A stretch of DNA of 64,000 bases from Gilvimarinus chinensis DSM 19667 (GTDB lineage Bacteria; Pseudomonadota; Gammaproteobacteria; Pseudomonadales; Cellvibrionaceae). The first letter of the stretch is position 1. Each line of letters starts with the position of its first letter. The translations under genes and the position numbers were made by a program. The notes beneath the pieces are model-generated. The model did no database searches. It had not been told where the DNA came from and worked only from the letters and a program-made list of their open reading frames with translations. This document shows positions 1-64,000 of the stretch, one piece after another. The DNA lies in assembly GCF_000377745.1 (NCBI RefSeq), contig NZ_KB898707.1:368482-432481 (forward strand), written 5' to 3'.

Positions 1-131
1 CGCCCGCCATTTCGATCATGGTCTTCGGTGTAGACGACCTGCTTGCCGTCAGCTCTGCATCGAGTTTTTGAATCGTTACCGGTTCTTACCGTTATTTTCT
101 CTCCGCAATTGCAGCTTGTATTTATTATCAT
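1..131 (-). CDS. hypothetical protein, N-terminal part, runs off the window
   Basis: The frame opens with ATG at 131, three bases after the stop of the upstream gene, and stays open for 43 codons to the window edge. A purine-rich GGGGAG stretch inside the end of the upstream gene can serve as ribosome binding site. The start of the protein holds a CxC pair followed by a third Cys about 17 residues later, which could be part of a small zinc-binding ribbon, but too little is visible to assign a fold. It continues the leftward phage early operon. Function is not recognised. Confidence 0.5.
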   Translation of the reverse strand, partial: MIINTSCNCGEKITVRTGNDSKTRCRADGKQVVYTEDHDRNGG

Positions 132-133
132 CG

Positions 134-1063
134 CTACCGCTCCCCCTCTGGTGGTTGGGCGTCCAACTCTCTCAACTCTTCGGCCAGCTCCATTAAGCTG
201 TTGTAATGGTCTTCGCCATTTCCGGGGTAAACGCGAGCGCCCGTATCTCCCTCGGTTGTGCCGTGTTCGAGATCGTATGACTCCGCTTTTTCTTCGATAT
301 ATTTTGCAGCTCTAATCAATCCGCTCTCACTCTCCCCCACCGGTTGCGGGGCGGCGGTGAGCGTATCAACGCGAAGCCATAAATCATCAGGGTTAAACTC
401 TGGGCAATCGTCAATATCGTCACGGCTCCAGAAATAGCCGCCACCGCCCATGCCGTCATCGCCTCGGTCAAACTCATAGGTTTCGTGCTGAACGATACCG
501 GCAATTGTGATTAGGTATTTACCGCCTATTACGGGCCAGTTTTCGCAGCCGGTTTCCCATCCGTCCAGCACCGCAGCCGCTGGGGTGGTTGCAAAAGAAT
601 AAACGTGACGCCATTGGTTATTGTTCAGAGACCCGAACAGTCCATTTTTGATAACTTTGGAAATAAAATTCGAGCAAGCAATCTCATTTTCGGGCGTCCA
701 GCCCTGAGGCTTGTCAGAGCAGCTTGCTGACTCCACCTCCCCGCCAGCCGCTGGGGTGGGGTGGGTGTGATTCACAAGCGCGGCATTAAGGCCGATCTTA
801 ATTTCATTGAAGTCACTTTCTGAAATTGGCCCATCTGTTAGCGCATCATGGAACGCCATAACCATGTCGTTTGTTACTTCGAATGCCTCCACCTCCCCGC
901 CAGCGCGGGTAAACTCAGGCTCGTGCATTACATTGGGATCTGCAGTGCGGGCGGCTTGCCATGAGATAACCGCATCAGCTATGCGGTCTATCGCATCCTC
1001 GATAATGTCCAGTGGGTGTGTAACCTCCGCAATCGCGGTCATTAAATATTCTCTATCAGTCAT
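134..1063 (-). CDS. hypothetical phage early protein (309 aa)
   Basis: I do not recognise this acidic, soluble-looking protein. The start at 1063 (MTDREYLM) is preferred because its ATG overlaps the stop of the upstream gene (ATGA), the habit of this operon; an in-frame upstream ATG at 1138 has no such support. The body contains several similar Ala/Gly/Glu segments (TRAGGEVE, TPAAGGEVE, TTPAAAVLDGWE), suggesting it was assembled from duplicated or shuffled modules joined by short linkers. No membrane segment or signal peptide is seen. It is near the distal end of the PL operon, where temperate phages keep accessory, often anti-host or anti-defence, genes; that role is only inferred from position. 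Confidence 0.6.
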   Translation of the reverse strand: MTDREYLMTAIAEVTHPLDIIEDAIDRIADAVISWQAARTADPNVMHEPEFTRAGGEVEAFEVTNDMVMAFHDALTDGPISESDFNEIKIGLNAALVNHTHPTPAAGGEVESASCSDKPQGWTPENEIACSNFISKVIKNGLFGSLNNNQWRHVYSFATTPAAAVLDGWETGCENWPVIGGKYLITIAGIVQHETYEFDRGDDGMGGGGYFWSRDDIDDCPEFNPDDLWLRVDTLTAAPQPVGESESGLIRAAKYIEEKAESYDLEHGTTEGDTGARVYPGNGEDHYNSLMELAEELRELDAQPPEGER

Positions 1064-1398
1064 TGGTTGGCTCCTTCGCCAGCGGATAGGACGCTTTTGA
1101 TATTGCGAATTGCAATTCGCAGAGACCGTTCGGGGCATGTACTTTCAACTACGTTTTTAATTTCCGCTTCATCGACACTTTCGCACAGGTTAAATGCCGC
1201 ATACTCCAAATTGTGAATTTCTGTAGAGATCTGACTCACCCGCTCCCGCTCTTTCTCAAGCTCGGTGCGCAGTTGGTCGCGTTCGGCCGTTACCTTTTCT
1301 AGCGGACTTAAATTTTTTGGCTTTCCAAGCATTTCGTTAACCTGGTTTGCTACCGCTCGTTCTCGCTCTAACATTTGTTCGTACTCTAAATCGCTCAC
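1060..1398 (-). CDS. hypothetical coiled-coil protein (112 aa)
   Basis: Starts with GTG at 1398 behind a GGGGGAAGA ribosome binding site and overlaps the next gene by ATGA. Residues about 35-65 are a charged heptad-like run (ERDQLRTELEKERERVSQIS), indicating a coiled coil, flanked by short globular ends with two Cys. It is probably translationally coupled with the gene after it. No family is recognised. Confidence 0.6.
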   Translation of the reverse strand: MSDLEYEQMLERERAVANQVNEMLGKPKNLSPLEKVTAERDQLRTELEKERERVSQISTEIHNLEYAAFNLCESVDEAEIKNVVESTCPERSLRIAIRNIKSVLSAGEGANQ

Positions 1399-1422
1399 TC
1401 TTCCCCCTTGCCCTGTTGGGGC

Positions 1423-1509
1423 TTAAAAAACAATTACGCCAATCGCTATGCCAACAATTAGAATTGCTGCCACTGGAATCAGGAACCTTAAAAAATCTTT
1501 GTCATTCAT
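1423..1509 (-). CDS. single-pass membrane micropeptide (28 aa)
   Basis: A 28-codon frame encodes MNDKDF followed by an uninterrupted hydrophobic helix (FLIPVAAILIVGIAIGVIVF) that ends the protein. It begins inside the end of the preceding 41-residue gene (ATGAATGA overlap), so it is likely translationally coupled. The charged N-terminus and hydrophobic C-terminus fit a small inner-membrane peptide with the N-terminus inside. Phage early membrane peptides of this type may act in exclusion or host takeover; nothing here proves which. Confidence 0.55.
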   Translation of the reverse strand: MNDKDFLRFLIPVAAILIVGIAIGVIVF

Positions 1510-1627
1510 GGCTTTTACTCGAAAGAAATGAATCAATGGCGTCCATAACGGCTTTTTGGCATCGGTCATCAAGCATCAGGTACTTTCCGTATGCGATATA
1601 AAACTGGCCAAGCTCGATGTTTTTCAT
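1502..1627 (-). CDS. hypothetical small protein (41 aa)
   Basis: The ATG at 1627 is preceded by a very strong GGAGAGAGGG ribosome binding site, and the frame runs 41 codons (starts MKNIELGQFYIAYGKYLMLD) to TGA. It sits directly after the tRNA-like gene and overlaps the following micropeptide gene. The composition is soluble and amphipathic. Function unknown; the strong Shine-Dalgarno and tight coupling are the reasons to accept it. Confidence 0.55.
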   Translation of the reverse strand: MKNIELGQFYIAYGKYLMLDDRCQKAVMDAIDSFLSSKSHE

Positions 1628-1645
1628 ACCCTCTCTCCTGTTGTT

Positions 1646-1739
1646 TGGCGTGTGGTGGCCGGACTCGAACCGGCGTCCTTCATCGGCCTAGACCTGCTGA
1701 GACTCGCACAGCCGCTCTACCATCTGAGCTACACCACAC
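1646..1739 (-). tRNA. non-canonical tRNA or tRNA-like gene, identity unassigned
   Basis: The minus strand folds as a cloverleaf: acceptor GTGTGGTG with CACCACAC (8 bp), canonical U8-A9, D arm GCTC/GAGC with a GG-containing loop, a T arm GCCGG-TTCGAGT-CCGGC, discriminator G and encoded CCA. Two parts are abnormal. The anticodon stem GCTGT/TCAGC ends in a U-U mismatch, and its loop reads G-C-GAG-T-C, lacking U33 and a purine at 37. The variable region is about 21 nt, as in class II tRNAs, although the D arm looks class I. If functional the anticodon would be GAG (Leu), but the loop argues against ordinary decoding. It starts three bases after a structured RNA element. Confidence 0.6.
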
Positions 1740-1742
1740 TGA

Positions 1743-1904
1743 AAAGGACTCTTGTGTCTCGGCGTTCGACCTGTCACGTTTCGCTTCGGCCATCACAAAC
1801 CTACTGAGGTAGGTTTCGGCATACTCTTGCTAATCCGCCAGCTGCCTTAAGTCACACATGGATAAACCAAGAGCCCTTTCCAGTGCCGCCTCTATTCGAG
1901 GCGG
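1743..1904 (-). ncRNA. structured RNA element, copy B
   Basis: On the minus strand a GC hairpin (CCGCCTC/GAGGCGG, 1886-1904) is followed by GCACT and then by one strand of a 12-bp helix (1868-1879) closed with 1743-1754, with one G-U pair. Inside lies an extra hairpin (AAACCTAC/GTAGGTTT, 1796-1815). The same arrangement, with the G-U pair in the same place and a compensatory G-C to U-A change, recurs at 3654-3743, so this looks like a conserved RNA and not random pairing. It fills the gap before the tRNA-like gene. I cannot match it to a known riboswitch or leader class. Confidence 0.5.
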
Positions 1905-1910
1905 AGTGGG

Positions 1911-2120
1911 TTAGCCGCGACTATCAAAGCCGCGTATGTTTTCAATCGGCAGCCATCGGTCGTTATGCAAAACCATGCAGCCCTGAATTGGCCCGTAGTC
2001 GGAATCATCAAAAGATTTCCCTTTGGCGCTACACTTGTAAGAACCAAAGCCGTAATTAAGAGCAAACACAACTAGAAGAATTATGAATACAGCCAAGAAT
2101 TGAGCTGTTAAGTCTTTCAT
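1911..2120 (-). CDS. small membrane-anchored protein (69 aa)
   Basis: The start at 2120 (MKDLTAQF) is chosen because GGGAG lies about 8 bases upstream; the two earlier in-frame ATGs are too close to it or lack one. Residues about 5-25 form a transmembrane helix (FLAVFIILLVVFALNYGFG), followed by a short polar domain with two Cys (YKCSAKG and QGCMVLH) that could form a disulfide if exported. No family is recognised. It is a member of the leftward early operon just before structured RNA copy B. Confidence 0.55.
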   Translation of the reverse strand: MKDLTAQFLAVFIILLVVFALNYGFGSYKCSAKGKSFDDSDYGPIQGCMVLHNDRWLPIENIRGFDSRG

Positions 2121-2161
2121 TGCCATATCTCCCACAATGAGCCCATAGGGGCGGTTAGTTA

Positions 2162-2365
2162 CTAAAATGGAATCGATTCAACGCGCTTGTAATCGACTTC
2201 TACGCGCTGCGCCGTTCCGATATGTGCCAACACATGAAATTGCTTGCCTGGGTTTGCTTTAGCCAGGCGCTTGGCTTCAATCTCTGCCGATTTCTCCGTG
2301 TCGTGCCGGAAGTTTGGCGGCCAGCCGTCAGGGGTCCACACAAGATAAAACTCTGGGTTTTGCAT
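2162..2365 (-). CDS. hypothetical protein (67 aa)
   Basis: ATG at 2365 follows GAGGTGAGGGAT, a good ribosome binding site; the longer frame upstream reads through the previous gene and is less likely. The protein begins MQNPEFYLVWTPDG, reminiscent of small phage proteins with a WxPxG start and a mixed alpha/beta fold, and has no membrane segment. It carries a basic middle section (EIEAKRLAKANPGK). Function unknown. Confidence 0.55.
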   Translation of the reverse strand: MQNPEFYLVWTPDGWPPNFRHDTEKSAEIEAKRLAKANPGKQFHVLAHIGTAQRVEVDYKRVESIPF

Positions 2366-2375
2366 ATCCCTCACC

Positions 2376-2672
2376 TCAATGATTCGGTGTGTTAATCGCG
2401 TCAATCGAAACCAGGGCAAACGATTCCGCAATAGTTAAAGTTGCAGTCCTGGCCGTTTCTCTGTCCTGTAGCGATTCGATAACGTGGTCAGGAACCTCGC
2501 TAAACCCTTCGACCGATTCTTTAACGGCGGTGACGCACCGGCCGCGCTCTTCGGTTGTGGCTTTTAGCCAAGCCGCTTTTACTATTCGGCGTGCAAAGGC
2601 TCGGTCGTCTTCGCCTTCGTGTCGTTTGGCTATGCTGTCGCCGCTTTTTCGCCAGTAGTCGCAAAATTCCAT
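2376..2672 (-). CDS. hypothetical protein (98 aa)
   Basis: A soluble, charged protein, probably alpha-helical through residues 10-90, with one WRKSGD motif near the start and no recognisable domain. It follows rdgC after 33 bases and so is probably co-transcribed with it. Nothing in the sequence assigns a role. Confidence 0.55.
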   Translation of the reverse strand: MEFCDYWRKSGDSIAKRHEGEDDRAFARRIVKAAWLKATTEERGRCVTAVKESVEGFSEVPDHVIESLQDRETARTATLTIAESFALVSIDAINTPNH

Positions 2673-2705
2673 TCCTATCTCCAGTTGGTGTGTGTTGGCC
2701 CGCTC

Positions 2706-3605
2706 TTACGCTGCCGGTTCAAACAACTCTTGGTTAACCGCTCCGCCCAGGCCTCGACAAAGAGCCTCTAAGGCTGACTCGACTTGGTTTGCGGACAGGA
2801 CTATATTTCCGAGCATCAGGGCTTTTAAGTTGTCCTCTACCTGGTCTGCCACCTCGTTTATTTTTTCGTCGTCAAATCTGAGGCTCTTGATCGCAAGCGA
2901 TTCATTGACGGTGAAGGTCAGGGCGTCGTGCTTTAGGCGAAGCGCGGTTACCAGCAAGCCGTTGTCGATGTGCGTGCTAACTTGTTCCGCCAAATCATCG
3001 TCATTTCTGCAGGTATGAGTAGCGTCTGTTTTGGGTGATTGCAGCTTGCAGTAGTTACCAAGTTCGAAAGAGGTAGGCAGGCCATCTTTAAGCCACTGAG
3101 TTGCCGATGAGGAAAATGGCATTTGGGTTGAAACAGGAACTGCTTTCAGGCTGCCCAAAGCATCGCGGAGCAAGCTGCAAACTTCTTCACTTCGAGCGGC
3201 GCTGGACTCATCCACAATTAGCAGGTGCTTAGTTTTATCGAGCACGGCCATGCTCAGGCGGCGTTTAGTGAACGCCTGCGGCAATAGGCTGAAGGTAATC
3301 TCATCTTTTATGTTTTCGCGCTCTTTACGACCTACAGGGCGATTTTCCTGGGTGCGAATGTCTTCTACCTTTTCGGCGACGTATTGACGAATTACCGATG
3401 GAGGTAAAATCTTTTCCTCGGTTGCCACACAGAACACAACAAAGCGGTCTATCTCCGTGGCGAGCTGATCCAACTCGTTCGGAATGAAAAAGCCGGCACG
3501 GCATGTGTCCATTTTCCCGCATGGCTCAAAAGCTTTTTCCTGCAGTATCTCGCTGGTGATAGCTGGCAGGCTCGATAGCGTGTAAATGTTGGCGTTCTTG
3601 AACAT
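2706..3605 (-). CDS. rdgC: RdgC-type recombination-associated protein
   Basis: The protein has the RdgC opening (MFKNANIYTL...PCGKMDTCRAGF) and a 299-residue length typical of the family. Known RdgC is a ring-shaped dimer that coats double-stranded DNA without sequence preference and restrains RecA filament formation. Next to RecT, a YqaJ-type exonuclease and a DnaQ-type exonuclease it probably modulates phage recombination and replication-fork processing. It is led by a 200-base untranslated stretch holding structured RNA copy A, whose 3' edge lies about 49 bases before the start codon, so rdgC is the gene most likely to be influenced by that RNA. Phage-borne rdgC genes are known, though most copies are chromosomal. 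Confidence 0.85.
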   Translation of the reverse strand: MFKNANIYTLSSLPAITSEILQEKAFEPCGKMDTCRAGFFIPNELDQLATEIDRFVVFCVATEEKILPPSVIRQYVAEKVEDIRTQENRPVGRKERENIKDEITFSLLPQAFTKRRLSMAVLDKTKHLLIVDESSAARSEEVCSLLRDALGSLKAVPVSTQMPFSSSATQWLKDGLPTSFELGNYCKLQSPKTDATHTCRNDDDLAEQVSTHIDNGLLVTALRLKHDALTFTVNESLAIKSLRFDDEKINEVADQVEDNLKALMLGNIVLSANQVESALEALCRGLGGAVNQELFEPAA

Positions 3606-3653
3606 ATGCTTACCTTGGAATTAGGCCCCTAAAAAGGGCGGTTTAAATCACTA

Positions 3654-3743
3654 TTAAAGACTCTGGTGCCTCGCCCGTTCAGGCCCATAACGGGGTTGTC
3701 AGTTTTCCAGAGCCTTTAAAAGTGCCCCCTGTTTCCAAGGGGC
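3654..3743 (-). ncRNA. structured RNA element, copy A, in the rdgC leader
   Basis: On the minus strand hairpin GCCCC/GGGGGC (3724-3743) is followed by GCACT, then a 13-bp helix between 3707-3719 and 3654-3666 with one G-U pair, enclosing a CCCGTT/AACGGG hairpin. The 3' strand of the long helix is preceded by GAACGGGCGAGGCAC, close to GAACGCCGAGACAC in copy B. No promoter or U-tract is visible, so it is probably part of the operon mRNA. It could be a cis-regulator of rdgC, an antitermination site or a processed small RNA. Confidence 0.5.
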
Positions 3744-3817
3744 TGCGCGCCTTTGCTTTTAGGTCGAACTAACTGCTACGCGCTTCCCGACCTTACTTAC
3801 CCGACAGGGGTAATCTC

Positions 3818-4429
3818 TTATTGGCCGACTGCTGGGTCTAAAGCTGTCGCCATTTCGATCTTTTTAATTGCCCAGTAGATTTCCATGCAGGCGTTAACGT
3901 CGGCGATGGCCGTGTGGGCGTTTTCCAGCTCTTTATCGGTGAAGTAGCGATAAGCCTCTTCGAGTTTCGGCATCTTGTAGCCGTAGCGGCCTTTGGGTTC
4001 CATTTTCATAATGGGTTTTGATAGCAGGCCGGTGCACTCGTAGGGCGCGTCTTTGAAGTCGTCAGCAATGCGGTCACCGAAGTAGCGTTTTAATGCGATA
4101 CGCAAGATTCGGCGGTCAAAAGTGGTGTTGTGCGCGATATGCAGGCCGTTGCCGCACAGGTCCATAAGCATTTCCACTGCTAATTTCTCAGGGATTCCAA
4201 CGTCGCCGGCATACTCTTCGGTGATGCCGTGAGTCTCCAGTGCTTCGGGTGAAGAAACCCAGCCCTCGGGCTTAACAATTACGTCGATGGTTTGAATAAC
4301 CTTTTGCGCATCGAGGTCTACTTGGTGCGCAGCCAGTTGCACAATGTGAGGTTGAGCCTCTGATTCACTTGGCTCTTTCCATACCGGCAGGCCGGTGGTT
4401 TCTGTATCGAAAATAATGGCTTTGTTCAT
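3818..4429 (-). CDS. DnaQ-family 3'-5' exonuclease (DEDDh)
   Basis: The RNase T/epsilon-subunit fold is shown by the three Exo motifs: DTETTGLP near residue 8 (Exo I), HNTTFDRRIL near residue 100 (Exo II) and HTAIADV near residue 173 (Exo III, DEDDh type). The Asp/Glu set would bind two metal ions and remove nucleotides from 3' ends. At 203 residues it is a stand-alone nuclease, not a polymerase domain. It follows the YqaJ-type exonuclease gene after a 44-base gap and precedes the rdgC leader, so it belongs to the recombination module and may trim single-stranded ends during annealing. Confidence 0.85.
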   Translation of the reverse strand: MNKAIIFDTETTGLPVWKEPSESEAQPHIVQLAAHQVDLDAQKVIQTIDVIVKPEGWVSSPEALETHGITEEYAGDVGIPEKLAVEMLMDLCGNGLHIAHNTTFDRRILRIALKRYFGDRIADDFKDAPYECTGLLSKPIMKMEPKGRYGYKMPKLEEAYRYFTDKELENAHTAIADVNACMEIYWAIKKIEMATALDPAVGQ

Positions 4430-4473
4430 GTTGGTTCCCCTAGTGTTTGGCTGTCTTGGCCAGTGATTGAGAG

Positions 4474-6126
4474 TTATGCCGCGACGCGGATTTGCATCTG
4501 CTTAATCCAATGCTCAGCCGTGTTGATGCTGACGCTGTAGTGCTCAGCGATTAAGTGAATGATTTCGTCGTCGCTGGGGCGGTAGGGCGCCGCTGGTTTT
4601 TGTGTGGTGCCCATAAGCTCGTTCACATCGCGCGGAACGCTCGCCGCCTGATCTTGGTTGTCGTCGCGCATATCGGGCGCAGGCTGGCGAACAACGGCGC
4701 TTTGCTCTGCGCACTCAAGAGCTATACGGTTGGCTTCGTCTCGCTCGGCTTGGGCTTTCTCTGCCGCTTCTTTCTCTGCTCGCTGGCGTTCCTCTTCGCG
4801 GATACGCTGGCGCTCAGCTTCCGCTTTGCGCTCTTCCTCGGCCTTGTGGTCTGCAATGCGCTGCTTGGCGATTGCGGCCAGGGCCTCGGAATCTTTCAGG
4901 CAAAGCTCTTGTTTGTCGGCAAACAGGAAGTCATAGCCTTCTGCCAGATCGGCAAGCAGGTTTAAGTTGGCTTCGATGGTGTTGGCAAAGCGGTTGGCTT
5001 CTACCTTCGCCCGCATTACTTCGTCGTTCGCCGCGCCGCGTAGCGTGTCGATAGTGCGCTTACCTTTCATGGCACCGGCAACATCGCACGCAATTTCAGG
5101 CAGCCGGCAGGGCGATAGCTTGGCGTTAACTTCATTCACATAGCTGGCCCAGGCGTTGCGGGCGGTAGTTGCTATTTCAGTGCGAATCTCTTTTTTGCGG
5201 CTCTCTACCTGACGATTTAGGTTTAACCGCTTCTGGCGGGTTGCTTCTTTCAGTTCGTCGATAGTGCGCATTAGCTGGTCAATATCGGCGGTTTGCGACA
5301 GTGCCTGCTCTTTGGTTAACTCCAGCTTTTTCTCTACGCCTTCGCACCACTTGACGGTCGTGGCAGCATCGGCAAAGTCCTGATCGGTGTTCAGATCCGT
5401 GCTTATTGCATCCAGCACGGCCAAAGCGTGCTCTTTGTATGTGGGCAGGTTGGTGGTCTTCACGCCGCCAGTAATTTCTACGATAAGCGCGGGCAGGTTT
5501 TCCGGTGTTTTTCCTTCGAGTTGTACCGTAGCTTCTACCGGCTGGTAGTTTTCTAAATCCTGAATAAAGATTTTCCAGCCTTCAATTAGCTGCTCGCGGC
5601 GCTCAGGGCGGGATTTATAAACCAGTCGCGCAGCGCCTTCCTCGGTGCCATCGGTGACCTCGAACACACAAGAGTCATTGCCGTTTACTAAAAGCTGATG
5701 TTCAAGTTGCCAATAATGCTTGCCCTCTAGCTCACCGCCAGAAGATACAAGAGCGTGCAGCGCCTGGTTATGCTGCTTGCACTCCCAGTGGTTATCCTCA
5801 AACATGGTCAGTCCGTCGTAGGACGCCAGCAGTTTTAAGCCTGCCACCTCTTCGGTAGCAGTGACTGGGTACAGCTCTTCACCAATCGCTTTTTCGGCAA
5901 ATGGGCGTGCTAGGGCTTCAACTTCATGGCCTTTAGCGAAAACGAATTTTTCTACCCACTCGTCATGCACCTGCTCGTCGCCGGTCGCTTTAAGGCGCAG
6001 CAGCTCGTCACGAGAAACATTGGGTGAGGCACCCATGATGATAGGGGCCTCAGAGGCTACGCAGAATTCGCCGCGTATTTTTTTCCACTCGGGGCTGCCT
6101 TGAACTAAATTTTCTAAAGTTTTCAC
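4474..6126 (-). CDS. YqaJ-type recombination exonuclease with long C-terminal extension
   Basis: Residues 1-210 are a lambda-exonuclease/YqaJ-type nuclease: GSPEWKKIRG at the start, a GHEVEALARP segment, ASYDGLT carrying the metal-binding Asp, and WECKQHNQ, the E-x-K catalytic motif. Such enzymes resect 5' strands and hand 3' tails to a RecT annealase. At 550 residues it is more than twice a minimal YqaJ protein. Residues about 250-440 look like a DUF1351-type helical region, followed by a strongly charged coiled coil (about 440-490) and a C-terminal helix-turn-helix-like segment (about 515-548). The start ATG overlaps the recT stop (ATGA), so the nuclease and annealase are co-translated. Confidence 0.85.
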   Translation of the reverse strand: MKTLENLVQGSPEWKKIRGEFCVASEAPIIMGASPNVSRDELLRLKATGDEQVHDEWVEKFVFAKGHEVEALARPFAEKAIGEELYPVTATEEVAGLKLLASYDGLTMFEDNHWECKQHNQALHALVSSGGELEGKHYWQLEHQLLVNGNDSCVFEVTDGTEEGAARLVYKSRPERREQLIEGWKIFIQDLENYQPVEATVQLEGKTPENLPALIVEITGGVKTTNLPTYKEHALAVLDAISTDLNTDQDFADAATTVKWCEGVEKKLELTKEQALSQTADIDQLMRTIDELKEATRQKRLNLNRQVESRKKEIRTEIATTARNAWASYVNEVNAKLSPCRLPEIACDVAGAMKGKRTIDTLRGAANDEVMRAKVEANRFANTIEANLNLLADLAEGYDFLFADKQELCLKDSEALAAIAKQRIADHKAEEERKAEAERQRIREEERQRAEKEAAEKAQAERDEANRIALECAEQSAVVRQPAPDMRDDNQDQAASVPRDVNELMGTTQKPAAPYRPSDDEIIHLIAEHYSVSINTAEHWIKQMQIRVAA

Positions 6127-7061
6127 TGTTGCGCCTCCTGGGCCAAAGCGGCCGCGTCAAGTTCGATGTTTTTCAGTTTTTCAAATTGCTTGTCGGTCAT
6201 TTGAGCCTTAGACGACACCTTGTTTTTGATAAACGCAGCGTTAGCCTTGCCTTCCATAATCGCGCTCTTCCAGGTGCTAAGGTTCGCCTTGAACTCTTCA
6301 TCGCTGTAAATGGGCAATTCTTCTGGCTCGGTTGCTCGACCTTCACTTTTGGGGGTTATGTCCCGAGGCTCGGACGAATCAAAGTTGTTGATTTCGTCGG
6401 GCGTGTAAACGCCAAGAATCACATCTGGTGTATGTAGGCGAGACCATTTTTTTATGCCCAGGTAAGCCAGCTGTAAACGTGGATCGTCAGCCCATAGAGT
6501 GCTGTTGCGTGTCCGCGCTTGTGCAAGCAAAACCTCAAGCACGCGCGGTTCATCTTCACCTCTAAGGGTTCCAGTGATTCGAACGCCCAAGCCTTCCTCG
6601 TCTGCCAGTTTCCAGCCAGGAATACGGTATTCGCCGTTCGAGCCATTTTTAATTTCAAACTTTCCGGTAACTTTCGACCAATCACCAAACCACTCGTAAT
6701 TGAGTCGGCCTTTAATGGGGGCGTTTGATGTGATAACGGCGTTGACAAGTTGAGCCTCGTAACCCAAAACACCTTTAACTGTGTGTGTCTTTTGGGCAAC
6801 GGCGTAAGGGTTCATCTTCCATTGCATTGACTGCATAATTACGGCGAGGCAGTCAGACGCATTGCCCTGTAGATGTTCTGGGATAGTGGCAACACCTCCG
6901 GCCATGATTTCAGCTAAGCGCATCATTTTGTCCATAGCGTCGGGATCTAGCACCAACGATGTAGTACTGGTCTTATGCTCTGGATAGCGGTTTAAATCGT
7001 CAGCTGCTGATTCGCTGACAATGTCGCGGCTAGGCGAATCATTTTTAGCTTGCATATTCAT
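6123..7061 (-). CDS. recT: RecT-family single-strand annealing protein
   Basis: Residues about 60-220 carry the RecT core: CLAVIMQSMQWKMNPYAVAQ, GVLGYEAQLVNAVI and DPRLQLAYLGIKKWSR. RecT proteins coat single-stranded tails made by the partner exonuclease and anneal them to complementary strands, allowing RecA-independent recombination of phage DNA. The N-terminal 45 residues are low-complexity and the C-terminal 80 are charged and variable, as in other members. It overlaps both neighbours by ATGA and is the second gene of the PL operon. Confidence 0.9.
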   Translation of the reverse strand: MNMQAKNDSPSRDIVSESAADDLNRYPEHKTSTTSLVLDPDAMDKMMRLAEIMAGGVATIPEHLQGNASDCLAVIMQSMQWKMNPYAVAQKTHTVKGVLGYEAQLVNAVITSNAPIKGRLNYEWFGDWSKVTGKFEIKNGSNGEYRIPGWKLADEEGLGVRITGTLRGEDEPRVLEVLLAQARTRNSTLWADDPRLQLAYLGIKKWSRLHTPDVILGVYTPDEINNFDSSEPRDITPKSEGRATEPEELPIYSDEEFKANLSTWKSAIMEGKANAAFIKNKVSSKAQMTDKQFEKLKNIELDAAALAQEAQQ

Positions 7062-7651
7062 GCGGCAATGTCCTCTCGTGAAATTGGTTTAGATCGGGCC
7101 ATAAGAGCAATAGCTTTGCTTTCTGCCTCTTCAATGGTTTGGCCCCATCCTGTGAACAATTCGGTACGGCCGAATACTTTCAGCGGAACGGTATATTTCG
7201 CTTTGGCGGTGGCCACGGTGGGGCGCTTACGGTTTAGGTAGTCGTCAATGCGGCACTCAATCGGTTGCGCGTAGCTTTCAATCTCTGCAGCGCTCAACGG
7301 AACCTTTGGGGCTGTTACATCAAGGTTAAGATCAACTAGATCGAAGTCAGCACTTAAGGCGCAAAGGCGGCTTGCTGCACGAAAAACCAAATCGTCTATA
7401 GGGGTTCGGTTGCTGTTATAGCGCCATTCGTTCATGGCTTCGCGCAGATTCCTTTCACGTAAAACTTCTTCTTTAATGTCGTCACGGTCGGCGGCCTTGC
7501 TGCCAACAAAAGTGCGCACGCCTTCGTAAAGCAAGGCAATCGCCATCTGCTCAACTAGAGCCGCGGCGCCGATTAATCGATTTTGATACTCACGCTCCAG
7601 GCGCTCTTGCTCGTCCAGGTGACGATTAAGCAGGTAGGTGTTCTCGTCCAT
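7058..7651 (-). CDS. hypothetical protein, first gene of the leftward early operon (197 aa)
   Basis: First gene after the PL promoter, ending in an ATGA overlap with recT. It opens with a charged helical stretch (DEQERLEREYQNRLIGAAAL), then a helical middle, then a beta-rich C-terminal part (KYTVPLKVFGRTELFTGWGQT). No domain is recognised. In other phages genes just upstream of recT/exonuclease pairs encode nuclease inhibitors (Gam/Abc-like) or single-strand binding proteins; a Gam-like role is possible but is inference from position only. Confidence 0.65.
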   Translation of the reverse strand: MDENTYLLNRHLDEQERLEREYQNRLIGAAALVEQMAIALLYEGVRTFVGSKAADRDDIKEEVLRERNLREAMNEWRYNSNRTPIDDLVFRAASRLCALSADFDLVDLNLDVTAPKVPLSAAEIESYAQPIECRIDDYLNRKRPTVATAKAKYTVPLKVFGRTELFTGWGQTIEEAESKAIALMARSKPISREDIAA

Positions 7652-7716
7652 TGTTGCTTCCCCGTAGTGGCAAAAACAGCAGGGCGGTGCCTGCTGTGTT
7701 GTTGACTATGGGAGCA

Positions 7717-7758
7717 AAGATACCCAATTGGTAGATTTATGTAAATACCCAAATGGTA
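7717..7758 (-). promoter_or_regulatory. PL-type early promoter with two CI/Cro operators
   Basis: Reading the minus strand, -35 TTTACA (7745-7740) and -10 TATCTT (7722-7717) are separated by 17 bp. Operator TACC-CAATT-GGTA (7721-7733) fills the spacer and touches the -10, and a second, TACC-CAAAT-GGTA (7746-7758), abuts the -35. Repressor bound here would block RNA polymerase at the leftward recombination operon. Two further GGTA half-sites (7766-7769, 7777-7780) may extend the cluster. The same operator sequence occurs at PR, which supports the assignment. Confidence 0.75.
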
Positions 7759-7857
7759 GTTATTTGGTATTTTTTTGGTATAGTTAGGATTCACCGGCAA
7801 TTGGTGTCGATGTTTTTTATTAGCAAAAGGGCTAGCTGGCTAAGTTAGGAGGGTGTT

Positions 7858-8076
7858 GTGCTGGGTTCAGGGGGGTCTGTGATTTTAAGCCTGACGGCGT
7901 TGGCTCTTTCGCTAATTTCGATATATCGGGTGGTTAAGCTGGAGCGCGCTGCGCGAGCGCACAATAAAAAAATAAGGGCTGTTTTGGATGATGCTAAGGC
8001 TTGTCAGAATCCACCACCCGGAAAAGCTTTCTTAACGCTTCGGGACTTGGAGGCTGGTTGCGGTTCTGACGATTAG
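7858..8076 (+). CDS. small membrane protein of the immunity region (72 aa)
   Basis: GTG start at 7858 with a near-perfect AGGAGGG ribosome binding site 5 bases upstream. Residues 3-23 are hydrophobic (SVILSLTALALSLISIYRVV), followed by a basic stretch that would stay in the cytoplasm and a polar tail. It is transcribed away from the PL operon, between PL and the cI unit, a place where phages keep genes expressed in the lysogen. It could be a superinfection-exclusion peptide, but this rests on topology and position only. Confidence 0.55.
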   Translation: MLGSGGSVILSLTALALSLISIYRVVKLERAARAHNKKIRAVLDDAKACQNPPPGKAFLTLRDLEAGCGSDD

Positions 8077-8126
8077 TGAATTTGTTTATTAGAAGGTGAT
8101 CATTTAACGACTCGCGAGAGAAATTT

Positions 8127-8438
8127 ATGCTTAGCTCAAAATATTCTATTGTCCCCAATGAGGATGGTGTTATTTCGGGGGGTTCCGCACTCAGTTGGCG
8201 TCGTCGGCTACGAGCTTGGTTAATCCGTAAGATCGCCAAAACGCGGTTTGGAGAGCGATTGGGGCGTTTTGGTTATGATCTGCATGCTGAGGTTATGCGC
8301 CCGGCGCTGGAAGATGCTTTCGGCCAGGATTTCATTAATCTTTACCGTGATGATGCTGGAGCCACGTCCAGGCAGCGCTGTAGCCCTGGCCGTCAAAGTC
8401 ACTCCCAATCTCAAGCGCGAGAAGACTATCGCCACTGA
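8127..8438 (+). CDS. hypothetical basic protein, possibly 3'-truncated (103 aa)
   Basis: ATG at 8127 follows GAGAGAAA. Residues 1-75 look protein-like (SWRRRLRAWLIRKIAK, then RFGYDLHAEVMRPALEDAFG), but about the last 27 residues read antisense through the 3' end of the convergent gene and are Arg/Ser/Gln-rich, as expected of a non-coding frame. The two genes overlap by 104 bases tail to tail. The simplest reading is an older gene that lost its own 3' end in a recombination event joining the two modules. Confidence 0.4.
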   Translation: MLSSKYSIVPNEDGVISGGSALSWRRRLRAWLIRKIAKTRFGERLGRFGYDLHAEVMRPALEDAFGQDFINLYRDDAGATSRQRCSPGRQSHSQSQAREDYRH

Positions 8439-8697
8439 GCAGTAGCGCTTCGTCCGCATCTTGAGCGGTACCGTACAGCTTGGCGCGGATGACACGCAGC
8501 GGGGTATTGGTTCTTAGAAAGAACCCAAATTCGTCACCACCAGGGGAAGCAAAGGCCATTTTGCAGGCACCGGAAGATAACTTCTCAATAAGGCGCTGGA
8601 TTTTCGGCGCGTATTCCTGTTTATGTTTTTTGCTGCTGTTTTCGTTGGAAAAACGCATGATGAGCAACACTGTCCGTTTATTGTAATCCTCTATCAT
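8335..8697 (-). CDS. hypothetical protein co-transcribed with the cI repressor (120 aa)
   Basis: The start ATG (8697) overlaps the stop of cI (TAATG), so it should be translated from the repressor mRNA in the lysogen. A longer frame upstream lies within cI and is not needed. The protein starts MIEDYNKRTVLLIMRFS, has a beta-alpha pattern and a Gly/Asp-rich middle (ASPGGDEFGFFLRTNTPLR), no membrane segment and no recognised domain. Genes riding on the repressor transcript often protect the lysogen from other phages, so it is a candidate defence or immunity accessory gene. Confidence 0.6.
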   Translation of the reverse strand: MIEDYNKRTVLLIMRFSNENSSKKHKQEYAPKIQRLIEKLSSGACKMAFASPGGDEFGFFLRTNTPLRVIRAKLYGTAQDADEALLLSGDSLLALEIGSDFDGQGYSAAWTWLQHHHGKD

Positions 8698-9338
8698 TAT
8701 CGCCTCTTCATCCAGCTGCCGGTTACCACGCCACAAATACGGGTGTCAGGCGGTATCTGTATTTTTCGGTTGGGGTGATCGGGATTTAAAGCCAGTAGAA
8801 ACATGCCGTCCGGCGTGTCTTGCAGACGCTTAAACGTATGGCGGCCATCGGGCTCGCGCGCCACTACGTCGTCGCCGTGCTTTGGCTCAATGGCAGGATC
8901 TACCAGTATGTATTCGCCTTCGCGGTAATCAGGCGTCATAGAGTCACCCACGATTTTCAGGCAAAAGGAGTGGTCGCTAAACGGGAAAGGGCAGTCTAGG
9001 TATTCTTCTGCATCACCTGGTGCATAGTTATCTGGCGAGTCGCACCAAGCCCCGGCTGCCACCCAAGCTATGAGAGGAACTTGTCTGGTGGCGGCAATTG
9101 CAGCCTCTTCCTGTAGTGATCCATCACTATGTAGTCGGTCAAGCCAGCCATGGGGTTTTTTGAACGCCTGCTCAATCTCTCGCGCTACCTTGTTGCCAAT
9201 CTTCTTTCTCGGCTTTTTTCCTGCTATTGCGCTGGTGTAGGCAGGCGCTTTACCTATAGCGTCACCGAAAGCAACTAGGCTGCCCACGGAGGAGACAATA
9301 GCTCGAGTATTTGTATATCTAATCTCTGATATGTCCAT
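8697..9338 (-). CDS. CI-like prophage repressor, S24/LexA-type self-cleaving
   Basis: The N-terminal 65 residues have a helix-turn-helix of the phage repressor type (LVAFGDAIGKAPAYTSAIAG). The C-terminal half is a LexA/S24 peptidase domain: Ala95-Gly96 (VAAGAW) as autocleavage site, catalytic Ser133 in VGDSMTP and catalytic Lys170 in HTFKR. In this family RecA filaments stimulate self-cleavage, so the prophage should be SOS-inducible. Transcription starts at PRM, next to three operators shared with the divergent cro gene, which also allows autoregulation. Length 213 residues is normal. Confidence 0.92.
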   Translation of the reverse strand: MDISEIRYTNTRAIVSSVGSLVAFGDAIGKAPAYTSAIAGKKPRKKIGNKVAREIEQAFKKPHGWLDRLHSDGSLQEEAAIAATRQVPLIAWVAAGAWCDSPDNYAPGDAEEYLDCPFPFSDHSFCLKIVGDSMTPDYREGEYILVDPAIEPKHGDDVVAREPDGRHTFKRLQDTPDGMFLLALNPDHPNRKIQIPPDTRICGVVTGSWMKRR

Positions 9339-9374
9339 TAATGGTTTCGTCCGCGCATTTTATTCAACTTGAGA

Positions 9375-9402
9375 ATTATCCGCGCATTACCTAAAAGGTA
9401 AA
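9375..9402 (-). promoter_or_regulatory. PRM-type promoter for the repressor gene
   Basis: On the minus strand TTTACC (9402-9397) and GATAAT (9380-9375) are spaced by 16 bp, a good sigma-70 match, about 37 bases upstream of the cI start. Operator 9388-9400 covers the -35, so occupation of that site would shut off repressor synthesis, as at lambda OR3. Confidence 0.65.
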
Positions 9403-9439
9403 CTACTAAAAAGGTTGCCATAAAGCTACCAAATGGGTA
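9388..9439. promoter_or_regulatory. three right operators (TACC-N5-GGTA) between cI and cro
   Basis: Three 13-bp sites lie in a row: TACC-TAAAA-GGTA (9388-9400), TACT-AAAAA-GGTT (9404-9416, degenerate) and TACC-AAATG-GGTA (9427-9439). The same 4-5-4 palindrome appears twice at PL. Spacing of 16 and 23 bp start to start would allow neighbouring dimers to interact. These are the likely binding sites of CI and Cro. Confidence 0.75.
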
Positions 9440-9443
9440 TATT
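9415..9443 (+). promoter_or_regulatory. PR-type early promoter
   Basis: TTGCCA (9415-9420) and TATATT (9438-9443) are separated by exactly 17 bp. The operator at 9427-9439 lies in the spacer and overlaps the -10, the same geometry as at PL. It would drive the cro-like gene and the replication genes. Confidence 0.75.
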
Positions 9444-9472
9444 TCGCCTAACAGTGAAAATTAGGTGGAAAT

Positions 9473-9688
9473 ATGAAGTTACGCGATTACATCAAATCTC
9501 TTTCTGAGGATGAGCGGGACGACTACGCGCGCCGCTGTGGGACAACTCCTGCTTACCTCCAAATCCATATTCTTCCAGCCCGTAAAGAGCCTCGTAAGCC
9601 GCTGCGCGAAGCGCTGGCCCGCGAGAGTGACGGCAAGGTTTCTTTGTTGGAAGTCCTAGAGCACTTCGGTATGGCGCAAGCGGCATAG
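9473..9688 (+). CDS. Cro-like transcriptional regulator (YdaS-like)
   Basis: A 71-residue protein that opens MKLRDYIKSLSEDERDDYARRCGTTPAYLQ in pattern (motif positions 1-30), the YdaS/Cro form in which the second recognition helix contains GTTPAYLQIHI. It is divergent from cI and starts about 30 bases after the PR -10 box, behind a TTAGGTGGAA ribosome binding site. It should bind the TACC-N5-GGTA operators and repress PRM and PR during lytic growth. Confidence 0.75.
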   Translation: MKLRDYIKSLSEDERDDYARRCGTTPAYLQIHILPARKEPRKPLREALARESDGKVSLLEVLEHFGMAQAA

Positions 9689-9725
9689 CGATAGAGCAAC
9701 CATGTAAACCAAAGGGGAAGCAACC

Positions 9726-10001
9726 ATGTACGACGATCCAAGAAAAGTGCGGTATATCCGCAAAGCTACTTATCTCAGTGAAATTGAATTGGAAGAAATA
9801 GAGCAAGCGTCCAGCATCGCAGGGCAGCAACCCGCGGCCTTTATGCGCGAAGCGGCAAAGGTTGTATCGCGCTTCATTCTCGGGCAGTCCGGTGTGAAGC
9901 CAAAAGCCGATCTTCTTCAATCTGTCCAATCTCGCCTCCGTTCTCAGGCCCGCCCAGGGGCAGCCAATGACGAGAACATTTTATTTTCCCTCGCTAGCTA
10001 A
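9726..10001 (+). CDS. small regulator-like protein, CII position (91 aa)
   Basis: Start behind GGGGAAGCAACC. The N-terminal half (YIRKATYLSEIELEEIEQAS, then GQQPAAFMREAAKVV) has the strand-helix-helix look of ribbon-helix-helix or MobC/CopG-type DNA-binding proteins. Its place after cro and before a terminator is where lambdoid phages keep cII, so it may be a transcription activator for lysogeny, but no CII signature is visible. Function is inferred from position. Confidence 0.55.
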   Translation: MYDDPRKVRYIRKATYLSEIELEEIEQASSIAGQQPAAFMREAAKVVSRFILGQSGVKPKADLLQSVQSRLRSQARPGAANDENILFSLAS

Positions 10002-10020
10002 AGGCGAGGCTCCTAGGTTT

Positions 10021-10044
10021 GGCCCCCTTGAGGGGCCCTTTTTT
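10021..10044 (+). terminator. rho-independent terminator after the cro operon (tR1-like)
   Basis: Stem GGCCCC/GGGGCC with a CTTGA loop, followed by C and TTTTTT. It separates the regulator genes from the replication genes, so expression of the latter requires read-through or antitermination; no N-like gene is recognised. Confidence 0.75.
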
Positions 10045-10074
10045 GATTGTTGAGGGGCCTGAATAGGTGTCGCT

Positions 10075-11121
10075 ATGCAGATTAATCGAGACGGAAAAGT
10101 AATATTTTCGGACGCAAAATTTATCGTACGTGAAGACCCCAAAGAAAGTCCAATTGGTGCTGGTTGGGAAAAAGCGTTCAAGCGAGAAGTTTTTAAGCGC
10201 ATCGTGCAGCAGCTAAATCGCATAGGCTGGACGGTAGAAGTGCCACAAGAAATGGTCGAGAAATACAGTTTAAGCTTTGCGCGAAATTATCGCACCTGCA
10301 GTTACGGCGACCTGCGCGCAGAGCTAAGCTTATGCGGGCGATGTATTGAGTTTGAAGTATGGCAAGGCGTCAACACGCCGACACGCCCAGATCACGGCGG
10401 ACGCTATGAAAGCGACAAAGAACGGGTTATGCCGTATTTACTGCGGCTGCGGATGGAGCGCACGCGCCGCAAAATAAGAGATTACTTATGTGGCGTGTTC
10501 TCAGGCTATACCTTTGTTGATAAGAGCCCTATAACCAAGGAGGTTTCGCCGCGCGGTAAAACGGCAATCCAGGCCATTCAGGATCGCATAGAAGGCTCGT
10601 GGCACTACCGTGCCGACCTTGGCCGCGCCTCTATACATGGTGTTAACGATATTTCGGCCGATGGCTTTGTCATTGAGCACGGCAAAAGCAAGGTCTATGC
10701 GTTTGATCGTAAAGGGCGCGCCATAACCGGGACTGCTTTTTTTGATCTGAACGGCAACTGGATAATTCATACGGGGAAATATGGCCGGTCCTGGCACTGG
10801 CACAACACTATTTATGTCAACAACCCCGGCGACCTGAAAAGAAAACGCAACTCAAGTCTCCGCCGCAAAAGACTTGAGGGGGAGTTAAGTGAAGCCATTA
10901 AGCGCATGGACTTCCTGCGTGCCCACACTCTAAAAGGCATTTTGTTTCCCGCATCACCCCAGTTGTACATGGTGCGCAACCACGAAGGTTACTACCACCG
11001 CGCGAATTTCTGCGGCTACACCACTGACGCTACCGAGGCAGGTAAGTTTGAGTCGCACGAAATAGGCTCATACAGAGAGCGCAATGACGTTATCCCTGTG
11101 CGTGAGGCGGTGTTGTCGTAA
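10075..11121 (+). CDS. hypothetical phage protein of the replication region (348 aa)
   Basis: Not recognised. Residues 1-75 are charged helix; residues about 80-110 contain a CSYGDLRAELSLCGRCIEFEVWQG segment with three Cys; the remainder is beta-rich with repeated aromatic/His patterns (GKYGRSWHWHNTIYVNN). There is a basic stretch (KRKRNSSLRRKRLEGE, about 255-275) suited to nucleic-acid contact. It overlaps the next gene by TAATG, so it is coupled to the replication initiator-like gene and may assist DNA replication. Confidence 0.6.
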   Translation: MQINRDGKVIFSDAKFIVREDPKESPIGAGWEKAFKREVFKRIVQQLNRIGWTVEVPQEMVEKYSLSFARNYRTCSYGDLRAELSLCGRCIEFEVWQGVNTPTRPDHGGRYESDKERVMPYLLRLRMERTRRKIRDYLCGVFSGYTFVDKSPITKEVSPRGKTAIQAIQDRIEGSWHYRADLGRASIHGVNDISADGFVIEHGKSKVYAFDRKGRAITGTAFFDLNGNWIIHTGKYGRSWHWHNTIYVNNPGDLKRKRNSSLRRKRLEGELSEAIKRMDFLRAHTLKGILFPASPQLYMVRNHEGYYHRANFCGYTTDATEAGKFESHEIGSYRERNDVIPVREAVLS

Positions 11122-12065
11122 TGGCTCGTATTCGGACTATAAAGCCTGAGTTTTTCCTTGATGAAAGGCTGTATGACCTTGAGGAAGAGACGGACCTGCC
11201 TGTTCGCTTAGCGTTTGCGGGGCTATGGACTCAGTGTGACCGTGAGGGTCGTTTTGAGTGGCGTCCTCGCAGATTAAAAGCTGCAATTTTACCCTATGAC
11301 TCCGTTGATTTTTCACGCGTGCTTGACGCGTTAACCACGCGTGGTTTCGTTAAAAAGTACCGTGTATGCGGGCGTGAATATGGTGTCGTTCCCGGCTTTA
11401 CTGCTCATCAAGTGATCAATAACAGGGAATCAGATAGCACTATACCTGATCCTGCTTTAGCAGACGATCAGACCAGTAATGACGAGGGCTCGACGCGTGA
11501 TCCACGCGTGAATGACGCGTGCTCCACGCCACTTAAGCACGCACAAGCGGAAGGGAAGGGAAAGGAAGGGAAGGGAAATAATAAAAACCCTTCGGGGGAT
11601 GGCGAAAAAAAATCTAAGTCTGGCTCAAAAAAACATACCTATCCCGAATGGTTTGAAGAGCTGTGGTCGCTCTTCCCGCCTCGCTCTGGATCATCCGATA
11701 AGCGTAAGGCGTATCACGCGGCCAATGCTCGCACTGGTGACGGCTTTACTTTTGAAGCTATGCGTGCGGCGACAATTCGGTATGCCAAATACATCGTCGC
11801 TACTGGCAAACAAAACTCTCAGTTCGTCATGCAAGCGGCAACGTTTTATGGGCCTGGAGGCCACTTAGAAAACCCGTGGAGTATTCCCAATGCAACACAT
11901 CAGCAGCCATTTACCGGCGGACGGCAAAGCGCTGTCCACAGAATCGACCAGCAGTGCGAAGACGAATTTGCCCAGCTTGCAAACGAGGAAGCTGGTAACC
12001 GCGATGTGGCAGCGCATGAGCCAGCTGTTTGGCCACCGATGGTCGAGCCAGGAGGGCGACGTTAG
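11121..12065 (+). CDS. phage replication initiator-like protein (replisome organiser)
   Basis: The opening ARIRTIKPEFFLDERLYDLE and the following pattern (RLAFAGLWTQCDREGRFEWR ... LKAAILPYD) match the N-terminal winged-helix of phage replisome-organiser proteins. A flexible charged linker (about 130-175, Lys/Ser/Gly-rich) separates a second helical domain (about 175-270) with PEWFEELWSLFPPR, resembling the DnaD/DnaT-like loader region. It would bind the phage origin and recruit helicase with the lambda P-like protein that follows. The linker is encoded by an A/G-rich run and could be a variable part. Confidence 0.7.
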   Translation: MARIRTIKPEFFLDERLYDLEEETDLPVRLAFAGLWTQCDREGRFEWRPRRLKAAILPYDSVDFSRVLDALTTRGFVKKYRVCGREYGVVPGFTAHQVINNRESDSTIPDPALADDQTSNDEGSTRDPRVNDACSTPLKHAQAEGKGKEGKGNNKNPSGDGEKKSKSGSKKHTYPEWFEELWSLFPPRSGSSDKRKAYHAANARTGDGFTFEAMRAATIRYAKYIVATGKQNSQFVMQAATFYGPGGHLENPWSIPNATHQQPFTGGRQSAVHRIDQQCEDEFAQLANEEAGNRDVAAHEPAVWPPMVEPGGRR

Positions 12066-12396
12066 AACCCCTCGCGGTGATTACTCGCCCCGGTTTTTGT
12101 TGTGGTGCCGAAAAACCGAAAGTTTGAGTGAAGACGATTGGCGCCGGGGGTTCGCTGTTGTCGAGCAGCGCGTGAGGGAAGCGGCGCGGCAGGGTGATAC
12201 CGAGTGGCCGCCAACCTACGGGGAGTTTCTTGGTTACTGCATGCCGCCGGTTAAACCCAGAGGGCACAGGTATTTTGATCAAAGCCGAGCGATCGAGGAT
12301 CAGGAGGCAAAAAAACGACGGTACGAAGCAGGGCGGAAACACTGTTCTGAGCTGCTGAAAATGTTTGATGAAGGGGAAGAGAAATGCAAGCAATGA
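12004..12396 (+). CDS. lambda P-like helicase-loading protein
   Basis: The start region MWQRMSQLFGHRWSS resembles the conserved segment of phage replication P proteins, and the body (DDWRRGFAVVEQRVREAARQ, WPPTYGEFLGYC) agrees. Such proteins deliver the host DnaB helicase to the origin complex. ATG at 12004 is chosen because GAGGAAG lies 11 bases upstream; an earlier in-frame ATG at 11890 would add 38 residues and has no ribosome binding site, though homologues often have some N-terminal extension. It overlaps the end of the initiator gene by 62 bases. Confidence 0.65.
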   Translation: MWQRMSQLFGHRWSSQEGDVRTPRGDYSPRFLLWCRKTESLSEDDWRRGFAVVEQRVREAARQGDTEWPPTYGEFLGYCMPPVKPRGHRYFDQSRAIEDQEAKKRRYEAGRKHCSELLKMFDEGEEKCKQ

Positions 12397-12734
12397 GTTA
12401 TCAGATTGATCCAGACGCCAGCATTGACAATGCCGCGCGTCAAATACGCGAGCGAGAGGAAGCGGTTCGGCTAGAGGCTCGCGTGTGGGAGATAGAAATG
12501 CCCAAAGAGAAAATGTGTGTGCCACTGGGCCGTCTGATTGAAGACCTGCGATACAGCATGTTGGCGGCTCACGCGATTTACCGCGACGGCATAAGCCATG
12601 AGATTCATGCGCACTGCCCGAAAAAAATTGGCCGGGGTAAGACCAGTGAAATCGTCGTGCCCGGGCATGGGACATACCGCGAGCGAAGAGGGCGCATTTA
12701 CTTTCGCGCCTGGGGCAAAAAAATAGGGGCCTGA
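12384..12734 (+). CDS. hypothetical protein (116 aa)
   Basis: Starts inside the end of the P-like gene behind GGGGAAGAG. Charged helices at 15-60 (NAARQIREREEAVRLEARVW) precede a basic Cys/His-containing C-terminal part (HEIHAHCPKKIGRGKTSEIV). No family is recognised; operon position suggests an accessory replication or recombination role. Confidence 0.5.
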   Translation: MQAMSYQIDPDASIDNAARQIREREEAVRLEARVWEIEMPKEKMCVPLGRLIEDLRYSMLAAHAIYRDGISHEIHAHCPKKIGRGKTSEIVVPGHGTYRERRGRIYFRAWGKKIGA

Positions 12735-12753
12735 AAAGGGGCTGGAGGTAAAC

Positions 12754-13041
12754 ATGATTCGCAGCACTAGCAAAGGCGCTTACTTGGCGCTGGTTGAGTC
12801 GGGGAAGGTTAGTACCAAGCGGGCGCAGATTGTTCGCTTTGTCGATGATCACCCTGGGTGTACGCGCAATGAGATTGTGCGCGGCATACCTGGTATGACG
12901 GTCAACTGCTGCTGCGGTCGTGTTCGTGAATTATTGGATTGCGGTTTTTTGATTGAGGACGGGTGCAAGAAAGACCCGGTAACCGGCCAGTCGGGAAATC
13001 GTTTGTATGTGAATCGTGATGAAGGGGATATGGCGGCGTGA
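12754..13041 (+). CDS. winged-helix DNA-binding protein (95 aa)
   Basis: Strong GGAGGTAAAC ribosome binding site. Residues 20-75 form a winged helix: KRAQIVRFVDDHPGCTRNEI, then IPGMTVNCCCGRVRELLDCG, then a wing with LIEDG...RLYVN. A cluster of three consecutive Cys (NCCCG) sits at the recognition helix, which is unusual and could make binding redox- or metal-sensitive. It overlaps the methyltransferase gene by four bases. Probably a phage regulator. Confidence 0.6.
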   Translation: MIRSTSKGAYLALVESGKVSTKRAQIVRFVDDHPGCTRNEIVRGIPGMTVNCCCGRVRELLDCGFLIEDGCKKDPVTGQSGNRLYVNRDEGDMAA

Positions 13042-13949
13042 CCGCTTATTACAACGAAATTGATCCGTTCGCGGCTGCATGGTTACGCGAATTAATTAAG
13101 GCAGGACTAATTGCTGACGGGTATGTCGATGAACGAAGCATTGAAGATGTCAAACCAAATGAGCTTTTGGGATATACCCAATGTCATTTCTTCGCCGGAA
13201 TCGGGGTGTGGAGCTACGCACTTAGAAACGCAGGCTGGCCCGATGATCGCCCGGTGTGGACGGCAAGCTGCCCATGCCAACCTTTCAGCGCGGCAGGCAA
13301 AGGAAATGGGTTTGCTGACGAGCGGCATCTATGGCCTTCACTTGACTGGCTCATCTCGCAGCGCACACCTCCAGTCATCTTTGGAGAGCAAGTTGCGAGC
13401 AAAGCTACAGAACCTTGGTTCGACCTTGTACAAGCTGACTTGGAAAGCATGGGTTACGCCTTCGGGTGTGTCCCGTTTCCGTCTGCGGGCGTCGGTGCCC
13501 CGCACATCAGGGACCGGGCGTACTGGGTGGGTGTCTCCTGCGGCGAGGGATTGGAAAGACTCGGGGGTAGACATAAAGCCCCGGAACGACAACGGGAAAC
13601 CGAGATTCGACCAGCTTCCGAGGCAGGCGAATTTGGCGGGCTGGCCGACAACAAGTTGCAGCAACACAAGGTCGCCACGTCCGGTAGTTATGAGGCGCGA
13701 GGACGGGATCAAGAACCAGCAGAGGCTACAGGGCTTTGCAGCGATAGCAGGCCCGGCCCGACTAACGGCTTCTGGCGAGATGCTGACTGGCTTGGATGCC
13801 GAGATGGAAAGTGGAGGCCAGTTGAACCCGGCACATTCCCGTTGGTTGATGGCGCTCCCGCCAGAGTGGGACGACTGCGCGGTTACGGCAATGCAATCAA
13901 TGCCGAAGCGGCAAAAACGTTCATCGAAAGCGTAATGGAGGCAGTGTGA
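13038..13949 (+). CDS. C5-cytosine DNA methyltransferase
   Basis: The core motifs are visible in order: motif I FFAGIGVWSYAL (51-62, SAM binding), motif IV SCPCQPFSAAGKG (catalytic Cys80), a motif VI equivalent PVIFGEQVAS in place of the usual ENV, motif VIII HIRDRAYWVG, and motif X GYGNAINAEAA near the C-terminus. The target-recognition region is short, typical of phage orphan enzymes. It would methylate phage DNA and protect it from host restriction; no restriction gene accompanies it. A second long gene is nested within it in another frame. Confidence 0.88.
   Translation: MTAYYNEIDPFAAAWLRELIKAGLIADGYVDERSIEDVKPNELLGYTQCHFFAGIGVWSYALRNAGWPDDRPVWTASCPCQPFSAAGKGNGFADERHLWPSLDWLISQRTPPVIFGEQVASKATEPWFDLVQADLESMGYAFGCVPFPSAGVGAPHIRDRAYWVGVSCGEGLERLGGRHKAPERQRETEIRPASEAGEFGGLADNKLQQHKVATSGSYEARGRDQEPAEATGLCSDSRPGPTNGFWRDADWLGCRDGKWRPVEPGTFPLVDGAPARVGRLRGYGNAINAEAAKTFIESVMEAV
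13123..13935 (+). CDS. nested overlapping gene inside the methyltransferase gene (270 aa)
   Basis: The +1 frame of the methyltransferase gene stays open for about 270 codons, and its product reads like a real protein: ANLSARQAKEMGLLTSGIYG, then SSRSAHLQSSLESKLRAKL, STLYKLTWKAWVTPSG, and a conserved-looking end AHSRWLMALPPEWDDCAVTA. I recall this sequence style as a widespread phage family found beside or overlapping cytosine methyltransferases; this is memory, not a search. The start is uncertain: ATG 13123 follows GACGGGT, with alternatives at TTG 13111 and ATG 13129. Function unknown; association suggests a role linked to DNA modification or restriction evasion. Confidence 0.6.
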   Translation: MSMNEALKMSNQMSFWDIPNVISSPESGCGATHLETQAGPMIARCGRQAAHANLSARQAKEMGLLTSGIYGLHLTGSSRSAHLQSSLESKLRAKLQNLGSTLYKLTWKAWVTPSGVSRFRLRASVPRTSGTGRTGWVSPAARDWKDSGVDIKPRNDNGKPRFDQLPRQANLAGWPTTSCSNTRSPRPVVMRREDGIKNQQRLQGFAAIAGPARLTASGEMLTGLDAEMESGGQLNPAHSRWLMALPPEWDDCAVTAMQSMPKRQKRSSKA

Positions 13950-14476
13950 TAAATAAATTTCTACTTTGGATAACAAGTTTTATGCCCGCCAAGGCGATTG
14001 ACCTGGACGGTCAGTATTACATCGAGCGGTACCGGGTTTTTAAACTCGGAAAACTTGAGGTGTTGCTTCATCGCTATTTGGGCAGCGACGGTGACAGCGA
14101 GGTTCACGATCATCCGCATTACTGGTGTTTAGGTATTCCGTTGCGCGGTGGTTATCTGGAAGAGCGCGTGGTGGGTTTTGACCCGGATAGCCCGCACGGC
14201 TGGTATTCCAAGTTCATAAAGGTTCGCCCCTGGCGCTGGAATTTCGTCAGCGCCATGCGCTGGCATCGTATCGCGGTCGTAGAGCCTGGAACCTGGACGC
14301 TGTTTATCCGCTGGAATCGCTTTAAGGGTTGGAGTTTTGCGCGTAAGGCGTGGGCGTATTCTGACCCTGGTAAATCGGAAATTAAATTCGTTCAGCCGTA
14401 TGAAAGCACTGGCGATGATTGGGTAGTTGGTGCGCTGAAAGGGGCTGAGTTTCGCAAGGCGAGAGGTACAGAGTAG
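13946..14476 (+). CDS. cupin-like phage protein (176 aa)
   Basis: GTG start overlaps the methyltransferase stop (GTGA), with a GGAGGC ribosome binding site. The pattern DSEVHDHPHYWCLGIPLRGG followed later by RWHRIAVVEPGTWTLF gives the two His-containing beta motifs of a cupin barrel, with HxH and a later His as metal ligands. Such phage proteins may be dioxygenase-like or sugar/base-modifying, but the substrate is unknown. Coupling to the methyltransferase hints at a DNA-modification link. Confidence 0.55.
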   Translation: MINKFLLWITSFMPAKAIDLDGQYYIERYRVFKLGKLEVLLHRYLGSDGDSEVHDHPHYWCLGIPLRGGYLEERVVGFDPDSPHGWYSKFIKVRPWRWNFVSAMRWHRIAVVEPGTWTLFIRWNRFKGWSFARKAWAYSDPGKSEIKFVQPYESTGDDWVVGALKGAEFRKARGTE

Positions 14477-14478
14477 CT

Positions 14479-14940
14479 ATGGGGCAGTCGTTTCGCATTA
14501 ACAGCGAGCACACTTGGAATTGTTTTGTGGCCAATGCTCGTGCTCTTTACGACGAGCATAAGTTTATTACTTTTCCGGCTCCGCGCATTGGTGCTGATCG
14601 CTCACTGGATCAGAACGCGCTTTTCCATGTGTGGGCGCGGGAGTTTGCCGCGTACATGATGCGCTGTGATGTGAGGGACGTTACTGAAAACCAGCTCGAA
14701 GTTACCAAAAAGCGGTTAAAGCGGACGTTCTACGGTGCCACTGGCAATGCCTGGATGGTGTATGAGGAAACCTGCCCGCTAACAAAGCGCGTTGAGAAAG
14801 GATTTACCAGTTCTAAAAGCTGGGGGCGGGGGGAAATGTTTGAGTTTTTAACTTGGCTCCAGTGGATCGCGGGCGAGCGTGGTTGTTTGCTGGAATCCAA
14901 GGGTGAGTACGCGAAGTTGCAGCGGGAGCAAAATCAGTAA
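14479..14940 (+). CDS. NinB-like recombination protein
   Basis: The segment RIGADRSLDQNALFHVWARE with following basic helices (ENQLEVTKKRLKRTFYG) resembles the lambda NinB/Orf family, which binds single-stranded DNA and stands in for RecFOR. Length 153 is close to the family's usual size. It lies in the stretch of small genes that corresponds to the lambda nin region. The assignment is by pattern only. Confidence 0.55.
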   Translation: MGQSFRINSEHTWNCFVANARALYDEHKFITFPAPRIGADRSLDQNALFHVWAREFAAYMMRCDVRDVTENQLEVTKKRLKRTFYGATGNAWMVYEETCPLTKRVEKGFTSSKSWGRGEMFEFLTWLQWIAGERGCLLESKGEYAKLQREQNQ

Positions 14941-15350
14941 TGAAAACCAAAAAGAAAAAATCGAATATGCGTAAGCGGGCGCGCGCTGGGGTTAAGGGTT
15001 TGATCGTTCGCTGGGCTGACATTGATCCATTACGAGAAACGCGAGAGCAAATTGCCGGGCAGATAGACCACCGTAACCCGGTATTACGGTTGTGTGCTCA
15101 AGAGGTCTTCCGTGATTTTGGCGAGTGGATTACTCACAAAGAGCCGTTCCGCTGGCTGGTGAAAGTGATCTGTGTTTTCGATTACCCGAATGGCACGACT
15201 CAGCGCGAAGAGCGGGAGCTTGAGGCGTTTGCGACTATCGACGCGATTAACGAGCACTGTATGGAGTGCATCGAGGAAATGTACCGGCACGGCGATATGA
15301 GCTGCTACCGGCATACAGAATTTGAAATTGAGTGCGTGGGGGTTAAGTGA
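14940..15350 (+). CDS. hypothetical protein of the nin-like region (136 aa)
   Basis: Starts TAATG-overlapped with the NinB-like gene. The N-terminus is very basic (KTKKKKSNMRKRARAGVKG), followed by a compact acidic domain with four Cys. A nucleic-acid-binding role is plausible from the basic tail. No family is recognised. Confidence 0.55.
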   Translation: MKTKKKKSNMRKRARAGVKGLIVRWADIDPLRETREQIAGQIDHRNPVLRLCAQEVFRDFGEWITHKEPFRWLVKVICVFDYPNGTTQREERELEAFATIDAINEHCMECIEEMYRHGDMSCYRHTEFEIECVGVK

Positions 15351-15514
15351 TGAAAAAAATAGTCGAGTGTATCGATACAGTGCTTATTCTGTGTGCTTTG
15401 GTTTTATTGACGGCAGCAATATACACCGCAAAAGATGTTTTTCAGTGGGCGGTGTGCTTTTCACTCTTGAGTCTGATTCGTGGTGGGCAAAAAAATGCAA
15501 AGAGTGGCGACTAA
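15350..15514 (+). CDS. small two-helix membrane protein (54 aa)
   Basis: ATG at 15350 overlaps the previous stop (TGATG). The frame encodes about 54 residues with a first hydrophobic helix (VLILCALVLLTAAIY) and a second weaker one (FQWAVCFSLLSLI), and a basic C-terminus. Possibly a membrane-located exclusion or takeover peptide; function unknown. Confidence 0.5.
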   Translation: MKKIVECIDTVLILCALVLLTAAIYTAKDVFQWAVCFSLLSLIRGGQKNAKSGD

Positions 15515-15845
15515 AAACACTCGCGGCCCCAATGCGGCCGAAAAGCGGCACATGGCTTGGGTGAAAGAGCGGGGCAAATGTGCGGCCCTGGACGTATTCA
15601 CGGCGGTAACTGCCCATCATTGCGAAGGTGCGACGTTTCGCCATAACAAGGTGTTGGTGGGGCACTGGTTCGTACTTGGGTTAAGCAAGCTGGCTGATGA
15701 TTTTGTTACGCACGGCAGTCGCCGGAAGTTTAGAGAGCAGTTTGGCCCGCAGTCAGAATTGTGGTTGCGCCAGCTGGAAGATTACCCGCACCAGGACGAG
15801 GTGCCATACGAGGTTGTGGAGGCTATACGCGCATGGGGCAGGTAG
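15495..15845 (+). CDS. Ref/HNH-like nuclease family protein, degenerate (116 aa)
   Basis: The order NAAEKRHMAWVKERGKCAAL, AHHCEGA, then VGHWFVLGLS and SRRKFREQFGPQSELW resembles phage Ref-type RecA-dependent nucleases. The later Cys-x2-His-His of the usual HNH metal site is replaced by SKLADD, so catalysis may be lost. The ATG at 15495 with GGTGGG upstream is preferred over GTG 15480. It precedes the RuvC-like gene, in keeping with a recombination-repair cluster. Confidence 0.5.
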   Translation: MQRVATKNTRGPNAAEKRHMAWVKERGKCAALDVFTAVTAHHCEGATFRHNKVLVGHWFVLGLSKLADDFVTHGSRRKFREQFGPQSELWLRQLEDYPHQDEVPYEVVEAIRAWGR

Positions 15846-16294
15846 TGATAGGCGTGGACCCCGATTCGGAACGTCACGGTTATGCCGTGTATCTGGATGG
15901 TAAGTTGAAGGTGTGCACTACGGCGACGACCGTTGAAATCATTGTCGAGCATCTGCCGGTTTGGCTGGAGCAGGGCGATGTGATTTTCAGTATTGAAAAC
16001 GTCATGGCCAATCAGTTTGTGTACCGCCGCAACAAAAAACAGACAAAAGCGGCCGAGTCGAAAGTGGCTATGAGTATTGGCCGGTGCCAGAACGCACAGA
16101 TGGAGCTAATGCGCTGGCTTGATCATTACGGTGTGCCTTATGTGCTTTATAAGCCTCAGCGCGGTAACTGGGCGGACGCGGACAACAAGCCGTTGTTTGA
16201 AAAATTGACGGGCTGGACTGGGCGGTCTAACGCCGATGGGCGGTCAGCTGCGTTCTTCGGGTTTTTGGCGTTAAGAGATGGGGGTAAAAAATAA
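15833..16294 (+). CDS. RuvC-like Holliday-junction resolvase
   Basis: The start MGQVVIGVDPDSERHGYAVY gives the RNase-H-fold strand with the first catalytic Asp. IFSIENVMA supplies the catalytic Glu, and the C-terminal NADGRSAAFFGFLAL supplies the last Asp. The 153-residue length suits a phage RuvC relative, which cuts four-way junctions before packaging. It overlaps the preceding gene by 13 bases. The longer frame upstream is non-coding in the first 24 codons. Lambda uses Rap or RusA in this position, so function and context agree. Confidence 0.75.
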   Translation: MGQVVIGVDPDSERHGYAVYLDGKLKVCTTATTVEIIVEHLPVWLEQGDVIFSIENVMANQFVYRRNKKQTKAAESKVAMSIGRCQNAQMELMRWLDHYGVPYVLYKPQRGNWADADNKPLFEKLTGWTGRSNADGRSAAFFGFLALRDGGKK

Positions 16295-16587
16295 TGATTT
16301 TATCGGTAGAGCAGGGTGATGTTATTGAGGCGGTACGCGCGATAGTGGGTTACACCGGGGCGGTTTATAGCGTGGCGGTCAGGGCGAAAGTTGAGTGCAA
16401 GGTTCCGGGTGGATTTATTCACGTAGATATTCCGCCTCAAGACGGCGGTGGGTATGGCACGACCTTGGTGCAAAAGTACCAAAACCTAGATGCTGGAGAT
16501 TGGTGTTGTGCTGCGCTCGTAGACCTTCCGGGCGAACCCCGACCTATTTGGGTGGCGGCACCAATACCGGTTAAAGAAGCCGCGTAA
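16294..16587 (+). CDS. hypothetical protein (97 aa)
   Basis: Starts TAATG-overlapped with the resolvase gene. It is short, beta-rich and soluble (GYTGAVYSVAVRAKVECKVP), without a recognisable motif. Likely an accessory gene of the nin-like region. Confidence 0.5.
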   Translation: MILSVEQGDVIEAVRAIVGYTGAVYSVAVRAKVECKVPGGFIHVDIPPQDGGGYGTTLVQKYQNLDAGDWCCAALVDLPGEPRPIWVAAPIPVKEAA

Positions 16588-16646
16588 GAGTTTTATGTTC
16601 TGGCAAGTTTGGGGAAGCAAGCCAGTGTATTTTTATTGGGGGTTAT

Positions 16647-17267
16647 ATGAGATACACGACCGCGCGCGTTGCGATACACGCTGCTTACCTGACTGGCGAG
16701 AAAGGGATTGATCCAAAAGACGTTGCTGAAAAATTTGGCATTAGCCGCTCGCGCCTGAGTGATGATATTCGCATCGTCCAGCAAGTGGAGTGCGGGTATA
16801 TCCAAAAGGCGATGGACCGACTCAAAGAGCGCGACCGCGCACTGTACGCCTGGAATATGTTTGCTTATGCACCACCGGGGGCGGCTCATGGTTTTGAACG
16901 CTCCTGGGTGCTGGAATGGCTGGTTAGGCGCTACCTGGAGGAAACCGGGGTAAACCCGCTGCTGGATATGCGTCTGCAGATGCTGGCCCGTATCGCAATG
17001 CAGGACTATGCGTTAATGGATCGCCAGGGTAGCCGTCGCCGCCGCCCTAATAGCGACTTTGACCGGGCCTTAATGTTGCCTGCCGGAGAGTACAAGCAGG
17101 GCAGCCCATGGCACCGGGCGTTTTACCGGTTTTACGACTACTGCAAAGAGCTGCCAGAGCGCAGTCTGCCGCCGATAGGCAAGGTTATCGGCATAATGCT
17201 GGATCAGGCTGAGGGTGATCCTGATGCGGCTGAGCGTTTACGAAAAGAGTTGGGGGTAGCGGCGTGA
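16647..17267 (+). CDS. helix-turn-helix protein in the antiterminator (Q) position
   Basis: Residues 24-45 form a helix-turn-helix (DPKDVAEKFGISRSRLSDDI). The rest is helical with a basic segment (QGSRRRRPNSDFDRAL) and a C-terminal SLPPIGKVIGIMLDQ. It is the last early gene before the accessory membrane genes and the late region, where lambdoid phages encode late antiterminator Q. No Q sequence signature is evident, so late-gene activation is an inference from its location and DNA-binding look. Confidence 0.55.
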   Translation: MRYTTARVAIHAAYLTGEKGIDPKDVAEKFGISRSRLSDDIRIVQQVECGYIQKAMDRLKERDRALYAWNMFAYAPPGAAHGFERSWVLEWLVRRYLEETGVNPLLDMRLQMLARIAMQDYALMDRQGSRRRRPNSDFDRALMLPAGEYKQGSPWHRAFYRFYDYCKELPERSLPPIGKVIGIMLDQAEGDPDAAERLRKELGVAA

Positions 17268-17345
17268 AATCATGGAGTTTGGCGTGCTAGCACGACTGAA
17301 AATTCTGCAGTAGACTCGGCCTTTTTGTGTGGTTTCGAGGGATTT

Positions 17346-18215
17346 ATGAAGGATAAGGCAAAATTGGAATTTTGGCATTTGCCGGAAGCTCGGTCAGTGT
17401 GTTCCGTAGGGGTAGGAATAACGGTTATTTGGTCTGCCTTCCTGCTTGATGGTAGTCGTGATTTATTGGCTTTAGGCTGCTATGAGGGGGCTAACAAGTT
17501 CCTTTTCGAAATACTTAAAGCCCCCCTTAGGGTTTTGGCCGGTACGGTTGCGCTACTGGCATTAATTGCAGTAAATCATCGCTCAGTGCAATCGGCAGCA
17601 GCTATTGAGCTACAGGGCTCGCAAAATGCGCTTAGAAACTACCTTGATCACCTTAAGGAGTTCCGGGAGTACGCCCAGGAAAAGCAGAAATCTTTAAAAA
17701 AGGTAAGTGTTGATGTGGATCAGGCTTATCGATATTTCTACCCCAAATCTAATTCCCAGGCCCCTTTGCTTTCCGGTGTCCATCTGCATAACTTTATTCG
17801 AGATGTGTACCTGCTTTGTGATCTTATTTACGAGGCGAGAAGGATGACAAGCAGAGAACGCAGAAAGCAGTGGGATATTATTTGCCAAAAGATAGAAATA
17901 AAACTGTCTGACATGGAAATGCACGCTGGAGGGATGGGGCTTAGGCTTCTTGGAAGTTTTTTGGGTACGGTCAATGCTGGAGACTCATGCTTAGAGGATT
18001 TCTTTAATGACACAGATGATCGCGTGACAAAGGTGCTGAATATAACGTATATCCTAGAGTTTGTTGATGTTGTATTTGCTTTTGATCCACACGCAGAGGT
18101 AGTTGATATAAGACCTCTCAAGAGGAAGTATCACACCACTCTATGCATGCTAGGGTTGAACTATAATAAAAATTATGGAGTTCCTGGCTCCGAGAACGGT
18201 GATAAGTATGAATAA
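17346..18215 (+). CDS. two-TM membrane protein, paralogue 1 (289 aa)
   Basis: ATG 17346 has GAGGGA 5 bases upstream and is preferred to 17325. TM helices lie at about 18-35 and 59-76, followed by NHRSVQ and a cytoplasmic helical domain of about 210 residues with NYLDHLKEFREY and AYRYFYP. The next gene repeats the same architecture and motifs, so they are tandem duplicates. Two TM helices followed by a long soluble domain resembles putative Abi proteins of the putAbiC type. The DNA looks A+T-richer than its neighbours. This fits an inserted accessory gene, perhaps for superinfection exclusion. Confidence 0.65.
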   Translation: MKDKAKLEFWHLPEARSVCSVGVGITVIWSAFLLDGSRDLLALGCYEGANKFLFEILKAPLRVLAGTVALLALIAVNHRSVQSAAAIELQGSQNALRNYLDHLKEFREYAQEKQKSLKKVSVDVDQAYRYFYPKSNSQAPLLSGVHLHNFIRDVYLLCDLIYEARRMTSRERRKQWDIICQKIEIKLSDMEMHAGGMGLRLLGSFLGTVNAGDSCLEDFFNDTDDRVTKVLNITYILEFVDVVFAFDPHAEVVDIRPLKRKYHTTLCMLGLNYNKNYGVPGSENGDKYE

Positions 18216-19026
18216 GGTGGTGTTTGATCCAGGGAAGGGTTTTTTTGATTTGCCTATCGTATGGTGGGTCGGTGGATCTGGTCTAGCTTTGTTCGTGTCG
18301 GCCTTTATGGGGTATTTAGAGCCAGTTTCTAACTTGAAGTTTTGTTGGAATCCTAGCTGCCTGAATTACATATTTCTTGATGTAATGAAGGTTCCTTTAG
18401 GAGTATTGGCTGTTTTCGCTGCGATTCTTGGGTTAATGGCTACTCATCATCGCTCTAAACAAATGGCGGATCAAAACAATTTTACTAATTATTTTACCCA
18501 CTTAAAAGAGTTGCGCGAGTATCTTGATTCGCGCTCAGATAGTGATCAACTCCAAGGAGTGGAGTATAGTTTTGGGCGCGCATACAAGTGCTTCTACCCA
18601 CATGCCAAGAGAGGCGGATTAACAATAAGCTCATCCTATGTTTCGGAGGTATGCTCCAGTGTGGCAGAGCTAAATGACGCTCTTTTACGGGTTGATGAAA
18701 TAAGATCGTCTGATGGTGATGAAACTTGCAGTCAGGCCTTGGAAGGCCTAGAGGCCGCTTTTAAAAGAATAGCCCGTTATAGCACGTCCTGGCAGGTGCG
18801 AAGGATAGGCCCTTTTCCGGAGGGGGAGGGTTTCAAGGGCAACTTTCAAAAGGTTCTTTTCGAAGAAATGAGGGAAGATGCAGTTGATTCATTTTCTACA
18901 ATAGCTTTCGCTATGTGCTTCGTGGAGTTCGACCCCTTTTTTTATAGTGATGACTTCACTACGCAAGGGACTCTTTGTAAAGCTAATTTAATGAAGTTCA
19001 TGGGTATGCCTGAATTATTTGAGTAG
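18208..19026 (+). CDS. two-TM membrane protein, paralogue 2 (272 aa)
   Basis: The ATG at 18208 overlaps the end of paralogue 1 by 8 bases; an earlier ATG at 18175 lacks a ribosome binding site. TM helices lie at about 18-37 and 63-79, then THHRSKQ, NYFTHLKELREY and AYKCFYP, each matching paralogue 1 in order, while the rest has diverged strongly. Coupled translation suggests the two form a heteromeric membrane complex. The pair ends 20 bases before tandem LexA boxes and is followed by a terminator. Function is not known. Confidence 0.65.
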   Translation: MNKVVFDPGKGFFDLPIVWWVGGSGLALFVSAFMGYLEPVSNLKFCWNPSCLNYIFLDVMKVPLGVLAVFAAILGLMATHHRSKQMADQNNFTNYFTHLKELREYLDSRSDSDQLQGVEYSFGRAYKCFYPHAKRGGLTISSSYVSEVCSSVAELNDALLRVDEIRSSDGDETCSQALEGLEAAFKRIARYSTSWQVRRIGPFPEGEGFKGNFQKVLFEEMREDAVDSFSTIAFAMCFVEFDPFFYSDDFTTQGTLCKANLMKFMGMPELFE

Positions 19027-19046
19027 ATTGCTAAAACCCTCTTTTT

Positions 19047-19079
19047 CTGTATTTCGATACAGCCTGTATAAAAATACAA
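19047..19079. promoter_or_regulatory. tandem LexA (SOS) boxes
   Basis: CTGTATTTCGATACAG (19047-19062) is a full CTG-N10-CAG match with an AT-rich core, and CTGTATAAAAATACAA (19064-19079) matches except the last base. Centres are 17 bp apart, a spacing seen at strongly repressed SOS genes. A TATAAA hexamer (19067-19072) lies inside the second box with TTTCTG 17 bp upstream, giving a possible repressed promoter directed to the late region. Confidence 0.6.
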
Positions 19080-19149
19080 ATAATGGTTGAAACTCAAAAT
19101 TTTTAATCCTAGAATTCACTAAGTTGGGGTTTTCCCCGCTACCAAAACG

Positions 19150-19185
19150 AAAGGCCACTGGACTTCCCCCCGGTGGCCTTTTTTT
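19150..19185 (+). terminator. rho-independent terminator after the membrane-protein pair
   Basis: Stem AAAGGCCACTGG with CCGGTGGCCTTT (12 bp, one T-G pair), loop of about 8, then a run of T. It would end transcription of the early/accessory genes, or attenuate a transcript begun at the LexA-box promoter about 80 bases upstream. Confidence 0.8.
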
Positions 19186-19296
19186 ATGGGTATCGGACAA
19201 GGCCTGGTTGTTTCTTTCAATTACGAAGGTTCCCTGGCGGCCGGGTCTTGTCCAATGCCGTAAAGGGTTGCGCAATCGCGGCCGACGGTACAATTT

Positions 19297-19356
19297 TTCG
19301 GTGGCGTGGGCAGGTAGGTTAGTCACCTGCTGCCGGTTCGAATCCGGCCGCCGAAA
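19297..19356 (+). ncRNA. tRNA-like fold lacking a D arm
   Basis: Acceptor TTCGGTG pairs with CGCCGAA (one G-U), followed by an unpaired A. The T arm is canonical: GCCGG-TTCGAAT-CCGGC. The anticodon-position arm is GCAGGT/ACCTGC with a 9-base loop, and only GCGTGG lies where a D arm should be. No CCA is encoded. At 60 nt it cannot be a normal bacterial tRNA, but the T arm and acceptor would suffice for recognition by RNase P or EF-Tu. Confidence 0.5.
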
Positions 19357-19467
19357 TTCAAACACAGCCGGAGACGGTGCGACGGCCTGGCCAGCCGGTG
19401 TGTTCGGCCACCAATACTGTAGAGCTTTAATGCTGCCCGTGTAAGCTCAGCGGGCCCTGAATTCCAG

Positions 19468-19497
19468 CCCTGTTCGGTCTCCGAATGGGGTTTTTTT
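19468..19497 (+). terminator. terminator directly before the holin (tR'-like)
   Basis: A 10-bp stem CCCTGTTCGG/CCGAATGGGG with a TCT loop is followed by seven T. It stands 11 bases before the holin start, so lysis and virion genes need antitermination or an internal promoter. Confidence 0.8.
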
Positions 19498-19508
19498 ATG
19501 AGGTCTGA

Positions 19509-19823
19509 ATGAGTTTGAGTAATCACATATCACAACACGCAGAGCAGCTAATCATTGGTGCCAGCAATAAGGTTGTGGCCGTAGGTGCGAGTGCGTCGGG
19601 TGTGAGTGCAGTTGCTTCTCGCTCACAGGCTTTAACCGGGCTGGGGCTTGATGTAGTCGAGTGGTGCGGCGTTATCGGTGCTGTTGTAGCGGTCGCAGGC
19701 TTTCTGGTGAGCTGGTACTACCAGCATCAACGGAATAAGCGCGACATTGAGCACAAGCGCCAAATAATCGAGTTTCAGACTGGCCAGTACCCGGCCGTGA
19801 CGGAGTGTGAAAGTGAGCGCTAA
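19509..19823 (+). CDS. holin
   Basis: A 104-residue protein opening the lysis cassette. It has a hydrophobic Gly/Ala/Val-rich region at about 15-35 and a clear TM helix at about 52-70 (VIGAVVAVAGFLVSWYY), then a highly charged C-terminal tail (QHQRNKRDIEHKRQ), the form of a class II phage holin. It would control lysis timing by disrupting membrane potential, which releases the SAR endolysin encoded next. It overlaps the endolysin gene by 17 bases. Confidence 0.75.
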   Translation: MSLSNHISQHAEQLIIGASNKVVAVGASASGVSAVASRSQALTGLGLDVVEWCGVIGAVVAVAGFLVSWYYQHQRNKRDIEHKRQIIEFQTGQYPAVTECESER

Positions 19824-20304
19824 AGCGGGCGGTGTTGCTGGCCTGTCGCTTGCCGGTCTGCTGGCTATGTCATTTCTGATAAAGCCGCACGAGAGCAAGG
19901 TTAACGAAACCTACGTGGACCCGGTGGGCATTTACACAAGCTGCTACGGCCATACTGGGCCGGAAGTAGCGCCCGAACGTGTTTATAGCGACGTAGAATG
20001 CGAAAAGCTGCTGCATGAGGACGTAATAGAGCACGATTCTCAGCTTATGCGGCTTGTAAAGGTTCCGCTTAACGACGAAATGCGGGCCGCGCTTATCAGC
20101 TTTGTGTACAACGTGGGCGCGGGCAACTTGGCCAGCTCTACGCTACTGAAAAAACTCAATGCCGGTGATTACATCGGCGCTTGCCATGAATTGCCTCGCT
20201 GGATATACGGTGGCGGTCGCCCTTTGGGGGGGCTGGTTCGTCGCCGTGAGGCGGAATTGCAATTGTGCCTGCAAGGGGCGCGTAAGCATGCTGAAACTGA
20301 GTAG
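19807..20304 (+). CDS. SAR endolysin, GH24 lysozyme
   Basis: Residues 8-25 form a weak, Gly/Ala-rich N-terminal helix (GGVAGLSLAGLLAMSFLI), a signal-anchor-release segment as in P21 R protein. The lysozyme triad follows as Glu29-x8-Asp38-x5-Thr44, and the rest matches T4-type lysozymes (LNDEMRAALISFVYNVGAGN). The enzyme is exported by Sec, stays tethered and inactive, and cleaves the peptidoglycan glycan strands after membrane depolarisation. GTG start; a second GTG two codons later is also possible. Confidence 0.9.
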   Translation: MKVSAKAGGVAGLSLAGLLAMSFLIKPHESKVNETYVDPVGIYTSCYGHTGPEVAPERVYSDVECEKLLHEDVIEHDSQLMRLVKVPLNDEMRAALISFVYNVGAGNLASSTLLKKLNAGDYIGACHELPRWIYGGGRPLGGLVRRREAELQLCLQGARKHAETE

Positions 20305-20674
20305 CGCCGTTCAAGCGGGTGTTATCTATGTTTTGGCGGCTGTTGTCGTGGCCCTTGCGTCCGTGGGTGTGTATCAGCACATAGAGATAGGCCAATTAGA
20401 AACTCGGTTGGATGCCGAAAAATCTAAGGCTCTCGTAGCGTCGATCAATGCGGCAAGTGCCCAGGCGCAGATAGAGAGCCTAACCGTTGCCATCGAATCT
20501 CACGAAGACACTATCGCCGCACTGGAAGAAAAGCGCGATCAGCTGCGCAAAGACGCTGAAATTCGCGAGGCGCGTCACCTGGAGGCAATCGAAGCTATCA
20601 GGAAGGACGTTGCCGAAACTCCCGAGCAGGTAAGACAAAAGCTGATCCGGCATGCAAAAGACCGCAACTCTTAG
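20288..20674 (+). CDS. Rz-like inner-membrane spanin
   Basis: Starts at ATG 20288 inside the endolysin gene. An N-terminal membrane anchor (AGVIYVLAAVVVALASVGVY, about 9-28) is followed by a periplasmic coiled coil of about 90 residues. With Rz1 it should bridge the periplasm and fuse inner and outer membranes in the last lysis step. In-frame codons upstream of 20288 belong to the endolysin region and are not needed. Confidence 0.8.
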   Translation: MLKLSSAVQAGVIYVLAAVVVALASVGVYQHIEIGQLETRLDAEKSKALVASINAASAQAQIESLTVAIESHEDTIAALEEKRDQLRKDAEIREARHLEAIEAIRKDVAETPEQVRQKLIRHAKDRNS

Positions 20675-20918
20675 CCTGCTGCTGGCGCTGTCCGGGTGTG
20701 GGAGTAATCCCGTTATCGAATACCGCGAGGTGAAAGTGCCCGTGCACACGCCTTGCGTAGACGGTTGGCCGGAAGTGCCAGCTTGGGAAACCGCAACACT
20801 AGAAGATCAATCCACTCTGCCAGTGGTTGCCGACGCTTACATGATCGAGCTGGAGCAACGCAAAAACTACGAAAAACGGCTGGCAGACATAATCAAGGGG
20901 TGCATTACCGATGAGTGA
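20652..20918 (+). CDS. Rz1-like outer-membrane lipoprotein spanin
   Basis: A short signal with lipobox LALSGC gives a lipidated Cys at about residue 16. The mature part is small, includes a Pro-containing segment (VPVHTPCVDGWPEVPAW) and ends in a charged helix. The gene overlaps Rz by 23 bases in another frame, an overlapping rather than embedded spanin pair. It is 88 residues, longer than lambda Rz1. Confidence 0.75.
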   Translation: MQKTATLSLLLALSGCGSNPVIEYREVKVPVHTPCVDGWPEVPAWETATLEDQSTLPVVADAYMIELEQRKNYEKRLADIIKGCITDE

Positions 20919-21453
20919 AGAAGTATCGGCACTCGACCTGTTAAAGCAGCAGTTGGAGTATCTGGCTGAAAACATGAAAAAGCCGTCTCATTTGAAGATG
21001 GCTCAAGCTTTAGCTGATGGTCAAACACAAGCTGCAGCTTACAAGGCGTCAGGCGGAAAAGGTAAAGACCCTTACAAGTGTGGCAATGACCTAATTCGGA
21101 TAAATCCGGATATACAGCAATACGCTGATTTGGCCGTCAAAATTGCTTCAATTGAGGCTCAGGACGAGCTTGTGGGCACGCTGGACCAAAAACGTCGTGC
21201 GCTTTGGGACATTACTCAGCGCTGTATGACAGAGGTTGAGCCGAAGTATGTTGGCCACGGTGAAGAAAAAGAGCTGGTTGGTTACGTGTTTGATTCTCGC
21301 GGCGCTATCGGTGCCATTGCTGAGCTGAACAAAATGGACGGCGACTTGGCAGCGATTAAGACCGATAACAAGCATACGCACGAGTACGAAGATTTAAGCG
21401 ACGAAGATCTTGACCGTGAAATCGCTGAGCGCACCGGCGCAAAGCCGAGCTGA
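20911..21453 (+). CDS. terminase small subunit
   Basis: Residues about 25-75 form a helix-turn-helix-like DNA-binding region (KMAQALADGQTQAAAYKASG, then NDLIRINPDIQQYAD) of the Terminase_2 type, and the C-terminal third is acidic. It directly precedes and overlaps the large subunit gene and overlaps the Rz1 stop. It would recognise the packaging site and regulate the large subunit ATPase. Confidence 0.8.
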   Translation: MSEEVSALDLLKQQLEYLAENMKKPSHLKMAQALADGQTQAAAYKASGGKGKDPYKCGNDLIRINPDIQQYADLAVKIASIEAQDELVGTLDQKRRALWDITQRCMTEVEPKYVGHGEEKELVGYVFDSRGAIGAIAELNKMDGDLAAIKTDNKHTHEYEDLSDEDLDREIAERTGAKPS

Positions 21454-22882
21454 CAAGCTCGAACTCTACAAGCTGCTGAAAGAACGGGAACGGCGGCAAG
21501 AACAAAATAAGTTAGCAACATACTTTCAGGATGAAGGGCCGTTAAGGCGCGAGCTTTATAAGCAGCACCTGCAGTTCTTCAAACTTGGCAAGACCTACCC
21601 GACGCGCTGTTTTATGGCGGCGAACCGGGTTGGTAAGACCGAGGGCGGCGGTGGTTACGAAACCACGCTGCATCTGACTGGCCGTTACCCTGATTGGTGG
21701 GAAGGCCACCGCTTCGATCATCACATTGACGCCTGGGCTGCAGGTGATACCAATGAGACGGTGCGGGACATTATTCAGGGCAAGATGATTGGGCCGAAGG
21801 AAGCGCCCGGTACCGGCCTGATTCCCGGCAAGTACATTCGCGATATTAAATACCGGCAGGGCGGTAATGGCGCGGTCGATTATGTGCTGGTTGAGCATGT
21901 AAGCGGCAAACTAAGCCGCCTCGGTTTTAAGTCGTATGAGCAGGGCCGCAAATCCTTCCAGGGTACAGAGAAGCATCTAATTTGGCTCGATGAAGAGTCA
22001 AACCCCGGCATCCGTGCTGAGTGCATCATTCGTTTGATGACAACGGCCGGATTGCTGATTGAAACCTTCACGCCACTGCATGGCTTAACCGAGATTGTTC
22101 AGGGCTATCTCGGTGAGGGCGGGTTAAACACTGACGCTCGTGTGCAGATAAACGGCGAGCGCGCGATGATTATGGCGGGCTGGGACGATGTGCCCCACCT
22201 GTCGAGCAATGAAAAAACGCGGATGCTGGCTGAGTGTGAGCCGCACTTGCGTGACTCGCGCTCTAAAGGCATTCCAAGCCTGGGATCGGGTGCTATCTAC
22301 CCTGTGCCTGAAACGGAAATCATCGTTGATCCGTTCATGATCCCGGCGCACTTCAAAAAATCCTACGGCATGGACGTGGGCTGGAAGAAAACAGCGTCGG
22401 TATGGGGTGCGACAGACCCTGAAACCGGCGTTACTTACCTTTATTCCGAACATTACCGAGGTCAAGCAGAGCCAAGTGTTCACGCCAGCGCAATACACAC
22501 GCGAGGCGATTGGATACCTGGTGCCATTGATCCGGCTGCCCGTGGCCGAAGCCAAAAGGACGGTGAGCAGCTGTATGAGTTGTACACCTTGCTTGGCCTC
22601 AAGCTGGAAAAGGCAGACAACGCGGTTGAGGCGGGCATTCACAAAGTTTTTGAAATGCTCTCTACCGGACAGCTCAAGGTATTTAAGACGCTTCAAAACT
22701 GGCTGAGTGAATACCGCATCTATCGCCGTGACGAGAAAGGAAAAATCGTCAAAGAGAACGACCACATCATGGATGCCACCCGGTACTTGGTTATGACCGG
22801 AATAGACATGGCTCGCACAAAACCAATTAAGCGTTCGCAAGGGCGCGGCGTTACCCGCTCCCGCAACTGGAAAACTCGCTGA
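21410..22882 (+). CDS. terminase large subunit
   Basis: Walker A ANRVGKTEGG (about 71-80) and Walker B LIWLDEE (about 190) mark the N-terminal ATPase. The C-terminal half begins YGMDVGWKKTASVWG, the first Asp of the RNase-H-like nuclease, and later has IPGAIDPAA and NDHIMDATRYL with further acidic residues. The enzyme cuts concatemers and pumps DNA into the prohead through the portal. The start is uncertain (TTG 21410 or GTG 21416), both inside the small-subunit gene. 490 residues is normal. Confidence 0.9.
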   Translation: MTVKSLSAPAQSRADKLELYKLLKERERRQEQNKLATYFQDEGPLRRELYKQHLQFFKLGKTYPTRCFMAANRVGKTEGGGGYETTLHLTGRYPDWWEGHRFDHHIDAWAAGDTNETVRDIIQGKMIGPKEAPGTGLIPGKYIRDIKYRQGGNGAVDYVLVEHVSGKLSRLGFKSYEQGRKSFQGTEKHLIWLDEESNPGIRAECIIRLMTTAGLLIETFTPLHGLTEIVQGYLGEGGLNTDARVQINGERAMIMAGWDDVPHLSSNEKTRMLAECEPHLRDSRSKGIPSLGSGAIYPVPETEIIVDPFMIPAHFKKSYGMDVGWKKTASVWGATDPETGVTYLYSEHYRGQAEPSVHASAIHTRGDWIPGAIDPAARGRSQKDGEQLYELYTLLGLKLEKADNAVEAGIHKVFEMLSTGQLKVFKTLQNWLSEYRIYRRDEKGKIVKENDHIMDATRYLVMTGIDMARTKPIKRSQGRGVTRSRNWKTR

Positions 22883-25017
22883 TGAATTATCTGGAAGACC
22901 ACACAAAAGGCTCAAAGATCAGCCTGGATCGCCTGACTCAGATCGTCGGCGACATTGATCTGCAGCCGAAGTGGCGGCCTGAGTCTGACCGTGCGGCAGA
23001 TTACTACGACGATAAGCAGTTTACGCCCGATGAAATAGCGGAAATGGAAGGTCGTGGCCAGCCGGTTATTATCCATAACCTGATCAAGCCGACCATTAAC
23101 GGCGTATTGGGCATGGAGGCGCGCACTCGCACTGACGCCCAGGTGCTGGCCGATGATGATAGCGGGATTGAGGTTGCCGAGGCGCTTAACGAGAAGCTGA
23201 ACGAAGCAACGCGCATGACGGATACAGACCGTGCATGTGCGGATGCCTATGCTGCCGAAATTAAAGCGGGCCTTGGATGGGTTGAGGTGGCGCGCAACAG
23301 CGATCCATTTGGCCCAAAGTACGACGTTCACTACATTCACCGTCGTGAAATCTGGTGGGACTGGCACTCGCAGCGCAATGATTTAAGCGATTGCCGTTGG
23401 TTGATGCGTAAGCGCTGGCTTGACGTTGACGAGATTCAAGAAGCCTTCCCGCAACACAAAGACCTGATCGAGTCGGTCTCCTGCGGTTTTGAGGGTTTCA
23501 GCAACTTCAATGAGGACGAAGAAGGCGAGCTGAGCGAAGATTTATTGTCTGCTTATCAGCTTCACACCAGTTCCGATATTGAAGAGTCGAGCTACTGGGA
23601 TCCTGAGCGCAAGCGCGCTGTGGTGTCAGAGTTATGGTACCGGGTGCCGGTGACTAAGCCTGTAATCTTTTACGGTGACCGCGTTGAAGTGTTCGATATG
23701 AATAATAAAGCGCATGTTGCCCTGGTGAATCACAATAAAGCGACGGTACAGCGCCGTAAGTTCGATGTGATGCGCCTCGCGTTCTTCGTTGGGCCTCACC
23801 GCTTGTTGGATATTGCGAGCCCGTACACGCACAACAAATTCCCTTATGTTCCTTTCTGGGGTTACCGCGAAGACCGCACCAACATTCCTTACGGCATGAT
23901 CCGCTCGATGATGCCCGCCCAGGACGAGGTTAATAAACGCCGTTCTAAGTTGACCTGGTTGCTCAACGCTAAGCTGATCGTTAAAGACGACGACGCGATA
24001 GATGATATTAGCGATGAACAACTGCAGGAAATGGTGCTGTCCGGTGATGGTGTTATCAATATTAACCCATACCGTCACAACAAAAGCGCTAAGCCTTTCG
24101 ATATTCTGACTGATATGGGCGTGGCCAGCCAGCAATTCACTGTCATGCAGGACAGCATGAGATTGGTGCAAGACGTTGCCGGTGTTTATTCCGCGTTCCT
24201 GGGGCAAGAGGGTGGCGCTGATTCCGGTGTGGCTATTGACTCGCTGGTAGAGCAGGGCACTACAACACTCGCCGAGATTAACGACAATTACCGCTTTGCA
24301 CGCAAAGAAGTGCATGAGCGCCTGCTGTCACTGATCGTCGAGGACATTGGCAAGGCGCAAACCGAGGTGCGCACCAACGTCAATAAGCCTCAGCGCACGA
24401 AAACGATTGTTCTAAACCAACGTTACCGCGACGACGATGGTTTTAACCGCGTCAATAACGACGTTACGCGCACCAAAACCCGCGTTGTTTTATCCGATGT
24501 GCAGAGCACGCCCGGTTATCGCCAGCAGATGGCCAAGTCGCTTATGGATATGGCCGCGCAGTTGCCCGAGCAATATGCCGTTGCCCTGGTGGATATGATC
24601 GTAGAGCTCTCTGACATTCCCAACCGCGATGAAGTGCTCAAGCGCATTCGCCAGATTTCCGGCATGGGTGTAAACCCCGAGGACATGACCGAGGAAGAGC
24701 AGGCGCAAATGCAGCGTAAGCAGCAAGTGCAGCAGATGCTTGAAGATCTGGATCTTAAATCTAAGCAATTAGAAGCCGCGAAAACTGAGGCCGAGGTGCG
24801 TGAGCGCAACGCTAAGAGCGAGCAGATGGAGATAATGACTCCCGCTGAGCGTAAGAAGGCCGAAGCTGAAACCAAAAAGCTCTTCGCCGAGGTGAAAGAT
24901 ATTGCCACTGACATTGCGAAAAAGCGCAACGAACTGATGGGAATGATTACCGCCGAGGTGGCGTATGAGCAAAAGCGCACACCACCAAGTAACACGCCAA
25001 CCGAACAAGTTGCATAG
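22882..25017 (+). CDS. portal protein, P22-type
   Basis: At 711 residues it matches the P22/Bcep22-type portal. Visible segments include a TDRACADAYAAEIKAGLGWV region, KFPYVPFWGYREDRTNIPYG and MMPAQDEVNKRRSKLTWLLN, and a long charged C-terminal coiled coil (about 600-690) that may form the barrel. It overlaps the terminase stop (TGATG). The dodecameric portal would be the packaging channel and the attachment point of the short tail. Confidence 0.88.
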   Translation: MNYLEDHTKGSKISLDRLTQIVGDIDLQPKWRPESDRAADYYDDKQFTPDEIAEMEGRGQPVIIHNLIKPTINGVLGMEARTRTDAQVLADDDSGIEVAEALNEKLNEATRMTDTDRACADAYAAEIKAGLGWVEVARNSDPFGPKYDVHYIHRREIWWDWHSQRNDLSDCRWLMRKRWLDVDEIQEAFPQHKDLIESVSCGFEGFSNFNEDEEGELSEDLLSAYQLHTSSDIEESSYWDPERKRAVVSELWYRVPVTKPVIFYGDRVEVFDMNNKAHVALVNHNKATVQRRKFDVMRLAFFVGPHRLLDIASPYTHNKFPYVPFWGYREDRTNIPYGMIRSMMPAQDEVNKRRSKLTWLLNAKLIVKDDDAIDDISDEQLQEMVLSGDGVININPYRHNKSAKPFDILTDMGVASQQFTVMQDSMRLVQDVAGVYSAFLGQEGGADSGVAIDSLVEQGTTTLAEINDNYRFARKEVHERLLSLIVEDIGKAQTEVRTNVNKPQRTKTIVLNQRYRDDDGFNRVNNDVTRTKTRVVLSDVQSTPGYRQQMAKSLMDMAAQLPEQYAVALVDMIVELSDIPNRDEVLKRIRQISGMGVNPEDMTEEEQAQMQRKQQVQQMLEDLDLKSKQLEAAKTEAEVRERNAKSEQMEIMTPAERKKAEAETKKLFAEVKDIATDIAKKRNELMGMITAEVAYEQKRTPPSNTPTEQVA

Positions 25018-25042
25018 AGCCCGCCACTGAGCGGGCTTTTTT
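25018..25042 (+). terminator. first of two tandem terminators after the portal gene
   Basis: AGCCCGC/GCGGGCT with a CACTGA loop and six T follow the portal stop immediately. Confidence 0.75.
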
Positions 25043-25053
25043 ATGCCCACGAG

Positions 25054-25078
25054 AAACCCGCCAAGTGCGGGTTTTTTT
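25054..25078 (+). terminator. second tandem terminator before the scaffold gene
   Basis: AAACCCGC/GCGGGTTT with a CAAGT loop and seven T, only 11 bases after the first terminator. The scaffold and capsid genes beyond probably have their own promoter or depend on antiterminated transcription. Confidence 0.75.
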
Positions 25079-25155
25079 GTGCCCGATTTCCACGATACCC
25101 GCCGAGTCGTGACCGGCACCACTACGCATCCATGCGACAACTGGAGTGAGAGAGT

Positions 25156-26208
25156 ATGAGCTTAGAAGACCTGGAAAATATGTCTATTGAGGAACTGGAG
25201 GCTGCAGGCGTTGATATTGACGATCAGGAAAGTTTGGAGGCGTTTCTAAACGACCGACAACAACCTGAGCGTGAAGAAGACGACGAAACCGAACAGGACG
25301 ATAACGAAAATGGCGATCCGTCCGGCCAGGAGCAGAAGGAAGATCCAGAACCCGAAGATGATGAGCAAGCGGCCGCCGAGGATGGCGATGAAAACGAGCA
25401 GGATGACGAACCCGAACAGTATGTAGCCACCGCTGACGGTAAGGGGAAAATTCCTTATCAGGTGTTAAAGGCTAAGCGCGAAGAGGCAATAGCCTACAAA
25501 AGCGAGATAGCCCGCCAGAAAGAACAGCTACAGGAGATGCAGGAAAAGCTGGACGCCGCTGAGGCGAAAAGTCAGAACGCATCGAAAGAGCTGGAAAAGC
25601 ATGGCATTGACATATCAGCGCTTCAGTACGGCGAAACCCTGACTGACCAACAGCTGGAAGAGCTGGCCGACATTGACCCGTCTGTCGCTCAAATGGCCAA
25701 GGTCACCATGGCTATGTACAAAAAAATGCAGAGTATGGAGCAGTCTATTCCGCAGCCACAACAAAATGTGTCGCCGGAACGCCAGGCCGCTCTAAATAAC
25801 CCTGACCTTGCTCAATGGATAGACGGCAAAGACCCGGATCGCTGGGATATGGCCGTCATTATCGACTCCCAGGTACGACAAGACCCGAAGTTCAAAGACG
25901 CCACGGTTGATGAAGTTTTTGCCGAAGTGGCAAAGCGCACCAAGGCCGCCTTTGGCGACTCTCCCACCGAAAACAAACAACGCGACACGCGCAGTGCTGC
26001 AGAACGCGCCGCCGAAAAGGTAGCCGCTGCCGACACCGCGCCCCCTACGTCGCTTTCCCAAATGGGCAAGTCGCCCTCGACTGAAAAATCCCTAGCTGAG
26101 TCTCTGTCTGAAAAGTCGGAGGATGAGCTGGTTGAAATGCTGGTAGACGGGAAAATCTCGGAAGAAGCATACAGCCAAGCCATCGAAGAGCTGGGCGGCT
26201 TTCAGTAA
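25156..26208 (+). CDS. capsid scaffolding protein
   Basis: Between portal and major capsid genes, 350 residues, extremely acidic at 15-95 (long Glu/Asp/Gln runs), followed by a coiled coil (about 110-160, YKSEIARQKEQLQEMQEKLD) and a helical C-terminal part ending in charged helices. This composition and position are typical of phage scaffolds, which coassemble with the capsid protein through the C-terminus and leave before DNA packaging. No protease gene is evident. Start behind GAGTGAGAGAGT. Confidence 0.8.
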   Translation: MSLEDLENMSIEELEAAGVDIDDQESLEAFLNDRQQPEREEDDETEQDDNENGDPSGQEQKEDPEPEDDEQAAAEDGDENEQDDEPEQYVATADGKGKIPYQVLKAKREEAIAYKSEIARQKEQLQEMQEKLDAAEAKSQNASKELEKHGIDISALQYGETLTDQQLEELADIDPSVAQMAKVTMAMYKKMQSMEQSIPQPQQNVSPERQAALNNPDLAQWIDGKDPDRWDMAVIIDSQVRQDPKFKDATVDEVFAEVAKRTKAAFGDSPTENKQRDTRSAAERAAEKVAAADTAPPTSLSQMGKSPSTEKSLAESLSEKSEDELVEMLVDGKISEEAYSQAIEELGGFQ

Positions 26209-26254
26209 CCGCGACTTGCCTGAGACGTTTTTTATTCGCTCAGGAGAGTAAATC

Positions 26255-27490
26255 ATGGGACAGACTTCAATCCCTACTGGTTCACCCGCGGGTAACCGCC
26301 TTTTTAACGCGGCGTTGTTTGCTGAGGCAATCCGTCGTAATTCAATGACCAACCTGCTGACCGGTGACGCACCTAAGACCATCAAAAAGTCTAAGGTCGA
26401 TCCGCGTAAGCAAACCAGTGCCGGTACGCCGATTGTTCGTGCTACTGACCTGACAAAAGAGAAAGGCGACGAAATCACCGTTGACCTGTACCACCAATTG
26501 AGCGGTAAGCCTGTTATGGGTGACCGTCCATTGGCTGGTCGCGTTGAAGGTCTGACTTCTAGCCAGTTCTCTTTGAAGATTAACCAAGGTCGTAAGGCTG
26601 TCGGCTCGGGCGGCAAAATGACCCAGCAGCGCACCAAGCAGAACCTTAAATCCATTGCTAAGACCATGATCGGCCCTTGGTGGTCGCGCCTGGACGATCA
26701 GTTGACCATGGTTCATCTGGCCGGTGCTCGTGGTGACGATGTAAGTGCTGACTGGAATGTGCCGCTGGCGAGCGATCCTGAGTTTGCTGAAATCCTGGTA
26801 AACCCACTGCGCGCGCCGACGTATGACCGTCATGTGATCGGCGGTGACGCAACCAGCTTTGGTGACATTGACTCGGCTGATATTTTCAGCATGAAGGAAG
26901 TCGACAAGCTGCGTTTGCTTACCGACGAAATGGCGTACCCGCTGCAGCCCATTAAGTACGAGAACGATCCTGGTGCAGAGGAAGACCCGTTCTATGTGCT
27001 GCTGGTTTCACCACGCATGTGGCACGACTTCACCACCAGCGACGACGGTAAGGTTTTGCGTGAGCTTCAAGCTGCGGCAATCAAACGCGGTAGCGAGTTC
27101 AAGCATCCAATCTTCCGTGGCGATTGCGCGATGTGGAAAAACATTTTGGTTCGCAAAATGTCTCGCCCCATCACCTTTAACGCTGGTTCAACTGTGGCGG
27201 TGTCTCAAAACAACAATGACGCGACTCAAACCAGCGATACCGCTGGCGTGAAGATCGAGCGCGGCCTGTTGTTGGGCGCCCAGGCTTTGATTACCGCTTA
27301 CGGTCGTCACGGCACCAAAGAGAGCGGCGGCTACCACTTCTCAATGCACACTGAGACTGTGGACCACGGCAACGCTCAGGAGCACTCAATCGCCTGGATC
27401 AACGGTAAGGCAAAAACTCAGTTCCGCGGTTCCGATGGTCGTCTGAATGACCATGGCGTAATCGCGTTGGACTGCGCCGTTTCCGGTTAA
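26255..27490 (+). CDS. major capsid protein, N4 gp56-like family
   Basis: The protein begins MGQTSIPTGSPAGNRLFNAA, a hallmark of N4-gp56/DUF4043-type major capsid proteins, and includes RGDDVSADWNVPL and a C-terminal TETVDHGNAQEHSIAWINGK segment. 411 residues is in range. It would form the icosahedral shell with an HK97-like fold. A strong AGGAGAG ribosome binding site and codon choice fit high expression. Confidence 0.9.
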   Translation: MGQTSIPTGSPAGNRLFNAALFAEAIRRNSMTNLLTGDAPKTIKKSKVDPRKQTSAGTPIVRATDLTKEKGDEITVDLYHQLSGKPVMGDRPLAGRVEGLTSSQFSLKINQGRKAVGSGGKMTQQRTKQNLKSIAKTMIGPWWSRLDDQLTMVHLAGARGDDVSADWNVPLASDPEFAEILVNPLRAPTYDRHVIGGDATSFGDIDSADIFSMKEVDKLRLLTDEMAYPLQPIKYENDPGAEEDPFYVLLVSPRMWHDFTTSDDGKVLRELQAAAIKRGSEFKHPIFRGDCAMWKNILVRKMSRPITFNAGSTVAVSQNNNDATQTSDTAGVKIERGLLLGAQALITAYGRHGTKESGGYHFSMHTETVDHGNAQEHSIAWINGKAKTQFRGSDGRLNDHGVIALDCAVSG

Positions 27491-27505
27491 TCCGTCGCTC
27501 TTAAC

Positions 27506-27536
27506 GGTAGGGCTTCGGCCCTGCCAAACCCTTTTT
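27506..27536 (+). terminator. hairpin after the capsid gene, weak terminator
   Basis: GGTAGGGC-TTCG-GCCCTGCC is a stable UUCG hairpin, but the T5 run begins six bases after the stem, so termination is probably partial. It may protect the abundant capsid mRNA or reduce downstream expression. Confidence 0.5.
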
Positions 27537-27556
27537 GAAATACGAGGAACACCACT

Positions 27557-27958
27557 ATGAACGGTGATCGTTTAAAGAAAGATGTAATGTCTTTGCCCTA
27601 CGGCAATCTGGCCGTGCACGACAGCGGCGCGGATCTGGCTTCTGCTGCCATTGGCACCGTAGTTGATTTGATTGAGCTGCCGCCAGGTGCTCGTTTGATG
27701 GATGCGCGTTTGATTCATGCGGGCCTTGGTGCATCAACGACCTTAACCCTTGGCTATCGCTTCCCTAATGGGGGCGGTACCGATGCTGCCGCAGGCCTTT
27801 TGGCTTCGGCATCCTCGGCATCTGCTGGCCGTCGAGAAACCACTGTGGCGCCTATCCAATTCTCTGCACCGGTAATCATCACTGCAACGGTCGGCGGCGC
27901 TGCTGCCACTGGCCGTATTGATGCCGTGGTTGAGTATGTGGATAACGGCACCCTGTAA
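27557..27958 (+). CDS. putative head decoration or capsid-associated protein (133 aa)
   Basis: A small beta-rich protein (VVDLIELPPGARLMDARLIH, LTLGYRFPNGGGTD, then IITATVGGAAATGRIDAVVEY) placed directly after the capsid gene and bracketed by terminator hairpins. Equivalent genes in related phages encode capsid cement or a head fibre-like protein. No specific family is claimed. Ribosome binding site ACGAGGAAC. Confidence 0.6.
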   Translation: MNGDRLKKDVMSLPYGNLAVHDSGADLASAAIGTVVDLIELPPGARLMDARLIHAGLGASTTLTLGYRFPNGGGTDAAAGLLASASSASAGRRETTVAPIQFSAPVIITATVGGAAATGRIDAVVEYVDNGTL

Positions 27959-27988
27959 CCCTCTACCTTCATGGTAGCTCCCCAGCTT

Positions 27989-28012
27989 GGCTCGCTTCGG
28001 CGGGCCTTTTTT
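27989..28012 (+). terminator. rho-independent terminator
   Basis: GGCTCGC-TTCG-GCGGGCC followed by six T, between the decoration-like gene and the head-completion genes. Confidence 0.75.
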
Positions 28013-28033
28013 ATACCCATAAGGTGATGAATT

Positions 28034-28582
28034 ATGGACGTTAATCAATTTAAAACCATGAATGTTGCTTATATCGGACGTAAAGCGGTTAAGCGAGATA
28101 CTGTTTGTGGCACTGCCACTTTGTGGTCTGGCTACGGCGATATTCAAGAAGTGTCGCACGGTGTTGGTACTCGACTTCTGCGCCACCCTGACGTTTGGGT
28201 GAGCGAGAAAGCATTTAAAGAGCAGTACCCGGACGAACTTGAGCAGCCAGTTAAAACGCCTACTGGTCAAGGTTTTTCTCTTCCTGCATCGGATAGTGAT
28301 TTCGACGAAGGCGGCGAGCTTGACGAGCAAGAAGAAGGTGGCGACGAAGATACCGATATTGATGCCGATAACGCCGACAACGACACTGATACCGATGGTC
28401 AGGACAAAAGCGAAGATCCTCAAGCCGCTGCAATCAAAAACGCCATTCTGTCGTTGGATCAGGAAAATCTCGAGCATTTCAGCGAAAAGGGCAATCCTCG
28501 CATTGGTGCCATTCGCGCTGCGGCCAGTGATGAATCTATTTCGCCTGGGCAAGTTAAGTCCGTTTGGGCTTCCATGCAATAA
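28034..28582 (+). CDS. hypothetical virion-region protein with acidic linker (182 aa)
   Basis: Residues 1-75 form a compact domain (VAYIGRKAVKRDTVCGTATL, then GVGTRLLRHPDVWVS) that resembles small phage head proteins. An Asp/Glu-rich linker follows (about 95-130), then a helical C-terminal domain of about 50 residues (NAILSLDQENLEHFSEKGNP). The C-terminal segment looks like the HeH/SAP-type helical repeats seen at the ends of other phage structural proteins. Likely a head or head-tail joining component. Confidence 0.55.
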   Translation: MDVNQFKTMNVAYIGRKAVKRDTVCGTATLWSGYGDIQEVSHGVGTRLLRHPDVWVSEKAFKEQYPDELEQPVKTPTGQGFSLPASDSDFDEGGELDEQEEGGDEDTDIDADNADNDTDTDGQDKSEDPQAAAIKNAILSLDQENLEHFSEKGNPRIGAIRAAASDESISPGQVKSVWASMQ

Positions 28583-28593
28583 GGGGGTGACCT

Positions 28594-29262
28594 GTGGCGT
28601 CAGTACAAGGCATTACGAACACCATTGTTGCTGCGCTGCGTGATGCGGGTCAGGACAATTGGCCAGAGGCGTACATTCACAAAGCAATACACGAGGCAGA
28701 GTGCGTCATTGTCAATTTTCGGCCGGATGCTTTCAGTGTTAACGAGACGTTTGATTGCAGTGCCGGGATCGAGCAAGACATCAGCTCTTTAAATGACCCC
28801 AGCCCTCATCGATTATTGTCTGTGAAATACAACGTTTCATCTGGTGGCAGTCCTGGCCGCTCAATTCGCCGCGTTAGTGTTGGCGACTTGGACGGCATAT
28901 CTCCGGACTGGCGCGCTGCGTCACCGGCAGGAGAGGTGCGCGAGTTTATGTTTGATGAGCGCGAACCTCTTTTGTTTTACACCAACCCACCTGTAGCGGC
29001 CGGCACCAAGGTTCAGATTAGTTACAGCGGCGTCCCTAAGTCCTATGGGGCTGTGTCCGGATCAACTCAAACCAGTGTCAACGACACATACGAACCCATG
29101 ATTATTGAGTGGGCTTTGTATCGGTTGTTTGGTCAGGACGTTGAGGGCTCGGTGAATGTAAGCCGCTCTCAGGCTCACCTAAATAACTTCAACTCAATGA
29201 TGGGGATTAAGGCGCAGGGCGAAGCCTTGACTTCCATCAAAGATCCAGGCTTTAGGCTCTAA
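28594..29262 (+). CDS. head-tail adaptor (T7 gp11/P22 gp4-like position), 222 aa
   Basis: GTG start behind AAGGGGGTG. The helical N-terminus (ITNTIVAALRDAGQDNWPEA) and the C-terminal YEPMIIEWALYRLFGQDVEG with a following helix match the layout of podovirus adaptor proteins, which form a ring under the portal. A DUF6682-type assignment is suggested by pattern. The gene precedes the second adaptor-like gene by 11 bases. Confidence 0.6.
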   Translation: MASVQGITNTIVAALRDAGQDNWPEAYIHKAIHEAECVIVNFRPDAFSVNETFDCSAGIEQDISSLNDPSPHRLLSVKYNVSSGGSPGRSIRRVSVGDLDGISPDWRAASPAGEVREFMFDEREPLLFYTNPPVAAGTKVQISYSGVPKSYGAVSGSTQTSVNDTYEPMIIEWALYRLFGQDVEGSVNVSRSQAHLNNFNSMMGIKAQGEALTSIKDPGFRL

Positions 29263-29273
29263 GGTGAATCTGT

Positions 29274-29921
29274 ATGGCCGTTGAAACTCACCGCCTTACA
29301 TCGAACGTTGACGAGATTATTAACAACGTCAACTTGTCTGTGCAAGGCATTCCGTTTGACCTGGTGGACTACCACGTTAAGCGCGCGCTGGTTGATTTTT
29401 GCAGGGAGTCTCATTTCTGGCTTGAAGATATTGGCCCTGTTCGCGTGGTGCAGGCGTCCAATACTTATGACGTTCCTGTATCGCAGTATCAGCGCGCGAT
29501 AACTATCCATCAGATCATTGCCACCAAGGGTGATGATGTTATCGAGCTGCAGCGAAGCTCAGACCCAAATGTCCAGTATCGCTTTTGGCAGTACAGCGAT
29601 TTTACGTTTGAGGTTCATCCGCACATTCCATTGATTGGTTACGACCTATCCATTATTGCAGCGCTCGAACCCGGCATTATCGGCCCGTCACGAGCTATCA
29701 AGGTGTCTCAGTCGTTACTTGATGCCTGGGTTGACGCTCTTACGGCCGGGGCTCTGGCTCGCCTGCAAAGAATACCCGGCAAAGAATGGACAGACCTGGG
29801 CCAGTCGCAATTCAACGAATCAACGTTCAAGCGAGAAGCACGGCGCGCGCGCCGACAAAAATCACGCGGGTTTTCAGGGGCGCCCGATAAACCTGTTCGC
29901 AAGGCGAGGAAGTTTTACTAA
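29274..29921 (+). CDS. tail tubular or adaptor protein (215 aa)
   Basis: Pattern DEIINNVNLSVQGIPFDLVD, YHVKRALVDFCRESHFWLED and YDVPVSQYQRAITIHQI agree with phage tail-tube A-like proteins of podoviruses, with a beta-sandwich and helical bundle. The basic C-terminal tail (KREARRARRQKSRGF) may contact DNA in the channel. It overlaps the tail-fibre gene by TAATG. Confidence 0.6.
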   Translation: MAVETHRLTSNVDEIINNVNLSVQGIPFDLVDYHVKRALVDFCRESHFWLEDIGPVRVVQASNTYDVPVSQYQRAITIHQIIATKGDDVIELQRSSDPNVQYRFWQYSDFTFEVHPHIPLIGYDLSIIAALEPGIIGPSRAIKVSQSLLDAWVDALTAGALARLQRIPGKEWTDLGQSQFNESTFKREARRARRQKSRGFSGAPDKPVRKARKFY

Positions 29922-32587
29922 TGGCCATTCAAACACGCAATGTCACTGTAACGATAAATGATGTGAATGGTGATCTGGTTGAAAATGCTCGGGTGGAGAT
30001 AAAGCTTCGCGGCCTTGGCAATGGTCCTAATGGGGCAGTTGCTCCTAATAAGGTGGAGCAGTACACAAATGAAAATGGGCAGACCATCTTTAAATTATGG
30101 GAAAACAGGCAAGATTATTCAGACACTTATTATGAGGTGTCGAGCTATCATCCAGACGGTTACTCAATTCATCGCCGTGAGATTTTTCGGGTTTACGACT
30201 CAGATGCAAACTTAGCTGAACTTATCGCGGCTGGCTTGGTTGCTATTGATCCAACGCAGGCGCTAGCCGATCAAGTTGCAGCGGATAGGGCGGCAGCTGC
30301 AAACAGTGCGTCTCAAGCTGCTATCTCAGCGGCTGACGCTGAAAGCGCGAAGGATGATTCTGAATCCGCAAAAGATTTAGCAGAATTCTTTAAGGGTCAG
30401 GCTCAAGAGAGCGCCAGCAATGCCGAATTGAGTGCATCGCTGGCTTCATCTTCTGAGCAATCTGCCGAACAGAGCAAATTAGATGCGCAGGCTTCCGCAG
30501 CCGCAGCCGCTTCCTCAGAGGCCAACGCTACGGCAAGTGAAAATACGGCAGTTGCCGCCAAAAATGATGCTCAATTAGCAGCGAGTCAAGCCGAAGGTAG
30601 TTACAACTCAGCTCGACAGTCTGAGCTAAATGCGGCGGCGAGTGAGGACGCAGCCGCTAACCATGAGTCAGGAGCGCTGGGCTATTACAATTCGGCAAGA
30701 GCTGAATACCAAGCAGCGGAAATTGAAGCCGGAAAAGCCGCAGCAAGTGCAATTGAGGCTGCTGGGCACGAAAGCAATGCTCAAGGCTACGCCACTAATG
30801 CGCAAAATAGCGCTGATATTGCAGCAGATCACACCGCGCAGGCGGAAGGCCATGCTGATCGCGCGGAAAATGCCGAAACCGGTGCAGTCGCTGCAAAAAA
30901 TGCGGCAGAAGCGGCGGCAGCCAGCGTCAACAATATTCACAACGGCGACGGCGCACCTAGCGACTCTCTCGGTGATAACGATGATTACTATATCGATAAT
31001 CAATCCTCAGAGCTTTACGGTCCAAAGACTGCGGGAACGTGGGGCACGCCAGTGTCTTTGGTTGGCCCAGAAGGGCCAGAGGGGCCGCAAGGGCCAGCAG
31101 GCACAGGTTCCGGCGATGTAAACGGCCCAGCAACATCAGCTGTTGGGGCGCTCGCTGTTTTTGGCAACGCTAGTGGAGACTTATTGGCGGAAGGGCCGTT
31201 GCCTTCCGAGTTCGTTAAGCACACTGACAAAGTAACAGACCAAATAGACACCACAGTCGGAAAAATTTTGACGACTGGCGGCTGGATGGGGTGGGGTAAA
31301 ACACTTCGCCTTACAAGCTCTTATGATCTTTTTGATTTGCCAATATCGGGAGTTGCCAACCTGATATGTGATTGGGTGTCTGCCAGCGTGCCAAGCAACC
31401 TTCCGGCAGGCGTATCTAATGGTCTAGGTTTTTATTCTCAAGAGGGCGCTGCACGTTCTTACTGGCGCGTCGTTGACCTGGATACAGGCAAGACTCATGA
31501 GGCCTTCCGTCAAAGCGGGTCATGGTCAACCTGGAGTGACGCCGTAGACAAATCAGAGCTGTCTCAAGTTGCATTTTCTGGTGACTACAGCGACCTATCC
31601 GGCAAGCCTTCTCTCGGTTCGCTCGCCGAAAAATCGTCCGTCAACAATTCTGACTGGTCGGGCACTGATTTAGCTATCGGCAATGGTGGGACAGGCGCTA
31701 GTAACGCAGCAGATGCGCGATCTAATTTGGGGTTAGGCAGTGCGGCTACGGCTAGTTCATCGAGCTTTGCGACGGCATCTCAAGGGAATAAGGCCGACAC
31801 AGCTGTACAGCCTGGGGATCTCTCTGCCGTGGCGACATCTGGCAGTTACGCTGACCTTTCTGGAAGGCCTACGCTTGGGGCGCTAGCTTCAAAGTCTACC
31901 GTTAGTAATTCTGATTGGTCTGGAACTGACCTTGCAGTTGCGAATGGTGGTACCGGCTCTAGTAATGCAAGCGGTGCGAGAACAAATTTGGGGCTTGGAA
32001 GCGTGGCAACAAGAACCGCTGTGAGCGGCCCCACAGATAGCACCTCCAATAGAATGGTAGACAACGCTCGGTTAGCTGAGGCTTTGTCAGAAGTCGGCGG
32101 TGGAGGGTCAACGTATCCCGTGGTTGATACCGGTATCCGTAACGGTACCGGCTCTATCCCGTCTGGTAATTGGGTGGATGTTGCCCCTTCAACATCTCCC
32201 GGCCCACATAAAAGATACACATTTAATTTCGATTGCTCTTCTCATAATTATTGGATGGGGTACACGACAGAAGGTCAATTGATTCAAGGTACGACTCCAT
32301 CGTATGCCCTTGAGCATGAGGTTGTTTTCAATCTGCAAAATTTACCTAATCCTGCCTCTTCTGCGGGATTTATAGGGTTTATTGAGTGGAGAAATTTACT
32401 AGCAAATTCAAGTAGAGCATCTGCTTATCCTGTATTTACTGTCCCTTCTGGTTGGACAGTAGAGTGGTCTGCGGGAAGCATGCCAGCACTCGGCTCTGAA
32501 AATAATGAATGTGATGTACTCCAGTTAAAAGCGTGGCCAGGTAGTATGACAGTTGTTGTTTCTGTTGTAGGAGTATACAGGCCATGA
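29921..32587 (+). CDS. tail fibre with Ala-rich shaft and collagen-like segment
   Basis: Domains in order: an N-terminal prealbumin/Ig-like anchor (1-100, TVTINDVNGDLVENARVEIK); an Ala/Ser/Glu-rich shaft (about 115-335) predicted to be a trimeric coiled coil; a collagen-like GPEGPEGPQGPAG (about 385-398); two tandem repeats of about 65 residues with GGTGASNAADARSNLGLG and GGTGSSNASGARTNLGLG, as in long tail fibres; and a unique C-terminal receptor-binding part (about 725-888). It should set host range. The following two genes probably complete the fibre tip. Confidence 0.8.
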   Translation: MAIQTRNVTVTINDVNGDLVENARVEIKLRGLGNGPNGAVAPNKVEQYTNENGQTIFKLWENRQDYSDTYYEVSSYHPDGYSIHRREIFRVYDSDANLAELIAAGLVAIDPTQALADQVAADRAAAANSASQAAISAADAESAKDDSESAKDLAEFFKGQAQESASNAELSASLASSSEQSAEQSKLDAQASAAAAASSEANATASENTAVAAKNDAQLAASQAEGSYNSARQSELNAAASEDAAANHESGALGYYNSARAEYQAAEIEAGKAAASAIEAAGHESNAQGYATNAQNSADIAADHTAQAEGHADRAENAETGAVAAKNAAEAAAASVNNIHNGDGAPSDSLGDNDDYYIDNQSSELYGPKTAGTWGTPVSLVGPEGPEGPQGPAGTGSGDVNGPATSAVGALAVFGNASGDLLAEGPLPSEFVKHTDKVTDQIDTTVGKILTTGGWMGWGKTLRLTSSYDLFDLPISGVANLICDWVSASVPSNLPAGVSNGLGFYSQEGAARSYWRVVDLDTGKTHEAFRQSGSWSTWSDAVDKSELSQVAFSGDYSDLSGKPSLGSLAEKSSVNNSDWSGTDLAIGNGGTGASNAADARSNLGLGSAATASSSSFATASQGNKADTAVQPGDLSAVATSGSYADLSGRPTLGALASKSTVSNSDWSGTDLAVANGGTGSSNASGARTNLGLGSVATRTAVSGPTDSTSNRMVDNARLAEALSEVGGGGSTYPVVDTGIRNGTGSIPSGNWVDVAPSTSPGPHKRYTFNFDCSSHNYWMGYTTEGQLIQGTTPSYALEHEVVFNLQNLPNPASSAGFIGFIEWRNLLANSSRASAYPVFTVPSGWTVEWSAGSMPALGSENNECDVLQLKAWPGSMTVVVSVVGVYRP

Positions 32588-33126
32588 TAGCTCCACAATT
32601 ATTTCCGCAATTAGGATTGCTTGAAGACGAAGTGTTAATGATTAGTTCTAACGCGGAGTTGGATGAGTTACCGCCTGGACTTTACGAATTCACCTATAGA
32701 GGTGCTGGAGGGGGAGGGGCAAGACAAGTGTTCTCCTATACGTGGGAACAAAGAGCCGGAGATAGAGGTGACACCGAGAGTGGGCAGCTAGACTACCTTA
32801 TGAGTAAACAAGAGTTTATTGACAACCTCTACCTCGGCCCCGGAGGTGATGTAGGGGAAGATGGTGGGAATACTCGACCCACTCCTAACCTGCCTTTAGC
32901 TAGCGGAGGTGATGCAGGTGTCCCAAGTGAGAGTGGGCCTGCCCCTTCTGGCAGTAGCGTCCCGGATTCTGTTGGCACAGTTTCAGGTATTCCTTCTTAT
33001 TGCAGGCCTGACGAAACCACTAGCTCATCTGTTCGTGGTAAAGGCGGTAAAGGGTACCGCTCAAGTACAGGGCCTGCAGAGGATGGATATTCAGGTTATA
33101 TAAAATTTAGGAGGGTAAAGCAGTGA
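32584..33126 (+). CDS. glycine-rich tail-fibre tip or adhesin-like protein (180 aa)
   Basis: Overlaps the fibre gene by ATGA. Residues 30-60 give a beta segment (LPPGLYEFTYRGAGGGGARQ); the rest is rich in Gly/Ser/Pro with repeated GG-x-GD motifs, like glycine-rich receptor-binding tips of other tail fibres. It may be the variable adhesin. Not assigned to a named family. Confidence 0.55.
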   Translation: MIAPQLFPQLGLLEDEVLMISSNAELDELPPGLYEFTYRGAGGGGARQVFSYTWEQRAGDRGDTESGQLDYLMSKQEFIDNLYLGPGGDVGEDGGNTRPTPNLPLASGGDAGVPSESGPAPSGSSVPDSVGTVSGIPSYCRPDETTSSSVRGKGGKGYRSSTGPAEDGYSGYIKFRRVKQ

Positions 33127-33746
33127 ATTTCTGCAACGCCGAAAACGGACAGTTAGTGACAAAGGCTGAAATCTTAGCTGCGATTAAAATGGCCCATCCT
33201 AACAAGTCAGTTCCGTTGAGTTTTTCTAAGCCCATTCCGTCGATGTTTAAGCGTTATGGCTTTGCAATTGTGCGTGAAGCTGACCCGCCTACTTTGCCAC
33301 ACCCTTTAGCTACAGCAACATTAGGTGAGCCTGAATATGTTAACGGAGAGTGGCGGCAGAGCTGGGAAGTTAACATGCCCAGCAATGAAAAAGCGAAAGC
33401 ATGGAAGCTCGAAGAGATAAACAATAAGGCAGAAGATTTGTTGGCTCAGCTCGACGCAGGCTACCCGGAGCGTGAGGTTAAGGGGTGGTATAAGCAAGAG
33501 CAGCAAGCAAGAGCTTGTAAAGCCGGAGAAACAGATACGGCGATGTTGGATGCTGCTGCACTTGAGCGGGGGGTGACTAGGGAAGAAATGGCCGATCTGA
33601 TTTTGGCGAAAGTAAATGTCTATGAAGGAATGTACGGTGCAATTATTGGAAAGCGCCAGCGTCTTGAAAGTGACGTAGAAGCTCTGGACGCGGAAAGTGA
33701 AACCTTCTTGGATGATCTTGCGCTAATTTCGTGGGGCGAGGCTTAA
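33123..33746 (+). CDS. tail-fibre assembly/DUF4376-type protein (207 aa)
   Basis: The C-terminal 110 residues (INNKAEDLLAQLDAGYPERE, then WYKQEQQARACKAGETDTAM, and EEMADLILAKVNVYEGMYGA) match the DUF4376 pattern common in fibre-associated proteins. The N-terminal part has a short beta domain resembling fibre assembly chaperones (NGEWRQSWEVNMPS). It overlaps the tip gene by ATGA. It probably helps trimerise or cap the fibre. Confidence 0.65.
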   Translation: MNFCNAENGQLVTKAEILAAIKMAHPNKSVPLSFSKPIPSMFKRYGFAIVREADPPTLPHPLATATLGEPEYVNGEWRQSWEVNMPSNEKAKAWKLEEINNKAEDLLAQLDAGYPEREVKGWYKQEQQARACKAGETDTAMLDAAALERGVTREEMADLILAKVNVYEGMYGAIIGKRQRLESDVEALDAESETFLDDLALISWGEA

Positions 33747-33749
33747 ATT

Positions 33750-35366
33750 GTGGCGTCGATTACGATACGGAACTTTCAGGCAGCTAACTACGGCATTGAT
33801 AAAAAAGAACTGCAAAACAATCAGGCGGTCGAGGCGCGAAACTGTGACCTTTCTTCACAAGCGTTGCGTCCAGCTTCAGGATCTATTTCGTTAGGAGAAA
33901 GTGTTAATACCCCTGGAGTTGGAACAATATATTGGTTTAACAGGGAAGGTAACTCAGGCGACGGCTATTGGCTTGAGTGGTGGAATGCTGATGTAGACAT
34001 GGTGCGTGGCCCTATTGCTGACGACCCCTATTATCGACATTATTGGACCGGAAATGGCTCTCCAAAATACGCAACCGCTGACATGATCCAATCTGGATCG
34101 GGGCCTTATCCGTCCGGTTCTCGAGGACTAGGGTTGCCGGTGCCTGGCAATGTAGGTGCAACCGGGCCAGATACGGAAAATGCCGAAGATGGGGAGCAAG
34201 TAATATCAACGGCGTATGTTGTTACTTTTGTTAGTGATTTAGGGGAAGAGGGACCGCCCAGCTTGCCCTCTAACATTGTTGATCGATATGACAGTGGGTC
34301 TGTAAGCCTCACGCTGCCGTTGCCCGGTCCAACTCCTGCCGTTATCACAACAAAAAGGATCTATCGGGCTGAATTAAACGGCGTGTATCAATTTGTTGGG
34401 GAGGTTGGTGTATCTCAATTAAGCTGGACTGATTCGGTAGCAAGCGCCGCTCTAGGCGAACCTCTTCCTAGTGATGGCTGGATTGAGCCTCACTTTGCCA
34501 TGATAGGTTTAACCTCCATTCCAAATGGAGTGCTTATGGGGTGGTGGGACAACAATATTGCTTTTTGTCATCCTTATCAGCCTCACGCCTGGCCTGTTGA
34601 GTACCGTTACACGATAGACCACGAAGTTGTAGGGGCGGCGGTAACTGCGGCCGGGGTTATTATTGCCACCAAAGGAAATCCTTATCTTATCTCGGGAAGT
34701 GACCCCTTAAACATGAGCGTGAATAAGCTCGATTCAGTTATACCTTGCGACAGTAAAAACAGCATGGTTGATATGGGCGAGTTTGCCGTTTATGCCTCCC
34801 CGGATGGTCTTGTTGCGGTTGGTGGAATGGAGGCCCGAATAATTTCCAAAGACCACATAAAACCTGAGTTTTGGCAGTCAAAATTTAATCCTAAATCAAT
34901 CCGAGGGCACCGATGGAAGGAAGGCAGGTATCTCGGATTTTATGATGATGGGAGTGGTATTAGCGCTTTTACGTTTCGCCCTGATGAGGGGTTCATAGTT
35001 TTTCCGGGCGTCAACCTTACCGCTACTTGGACCGACCCGGAAACGGGTGATGTATATGGTTTAGATGGTACCGATATTGTTAAGTGGGGAGAGGGGGCGG
35101 ACCTTTTCTATCAATGGTCGAGCAAAACTTTCGTTCTGCCGCCAATGATGCCGTTTACTTGTGCCAGAATTGACGCGGGTGCAGCAGGGGTAGTGACTTG
35201 CCAAGTTTACCAGGATGGCGTTTCGGTGAAGGCTCACACTGTAAATGATAGTAAGCCTTTTAGGTTGCCTTGTCTGTCTAAGTATAGAGAGCTTAGGTTT
35301 GTTTTGAGTGGGCAGGCCCAGGTCAACAGCATTCAACTGGCTACGTCTATGAGTGAAATTGTATGA
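33750..35366 (+). CDS. tail nozzle/tube-B-like protein (538 aa)
   Basis: GTG start. Beta-rich throughout: a start IRNFQAANYGIDKKELQNNQ with AVEARNCDLSSQALRP, a long middle with repeated Gly-Asp turns and YWTGNGSPKYA, and WFNREGNSGDGYWLEWW. This recalls podovirus tail nozzle proteins, beta-propeller-like proteins at the tip of short tails. The same placement near fibre and ejection genes occurs in T7-like genomes. Exact identity is unproven. Confidence 0.6.
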   Translation: MASITIRNFQAANYGIDKKELQNNQAVEARNCDLSSQALRPASGSISLGESVNTPGVGTIYWFNREGNSGDGYWLEWWNADVDMVRGPIADDPYYRHYWTGNGSPKYATADMIQSGSGPYPSGSRGLGLPVPGNVGATGPDTENAEDGEQVISTAYVVTFVSDLGEEGPPSLPSNIVDRYDSGSVSLTLPLPGPTPAVITTKRIYRAELNGVYQFVGEVGVSQLSWTDSVASAALGEPLPSDGWIEPHFAMIGLTSIPNGVLMGWWDNNIAFCHPYQPHAWPVEYRYTIDHEVVGAAVTAAGVIIATKGNPYLISGSDPLNMSVNKLDSVIPCDSKNSMVDMGEFAVYASPDGLVAVGGMEARIISKDHIKPEFWQSKFNPKSIRGHRWKEGRYLGFYDDGSGISAFTFRPDEGFIVFPGVNLTATWTDPETGDVYGLDGTDIVKWGEGADLFYQWSSKTFVLPPMMPFTCARIDAGAAGVVTCQVYQDGVSVKAHTVNDSKPFRLPCLSKYRELRFVLSGQAQVNSIQLATSMSEIV

Positions 35367-36922
35367 CCCGGAAGACGCGAAATTATCCCCGCCAGTCTCC
35401 CCCCATTCCGCAAAACATTGATCCAAACCTAAAGAGAGTTTTAGAGTATTTCAAAGAACAAGCGGACGTAGGTTCTGGTTTTAAGCGAGGTGCGCCAGAT
35501 GAGCGTTTTGTTCGCCTTCATGAGCTGACTGAATCTGGCTTGGCTAGCTTTAACCCTGCGGCTAACGGCGGCATGGGTGGATTGTCACCCCCGTCTGGAG
35601 GTGCTGGAGTTGGTGACGGTGAGGGGCAGCCAGGGTGTCCGCAAAACTTTCAGGTAAGTGGTGGTTACGACTGGATTCATGTGAGTTGGGAACCGTCGCA
35701 CGGCTGGCCAATTACTGAGGTGTGGCGTAGCACTGATGATAATGTTGCGAACGCTGTTTTAATCGGTACCGTTGGTCGGTTTGGTAGCCAATTTGGGGAT
35801 ATGAGCGCAGCTTACGGTACAGATTATTGGTACTGGGGACGGCACGTCTCTGCCGATGTTCCGCCCAACTATGGGCCAAAGTGTCCGATTAACGGGGCTT
35901 ATGGCAGGGTGGTTGATCATCCCTCAGCGCTTCTTGAGCAACTGGAAAAGCGTATTAGCAGCTCACAGCTTACCAACTCCCTGAACAATTATATTGAAGG
36001 AATAGAGGTAAAGGCTGATCACGCCAACAATCAGTACACCATTAAGATCGGCCAGAACGGTGAGATTGCCGGATTTGGTTTAGGGTTCACAGAGCCAGAG
36101 TTTGACCCCAATGACCCCAATCACTCAATGGCTTTGTTCTCGGTGGACACTTTTGCTATTACGTCACCAGGAGCGGAAAATCTTGCTTTCGTAGTGGAAA
36201 CAGACTACGACGGTAACGGCAATTCGCGGGTAATGATGGACGCTGCGTACATCACTAACTTGGTTGTGACTGATGCAGTTATAAGTACGGTTAACGTTGA
36301 TAAGCTGGTGGGCAATAAAGGCCAGTGGATAACTGTAAATATCGAAGACGCCAGTATTACCTCGGCGAAAATTGCTTATGAAATTTTCTCTGAAAACTGG
36401 GGTGGTACCGGGGGGAATGCCGGGTGGTTGATTGATCGGGCGGGGCAGGCTTGGTTCCACAATGTTTTTGCCCGCGGCGATATTGAGGCTACGACGATTA
36501 AGGCCGATGCCGTCAATATTGTTGATACGCTCATGGTTAATGGCAATGCCATAACCGCGCCATACTACCGAGGAAGTTCAGCGGATTACACCACGGGTAG
36601 CTCAAGTTGGTACAGCCTGCTTACTTCGTCTGTGGTGGAGACCAAAGGCGGTATGTCTGGGGTATTGATCTGGGCTGTTACCCAAACCACTTCTATTGAT
36701 GATTATCCTTGGGCTGAGATTCGAGTGGTTAGAAATGGAACGTCTTTGATTGGTGGGGCTATTGGGGCGAGCTTTGGTGACAACAGCACGGGCTCGCAGG
36801 TGTTAACGGTTTTTGATCCTACGCCTGGAACGGACCCCACATACAGCATTCAGTGCCGGTCAGTATCAGGCAATAATAGGTTCAGGGTTCCCCGAATGGT
36901 TATTCAGGCTTCATACCGATGA
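35363..36922 (+). CDS. tail tip protein with GpJ C-terminal-like (DUF1983) domain
   Basis: Overlaps the nozzle-like gene by ATGA. The N-terminal 85 residues form a linker, then a Gly-rich stretch and a fibronectin-like domain (about 90-175, DWIHVSWEPSHGWPITEVWR). Next come a helical segment (QLEKRISSSQLTNSLNNYIE) and a DUF1983/GpJ-like part (MALFSVDTFAITSPG, MDAAYITNLVVTDAVISTVN, WLIDRAGQAWFHNVFARGDI, about 250-380). The C-terminus is a beta receptor-binding-like domain. The GpJ-like part is usual in siphovirus tail tips, so this is a mosaic. Confidence 0.65.
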   Translation: MTRKTRNYPRQSPPIPQNIDPNLKRVLEYFKEQADVGSGFKRGAPDERFVRLHELTESGLASFNPAANGGMGGLSPPSGGAGVGDGEGQPGCPQNFQVSGGYDWIHVSWEPSHGWPITEVWRSTDDNVANAVLIGTVGRFGSQFGDMSAAYGTDYWYWGRHVSADVPPNYGPKCPINGAYGRVVDHPSALLEQLEKRISSSQLTNSLNNYIEGIEVKADHANNQYTIKIGQNGEIAGFGLGFTEPEFDPNDPNHSMALFSVDTFAITSPGAENLAFVVETDYDGNGNSRVMMDAAYITNLVVTDAVISTVNVDKLVGNKGQWITVNIEDASITSAKIAYEIFSENWGGTGGNAGWLIDRAGQAWFHNVFARGDIEATTIKADAVNIVDTLMVNGNAITAPYYRGSSADYTTGSSSWYSLLTSSVVETKGGMSGVLIWAVTQTTSIDDYPWAEIRVVRNGTSLIGGAIGASFGDNSTGSQVLTVFDPTPGTDPTYSIQCRSVSGNNRFRVPRMVIQASYR

Positions 36923-37320
36923 AAGGTTCAGTTATTTACAGCAACAACAGCGGTGAGATTTTAGAGGTTTGTGCACCACCTCTCTCCAGTAAGGATATTG
37001 CCAGACTTGAGCCTGGGCTTGGCTTTATTCATGTGGAGTCCATCGCGGATGATTTTCTTGATGGATTTTATATCGATAATGACGTTCCAACTCCTAAAGC
37101 GTTGATGTCTCTTTCTGTATCAGGCCCGGTAGTGGCGGGAGATGATTGGGTTGTTACTGGGATACCAACGGGGGCAACTGTTAAATACCCTGGTGGCGAG
37201 ATAGTTGTGAATGATGGCTATGTGTCATGGTCCTCGCTTGAGCCGGGGCGTTATCCGTTTGAAATCAAATCCGTCCCATATATTACCGAGGTAGTCTATG
37301 CCGAAATTACCTCAGCATGA
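36919..37320 (+). CDS. small beta-rich tail-associated protein (133 aa)
   Basis: Overlaps the previous gene by ATGA. Residues 1-55 are a short domain (YSNNSGEILEVCAPPLSSKD); residues 60-130 look like an immunoglobulin-like beta sandwich (LMSLSVSGPVVAGDDWVVTG, then GYVSWSSLEPGRYPFEIKSV). Probably a tail or fibre accessory protein. Confidence 0.5.
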   Translation: MKGSVIYSNNSGEILEVCAPPLSSKDIARLEPGLGFIHVESIADDFLDGFYIDNDVPTPKALMSLSVSGPVVAGDDWVVTGIPTGATVKYPGGEIVVNDGYVSWSSLEPGRYPFEIKSVPYITEVVYAEITSA

Positions 37321-37501
37321 CCCCGTAAAAGAGCGGTCGCGCAAGGAGTCGTATGAAAAGCTGGAGGCGGATGGCGAAATGCAGGAAGCCATTTGGGAGG
37401 CGTTGGAGCGTGTGGCCGAGCAGGGTATAGACCTTGGGCAAAAGTTTGCAGCGGTATCGCAAAAGCGAGCCCGGATTAAGCGCGACGCCAAAGCTAGATA
37501 A
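37298..37501 (+). CDS. small charged protein (67 aa)
   Basis: Starts in the end of the previous gene behind GAGGTAG. It is helical and very charged (KERSRKESYEKLEADGEMQE), ending with a basic tail. No family is recognised; it could be a chaperone for the following ejection proteins. Confidence 0.5.
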   Translation: MPKLPQHDPVKERSRKESYEKLEADGEMQEAIWEALERVAEQGIDLGQKFAAVSQKRARIKRDAKAR

Positions 37502-37514
37502 GGCTATTTTAATC

Positions 37515-37530
37515 CTGTATATTAGTACAG
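37515..37530. promoter_or_regulatory. possible LexA box inside the late operon
   Basis: CTGTATATTAGTACAG fits CTG-N10-CAG with an AT-rich core and contains TATATT (37518-37523), a -10-like hexamer, in a 45-base gap between genes. No good -35 is seen. One such match is expected by chance in a window this size. Confidence 0.35.
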
Positions 37531-37546
37531 TCGGTGCGAGGTGGTA

Positions 37547-37966
37547 GTGAATTTAAAACGACTGGCCCCTTGCCGGTTTGAACGGTGGCGCGAAGAGGTG
37601 GAACGTCTAAGCCATACCGTTAATGACCCAGATATGTTTGATCGAATCAAAGAGGCTCTGCTTAATCGCAGGGCCTTTTTTTTTGAGTCTGAGCACGGAA
37701 TCGCTGTTCTCAAGCCTTGCGCTACTCACGCTTTGGCATGGGTGGCCATTTCTTCAAATCACTGCGGGCGTATAGGTCTGGAGTCGTATTTTTCGGAGCT
37801 TGAATTTCTTGCTCAAGTTGCTGGTTCTCCGGCCCTGCAGTTCTGGACAACACGAAAAGGCTTCACTCGAATTTGCCAGCGAAGAGGCTACCAATCATGT
37901 GCTTCTGAATGGCGCGGCACACCAATTACCGTTTGGGAAAAACCATTATGTTTGATGACACTTTAA
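37547..37966 (+). CDS. GNAT-like or T7 gp13-like internal protein (139 aa)
   Basis: GTG 37547 with GAGGTG just upstream; GTG 37541 is an alternative. The pattern RRAFFFESEHGIAVLKPCATHALAWVAI in two motifs, followed by CGRIGLESYFSELEFLAQVA, CTT-like helix and FTRICQRRGYQ near the end, suggests an acetyltransferase-like fold. Similar small proteins stand before the ejection protein genes in other podoviruses. The last 19 bases overlap the next gene. Confidence 0.5.
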   Translation: MNLKRLAPCRFERWREEVERLSHTVNDPDMFDRIKEALLNRRAFFFESEHGIAVLKPCATHALAWVAISSNHCGRIGLESYFSELEFLAQVAGSPALQFWTTRKGFTRICQRRGYQSCASEWRGTPITVWEKPLCLMTL

Positions 37967-38613
37967 CGCCTGATCCGATGGAAGAGCGGGCGCATTTTAA
38001 GCCTGTTTCTCTGTTTAATCGGTTTGGTGCGCAGAAGGTTTATTACAAGGGTGATGCCCAAGAGGTGGAAGAAACGCCTTTTGAGAAAGAGGCTGCAAAA
38101 GTCGCACAAGAGCGATTCGAGTATTACGAAGAAAACTACGAGCCCATTAACGCCGAGTTTCGTAAGAAAGTAGATGAAATGGATTCTGACGGTGCCTATG
38201 GCTTCGCTGAGGGGGCTGCGAGAAGCGGCACCATGGCTAAGTTTGGAGAAGCAAAGCAGGGTGTTATGAATAGTCTGCACGCCTCTGGTGTTAATCCTAA
38301 TTCCGGTCGCTCCAAAATGGCTATGTCCAGCTTGGCCGATGCCGAGGCCACTAGCGCTGCTGATACGTCTGCTCGCTCTCTTAATTCGCAGTCTGATGAG
38401 CATGCCACCGGCGTTGCAAACGTAGTGGCTATTGGCAATGGTGAGGCAACTCAGGCGCAGCAAGGGTTAAGCGGGCTTGCTCAGCAGTCCGCAAGCAAGG
38501 CGGCTGATGATGCGTATGCTACGCACAACTCGAAGGCTGCGAGAAATCAAGCTATTGGGTCGCTTGCTGGTGCTGCGGCGCAATTTGGCGCTGACTCTTG
38601 GGCGCGGGGTTAA
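37948..38613 (+). CDS. ejection/internal virion protein A (221 aa)
   Basis: ATG 37948 (MFDDTLTPDPMEER) lies within the end of the preceding gene; the upstream ATG at 37909 is in the wrong context. After a helical segment (about 40-75, KEAAKVAQERFEYYEENYEP) the protein is rich in Ala, Ser and Gly (about 85-221, AEATSAADTSARSLNSQSDE), like small T7 gp14/P22 gp7-type ejection proteins that insert in the cell envelope. First of five genes that would supply the internal core. Confidence 0.6.
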   Translation: MFDDTLTPDPMEERAHFKPVSLFNRFGAQKVYYKGDAQEVEETPFEKEAAKVAQERFEYYEENYEPINAEFRKKVDEMDSDGAYGFAEGAARSGTMAKFGEAKQGVMNSLHASGVNPNSGRSKMAMSSLADAEATSAADTSARSLNSQSDEHATGVANVVAIGNGEATQAQQGLSGLAQQSASKAADDAYATHNSKAARNQAIGSLAGAAAQFGADSWARG

Positions 38614-38622
38614 GGAGGATTT

Positions 38623-39147
38623 ATGTTTAGCATTCTCGCAGCAGATAAAATTTTTGGCAGCAGCAACGATATAACGAAAGCAATGCAGGCGGGATCTATT
38701 TCGAACCACACTGGCCTGCAAGATTACTTTATGGGGTCTGATGTGAACCCAGATCATGAAGCTAGCCATCGAATGGCGGGTATTTACCGCGCCGACTGGC
38801 AAAGCTATTTGGATAACTACGCTCCATACGACGCGAAGTTGCGTGACTTGGTTATGGGGGATGCCGACAACCAGGAAGCCATTGACCGTGCACGCGAAAC
38901 CACGCGCGAATCTTTTGACACCTCGCGCGATGCGCTTAAACGAAATCAAAGCCGCATGGGGTTGAGCTTGGCCCAAGATGAGGCTGACGTTCAAAGCCGG
39001 CGCAGCCAGCGCGCATCCACATTGGCGGAAGTGAACGCCGCCAATCAAACCCGGTTGCACATGCAAGATCGTGACATGCTGATGATGGCTGGCGGCATGG
39101 CGGGCGGCCTTAAAGAAGCGGCTACAAATCCAGTAGGGGGTTACTAA
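38623..39147 (+). CDS. ejection/internal virion protein B (174 aa)
   Basis: Good GGAGGATTT ribosome binding site. Helical, charged, with a repeated Arg/Ser/Thr pattern (RARETTRESFDTSRDALKRN) and a C-terminal MLMMAGGMAGGLKEAATNPV, a Gly/Met membrane-active-looking end. Ends TAATG-overlapped with the next gene. Likely part of the ejected core. Confidence 0.55.
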   Translation: MFSILAADKIFGSSNDITKAMQAGSISNHTGLQDYFMGSDVNPDHEASHRMAGIYRADWQSYLDNYAPYDAKLRDLVMGDADNQEAIDRARETTRESFDTSRDALKRNQSRMGLSLAQDEADVQSRRSQRASTLAEVNAANQTRLHMQDRDMLMMAGGMAGGLKEAATNPVGGY

Positions 39148-39401
39148 TGGCTTATTCGCTAATGCAGGCTGGCCAGAACATGAAGCGCAGCTCCATGCAG
39201 GGTTTGGCTGCCGCACAGCAGCGCGACGAAGAGCGCGAGCAAACCAACGAAAACCTGAAAGAAGCCAAGCGGCAGCAAGAGACCTCTGGGGCTATGACTG
39301 GCGCAGCCTCTGGCGCAATGATGGGAACACAAATTATGCCTGGCTGGGGCACTGCCATTGGTGCGGTTGCTGGTGGCTTGCTGGGCTGGCTTTCAAGTTA
39401 G
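39147..39401 (+). CDS. glycine-zipper internal virion protein C (84 aa)
   Basis: An amphipathic Gln/Glu/Arg helix at 10-48 leads to a glycine-zipper segment (GAASGAMMGTQIMPGWGTAI then GAVAGGLLGWL), which can oligomerise in membranes. Such peptides in ejection modules are thought to help form the channel for DNA transfer across the inner membrane. Short but well coupled to neighbours. Confidence 0.55.
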   Translation: MAYSLMQAGQNMKRSSMQGLAAAQQRDEEREQTNENLKEAKRQQETSGAMTGAASGAMMGTQIMPGWGTAIGAVAGGLLGWLSS

Positions 39402-39410
39402 GATTTAACT

Positions 39411-40676
39411 ATGGCGGGTAACACTAGAGGTTTGAGTTTGGCGACCGGCGTTGATGGCGCTTTGCGTGGTGCGCAGGCAATGTCCAGCCTGATCAATCAG
39501 CAACAGGGGCGCACTCTTCGCGATGCGCAAGAGATTCGCAACGAAGAGCGTCACGAGCAAATACAGCAGGATCGCCAGACGGCGAACGACTACCGCGATG
39601 AGAAAATGGATGCCTGGCGCCAAGACCGAAAACAGCAGGCGGCCAAAGAGGCCGAGGAAGCACTTATTTTGTCGAGCCTCACAAAGTCAAAATACTTGGC
39701 AGAAGATAAACTTTCTAAAGAAGAGCTGGATTTAATGCAGCGCTACCCGCTGGCCAATGTTGAGTACCTGCAAAGCCCGGAAGTGGGCAAGGCAGTGGAT
39801 ACTTTTCAGGGTGTTATGGATGGTCGTATCAAGCTGCAAAAAAACGAGAAAGGCATTTATGACCTGAGCCAAACGCCAGAGGTCGCCGAGGCGCTTATGG
39901 TGCTTGAGCCCAGCCTTGCTGCCGGAAATGTTGACGGGAAAAAGGTGCGGCCGCGCCTTCTGGTGCCCACGGCTGACGGTAAAGGTCTGCAGATGGGGCT
40001 TGATGTTGATGGTGATGGCGAGATACGCCCGCTCACCAAAGGTCGCTCCAGTCGTGATGATGACGAAGTTTCTACCATTCAGCTAGAGCAGCTAATGAAT
40101 ACGGCAATGGCCGTGGGTAAGGCGCGTGAAATGACTCAGCGCCCAGAGTATTACGAATTTCTGGCAGAGAGTCGTGGCCTGCTGAAACCGAAAGACGGTA
40201 ATGCCGGTGAGCTGCAAAAGCACCCCGACCTTGGTTGGATTCAGCAGCAGAAAGATGGCACCTACAAACAGTACGACAGCGCGGATCAAAAACAGTCTGG
40301 CCCGTCTGCGCCGGCCGATTACCGGCTGGCTAAACTGCTCCAGCAGGAGTATGCCAACGCCGGTCAAGAGTTGAGCTTTGAGGACGCCTGGAACAAAGCA
40401 AAAATGTCGGTAAGTGATCCGACTAAATACGTTAAGGATTATGTGAAAGCGAAGCTCGAAACTGGCGCCATGGATGCCGAAGGTAACGAGCTATCGACTG
40501 AGCAGCTTGAGAAAGAAGCCGTTGATTCGTATAAGCGCATTCGCAACCTAATGAGCCAGGAAGAGCAGGGCGGATTGTCTGGCGCCGCTCAACAGCAAGG
40601 GGCCGCGCAAGGCGGTGCTCAGCAAGAGTTTGATCCAAACAGCTTTCTTGATGGCTTTGGCGTCCCTGGGCAATAA
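39411..40676 (+). CDS. internal virion protein D, long helical (421 aa)
   Basis: A helical protein with a strongly charged Gln/Arg-rich segment at 30-80 (QQQGRTLRDAQEIRNEERHE), a compact middle including LLVPTADGKGLQMGLDVDGD, and a Gln/Gly-rich C-terminus (GAAQQQGAAQGGAQQ). The layout parallels the ejected proteins upstream of the giant virion protein in Bcep22-type genomes. It ends 74 bases before that gene. Confidence 0.6.
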   Translation: MAGNTRGLSLATGVDGALRGAQAMSSLINQQQGRTLRDAQEIRNEERHEQIQQDRQTANDYRDEKMDAWRQDRKQQAAKEAEEALILSSLTKSKYLAEDKLSKEELDLMQRYPLANVEYLQSPEVGKAVDTFQGVMDGRIKLQKNEKGIYDLSQTPEVAEALMVLEPSLAAGNVDGKKVRPRLLVPTADGKGLQMGLDVDGDGEIRPLTKGRSSRDDDEVSTIQLEQLMNTAMAVGKAREMTQRPEYYEFLAESRGLLKPKDGNAGELQKHPDLGWIQQQKDGTYKQYDSADQKQSGPSAPADYRLAKLLQQEYANAGQELSFEDAWNKAKMSVSDPTKYVKDYVKAKLETGAMDAEGNELSTEQLEKEAVDSYKRIRNLMSQEEQGGLSGAAQQQGAAQGGAQQEFDPNSFLDGFGVPGQ

Positions 40677-40750
40677 GCCCCGCCAGTAGCTATCCGGCCC
40701 TTCGGGGCCACCCTCCCCATTCCCCATCTACAAATAGGACTTTATCGACT

Positions 40751-43700
40751 ATGAGCGATAACCGTACCCCTGTGCCTCAATGGTCAGACATTGCCGGAAA
40801 AGACGAATTTCAGGCGCTGACGCCCGAGCAGAAAGAGCAAACCCGTAGCGCCTACTTTGACCGCGTAATTAAACCGCGTGCGCCAGCCGATCAGCTGGAC
40901 AGCATTCGCGCTGAATTTGATAAGCGCACTATTCCTGCGCCGGTCGAGCCTGAAAGAGAGGAAGGTTTTTGGTCTGGTGTCGGCAACAGTCTGCGCGGTG
41001 CGGGTGAGCGAGTAGGTGACCTGGCCGGTGGTTTTGTTGACGCCATTGGCGCAGCCGCCGAGGCATCGCCCACCGGTATTGTCGGCGGCAATCCGACACG
41101 CCCAAGTATTCGTCCGCAAAAAATCCTAAGCGAATCAGAACGCAAAGAGGTGGGTGATATTCACCATGGTATTGCGGAAAACCTAAAGGCGACCGATTTT
41201 GGTTATGACCAAGGTCGCTACACGTTAGATCGCGCTAAGTCACGCCTATCCAGTGGCGATTATCTTGGTGCGCTTACCGAGGGCTGGGCGGCCGGTATGG
41301 ATACGCTGGCTGTATCCACGCCGGATATGGTTGCCGCTGCATCTGGCGCCGGCATAGCCCCGTACATCATGGCGCGCTCGGGTGAAATTGCCGATGAGCG
41401 TGCGAAAAATAAAGGGCTTGAGCGAGCAACTGCGGTTGAGCTTCGAGAGGCAGCGCCTTTTGCTGCGGCATCGGCCGTGCTTGAGCGTATTTTGCCTAAG
41501 CGCTTAACGGCTTCTGGCGGTGAGATTTCCGAAGAGGCGGCCAAGGAAGCCTCGGACAAAGCCATTCGCCATGTGATGAAGCGTGCCGCATCTGAGGGCG
41601 TAAAGGATTTTGGCATTGAGGGCGGTACCGAATTTGTCCAAGAAGGTATTTTGGAGTACCTGGGTGAGAACTACGGCACCGATGTGGAGTTGTCCGCGCG
41701 AGATGCGTTCGCCCGAGGCGCAGAGGCCGCAATTCTGGGCGGCATTGGCGGTGGTACGGTTGGTGCCGCAAAAGGTGCTGTCGATGGCATTCAAGAGGCG
41801 CGAGGTCGTAGAACGGTTACCGCCGAGGACGTAGAAGCCGAGCTTGAAGATGACTTTGATATTGAGCAGGAAATTAGCGATCTTGAAGCCGCTGCTGATG
41901 AGGCTGCCGGTCAGGAGACGCAAGAGCGCCCTTGGTGGGAGCAAGAGCAGGGTGCGGAGCTTTCCATTGATGAAGGTGCACAACCGATTGCCCCAGGAAA
42001 AACCGAGATTGAAGGCTACAACCACATGGCCAATGCGGCCCCGGGTGAGGCTGTGTTCTGGCAGTCGCCCGACGGTCAGCGCGAAGCGGAATTCGTTCGT
42101 GTCGCCGGCTCAATGGGTGGCCAGGACATTGCGGAGGTTGAGGTTGATGGTCGTCGTGAACTGGTACCTATGGGCGATTTGGCGAGGGTACCGAACTATA
42201 CGCCAGAGCCTGAACAGGCAGCACAACCCGAGCCTACCGAGGCGCCCGAGGGCACCATTAACTTTGAGCGACCCGATATTCCCGAGCGCCCGAGCCTGGA
42301 GCTGGAGCCGCAACAAGCCGAATACAACAATGGCGTAGAATTTTCGCCTCAAGACCTCCCGCAAAACACTGCTAAGCGTGACCAAATGGCCGCTGGCGTG
42401 CAACGTTTAATTGACCAGCATATTGACCAGTCTCGCTATGAAAAGCTGCCAGAGGGCTTAAAAGATCCGCGTCTGCTGCGCGAAGAGCACCGCACACGAC
42501 TGGAGCAAATGGCCGGAGAGCTAGTGAAAGGCGGCGACGTTGGGTATGTGCGTGATGAGCACGACCGCATTACTGGCCGCACGCCCTCGGTGAACCCTGA
42601 GTGGTTCAAAGCCATGACCGATGATAGCGGCAAGAAGCTGGTCACCACTGAGCAGTTAAAAACCGCTGTTGATAAGGCTTTGCGTGGCGAAAAACTGGGA
42701 GAGCGTCAGGCTGCAGCTGTGCAAATTATGCTGGATGAAATTCAGCATGACCGCCAGGGTTTGATTGAGCAGCGCTTGCAGGAGCGCGCCGATGCCATAC
42801 AATCGCGTGACGCCAAACGAATTGCCGAGAGTTTGATTGATCCCGACTTGGCACTGCCTGAATCCGGCCCAGCCACCGCCGCTGTTTCGGAAGTGGTGGC
42901 GGATATTCTAAGCCGTGGCTATTCTCGTGATAAGCTACAATCGTTAATTCAACAGTACAGCGCTGACGGCAAAAACCCATTGCCTCAGTTGATGGGCAAG
43001 CTAAGAGCTGAGGGGGTATTTAGTGAGCAATCAGACGGAAGAGAAGTTCGACGCGGATCTGATAATGCGCGGGGCGGATCACCTGATAGAACAGCGCAAA
43101 CTTCGTCGGGAGCGCAACCTGGAGACGCTGCGCCGGACATCCCAGGATTCGACGGAGAGCCAACCGCAGAGCAGCGAGCCGAATCCGAACGAGAGTTAAG
43201 CCAGTTATTCGGTGAACCAAAACCCAGTCAAGAACCAGAGCTCGCCAATGACGCGGGCTCTGTTGCTTCTGCGCCCCAAGAAACGCCCGTCGATCAAGAA
43301 AATTTACTCGAGTCCTACACCGAGCAGGATATTGCCGAGCGTGAAGCTCAAGCGGAAAACTTGCCCGAACAAGAGCAGCGCGTCCAGGTGGACCGTGAAC
43401 GTGAAGAGTTTGGTTTGGATGGCGGCTCTGCGACTGTGGCCGGCAGTAATGATCCGCTGCAAAAGCCTCAGGGTGGCGATATGTTTGCCAGCACGCGGGG
43501 TGAAAGCAGCCCAGAATCTTTCGTGTCTGCACCAGACGGTTCAACGGATTTTGGTGAGGTTGACGAGTCCGTGGCCAAAGCAGTTGGCCGTCAGGCTGGC
43601 AAGATACGACTTCAAGAGGGTGTTCATAAAACTAAGCATCAAGGCTACGGGCGAGCTCACATAGCTGCTGAGCATCCAGAAATTAAAGATATTACTGGCT

Positions 43701-46700
43701 TTGTTCGCGGTGTGGCATCTGACTTTGACGCAATTTACAAGGGTCGTCGCGGACGCCTGCAGATGGTTAAGGGTGGCTCGCCGGATGAGTTGCTTGTTGT
43801 TGAGCTGCGCCCAATGGAGAGCGGAGACTTTTATTCGGTAGTGTCTGCCTACAAGAGCAGGAAAGTGACAGGGGAGAAGCTGTGGGACGCTGCGCAGTCA
43901 CGCCCCTCCGGCCCCGGTGACCAGAATGCCTTGTCCGAATCGGTCCCTCTTAGTGGTTCCGGCGAGAGCCGACCTAGCGCCAAGCAATCAGCAACGGGTA
44001 AAAGTATAGGCCAAAAAACAGACAATGGTCAATCTGCACTCCCCAAAATCCTCACCGACTCGCGTAAGAAAACTCTTATCAAAATGGCCAAAGAGCAAGG
44101 TATCAAGCGCAGCTCCCCCGGCTATAACGCGGCTATGGAGCGCCTTGGCGAAGAGTACGATCAGGCCGTAGACCGGGCCCAGGCAGAGTTAACGTTCGAG
44201 CAATTTAACGCCCTTAACTCTGATTCGCCTGAGTCGGTAAATCGCCAGGCCTATGATGCTTTGCGTGAAGAGTACGGCATTGATGAGACGGCACTCGCCG
44301 ATATTGACGCTGCGGCAAGTCAAGCCGACACCAATCCTACCGAAGCTCAAAAAGAAGCAGGCAACTATCAGAAAGGCCACATTAACGTCCAAGGCCTCGA
44401 TATATCGGTAGAGAACCCCAAAGGCTCTGAGCGATCCGGTACCGATCCAGATGGCAATGATTGGTCGGTGACCATGAACAGTCACTACGGTTACATTCGC
44501 CGCACTGAGGGTGCTGACGGTGAGCATGTGGACGTATTTGTTGGCCCCGAGCCCGAATCCCAGCGTGTGTATGTTGTGGATCAAGTAAACCCTGACGGCT
44601 CTTTCGATGAGCACAAAGTGTTGGTTGGTTACCGCGGTAAGCTGGCCGCCACCAAAGCCTACAAAGACAACTACACCAAAGGGTGGAAAGTGGGCCCGGT
44701 CACCAGCATGAGCATGGACGAGTTTAAGGCCTGGCTCAAAGACGGTGATAACACCAAGCCGCTGAATGCTGACCATTTTCTTGAGGCCAAGAATTCAGAT
44801 GGGTCAGATCTAAAAATAACGTGGAGCAAAAGGTCGCCCAAAAGTTGGAAGTCCAGTGATGGACAGATAATCGCCGATCATTCTACGACCTTCGGCGGTG
44901 TGCGACAGAAAATGTACATGGTGTTTGCTAGCGAGTCTGATTTTGGAGCTGGGAACAACTATGCCACCGCTGAAAATCTAAAAGAAGCAAAAAACAAAGC
45001 TAGGCCAAGGCCCTCAAAGGGGGGCGAGAAACAGGAAGCGCCTGCCCCGACCGAGGGAAAAACCCGCTGGGTCAAGTCAGGCAAAAAGCAATGGAAGAGC
45101 GAAGACGGCCGCATTATTCAGGACGAGTCGTACACCCTAAAGGGCAAGCGCGTGAAGCGGTACCGGGTGTATGGCAGTGAATCCGACTTGGCCAAAGGGG
45201 TTAAGTATGCCGAGGGCAATACTCTGGTGGAAGCGAAGGAAAATGCCGCTAAGTATCTGCCACGACTGGAAGATTACCTGGCTTCGCAAAAGGAACCGTC
45301 AACCGAACGCAAAAAGCAAAGCGCCCCGGCGGCCCCTATTGAAGATTTCGGCGAGAAGCTTGGTGGCGCGCGCAAGGATGAAATGAAACCGTTGCGTGAG
45401 CGTCTGGAAAATATGGACGACGACCAAATTGCACAAAGTACATTAGGCAAGCTGTTCCCGAAGGCCGAGATAGACAAAATTGAGAATAAGGAAACGGCCG
45501 CTTGGTACAAGGTGATTCGCGATATTGTGCCTGCCAAACCCCGGAAAGCCTACAAGCTGCAGCGCTGGGTGGAAAGCGTTAAGCAGGCTCGGGATATGGC
45601 AAACCTTTTGGAGGAGGTTGGCCACGAGAAGGTGGCAGAAAAAATTAAAGAATCTGGCAAGAGAAGTCTTAGCGAGCTTCTTGAGCGAGTCGAGCTGCTG
45701 AAAGGGGTTGATCGAAAGCATTGGATGCGTATTGACACCGTGCAGTCTGTTTATGGTCGGTACATGGTTGATGGCGAATTGACGCCTGGGTATTGGATTG
45801 ATGTGTTTATTGATGGCAGAAAGGAGGCTTTTAGAGGGCACAAAACAGTTGAGTCAGCTATTCCCGATGTTGCCACCTTCTTGGAGGATAAAGAGCCGGC
45901 CGAGCGTAAGGTGAAGTTCGCAATATACAGCAACCGCAACACTGGCGAGGCTTACATTGTCAAAGAGGGAGACCGTGAACGCCGCCAGTTGAAGACCTTT
46001 GAGAATGTAAGTGAGGCTCGAAAATACCAGCTCGAAAACTACGAAGAGTTGGTGGGTGCATGGGAGGCTGTAAAAAACCGCGATAACGTGACTCGTCGGG
46101 ATATGCGGCGCAGTGTGAACGCCGAGAGAACCGGAGTAGATTACCGGAAAGGCGAGGACGTAACACCACAACAATTCTTGGAAACCTTTGGTTTTCGGGG
46201 TGTTGAGTTCGGTAATTGGGTGAAGCAAGGCAAGGGGGCCAAAGAGCGCCAGAGCCTGCTGAATGACGCCTACGATGCCTTTTTGGATTTGGCCGAAGTT
46301 CTGAATTTGCCGCCCAAGGCCATGAGCCTGGAGGGTCGACTTGGCATTGGTATGGGGTCGAGGGGGCAGGGTGGAGCAGCGGCTGCCCACTACGAGCCAG
46401 ATTCTAAGGTTATTAACCTTACAAAGACAAAGGGTGCCGGGTCGTTGGCGCATGAGTGGTTTCACGCGCTGGACAACTATTTCTCAAATAAGCGTGGTGA
46501 GGCAGTTTTTACCGGCGATCAGGATGCCTACCGTAAAGATTCCTATGTGACCTATAAGCCTGAGCCTTTAATGGTTCGCAAGGCGGATGTCGGGAAGGGT
46601 TACGGTTTAACCATGACCAAAGCTCAGCTAGAAAGACGGCGAGCCGCAAGCCCTGATAATGATTTGTTCGCCGCTGAAAACTGGGTACCTGATCCAAATC

Positions 46701-49700
46701 ATAAGGACGGTGTTCGTCCTGTGGTGGAAAAATCATTTGCCAGCCTGGTGAAAACCCTTGAAGAGTCGCCAATGTCTGGCCGCGCGATTGACGTAGATAA
46801 GGGCAAGGTCGATGCTTACTGGTCGCGTATCATTGAGCGGGCCGCCCGGTCGTTCGAGAATTATGTGATTGTTCGCCTGGCGGATCAGGGTTACCAGAAT
46901 GATTTTTTGGCTAATGTCGCCTCTGAGGAAGATTTCGTTCGCAATCTGAATCGCTATCCCTACCTGAAAGACAATGAGGTCACGCCAGTTGCTGAGGCGT
47001 TCGACAACCTGTTTGAGTCTATCGAAACAAAAGAGACTGGCGACGGCAATGTGGCGCTTTTTAAATCAGGTGGAAGCAATTCTCAGCCCGTTGAAAAGCT
47101 AGAAGCGCAATCTACAGTAGATCGAATCGCTTCATCCTTGCCGGACTCAACAGCTAAGATCGAGCTGGTTGATTCTTTTGACGAGTTCCCCGAAGCAATC
47201 AAGAAGAGCGCGAAAAAACTTGGCTTTGATGGCTCGCGAGTTAAAGGGGCTTACCGAGACGGAACGGTTTACTTGAATCGGTCGGCTCTAAAAAGCGCGG
47301 AAGACGTTGAACGTACCATATTTCATGAGCTGTACGGACACCATGGCCTGAAAACAATCTTTGGGCAAGATGTTCGCCAAGCAATGGGGCGTTTATATCT
47401 GCGTGTTGGTGGCCTAAAAGGCGTCCGCGATCTAGCCAGAAAGCACAATATTGATCTGTCACGGTACGAGCGTGGGTTAAGCAAAGCGGTTAATTTAGGG
47501 ATTTTTGATCGCGATACTGCTAACTCAATTTTAGCCGAAGAGCTATTGGCTCACATTTCAGAAAACCAGAAGCCGAGTGTAATTAGGGCGCTTAAAGAAT
47601 TTATCGGAGCTATTCGTTCATGGTTGCGTAAAAACGGGTTTATAGCTCTGTCGAAAATAACCGACAGCGACATTATGCAACTGTTAAAGCAATCTAGGCA
47701 GGCAGGCGGACATTCTGGCATCAGCGGCCCGACCGGGACAATATTTGACTTGGCTGGAGAGTACGAAGGTGCTCAGGCGGCGCCTGCGTTCTCAGTGTCT
47801 TCTATGCCGCGTCCTACGCGCAAGATTATCGGCGACGACCCGGTACTGGCCGGCTGGACAATGCTCGCGCAAAACGATGATGCGTTCCAGCTGCCGGTAA
47901 GTGACAAGAAGGGCATAGAAGAAATATTCAACGAGCTGGAAGGCCCTGGCGGTGTTCAGATCGTTGAAGCCGAAGAGCTGGCCTTGCAGAACGATTACGG
48001 CGCGGAAAAATCGTGGCGAATCATTACGCCTCAAGGTAAGCGCGCGGCGATTTATCAAAAGGGCGATAGTGTTTGGATCGATGTGTCTGCCGTTGAAAAA
48101 GGCCAGAACGGCAAACGAATTTACAATGCCGTTGCCAACTATGCACATAACAATGATCTGGTGTTTGTCGGCGATCCAGATGGCTTATCCGATGTGGCCC
48201 AAACTCGACGCTTGGAAAACATGATAAGCAGCGCGTTGAAATTTGGCACAACAAAACATTTGTGGCCGCACCAAAATCAAGTAACCGGTAATTCTAATGT
48301 CGATATGCCTAACATCGAGTGGAAAGACGGTAAAGACGCTCATAATTTACGGCAGATGATCGACGCCTCGTATCAATCGGTCGTAAATCAATTTCCGGAA
48401 ATCCAGAACCTGCGCTACAATCCAAAGACTGACCAGTTTGAAGATTCCAAAACGGGGGAGGTTTGGGATGCTGAAAAATTCGATGACACAGCCGCAGAAA
48501 TACGAGGACTGCAAGACACCGGAAGAGCGCGAGGCCCACTTACAGCGGGTCGCACAACGCTTGAAAGAGCAGTACTCACAAATACCTTTTCACGCGGAAC
48601 GCGCCAAGAGGTCGCCGACATACTGGAGAAGTATGGCAAGTTCGGCAGTAAACGCCTAACCGGTCCCGACAACGCAGTACTCTACAGTATTGATTCAGAA
48701 CCCCGGCCAAGTGCCGGGGTTTCTCGTTCTGGAGAGGGTGAAACGCTATTCAGCGTCAACGACGACACTCCACTGTTTGCGGCCCCCCAAGAGGCCAAAA
48801 TCTACGGCATCCCCAAAGATTACCTGCTGCGCAAAATCACCGACAAAATGCGGCCGCTGCTGCAGACACAGCGCGAGATTGAAAAAGCCCAGGGTGGCCC
48901 GTTGGATGAGGCGCTGGACGCCTACCGGGCAGAAGAGGCCTTCCACGGTAAGACTGAGAACGATATTCGCAAGTTGCGCGAGCAGTATGTTGAGCCGCTG
49001 GCTGAAAAAATGGCTGACTATGGTGTCACCCAGGAAGAGCTTGATATGTACCTGTGGGCTCGCCACGCACCAGAGCGTAACGCGCAGATCGCAAAGATTA
49101 ATCCTGATATGCCAGATGGTGGCTCAGGTATGACCGATCAGCAGGCCCGCCAAGTGCTGAAAAAGGCGAAGGACACCGGGCGCCTGCCGCAGCTGGTAGA
49201 GCTGGCGAAAACCGTGTATGCCCTGCAAAAGCGCAAGCAAGAGCTGCTGGCTAAGAATCTGGTGGATGGCGACCAACTCAATGCCTGGAACGAAAACTAC
49301 AAGCATTATGTGCCGCTTAAAGGCCGCGCGACGGATGAGAGTAACACCAGCTTTCCTCGAGTCGGCAAAGGCTTTGATATTCGCGGCAAAGAGTCTTTGC
49401 GTGCACTAGGGCGCCGCACCAAGCCCGAGTCGCCCCTGCTTCACACCATCATGGATACCACCGAGGCTATTATTCGCTCGCGTAAAAACGAGGTGGGTTT
49501 AACCTTCCTCGACCTGGTGGAGCAATACCCGAACCCGGATTACTGGGAGGTATTTACCGCCGAAAGCCCCGAGCTGGAGCCGCGCTTGTATAAAAACTCC
49601 CAGGGTGAAACCGTGGGTGAGGGGCCGGTGATTGATCGCTCCAAGTATTTCAGCGTGAAGCGCGACGGCAAAGAGCATTTCATTAAGATCAATGATGAGC

Positions 49701-51460
49701 GCTTAATGAAGGCCATGAAAAACATGGGGCCGGAGCCGATGAACAAGCTGACCCAGTGGGCGGGCAACCTGTCTCGCTTCCTGTCGTCGGTGAATACTAG
49801 CTTTAACCCTGAGTTCGTAGTGACCAACGCGGCGCGGGACATTCAGACCGCCGTGGTCAATGTGCTGGCCGAGCAGGACTTGCATAACGGCCGCGCCAAA
49901 GGCAAGAAGATCGCCGCGAAAATGGTTAAGAGCGCGCCCAAGGCGGGATACGCCATTCGTATGAGTCTGGCCGGTAAGCAGCTGAAAGGCGAGGCTGGCG
50001 AGTGGCAAAAGGCTTTCGATCAATTCAGGGAAGACGGCGCTAAAACCGGTTGGTTTGACTCTAAAGACATTGAGGGGCAAAAGCGCGACCTGCAAAAACT
50101 GCTGAGCCTGTCGGAGAAAAATGCCAAGGGCAATGTGCTGAGAGCCGCAAAGGCCGTGGGTGAGTTTGTCGAGAACACCAACGCCGCGGTAGAAAATGCG
50201 GTGCGCCTGTCGGTCTATAAACATGCGATCGATGCCGGAGTATCTCGCAAAAAGGCCACTGAGCTTGCCAAAAACCTGACAGTAAACTTTAACCGCAAGG
50301 GTGAAATAGGGCAGGTGATGAACGCCCTGTATATGTTCTTTAACGCCAGTGTCCAGGGCACCATGACCTTTGCCCGGGCGATAGGCACTCTCAAAGACAT
50401 AGACGGCAAGAAAACGCTAAATGCTGCGCAGAAAGTCGGGCTTGTGGCGGCGGCCAGTGCCTTCGGTCTGGCAGCGCTTAACCGCGAAATGGCGGGTGAA
50501 GACGACGACGGGGTGAACTGGTACGACAAGGTGCCGGACTGGGTGAAAGAGCGCAATATCGTGCTGATGAAATCCGTTGTCGGTGGCGAGCCTGGGGAAT
50601 ACTGGAAAATCCCACTGCCTTACGGCTACAACATTTTCCATGTGTTTGGCACCCAGATGGAAGGCGTGGCAAATGGTACAACCGGAGTGGGCGAGGGCGC
50701 CGTTAATGTGGCCAAGGCCGCTGTAGGATCGTTTGTGCCTCTGTCTCTGGCAACCTCGGACGAAACCGGCACCATGATCGGCCGCACCATTACGCCGACC
50801 GTGGGCAAGCCGTTCGTTGATTTGTGGACCAATGAGAATTTCTGGGGTGGGCCTATCTACCGGGAAAATATGGACTTCGCGGTACCGAAGGCAGACGCAG
50901 CGCTTTATAAGCGATCGACCCCTGAGATATGGAAAAACATGGCCATGTTTATGAACAAGGCCACCGGGGGCGGCACTCATATAGGCGGGTGGGCGGACGT
51001 AAGCCCTGATTCGCTGGACTACCTGTTTGACTACTTTACTGGTGGCGCTGGCGCTTTCGTTAACCGAGCTCAAAGCGCTATAACAAAAGCTGCCCAAGGT
51101 GTGCCGCTGGAGGATCGTGAAATTCCGTTTAAGCGTCAGATGTCGGGTAAGGTCGCCCACTGGGACGATATTTCAAACTTCTATGACCGCAAGGAAGAGG
51201 CCGAGCGCCTGGAGGCTGAATGGAAAACCCTGAAAGGCAAAGAGCGCGTTGACTTCTACAAAGAGCACGGCAAAAAGATCCGGCTAAAAGCGCTGGCGAA
51301 TGATGTGGCGCAACAGATGGCCGCTCAGCGTAAGCGCCGTGATCGAATTGAAGCCAATGAGAAGCTGACCGCCAAGCAGATGGATGAGCGCCTGGAAAAG
51401 CTGCAAAAGCGGATGAAGCGCGAGGCAGACCGGTTTAACCGGGTGTGGCCAAAGGACTAA
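40751..51460 (+). CDS. giant polyvalent virion protein (3569 aa)
   Basis: A 10.7-kb gene. The N-terminus has Gly/Ala-rich hydrophobic regions (about 75-110, 180-225, 320-345). Modules seen: a barnase/EndoU-type nuclease-like domain (about 960-1055, with AHIAAEHPEIKDITG); an inorganic-pyrophosphatase-like domain (about 1197-1340, GEHVDVFVGP); two copies of a 60-residue W...K repeat (1358-1417, 1440-1500); LPD1 with HEWFH (1901-1905); a second metalloprotease-like motif HELYGHH (2192-2198); and an LPD38-like C-terminal region (about 2750-3420) with NPEFVVTNAARDIQTA. Bcep22 carries a comparable giant virion protein. It is presumed to enter the host with the DNA. Confidence 0.8.
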   Translation: MSDNRTPVPQWSDIAGKDEFQALTPEQKEQTRSAYFDRVIKPRAPADQLDSIRAEFDKRTIPAPVEPEREEGFWSGVGNSLRGAGERVGDLAGGFVDAIGAAAEASPTGIVGGNPTRPSIRPQKILSESERKEVGDIHHGIAENLKATDFGYDQGRYTLDRAKSRLSSGDYLGALTEGWAAGMDTLAVSTPDMVAAASGAGIAPYIMARSGEIADERAKNKGLERATAVELREAAPFAAASAVLERILPKRLTASGGEISEEAAKEASDKAIRHVMKRAASEGVKDFGIEGGTEFVQEGILEYLGENYGTDVELSARDAFARGAEAAILGGIGGGTVGAAKGAVDGIQEARGRRTVTAEDVEAELEDDFDIEQEISDLEAAADEAAGQETQERPWWEQEQGAELSIDEGAQPIAPGKTEIEGYNHMANAAPGEAVFWQSPDGQREAEFVRVAGSMGGQDIAEVEVDGRRELVPMGDLARVPNYTPEPEQAAQPEPTEAPEGTINFERPDIPERPSLELEPQQAEYNNGVEFSPQDLPQNTAKRDQMAAGVQRLIDQHIDQSRYEKLPEGLKDPRLLREEHRTRLEQMAGELVKGGDVGYVRDEHDRITGRTPSVNPEWFKAMTDDSGKKLVTTEQLKTAVDKALRGEKLGERQAAAVQIMLDEIQHDRQGLIEQRLQERADAIQSRDAKRIAESLIDPDLALPESGPATAAVSEVVADILSRGYSRDKLQSLIQQYSADGKNPLPQLMGKLRAEGVFSEQSDGREVRRGSDNARGGSPDRTAQTSSGAQPGDAAPDIPGFDGEPTAEQRAESERELSQLFGEPKPSQEPELANDAGSVASAPQETPVDQENLLESYTEQDIAEREAQAENLPEQEQRVQVDREREEFGLDGGSATVAGSNDPLQKPQGGDMFASTRGESSPESFVSAPDGSTDFGEVDESVAKAVGRQAGKIRLQEGVHKTKHQGYGRAHIAAEHPEIKDITGFVRGVASDFDAIYKGRRGRLQMVKGGSPDELLVVELRPMESGDFYSVVSAYKSRKVTGEKLWDAAQSRPSGPGDQNALSESVPLSGSGESRPSAKQSATGKSIGQKTDNGQSALPKILTDSRKKTLIKMAKEQGIKRSSPGYNAAMERLGEEYDQAVDRAQAELTFEQFNALNSDSPESVNRQAYDALREEYGIDETALADIDAAASQADTNPTEAQKEAGNYQKGHINVQGLDISVENPKGSERSGTDPDGNDWSVTMNSHYGYIRRTEGADGEHVDVFVGPEPESQRVYVVDQVNPDGSFDEHKVLVGYRGKLAATKAYKDNYTKGWKVGPVTSMSMDEFKAWLKDGDNTKPLNADHFLEAKNSDGSDLKITWSKRSPKSWKSSDGQIIADHSTTFGGVRQKMYMVFASESDFGAGNNYATAENLKEAKNKARPRPSKGGEKQEAPAPTEGKTRWVKSGKKQWKSEDGRIIQDESYTLKGKRVKRYRVYGSESDLAKGVKYAEGNTLVEAKENAAKYLPRLEDYLASQKEPSTERKKQSAPAAPIEDFGEKLGGARKDEMKPLRERLENMDDDQIAQSTLGKLFPKAEIDKIENKETAAWYKVIRDIVPAKPRKAYKLQRWVESVKQARDMANLLEEVGHEKVAEKIKESGKRSLSELLERVELLKGVDRKHWMRIDTVQSVYGRYMVDGELTPGYWIDVFIDGRKEAFRGHKTVESAIPDVATFLEDKEPAERKVKFAIYSNRNTGEAYIVKEGDRERRQLKTFENVSEARKYQLENYEELVGAWEAVKNRDNVTRRDMRRSVNAERTGVDYRKGEDVTPQQFLETFGFRGVEFGNWVKQGKGAKERQSLLNDAYDAFLDLAEVLNLPPKAMSLEGRLGIGMGSRGQGGAAAAHYEPDSKVINLTKTKGAGSLAHEWFHALDNYFSNKRGEAVFTGDQDAYRKDSYVTYKPEPLMVRKADVGKGYGLTMTKAQLERRRAASPDNDLFAAENWVPDPNHKDGVRPVVEKSFASLVKTLEESPMSGRAIDVDKGKVDAYWSRIIERAARSFENYVIVRLADQGYQNDFLANVASEEDFVRNLNRYPYLKDNEVTPVAEAFDNLFESIETKETGDGNVALFKSGGSNSQPVEKLEAQSTVDRIASSLPDSTAKIELVDSFDEFPEAIKKSAKKLGFDGSRVKGAYRDGTVYLNRSALKSAEDVERTIFHELYGHHGLKTIFGQDVRQAMGRLYLRVGGLKGVRDLARKHNIDLSRYERGLSKAVNLGIFDRDTANSILAEELLAHISENQKPSVIRALKEFIGAIRSWLRKNGFIALSKITDSDIMQLLKQSRQAGGHSGISGPTGTIFDLAGEYEGAQAAPAFSVSSMPRPTRKIIGDDPVLAGWTMLAQNDDAFQLPVSDKKGIEEIFNELEGPGGVQIVEAEELALQNDYGAEKSWRIITPQGKRAAIYQKGDSVWIDVSAVEKGQNGKRIYNAVANYAHNNDLVFVGDPDGLSDVAQTRRLENMISSALKFGTTKHLWPHQNQVTGNSNVDMPNIEWKDGKDAHNLRQMIDASYQSVVNQFPEIQNLRYNPKTDQFEDSKTGEVWDAEKFDDTAAEIRGLQDTGRARGPLTAGRTTLERAVLTNTFSRGTRQEVADILEKYGKFGSKRLTGPDNAVLYSIDSEPRPSAGVSRSGEGETLFSVNDDTPLFAAPQEAKIYGIPKDYLLRKITDKMRPLLQTQREIEKAQGGPLDEALDAYRAEEAFHGKTENDIRKLREQYVEPLAEKMADYGVTQEELDMYLWARHAPERNAQIAKINPDMPDGGSGMTDQQARQVLKKAKDTGRLPQLVELAKTVYALQKRKQELLAKNLVDGDQLNAWNENYKHYVPLKGRATDESNTSFPRVGKGFDIRGKESLRALGRRTKPESPLLHTIMDTTEAIIRSRKNEVGLTFLDLVEQYPNPDYWEVFTAESPELEPRLYKNSQGETVGEGPVIDRSKYFSVKRDGKEHFIKINDERLMKAMKNMGPEPMNKLTQWAGNLSRFLSSVNTSFNPEFVVTNAARDIQTAVVNVLAEQDLHNGRAKGKKIAAKMVKSAPKAGYAIRMSLAGKQLKGEAGEWQKAFDQFREDGAKTGWFDSKDIEGQKRDLQKLLSLSEKNAKGNVLRAAKAVGEFVENTNAAVENAVRLSVYKHAIDAGVSRKKATELAKNLTVNFNRKGEIGQVMNALYMFFNASVQGTMTFARAIGTLKDIDGKKTLNAAQKVGLVAAASAFGLAALNREMAGEDDDGVNWYDKVPDWVKERNIVLMKSVVGGEPGEYWKIPLPYGYNIFHVFGTQMEGVANGTTGVGEGAVNVAKAAVGSFVPLSLATSDETGTMIGRTITPTVGKPFVDLWTNENFWGGPIYRENMDFAVPKADAALYKRSTPEIWKNMAMFMNKATGGGTHIGGWADVSPDSLDYLFDYFTGGAGAFVNRAQSAITKAAQGVPLEDREIPFKRQMSGKVAHWDDISNFYDRKEEAERLEAEWKTLKGKERVDFYKEHGKKIRLKALANDVAQQMAAQRKRRDRIEANEKLTAKQMDERLEKLQKRMKREADRFNRVWPKD

Positions 51461-51561
51461 AGATAGCGCCAGAAATCCATTTGTGCGATGTAAACGGCCA
51501 CAATGGCTCCGGCAAGGATTATGCCGGGCCATGTGTGCCAGAATGGAGGTTTTGAGGCCAT
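51457..51561 (-). CDS. membrane micropeptide (34 aa) coupled to the lipoprotein gene
   Basis: Starting two bases after the lipoprotein stop, the frame encodes MASKPPFWHTWP, a hydrophobic helix GIILAGAIVAVYIA and QMDFWRYL. Its stop overlaps the end of the convergent giant gene by 4 bases. The single TM helix and the Trp/aromatic ends suggest an inner-membrane micropeptide produced with the lipoprotein in the lysogen. Confidence 0.5.
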   Translation of the reverse strand: MASKPPFWHTWPGIILAGAIVAVYIAQMDFWRYL

Positions 51562-51563
51562 AG

Positions 51564-52658
51564 CTATCGGTGTATTACCGGGCTAAATGAAAAATGATCC
51601 TGCTGCAGAGTTATTTCATCAATAACGCCGTAATTCTCTGGCTCCACGCTGAATATTGTTAGCCCGCCACCCGACTGACTTATGGTTCTCAGCTCGTCGG
51701 CTGGGCTTATGTCTATGTCGTTCACCAGGGCGCCAGGAATGCGGACCGGCATGGATATTTCTGTGTATTCTCCTGTATCCCTGTTTATCTCATAAAGTGC
51801 GCCTGCACCTACACCCAGCAATCTTCCGCTGCTATCAAAATCAATGCCTTGGAAGTCGCTTGTAATCTCGACTCTGGAAAGCTCTTCGCCTTCAAGCGAT
51901 AGCTCCACTAGGTAGCGCGTTTGAAAATCTTGTGGCTCAGTAATGGCGGTTATGGTGTCGTCCGGCGTTACCGCCATATTGGACAGCTCGTATTCAGTGG
52001 CAAAGAGTAGTTTTGCCTCACCGGTTCTAATGTCGATCAGATCAATCTTTTGGTCGTATTGGTCGGCCCCATAAACATAGCCTTCGCTGTCGTAGTCAAC
52101 CGCCAGGTAACCGGTGGGGAGCGGATTTGCTAATACGGCTATCGTTCCGTCAGTCTCATTGAGCTCATAGGTTGCGCCTTTGAAAAGGCTCACCGAGAAC
52201 GTTCCGCTGCCTTCTGGGAGTGGCGCAATTTCAGCACCGCTATCCACAGGTGTTATAACGACAAGGGCGTCCGTATCCTCGTGATCATGGCTTAAATTTA
52301 ATGAGCCCTCGCCAGTTAGCTTCTCTTCTTCATATAGCTCAATATTTAGCGAGTAGTTGCCTGCCGGCATATCAGGGAGTACGAAGCTGGTAGAGTTTCC
52401 CGTGTACTCTTCATCGGCGGTCGTTTCTCCTGTCACTTGAATTATGACGGTGGAATATTTAGAAACCTCAGAGGCATCTATCGTGATGTTTATGTCTGCA
52501 TCGTCTGTCACTGCAACTGACGAAGAGCTTGAGGATGAACTAGAAACGGTTGGCTTGCTGCTGCCGCCCCCGCCACCTCCGCCACAGGCAGATAAGACGA
52601 TTGCTGCCGCGACAGAAAAAATGAAATTGGTTGCTGTTTTTTTGGTTGTTTGCATCAT
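51564..52658 (-). CDS. surface lipoprotein with Gly/Ser linker and beta-propeller-like domain
   Basis: Signal peptide (TNFIFSVAAAIVLSAC) with lipobox LSAC gives a lipidated Cys, followed by a seven-Gly run and a nine-Ser linker. Then comes a beta-sandwich-like part (about 50-140) and repeated beta motifs (AVDYDSEGYVYGADQYDQ, GIDFDSSGRLLGVGAGAL) that look like blades of a propeller to the end. Poly-Ser linkers are common in exported proteins of Saccharophagus, Cellvibrio and Teredinibacter. It stands alone, opposite in direction to the virion genes, between them and the attachment site: a likely lysogenic-conversion gene altering the cell surface. Confidence 0.7.
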   Translation of the reverse strand: MMQTTKKTATNFIFSVAAAIVLSACGGGGGGGSSKPTVSSSSSSSSSVAVTDDADINITIDASEVSKYSTVIIQVTGETTADEEYTGNSTSFVLPDMPAGNYSLNIELYEEEKLTGEGSLNLSHDHEDTDALVVITPVDSGAEIAPLPEGSGTFSVSLFKGATYELNETDGTIAVLANPLPTGYLAVDYDSEGYVYGADQYDQKIDLIDIRTGEAKLLFATEYELSNMAVTPDDTITAITEPQDFQTRYLVELSLEGEELSRVEITSDFQGIDFDSSGRLLGVGAGALYEINRDTGEYTEISMPVRIPGALVNDIDISPADELRTISQSGGGLTIFSVEPENYGVIDEITLQQDHFSFSPVIHR

Positions 52659-52899
52659 GCTTCCCCTGAGTCCGTGTCGCCAAAATAGGCGGCCCTATTA
52701 AACGGTAAATTGAAAGGTAAAGGCAATGCCAGACGAAAGCGAGGCCCCTTAAAAACGTCGGCTTTATGAGGCACAATCCGTTTTCCGAATAGGAAAAAAA
52801 TCCTTTAAAATCAATGCTGAATTTTCGGCTATTTCGTGTATTTCGCTTTTTGATTTATTAAAAATGCTATATAAATCAATAGCTTATGGTTTTCCGTGT
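52659..52899. other. intergenic region at the phage end, A+T-rich
   Basis: No gene is seen between the lipoprotein gene and the tRNA remnant. The part from about 52790 to 52890 is A+T-rich and holds a near-repeat AAATCAATGCT (52808-52818) and AAATCAATAGCT (52873-52884), which could be integrase arm-binding sites or chance. The lipoprotein promoter should lie in the right-hand part of this stretch. Confidence 0.3.
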
Positions 52900-52949
52900 C
52901 CACACTGGGGGTGTGGTGGTCGTGGGTTCGAATCCCGCCGTTCCGACCA
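52900..52949 (+). repeat. attachment-site remnant: 3' half of tRNA-Pro(GGG)
   Basis: The sequence reads as the anticodon arm onward of a tRNA: stem CCACA/TGTGG with loop CTGGGGG (anticodon GGG, Pro), variable loop TGGTC, T arm GTGGG-TTCGAAT-CCCGC, acceptor strand CGTTCCG, A, CCA. The 5' half is absent and replaced by phage DNA, which is the signature of integration into the 3' end of a tRNA gene. The intact tRNA should lie left of the window. Confidence 0.8.
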
Positions 52950-53115
52950 TTTTTCTTTTCTTAACTCTCTGTTCACAGCATCTCTTGTAATTTATCGTCT
53001 TGGCCTTATATCCCATCCTTGAGGTGGCAGCCTCTGTATAAGATGCTACTATGTGCCCCTATTTTTTGACTCAGCGGCGCAGTAGCGTGCGCAAAATAAC
53101 AATTGAGGTATCTAC
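52950..53115. other. intergenic host DNA after the attachment site
   Basis: Contains no gene. It begins with TTTTTCTTTTC just after the tRNA 3' end, a likely tRNA terminator remnant, and leads to the SapC-family gene with a weak AATTGAGGTATCT ribosome binding site. Confidence 0.4.
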
Positions 53116-53856
53116 GTGACCAAGCAATTAATGATTTACGAGAACATCCAGCCGGTAACCAGCGACAAGCATCGCACTGTGGCGGTTAAAGTCACTTCGC
53201 ACGATTTCGCATCAGAGTTGACCTCTGTTCCTCTGTTGGCAACTGAAATTCCGTTCGCATCTGCCGAATATCCGGTTATTTTCTCTGCTCCTAACGCTGA
53301 AGGTGAGCACACCCCTCTGGCGATCGTAGGCGTACAGCAGGGCGAGAACCTAATGTTAAATGCTGAAGACGCATTCGATGCCCGTTACATTCCTGCGTTT
53401 ATTCGTCGCTATCCTTTTGTGTTTGCGGGCGATAAAGACAATCAGAACCTGACTCTGTGCATTGATGAAGACAGCAAGGCACTGGTTCGCGATGGTAGCG
53501 AAGGTGAGCGTTTGTTCGACGATAATGGCGAGCAAACTGAATTCTTGAAAGAGATTTTAAAATTCTTGCAGGACTACCAGTATCGCGCCGAGATGACCAA
53601 AGCTTTCTGCCGCAAACTGAAAGAGCTGGACCTGTTGGAGCCAATGCAGGCGAATATTGAATTCCGCAATAAGGCCGACAGTAATATGAGCATTAAGGGT
53701 TTTTACACCGTTAAGCGTGAAAAGCTGAAAGCATTGACCGACGAGCAAGTGGCGGATTTGTTTAAGCGCGATGGGTTAGAGTTGATCTACGCGCACTTAA
53801 ACTCATTGAGCAACTTGAACGATTTGGTTGAGCGCAAAAACGCCAAGCTAGCCTAA
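53116..53856 (+). CDS. SapC-family protein
   Basis: The sequence (MTKQLMIYENIQPVTSDKH, then SVPLLATEIPFASAEYPVIF and YIPAFIRRYPFVFAGDKD) matches the SapC family, named for Campylobacter S-layer-associated protein C and common next to glycan-uptake or tryptophan halogenase-like genes in marine gammaproteobacteria. 246 residues is typical. Its own role is not settled; no signal peptide is seen. First host gene after the prophage, closed by a terminator. Confidence 0.8.
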   Translation: MTKQLMIYENIQPVTSDKHRTVAVKVTSHDFASELTSVPLLATEIPFASAEYPVIFSAPNAEGEHTPLAIVGVQQGENLMLNAEDAFDARYIPAFIRRYPFVFAGDKDNQNLTLCIDEDSKALVRDGSEGERLFDDNGEQTEFLKEILKFLQDYQYRAEMTKAFCRKLKELDLLEPMQANIEFRNKADSNMSIKGFYTVKREKLKALTDEQVADLFKRDGLELIYAHLNSLSNLNDLVERKNAKLA

Positions 53857-53871
53857 GCGTTGCCTTAACCC

Positions 53872-53898
53872 AAAAAAGCCGGTTCGCCGGCTTTTTTT
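53872..53898 (+). terminator. rho-independent terminator after the SapC-family gene
   Basis: AAAAAAGCCGG-TTCG-CCGGCTTTTTTT: a GC stem with A/T ends, able to work in both directions and so also serving the convergent Usp-like gene. Confidence 0.85.
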
Positions 53899-53923
53899 AT
53901 GCCTGTCAATTACGGCTTGATGA

Positions 53924-54355
53924 TCAGTTGCTTGAGCGACCAGCGAATATATCCAGTGCTGCATCTTTCACAAACATACTTGCCTGTGTTTTCCATAATC
54001 CGGATAGGCTATGTTGCTCGCGGTTGCTAATAATAAACAGGCCGCTATTTGTTTTCCTGCAAAAATTACGAAATTCTGGTGTTGGCTCACCAAAACGAAC
54101 AGTACCGTTTTCGGCGGGTATAGCATGTTTCTGGGTCAAACCTTGTAATTCTCTCCTGGCGGATGCGCTCAATTCGTTCTCGTTTTCTGATGGTGCTCTG
54201 TCCAGTTCGTCATCTTCTGGTAACGGGTGACCTTTGAGTTGCAGCACCTGAATACTTTCTGGTGTTGCCAGCGTTAGAGCGCGAATAAAAAGAGGTGCTC
54301 CGTCTGCCGATTTGTTTAGTGCGAAGGCTATGGTAATCAGATGATAAGCGGCCAT
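53924..54355 (-). CDS. universal stress protein-like (143 aa)
   Basis: Starts MAAYHLITIAFALNKSADG and has the Usp-type pattern of an alpha/beta fold, an HAIPAENGTVRFGEPTPEFR segment and SGLFIISNREQHSLSGLW near the end, where classical Usp proteins have GxxGxxxGS. That loop is altered here, so ATP binding is doubtful. Convergent with the SapC-family gene. Confidence 0.55.
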   Translation of the reverse strand: MAAYHLITIAFALNKSADGAPLFIRALTLATPESIQVLQLKGHPLPEDDELDRAPSENENELSASARRELQGLTQKHAIPAENGTVRFGEPTPEFRNFCRKTNSGLFIISNREQHSLSGLWKTQASMFVKDAALDIFAGRSSN

Positions 54356-54524
54356 AGTTTTACCCGATACAACAATATTAGGTTTTCAGGCCTTGGTGGG
54401 GCTTTAGAAAAACACCATTCGGTGAACCATGCCATAGTTTATACGTAAGCCTAATAAGGTATTTCGATAAAGGGTGGGCTATTGACCACTACACATGGCC
54501 GCGATAGCAGGAGGGGTGAAAGCT

Positions 54525-55442
54525 ATGAACAGCTTAAGAGGGCGTTCGATATTGGTGACCGGGGCTACTGGTTTTATTGGTGCTTATTTGGTCGCAAGGT
54601 TGCTAGAAAGTGGCGCAAAAGTAAGCGTGTTTACAAGACGAAAAAAAGTTGCCCAACGTTTATGGGGTGATTCTGTACAGGTGCTTACCCAGCTGTCACA
54701 GATTCCCGCTTTTGAGTACTACGGTGTGATTAATTTGGCCGGTGCGCCCATCATGGCAAAACGGTGGACGGCTCGTCGTAAGGAGTTGTTGCTGCAAAGT
54801 CGAGTCAATTTCACCCAAGAGCTTCTGGCTCAATTCCAAAAAGTGAATTCATTCCCAGATGTTGTAATCAGTGGCAGTGCAATTGGTTATTACGGGCCCG
54901 ATGCCAAAACACCGCTGGATGAATCTGCTGTGAAGGGGCAGGGCTTTGCTGCAGATTTATGCGCGAGGTGGGAGCAGGCGGCGATTGATGGAGTGCCCTC
55001 TGGCAGTCGATTGTGTGTGCTGCGTACGGGAGTGGTTTTAGATGCAGGAGGGGGAGCGCTAGCGCAAATGCAGCCGCCTTTTAAGCTTGGTTTAGGTGGA
55101 CCCATGGGGAGTGGTCAGCAGTGGATGAGCTGGATTCACCTAGAGGATTTAGTGGGAATGATTATATGGTTGTTAACGGACACCTCTGTCAGTGGGGCTG
55201 TTAATGGCGTTTCACCTGAACCGGTCACGAATAAACAGTTTTCGCACGCTTTAGCTCAGGCTTTAGGGCGGCCTTGCGTCTTTGCCATGCCGACATTTTT
55301 CGTTAAGTTGCTGCTGGGGCAGGCCGGGGAGGAGCTCCTTTTGGGGAATTCCAATATCAAGCCTCAGGCTGCAATATCCAATGGCTTTAGTTATCGTTAT
55401 GGTGAACTAGAAAAAGCTTTGAATGACAGTGTAAAAAAATAA
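54525..55442 (+). CDS. TIGR01777-family sugar-nucleotide epimerase-like protein (YfcH-type)
   Basis: ATG 54525 has GGAGGGGTGA upstream. The N-terminus ILVTGATGFIGAYL is the dinucleotide-binding Rossmann motif. AIGYYGPDA and WMSWIHLEDLVGMI are hallmarks of the YfcH/TIGR01777 subgroup of extended short-chain dehydrogenases, and the C-terminus LLGNSNIKPQAAISNGF agrees. 305 residues is typical. The substrate is unknown; family members affect cell division or envelope in some bacteria. Confidence 0.85.
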   Translation: MNSLRGRSILVTGATGFIGAYLVARLLESGAKVSVFTRRKKVAQRLWGDSVQVLTQLSQIPAFEYYGVINLAGAPIMAKRWTARRKELLLQSRVNFTQELLAQFQKVNSFPDVVISGSAIGYYGPDAKTPLDESAVKGQGFAADLCARWEQAAIDGVPSGSRLCVLRTGVVLDAGGGALAQMQPPFKLGLGGPMGSGQQWMSWIHLEDLVGMIIWLLTDTSVSGAVNGVSPEPVTNKQFSHALAQALGRPCVFAMPTFFVKLLLGQAGEELLLGNSNIKPQAAISNGFSYRYGELEKALNDSVKK

Positions 55443-55544
55443 ATTTAAGCACTTGATATATAAAATGCAGGCCTTAAATAAGGATTGTACCGGCTCGGTA
55501 GAGGGGTACAAAGCGCCTGATCTTGAAGATAGGCAACCTTTTAT

Positions 55545-55565
55545 ATATTGCTCTGATGAGGATAT
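55545..55565 (+). promoter_or_regulatory. ROSE-like RNA thermometer hairpin over the hsp20 ribosome binding site
   Basis: In the leader, AUAU-U-G-CUC pairs with GAG-G-AUAU around a UGAU loop: the SD (GAGGA) is held in the stem, the G at 55550 is bulged and U55549 pairs with G55561. This is the UUGCU/AGGA arrangement of ROSE thermometers upstream of small heat-shock genes. Heat would open the short helix and expose the site 9 bases before the ATG. Confidence 0.6.
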
Positions 55566-55569
55566 TGTT

Positions 55570-56037
55570 ATGCGTAATTTTGATTTTTCTCCACTGTATC
55601 GTTCTTCCATTGGCTTTGACCGTGTAGCCAGCTTGCTCGACTCTCTGTCGCGCACTGAGCAGTCTCAGCCGAGCTATCCGCCGTACAATATTGAGCTTAC
55701 CGGCGAAGATCATTATCGAATCACTATGGCCGTTGCGGGGTTTGACCGCAGTGAGCTAAATATTGAAGTCAACCAAAACAATCTGACCATTACCGGTCAG
55801 AACGCGGCCGATGAAGAAGGGCGTACCTTCCTGCATCGCGGCATTGCGGCTCGTAACTTTGAGCGCCGTTTCCAGTTAGCCGATCATGTGCGGGTTGAAA
55901 CCGCAAACTTTGAAAATGGTTTGCTGCACATCGATTTGGTGCGCGAAGTACCTGAGGCCATTAAGCCCCGTACTATCGCAATAGGTAACGGTGAGTCGGT
56001 TGCAACCGTTACGCAAAAAGAAACCCACGCCGCCTAG
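55570..56037 (+). CDS. small heat-shock protein, Hsp20/IbpA type
   Basis: The 155-residue protein starts MRNFDFSPLYRSSIGFDRV, followed by the alpha-crystallin domain (PPYNIELTGEDHYRITMAVA, NNLTITGQNAADEEGRTFLH, LLHIDLVREVPEAIKPRTIA). It binds unfolding proteins and keeps them refoldable by DnaK/ClpB. ATG 55570 is set by the GAGGA site in the thermometer hairpin; longer frames upstream are leader. Confidence 0.92.
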   Translation: MRNFDFSPLYRSSIGFDRVASLLDSLSRTEQSQPSYPPYNIELTGEDHYRITMAVAGFDRSELNIEVNQNNLTITGQNAADEEGRTFLHRGIAARNFERRFQLADHVRVETANFENGLLHIDLVREVPEAIKPRTIAIGNGESVATVTQKETHAA

Positions 56038-56067
56038 TTTTCTCAGGCTTGTTAAGACTCACAGCAA

Positions 56068-56090
56068 AAGTGCCGGCTAGTCCGGCACTT
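56068..56090 (+). terminator. hairpin after hsp20, probable terminator
   Basis: AAGTGCCGG-CTAGT-CCGGCACTT is a perfect 9-bp stem, but the following CTTGTGTG is a poor T-tract, so termination may be incomplete. Confidence 0.5.
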
Positions 56091-56133
56091 CTTGTGTGTG
56101 AGTTGTAATCTGTTTTTGTGTTTAAAAGTGCTC

Positions 56134-56778
56134 ATGCCGCAACCATGCCCGCTGTGTTTATCGGCTGATAATAAGCCTTACTTTTGCGACTCTAAGCGTT
56201 CTTATCGGCAGTGTTCACGGTGCCAGCTGGTATTTGTTCCGGCCGAGTTTTATCTCACCGCCGCAAAAGAAAAAGCCGAATACGACTTGCATGAAAACAG
56301 TGCTGACGATTTAGGTTATAGGCGGTTTTTGTCGCGAGCGGCAAAGCCTGTGCTTAATCGTGTCGGGGCGAATGCAATCGGTTTGGATTTTGGCTCTGGC
56401 CCCGAGCCTGTACTGCAATCAATGTTGCAAGAGGCGGGGCTTAAGGTATCGGTTTACGATATTTTTTATGCGCCGGATGAATCGGTTTTCAATACCAATT
56501 ACGACTTTATCACTGCCACAGAGGTGGTGGAGCACTTACATGAGCCCGCAAAGGTTTTAGAGCGACTGTGGCAGTGTTTGGCTGCTAATGGCGTGCTGGT
56601 GATTATGACGAAACGGGTTATAGATGTGGACGCTTTCAGCCGTTGGCACTATAAAAATGATCCGACCCATGTGTGCTTTTTCTCTGCTGCTACATTTTCG
56701 TGGCTAGCCGCCAAGTGGCAGGCCGAGCTTGAGTATGTCGATAAAGATGTGGTGGTGTTTCAAAAAAACCTCGATTAA
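56134..56778 (+). CDS. class I SAM-dependent methyltransferase with N-terminal zinc ribbon
   Basis: The first 40 residues carry CPLC and CSRC (Zn ribbon). Then comes a Rossmann methyltransferase: IGLDFGSGPEPVLQSML (SAM-binding loop), DFITATEVVEHLHEPAKVLE (acidic motif, Methyltransf_23 style) and a C-terminal SATFSWLAAKW. ATG 56134 is chosen so that the zinc ribbon is intact. Proteins of this type methylate small molecules or protein substrates; the target is unknown. Convergent with the next gene by 4 bases. Confidence 0.75.
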   Translation: MPQPCPLCLSADNKPYFCDSKRSYRQCSRCQLVFVPAEFYLTAAKEKAEYDLHENSADDLGYRRFLSRAAKPVLNRVGANAIGLDFGSGPEPVLQSMLQEAGLKVSVYDIFYAPDESVFNTNYDFITATEVVEHLHEPAKVLERLWQCLAANGVLVIMTKRVIDVDAFSRWHYKNDPTHVCFFSAATFSWLAAKWQAELEYVDKDVVVFQKNLD

Positions 56779-57770
56779 TCGGTGTGAAACAGCTTAGCTC
56801 TGACCGTTGAGCGGTAATCGCTCGGGGTAATGTCTAACTCTGCTTTAAAACGTTCGGTAAAATACGCGGTATCGGTATAGCCGACTTGGTTGGCTATTTC
56901 GGCAATGCTTAGGTTGCTGGTTTTTAACAGCTCCTGCGCGGTATTGATGCGAACCTGACGCAAGTAGTCTAGCGGGGTGGTGCCGGTGGCTTCTTTAAAG
57001 CGACGGTTTAAAGTTCGAGTGCTCATATCAAATTGTCTGGCGACTTGCGACACTTTTACATCGCTGGAGTATCGCTCCCGAAGCCAGGATTGAACCTGCA
57101 CAATTTGTTCGTCTGGGTGGGGGTGGTCGAGGTTTTCGTAAAAAGCCAAGCTCTCATAGGGACGGCGAATTTCATGGGAAAAGTGTCGCTCTACATGAGT
57201 GGCGACCGTGCGGCTAAAGAGTTTCTGAATAAAGTGCACGGTTAAGTCTGCCAGTGAGTTCACACTGGCGGCACAATAAATGTTTCCCGCCTTGGTGATA
57301 AAGTGCTGCCTTTTCAGCTCGACCTTTGGGTAATCTCTTTCAAACTGATCAAAGTAATGCCAATGGGTGGTGGCGGCTTTGCCGTCTAGCAGGCCCGCCT
57401 CGGCTAAAAAGCACACTCCTGTACTGACGGCGCACAAGGTGGTCCCCTGTGCGTGACAGGCCCGTAACCAATCGAGCAGGGCGCTTGATTGTCTCAAGGT
57501 GGGCCTTGGGTTACGCCACAGGGCGGGCAAATAAATAATATCGTTTTCGTTTGTTTCTGGAAGTAAGTGATCCGGTTGCCAGCGAAAGCCTGTGGTGCTG
57601 TTGTAGCTGCTGGTTTGTTCGGCGGTAGTCGACAGCTCTGCTTTCTGGTGTTTGTCTCCGTCCCGACGCCGGTTCGCCAAAATGGCGGTGCGCAACATTT
57701 CCATGGGCAGGGCGGTGCCGGTTGCCAGCATGTTTTCTGATAAGACAAAACTGATTCGGGTGGTGGGCAT
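56775..57770 (-). CDS. GlxA-family transcriptional regulator (DJ-1/PfpI + AraC HTH)
   Basis: An N-terminal DJ-1/PfpI-like domain (about 1-200, including LCAVSTGVCFLAEAGLLDGK with a Cys at the nucleophile-elbow position) is joined to a C-terminal AraC-type double helix-turn-helix (VSQVARQFDMSTRTLNRRFK, then LSIAEIANQVGYTDTAYFTE). The start at 57770 (MPTTRISFVL) leads straight into the first strand of the DJ-1-like fold. Such regulators respond to small amines or carnitine-like ligands in other bacteria; the ligand here is not known. Confidence 0.85.
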   Translation of the reverse strand: MPTTRISFVLSENMLATGTALPMEMLRTAILANRRRDGDKHQKAELSTTAEQTSSYNSTTGFRWQPDHLLPETNENDIIYLPALWRNPRPTLRQSSALLDWLRACHAQGTTLCAVSTGVCFLAEAGLLDGKAATTHWHYFDQFERDYPKVELKRQHFITKAGNIYCAASVNSLADLTVHFIQKLFSRTVATHVERHFSHEIRRPYESLAFYENLDHPHPDEQIVQVQSWLRERYSSDVKVSQVARQFDMSTRTLNRRFKEATGTTPLDYLRQVRINTAQELLKTSNLSIAEIANQVGYTDTAYFTERFKAELDITPSDYRSTVRAKLFHTD

Positions 57771-57891
57771 GATTTTTCCGCTTGAGTGAGTTTGGCCAGA
57801 ATACCATAGCTTGTGGCCGAAATGGCCATGACTGTTCACGGGCTCGCGCTCTACACTTTGTTGCTAGAATTTTAGTCATTTTGCCTGGAGT

Positions 57892-59796
57892 ATGAATATG
57901 TCCCGTTTGCCTGTGATTGTTGGGTTTGGTGGTTTTAACGCGGCTGGTCGTAGCTCCGGGCATCACGCGTTTCGACGCATGGTTATCGAATCTTTGCCTA
58001 CCGCTGAGCGTCAGGAAACCCTGGCAGGCCTGGGTGTCATGATGGGTTTGCTGCGTTGTGAGGCCGGTGTGTGGACTGATGTCGACGGTGATGCATTAAC
58101 CTTAGACGATATTGAGTCGCGCTTTGGTCAGCAGATTTTAAACGGCAGTCTGATTCGTCGAATTGATCCGGCTTTTTTTGATGTTGACGCCGCCGCTTGG
58201 CAAAAAAGCGCGACTATTGAAGGCGAGGGTGGCGTTCAAACGTTTACGTTGCATTCTCGAGAGTTGCCCGAGCCTGTACCAGCTAACTGGCAGGTGACCG
58301 AGCTGGAAGGGCGTAAAGTTAAAGTAGAGATTAGCGGTGCGGTGGATGTGAAGTTTGACAGCTATCGTGATATTCCCGTTAAGTCTGCTGGTCAACTGCC
58401 TCAGGGCTTCGACCCATCGACTCTTTATAACGCCCGGTTTCACCCACGCGCGCTGCAGTTATCGGTAATTGCAGCATCCGATGCGGTGCGATCCGTGGGA
58501 ATTGATTGGGCCACTATTGCCGCCAGCGTAAAGCCCGATCAGGTGGGGGTTTACGCCAGCAACGTTATGAGCCAGCTGGATGAAAACGGCTTTGGTGGTT
58601 TGTTGCAGGCCCGCTTACGCGGCTCCCGTGTTACGACCAAGCAGTGCCCGTTGGGCCTAAACAGCATGCCGGCAGACTTTGTTAACGCCTATATTCTCGG
58701 CAGTGTAGGCCATACGGCGGCGAATGCCGGTGCTTGTGCATCTTTCTTGTATAACCTGCGCTCGGCGCTTGAGGATATTGCCAGTGGGCGCTGCCGGGTG
58801 GCGGTCGTGGGTAATGCTGAGGCGCCCATTACTCAAGAGATTATCGATGGCTATGCCACGATGGGAGCCTTAGGTGTTGAGGAAAAGCTGAAGAAAATTG
58901 ATAACAGTGAGACCACTGACCCGCGCCGCTCTAGTCGCCCATTTGGGGAGAACTGTGGCTTTACTATCGCTGAGTCCGCGCAATATGTTGTGCTGATGGA
59001 TGACGCCTTGGCGCTGGAATTAGGCGCTGATATTCACGGCGCGGTAAACGATGTGTTTATCAATGCCGACGGCTTTAAAAAATCCATTTCTGCCCCTGGA
59101 CCTGGCAACCACATCACCTTTGCCAAAGCGGTGGCGTCAGCACGTGCAATTCTGGGTGATGAGGCTATTCGCAAGCGCTCAATGGTGCACGCTCACGGCT
59201 CCAGCACACCGCAAAATCGGGTGACCGAATCGCAAATTTTTGATCAGATTGCCGAATATTTTGGTATTGAGCACTGGCCGGTCGCGGCGATTAAGTCTTA
59301 CGTGGGGCACTCATTATCACCCGCCAGTGCCGATCAGCTGATTGCCAGTTTGGGGAGCTTTAAATATGGTTTGGTGCCCGGCATCAAAACCATTGATAAA
59401 GTGGCCGACGATGTCCACGCGGACCGCTTGAACATTCCCGTGGCTGACTTTAAGCCTGATGCGCCCATTGATATCGCGTTCTTGAACTCCAAAGGCTTTG
59501 GTGGCAACAATGCCACCGCCAGCGTGCTGTCGCCACGCGTGGTTAACGAGATGCTGGCCAAGCGCTATGGAGGTGATGCCTTTGCCGCTTACGAAAAACG
59601 CCGGGAAGCCACCCGCCTGAAGGCGGCGCAATACGACAAGGAGGCGCTCGGCGGCAACTTTGGCACCATTTATCAGTTTGGTGAAGGCCTGATTGACGAG
59701 AGCCAAATCGAGCTGGCCGACGGCAAGTTAACGTTGCCTGGCTACGCCCATCCGATTGATTTGGATATGCCCAATCGCTTTGCCGATATGGTCTAA
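57892..59796 (+). CDS. fabY: beta-ketoacyl synthase, FabY-type
   Basis: 634 residues, the length of Pseudomonas FabY, with the thiolase-fold active site: nucleophile Cys282 in NAGACASFLYNLRSAL, first His in VHAHGSSTPQNRV and second His in VGHSLSPASADQ. FabY condenses acetyl-CoA with malonyl-ACP to start fatty-acid synthesis in pseudomonads. The N-terminal 200 residues differ from FabF, as in FabY. It stands alone, divergent from the GlxA-type regulator gene, which might respond to related metabolism. Confidence 0.85.
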   Translation: MNMSRLPVIVGFGGFNAAGRSSGHHAFRRMVIESLPTAERQETLAGLGVMMGLLRCEAGVWTDVDGDALTLDDIESRFGQQILNGSLIRRIDPAFFDVDAAAWQKSATIEGEGGVQTFTLHSRELPEPVPANWQVTELEGRKVKVEISGAVDVKFDSYRDIPVKSAGQLPQGFDPSTLYNARFHPRALQLSVIAASDAVRSVGIDWATIAASVKPDQVGVYASNVMSQLDENGFGGLLQARLRGSRVTTKQCPLGLNSMPADFVNAYILGSVGHTAANAGACASFLYNLRSALEDIASGRCRVAVVGNAEAPITQEIIDGYATMGALGVEEKLKKIDNSETTDPRRSSRPFGENCGFTIAESAQYVVLMDDALALELGADIHGAVNDVFINADGFKKSISAPGPGNHITFAKAVASARAILGDEAIRKRSMVHAHGSSTPQNRVTESQIFDQIAEYFGIEHWPVAAIKSYVGHSLSPASADQLIASLGSFKYGLVPGIKTIDKVADDVHADRLNIPVADFKPDAPIDIAFLNSKGFGGNNATASVLSPRVVNEMLAKRYGGDAFAAYEKRREATRLKAAQYDKEALGGNFGTIYQFGEGLIDESQIELADGKLTLPGYAHPIDLDMPNRFADMV

Positions 59797-59983
59797 ATCT
59801 TATCGGTGATTGCGGGCTCGCGCCGTCGCGGGCCTGCCTGCACAAAACTCGCGCAATAATGCTATACAAAGCCCAATCTTTCCCTTAGAATACGGCGCCT
59901 TTCGCGACCGGACTGGGTTCGTCGCTTAAAACAGTTAATCGCGGTCAGGCTAAGCCTGATCACACAACCACAGGAAAGTATTC

Positions 59984-60223
59984 ATGGTAACTATTCGTCT
60001 GTCACGTGGCGGTTCTAAAAAGCGTCCTTTCTACCACCTGACTGTAACCGACAGCCGCAGTGCGCGTAACGGTCGCTTCATTGAGCGCGTTGGTTTTTTC
60101 AACCCTATCGCTCGTGGCCAGGAAGAGAAGCTGCGTGTTGACCAAGAGCGCATCAACTACTGGGTGGGCCAAGGTGCTCAGCTGAGCGAGCGCGTTGCCA
60201 AGCTGGTTAAAGAAGCCGCTTAA
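59984..60223 (+). CDS. rpsP: ribosomal protein bS16
   Basis: 79 residues starting [19 protein letters not shown] with [20 protein letters not shown], the full bS16 signature. First gene of the conserved rpsP-rimM-trmD-rplS operon. A 187-base leader separates it from fabY. bS16 is needed for 30S assembly. Confidence 0.97.
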
Positions 60224-60237
60224 GTCACGGCCTGGTT

Positions 60238-60774
60238 GTGGCAGGTTCATCCAATCTGGTTGATGTTGGCCGAATTAGCGCCGTTTTTGGTGTTAAAGGC
60301 TGGCTGAAAATTCAGTCTTTTACCGAACCTGCTGAAAACCTGTTTGAATATCATCCCTGGTGGTTAAAAACCGCTCATGGGGTGAAGGCAGTAGAAATAG
60401 ACGCTGCCCGTCCTCACGGTAAAGGCTTTGTGGCCCACCTGAAGGATGTCGATGACCGCGATCTGGCGGCTACATATACCGGTATTACCATTGCGGTCGA
60501 GCGCGACCAGCTACCCGATCTGGAAGGGGATGAGTACTACTGGTATCAGCTGCAGGGGTTGCAGGTTATCAGCGAGTTTGAAGGCAAGTCTTATCCACTG
60601 GGTAAGGTGAGCAAGCTGCTGGAAACCGGCGCTAATGATGTGCTGGTGGTCAATGCGACCGCTGACAGCATTGATGAGCGCGAACGGCTGGTGCCTTACG
60701 TGCCAGAACAGTACGTGCTAAACGTGGATCTCGATGCCGGTGTGATCACCGTTGACTGGGATCCGCAGTTTTAA
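60238..60774 (+). CDS. rimM: 16S rRNA-processing/ribosome maturation factor RimM
   Basis: GTG start, 178 residues. [20 protein letters not shown] and the PRC-barrel part ([36 protein letters not shown]) identify RimM, which binds bS19 in the 30S head and assists assembly. Follows rpsP by 14 bases. Confidence 0.96.
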
Positions 60775-60800
60775 AAACGCCTGATCGGCCCGGAGGCTGC

Positions 60801-61568
60801 GTGAACACCGATACAGATGGCTTTCAGCCACTGAAAATTGCGGTGATAACCCTGTTTCCTGAAATGATACAGGCGGTGCGCGATAGTGGAATCACTGCGC
60901 GGGCGGTTAAAGAGGGGCGGGTTGATATCCGCTGCTGGAACCCCCGGGATTTCACGCAGGACAAGCATCGCACCGTGGATGATCGCCCCTACGGCGGTGG
61001 CCCCGGCATGCTGATGAAAGTCCAGCCGCTGGCCGACGCTGTCGATACCGCCAAACGGTGGGCGACAGACGCCAGAGTTATTTACCTGTCGCCTCAGGGG
61101 CGGGTGTTTAATCAGGCGGCAGCCAGTGAGCTTGCGCAAAACGGTAATCTGATTTTGATTGCCGGTCGCTACGAGGGTATAGACGAGCGTCTGATTGCCC
61201 GAGTGGTGGATGAAGAGTGGTCGATTGGCGACTATGTGTTATCCGGTGGTGAGCTGCCGGCCATGGTGCTGATGGATGCGGTTATCAGGCTGTTGCCTGG
61301 CGCCCTTGGCGATGCTCAGTCCGCGGTGGAAGACTCTTTTACTGACGGCCTGTTGGACCATCCACACTATACCCGCCCAGAGTCATTGGATGGGGCGGAG
61401 GTGCCCGAGGTATTGTTATCCGGGGACCACGAAAGAATTCGGCGTTGGCGCTTACAACAAGCGCTGGGGCGAACCTGGCTGAGACGGCCAGATTTATTGC
61501 AACACAAAGACTTAACCGAGGAGCAGCAAGCGCTGCTGACGGACTTTCGTCGGGACCTTAATGACTAA
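60801..61568 (+). CDS. trmD: tRNA (guanine-N1)-methyltransferase TrmD
   Basis: GTG start. [16 protein letters not shown] and [13 protein letters not shown] with [20 protein letters not shown] form the SPOUT knot and active site. TrmD methylates G37 of tRNAs reading CUN, CCN and CGG, preventing +1 frameshifts. 255 residues is typical. Confidence 0.97.
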
Positions 61569-61606
61569 CTCTAGCTGTGAAGCTACAGACTCTCAGGAGA
61601 AACGAG

Positions 61607-61957
61607 ATGACCAACAAAATCATTCAAGAGCTCGAAAACGAACAGCTCAAAAAAGAAGTTCCGGAATTTGCCCCCGGTGACACCGTTGTGGTTCAGGTTA
61701 AAGTAACTGAAGGCAACCGGGAGCGTTTGCAGGCCTACGAAGGCGTGGTAATTGCCAAGCGTAACCGTGGCCTGAACTCTGCTTTCACCGTGCGCAAAAT
61801 TTCTCACGGTGTTGGTGTTGAGCGTACTTTCCAAACTCACAGCCGACAGGTTGACAGCATCGCTGTTAAGCGTCGTGGTGATGTGCGTCAGGCCAAGCTG
61901 TACTACTTGCGCGACCTGACTGGTAAAGCCGCTCGTATTAAAGAAAAGCTGTCTTAA
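61607..61957 (+). CDS. rplS: ribosomal protein bL19
   Basis: Starts [20 protein letters not shown] at ATG 61607 with CAGGAG upstream; the sequence [20 protein letters not shown] and [18 protein letters not shown] is bL19. 116 residues. Last gene of the operon, followed by a strong terminator. Confidence 0.97.
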
Positions 61958-61980
61958 GTTTTACCGCTTAAGTCAGAAAA

Positions 61981-62011
61981 AGCCGGGGCAGGAAACTGCC
62001 CCGGCTTTTTT
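61981..62011 (+). terminator. terminator of the rpsP-rplS operon
   Basis: AGCCGGGGCAG-GAAA-CTGCCCCGGCT (11 bp, GNRA loop) followed by T-rich sequence. Confidence 0.9.
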
Positions 62012-62110
62012 ATGCTGGAAACAATGCGCTGGGAAAACCTGTTGCAAGGAAAACTGCTGTCCGCATAATGCCAGTACGAGACAGCTCGTAGATCAGTGAC
62101 GAGTAGGCCC

Positions 62111-63013
62111 ATGACGTTGCAAGCAGACACACAAACCATTCACCAGTACTTAGACAGCCTGTGGCTGGAAAAAGGCTTGTCGGCAAATACTCGCGAGAGC
62201 TACTCCCGCGATTTAACGGCATTTGCATCGTGGCTGCACGCCGACTCTGGGGTGGCGATCATGGCTGCCAGCCAAGAGCAGGTGATGGCGTTTCTTGCCT
62301 GGCGTCACAGCCGACATTATTCCAGCCGCTCTACGGCAAGATTGCTCTCCTGTTTGCGGGGGTTTTATCGCTACCAGATCCGCGAAGGCCGATTGCAAAT
62401 AGACCCATTAGCGCATATCGATAATCCCAAATTGCCCCGTGCACTGCCTAAACTTTTAACCGAGGCGGATGTCGAAGGGCTGCTTCGCGCGCCCGATGTC
62501 ACTGACAGTGTTGGCTTACGCGATAAGGCCATGCTGGAGCTTTTATACGCCTGCGGTTTGCGAGTAACAGAATTGGTGAGCTTGACCATGCCTATGTTGA
62601 ATTTGCGTCAGGGGGTGGTGCGAGTGTTAGGTAAGGGCAGTAAAGAGCGTCTGGTACCACTGGGTGAAGAGGCTGTGTACTGGCTGGAGCGCTACATGCG
62701 CGAGGCACGTGGCGCTTTGCTTGGTGTTCTTACCTCGGAAGTATTGTTCCCCAGTACCCGAGGCACGCAGATGACCCGCCAGACCTTTTGGCATCGCATA
62801 AAGCACTGGGCAAAGCTGGCAGGCATTGAAAAGCCGTTGTCACCCCATACCTTGCGCCATGCGTTCGCGACGCATCTGCTGAATCACGGCGCCGATTTAC
62901 GGGTGGTGCAGCTGCTGCTGGGGCACAGCGATTTGTCCACCACGCAAATCTATACTCATGTGGCCCAGGCGCGCATGAAAAGCTTGCATGAAGTACATCA
63001 CCCAAGAGGCTGA
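62111..63013 (+). CDS. xerD: site-specific tyrosine recombinase XerD
   Basis: The N-terminal SAM-like domain (TIHQYLDSLWLEKGLSANTR) and the catalytic domain with Arg in ACGLRVTELV, Lys in GKGSKERLVP, HTLRHAFATHLL, the GHSDLSTTQ His and the Tyr in YTHVA match XerD closely. With XerC and FtsK it resolves chromosome dimers at dif. It is 300 residues, and its context xerD-dsbC-hom is the host's own, not phage. Confidence 0.95.
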   Translation: MTLQADTQTIHQYLDSLWLEKGLSANTRESYSRDLTAFASWLHADSGVAIMAASQEQVMAFLAWRHSRHYSSRSTARLLSCLRGFYRYQIREGRLQIDPLAHIDNPKLPRALPKLLTEADVEGLLRAPDVTDSVGLRDKAMLELLYACGLRVTELVSLTMPMLNLRQGVVRVLGKGSKERLVPLGEEAVYWLERYMREARGALLGVLTSEVLFPSTRGTQMTRQTFWHRIKHWAKLAGIEKPLSPHTLRHAFATHLLNHGADLRVVQLLLGHSDLSTTQIYTHVAQARMKSLHEVHHPRG

Positions 63014-63072
63014 TAGTTGTGTGCTAAACTGCCAGCCGATTAGCTAATGCCCGTATTAACAGAGAAATTCTT

Positions 63073-63870
63073 ATGATGGTAAATGCAGTTCGTATCAGCT
63101 TGGCGGCACTGGCCTTTACGGCTTGCGCGGCTTTGGCTCAAGACAATAGCGCGCAGACCGAATCGGCGGCTTCGCAAACCCCAGAGCAAACAATCAAAGC
63201 TCAGTTGGATAAAATCACCGGTGGTGCGCCTCTAGGCCCAGTTCGTCCTTCAGTGATAGACGGGCTTTACAGCGTCCAAGTTATTGGCGGGCCAAGCTTG
63301 ATGGTCACTGCGGACGGTCAGCACGCGATTATGGGCGATGCCTACGAAGTGACGGCTGAGGGGTTGGTGCCGGTACAAGATCCCTACTTAATTAACTCGC
63401 GCAAAGAGTTTGTTAGCAGTCTGGAAGAAAACGATACCATTAATTTTACACCTAGCGATGGCACTAAGCACGTGGCCTACGTGTTCACCGATGTAGATTG
63501 CGGTTACTGTCGGCGCCTGCACAGTCAAATGCACGAGTACCGTGAGCGTGGTGAGAAAATGCCTGGTTACAATGACTTGGGTATCGAGATCCGCTATCTG
63601 GCCTACCCACGCGCTGGGGCAAACAGTCCATCGGCGGCGAAACTGGAAAGCGCCTGGTGTGCCGCTGAGCCGGCCAAGGCTCTGGATAAGCTGAAAAATC
63701 TCGAAGAGATTGCGCCTGCCAGCTGCGATGCCCCCATTGAGCAGCAATTTCTTAAAGGCGGTGAGCTAGGTGTTACGGGTACCCCCAGTATTTTACTGCC
63801 CGACGGCCGCCTATTTGTCGGTTACCTGCCGCCAGAGAAGCTGCTGCAAAGTATCGAACAGGGCGAATAA
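63073..63870 (+). CDS. dsbC: DsbC-type thiol:disulfide isomerase
   Basis: Signal peptide with AALAQ cleavage site (about residue 22), an N-terminal dimerisation domain, and thioredoxin fold with CGYC at 143-146 in FTDVDCGYC and cis-Pro loop GVTGTPSILLPDG. It shuffles wrong disulfides in periplasmic proteins and is kept reduced by DsbD. Two extra Cys (ESAWCAAEP, PASCDAP) match the structural disulfide of DsbC. 265 residues. Confidence 0.92.
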   Translation: MMVNAVRISLAALAFTACAALAQDNSAQTESAASQTPEQTIKAQLDKITGGAPLGPVRPSVIDGLYSVQVIGGPSLMVTADGQHAIMGDAYEVTAEGLVPVQDPYLINSRKEFVSSLEENDTINFTPSDGTKHVAYVFTDVDCGYCRRLHSQMHEYRERGEKMPGYNDLGIEIRYLAYPRAGANSPSAAKLESAWCAAEPAKALDKLKNLEEIAPASCDAPIEQQFLKGGELGVTGTPSILLPDGRLFVGYLPPEKLLQSIEQGE

Positions 63871-63909
63871 CCCCCTTCTTCCGGCAACACACGCCGACAT
63901 CAATTGACA

Positions 63910-63949
63910 GCAACCTTAGCTCTGAGTAAGGTTGCCGTCTTTTGTTTTT
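63910..63949 (+). terminator. terminator after dsbC
   Basis: GCAACCTTA/TAAGGTTGC (9 bp) with an eight-base loop, followed two bases later by TCTTTTGTTTTT. Confidence 0.8.
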
Positions 63950-63973
63950 CCGTCTCCCCATTAAGAGGATTTC

Positions 63974-64000
63974 ATGTTGAAACCGGTCAGAATAGGTATC
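63974..64000 (+). CDS. hom: homoserine dehydrogenase, first nine codons
   Basis: ATG at 63974 behind AAGAGGAT, reading MLKPVRIGI into the window edge. This is the usual start of Hom (KPVKVGI-type Rossmann strand), and hom follows dsbC in Pseudomonas-type genomes. The call rests on nine residues plus synteny. Confidence 0.6.

Follow-up and report, generated by a model that had tools for sequence, protein, structure and literature searches.

Gilvimarinus chinensis DSM 19667 carries, in the leftward early operon of a prophage, two copies of a sequence predicted to fold into a small hairpin abutting a long helix, and the question raised by this locus is whether these copies constitute a genuine RNA element and, if so, what such an element does for the phage. 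Both copies, A and B, lie on the minus strand of the window, that is, the whole stretch of 64,000 nucleotides that was analysed, and each is composed of a GC hairpin (H1) and a helix (H2). The initial annotation had described a two-copy element with a GC hairpin, a helix and a shared motif; these features are present in the sequence, and the ends of the copies are corrected as follows, together with the neighbouring genes.

3743-3649, minus strand: copy A as a whole, H1 abutting H2
3725..3742, minus strand: H1 of copy A, CCCCUUG GAAA CAGGGGG, with an optional outer pair 3743-3724 (MFE structure and alignment A2)
3649..3724, minus strand: H2 of copy A, arms 3724-3707 (5′) and 3666-3649 (3′) around a loop of 40 nt; inner 3′ motif GAACGGGCGAGGCA
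1904-1737, minus strand: copy B as a whole, H1 abutting H2
1886..1904, minus strand: H1 of copy B, CCGCCUC GAAUA GAGGCGG (MFE structure)
1737..1885, minus strand: H2 of copy B, arms 1885-1868 (5′) and 1754-1737 (3′) around a loop of 113 nt; inner 3′ motif GAACGCCGAGACA
1646..1739, minus strand: predicted tRNA-Leu (GAG) (ARAGORN; Rfam RF00005 at 1738-1650, 45.3 bits)
2706..3605, minus strand: rdgC (Pfam RdgC, 5.9e-70), downstream of copy A, 43 nt from H2 to the start codon
3818..4429, minus strand: RNase T/exonuclease-type gene (Pfam, 4.1e-18), upstream of copy A
6123..7061, minus strand: recT (Pfam, 4e-33), in the same operon direction
8697..9338, minus strand: S24 cI-like repressor (Pfam Peptidase_S24, 4.9e-23), which marks the leftward operon

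On the minus strand, the genes run from the S24 repressor through recT, a YqaJ gene and the exonuclease gene to rdgC and small genes, an order that bears out the proposed repressor-side early operon and on which the operon name 'PL' is based; promoter-like sites in the promoter scan are no commoner than in shuffles. Copy A is intercistronic, with the exonuclease gene on one side and rdgC on the other, whereas copy B sits between the ORF 1911-2135 and the predicted tRNA-Leu(GAG), the 5′ end of which overlaps the 3′ end of copy B H2 by 2-3 nt. The earlier description, in which one copy leads rdgC and the other abuts a tRNA-like gene, agrees with these positions.

H2 comprises 18 bp in both copies, rather than the 12-13 bp first assigned to it, because CACU/AGUG at its base pairs too; copy A pairs at 17 of the 18 positions, with one U-U mismatch. 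The fold z-scores of copies A and B are −3.89 and −4.66, respectively, and in neither case does any of 200 dinucleotide shuffles fold as well, while pieces of copy B without one helix arm are less remarkable (z of 0.41 for 1735-1870 and −2.08 for 1780-1915). In alignment A2, which consists of copy A and loop-trimmed copy B (25 pairs, 50 cells), 6 of the 25 pairs differ on both sides between the copies, a stronger signal than the one compensatory change and one added pair originally noticed. Its cells are paired in 49 cases of 50 (98%), whereas column shuffles give 87%; the observed values are reached by 5 of 500 shuffles, and sliding the partner lowers pairing to 35-60%. A layout scan of the whole window on both strands ranks copy B first (56.5) and copy A second (50.5), the sole further match scoring at least 46 being one of 49.0 at 11512-11323. 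By eye, the loops of the two copies are unrelated, except for GAACG and CGAGRCA near the 3′ arm.

A covariance model built from copies A and B (R2) was searched in 392 relatives under strict filters, and its only strong match outside the window is copy C (G000:C1:825066-825165, 56.7 bits, E 2e-8), a further homologue with the same helix in another phage, namely a second prophage of the same genome. This prophage has another recombinase (Sak4-like) and its own CI-like repressor, according to a PHROGs run on it, and copy C follows that repressor on the same strand, between the mechanical ORFs 10173-10577 and 9806-9994 of the locus L168. Copy C folds with a z-score of −4.91, matched by none of 200 shuffles. 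Across the three copies, 7 of the 25 pairs change on both sides, a number that none of 500 shuffles reaches, and the count of further pair types is reached by 12 of 500. Constant in all three are CACU/AGUG and GGCUCU/AGAGUC of the helix, the GAACG motif, and a G-U pair at the same place in H2, as had been noted for A and B; CGAGRCA is limited to A and B, and the H1 sequence of copy A is unlike that of copies B and C, which have a GAAUA pentaloop. Taken against shuffles, the fold z-scores and the covariation among A/B and A/B/C uphold the earlier suggestion of selection on RNA structure, and the element with H1 and H2 is very probably real at the RNA level.

The ends of the tRNA region (GTGTGGTG ... 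CCACCACACGCCAAACAACAGGAG) are identical downstream of copies B and C, but ARAGORN detects no tRNA in L168, so the element is independent of the tRNA; just below position 10066 of L168 (minus strand), the body of the tRNA region is seen to be replaced by other sequence. In addition, when 1915-1730 of the window (minus strand) is folded, the bases before H1 of copy B (GCUA..CCAC) can pair with the tRNA 5′ end (GUGG..UAGC), and copy C can form CACC/GGUG. In copy B, this pairing could possibly create a three-way junction that competes with folding of the tRNA.

In the same set of relatives, one other genome, G030, gives a weak R2 match (E 0.55). Copy B itself scores only 25 bits there, compared with 57.5 bits in a search of 68 phage loci (as L035), and it is split into two fragments in other R2 searches, including that of the whole window with filters off; because its long loop accounts for the low score, long-loop copies elsewhere in the 392 relatives could be missed. 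The window's prophage is present in IMG/VR as 2519103187_000002, with a 100% identical RdgC. Exact patterns of the window helix, run against IMG/VR in three scans of which the first could match copy B only, returned 1, 16 and 46 stretches, of which 1, 2 and 1 belong to this contig, and revealed no second phage with a convincing copy: the other 14 stretches of the second scan pair at no more than 14 of 18 positions, and the next best of the third, L138 and L133, pair at 16 of 20 with interruptions. Among 144 family genomes, a pattern fitting copy A only matched its own genome alone, and a one-arm pattern for genome contigs yielded 55 stretches, the best of which pairs at 15 of 18 positions, with no convincing copy. 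Protein searches in phages returned 34 records for YqaJ and 502 for RdgC. At gathering score, Rfam 15 finds only the tRNA in the window and no family at the element; this negative and the finding of copy C, both of which could have gone against the initial annotation, count in its favour. The window element is a class for which no name was found, absent from Rfam 15 at that score and from the literature searched by description, in keeping with the failure of the initial annotation to recognise it.

A second type of element emerges upstream of RecT genes. With the recT of the window as a query for related phage loci, the best non-self R2 matches in the 68 phage loci are L074 (E 0.03) and L039 (E 0.29), and in both loci a long helix with an adjoining hairpin is found upstream of recT. 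A layout scan covering 3.5 kb upstream of recT, with a main cut-off score of 55, finds this arrangement on the sense strand in 23 of 66 RecT loci, which are related to one another so that the 23 cases are not independent, versus none of 66 on the antisense strand, none of 198 shuffles and none of 52 downstream stretches. Lowering the score to 50 gives 26 sense, 8 antisense, 0 shuffled and 0 downstream matches, and to 44 gives 27, 14, 1 and 0, respectively. The typical helix of this type, hereafter the Pseudomonas type, is GCAUCGGGGUGUGAUCUG / CAGAUCACACCCCGAUGC, and its arm pattern, with two free positions per arm, matches 78 stretches of IMG/VR and none of 390 order genomes. A 221-base query that includes the element finds piecewise matches in 29 phage records (E limit 10, with 14 of the 29 above 0.01), comprising 26 Pseudomonas records by name, one from Edwardsiella (in a tail-fibre gene) and two others; a hypothetical protein is annotated over the matched piece in 5 of the 29 rows, and in the phage regions read no RNA feature is annotated at the element.

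Seven Pseudomonas phage records, five whole and two nearly whole, were chosen because they matched the query and hence show the location of the element rather than its frequency. At a score of at least 52, the layout scan detects the element once in each of them, and Aurca01 has a second copy (50.5), the loops of the two being unrelated. In six of the seven, the element shares its strand with the repressor gene, which it follows, and is flanked by genes of that same strand; the seventh, SC_8, is too sparsely annotated. Six other matches at score 52, in L177, L178 and L182, fall by position inside annotated genes, three of them within one repeat. A 20-kb stretch of phage D3 has no leftward-strand layout scoring at least 46, and three matches (52.0, 50.0 and 48.0) on the opposite strand.

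In alignment A3, made of 14 distinct Pseudomonas-type elements, 97.7% of 261 cells are paired and both sides change in 13 of the 19 pairs, involving 32 cells; none of 500 shuffles reaches any of the five measures, and pairing drops to 29-46% when the partner is slid. Likewise, in 25 unique elements, the arms pair with their own partners at 416 of 450 positions and with swapped ones at 81%, the mis-registered L039 being counted as broken pairs. The loops behave differently. Orientation could be assigned to 70 of the 78 loci, and these 70 have 15 unrelated classes of loop; 22 loops (one per class, four more phage loops, and those of copies A, B and C) are no more structured than shuffles, with a mean z of 0.07. 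The combination of varied, unstructured loops with a covarying helix indicates that the stem is kept and the loop exchanged. The base CAUCGG/CCGAUG recurs in most Pseudomonas-type helices listed, which were partly found through that sequence, and many of the 32 aligned elements have conserved stretches before H1 and after H2.

Several other features of these loci were noticed, the first two of them by eye. In most of the 32 aligned elements, CCGA stands just before H1 and could pair with UCGG of the H2 base before the 3′ arm is made, making strand exchange a possibility in the Pseudomonas type; CCGA before H1 is not seen in copies A, B or C. About 60-110 nt past H2 in L046, L075, L179 and others, a ribosome-binding-like stretch is followed by a start-stop minigene (ATGTGA, ATGTAA, ATGTAG, ATGAAATAG), reminiscent of the lambda bar minigenes. 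A second long inverted repeat, with 20 paired bases and a loop of 31-32, lies past the element but before the next annotated gene (L172 6195-6269, L174 6791-6865 and L170 7350-7425). Another hairpin-plus-long-helix type, of different sequence and with a short loop, is located upstream of recT in L086 (7964-8042), L044 (7868-7946) and L038 (3482-3560), all of which are included in the 23 counted RecT loci.

Whether the two types form one family is a separate matter. They have in common the layout, that is, a hairpin abutting a long helix with a free loop, as well as the leftward operon and tandem copies (A/B and Aurca01). Like the window copies, the Pseudomonas-type element is intergenic, on the sense strand, with a helix of 17-24 bp and a variable loop, but it differs from them in helix sequence and in having longer conserved flanks. 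R2 gives five weak matches in the 78 Pseudomonas-type loci, none on the element proper (two touch its edge), none on the element in the seven Pseudomonas phage records, and none in 75 control loci. Judged from these model searches, common descent of the two types is only a possibility, as is convergence.

Given that no gene common to the carriers stood out in an unsystematic look, we infer that the element works in cis, affecting the transcript that carries it by way of host machinery. The likeliest single mechanism, proposed tentatively, is that of an intercistronic processing or stability stalk. H1 would be stacked end to end on H2, a putative stacking that would create a near-continuous duplex of about 25 bp, well suited to a double-strand RNase of RNase III type; cleavage by such an enzyme would split the polycistronic early transcript into units and would release the 5′ leader of the tRNA at copy B. 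The loop would be a spacer, which is consistent with the free loop observed. The long, largely perfect intercistronic duplex characteristic of RNase III sites is found here (18 bp, 17 of 18 in copy A, plus the abutting H1). Some points sit uneasily with processing: constancy of the H2 base is left unexplained, as cleavage by RNase III would require neither the constant CACU/AGUG and GGCUCU/AGAGUC of the three window-type copies nor the CAUCGG/CCGAUG of most listed Pseudomonas-type helices, the two types are only possibly homologous, and 18 bp with a mismatch in copy A is short for an RNase III-type enzyme unless H1 truly stacks.

The reading closest to the original one is antitermination, in which H1-H2 of the nascent transcript would dock on RNA polymerase, independently of an N protein, and allow it to read through the terminators of the leftward operon, as put does in HK022. 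The idea is attractive because put also consists of two adjacent stem-loops with essentially no linker, an arrangement shared by the window copies, and because it works in an early operon with no dedicated phage protein, putL and putR serving one early operon each (PMC9378689). According to the same source, put measures about 70 nt, its stem II is short, and its specific residues comprise 26 named positions (PMC9378689). A leftward early operon, the sense strand, a constant stem base and a free loop would all suit such a mechanism, in which the enzyme would be contacted by the junction and stem bases only, so that the H2 loop would not matter; moreover, a strong terminator starts 21 nt past the element in AUS531phi, and others 140 and 152 nt past theirs in L179 and L176. 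At the put positions, copies A, B and C agree at only 15, 13 and 14 of 26, below the best of 16-17 obtained by chance in the window, whereas HK022 putL (in L117) agrees at 26 of 26, and membership in put by sequence is rejected. Lambda nut is rejected as well: relative to the boxA/boxB consensus, the best boxA-like 9-mer within 120 nt upstream has 4 of 9 mismatches in A, B and C. No rightward-side copy is found in the window by R2 with filters off and the layout scan, which could miss diverged copies, nor in the rightward early operon of the seven Pseudomonas phage records at score 52, whereas HK022 has both putL and putR. In the 600 nt that follow the element, terminators are not enriched, with 3 of 32 Pseudomonas-type elements against 64 of 1074 background windows, and copies A and B are kilobases away from the repressor region. 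Antitermination specifically, as first proposed, is thus not supported by put residues, boxA, a rightward copy or terminator enrichment; a put-like mechanism is still conceivable but on the unlikely side, and the intercistronic position, near-continuous duplex, free loops, tandem copies and tRNA beside copy B fit the processing or stability stalk better. A broader version, in which a wide, undescribed class of two-stem RNA would allow temperate phages of Pseudomonas and its relatives to run the leftward operon without N, through put-like contacts of H1 and the H2 base with RNA polymerase and with the H2 loop as a free site of sequence exchange, is rather doubtful.

Local control of the next gene, at the level of translation or message stability, would make the element a structured leader that serves rdgC and also the small gene following the tRNA. 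The position of copy A just ahead of rdgC speaks for it, as do the ribosome-site-like stretches and minigenes seen by eye behind several Pseudomonas-type elements, but the downstream genes vary among the annotated phages read and, at copy B, the tRNA stands between the element and the gene, which leaves this explanation unlikely. Variable loops, of at least 15 unrelated classes, might alternatively be the payload, the element then serving as precursor to trans-acting small RNAs or to decoys. By eye, the loops of L043 and L063 look tRNA-like, with D-arm- and T-arm-like pieces, a likeness dropped because ARAGORN matches at lowered threshold fall on both strands and in non-elements; the loops being no more structured than shuffles, and Rfam families being rejected at gathering score both in the window and at the element in the seven loci scanned, such a role is improbable. 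As for DNA, long inverted repeats with constant ends and a changing inside, found in many phage contigs, could represent paired operator half-sites or the ends of a recombination site or mobile element. A DNA inverted repeat would not need the G-U pair kept in three of three window-type copies, one DNA-binding protein would not explain two copies per phage (A/B; Aurca01) with different self-complementary arms, and H1 adjoins one side only; on these grounds a DNA operator is rejected, and the DNA-level reading as a whole is highly improbable. The remaining probability, beyond these five named mechanisms, belongs to something else.

There are few examples in which RNA alone controls early phage transcripts, and a strongly covarying element that several Pseudomonas phages have in their leftward operon, where no RNA is annotated, is a concrete target. 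A constant stem with freely exchanged loops is, in addition, an unusual pattern for a conserved RNA.

Among known systems, lambda nut has a small GC hairpin with a GAA-type loop, like H1, whose loop is the pentaloop GAAUA in B and C, but boxA precedes boxB in nut, whereas the window copies are without a boxA-like site in the upstream 120 nt and H1 varies between A and B/C. Precedents for processing are the RNase III hairpin of the lambda N leader and the early RNase III sites of T7, which are likewise long leader or intercistronic duplexes of early phage messages and which, to our knowledge, have no abutting hairpin partner or constant stem base. The c4 antisense RNA (RF01695) is also a structured phage RNA (PMC2864571), but the element has no Rfam match at gathering score. 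Finally, HK022 put has a short stem II and serves both early operons, whereas the window copies have a long H2 whose loop measures 40-113 nt and are situated in the middle of the leftward operon only.
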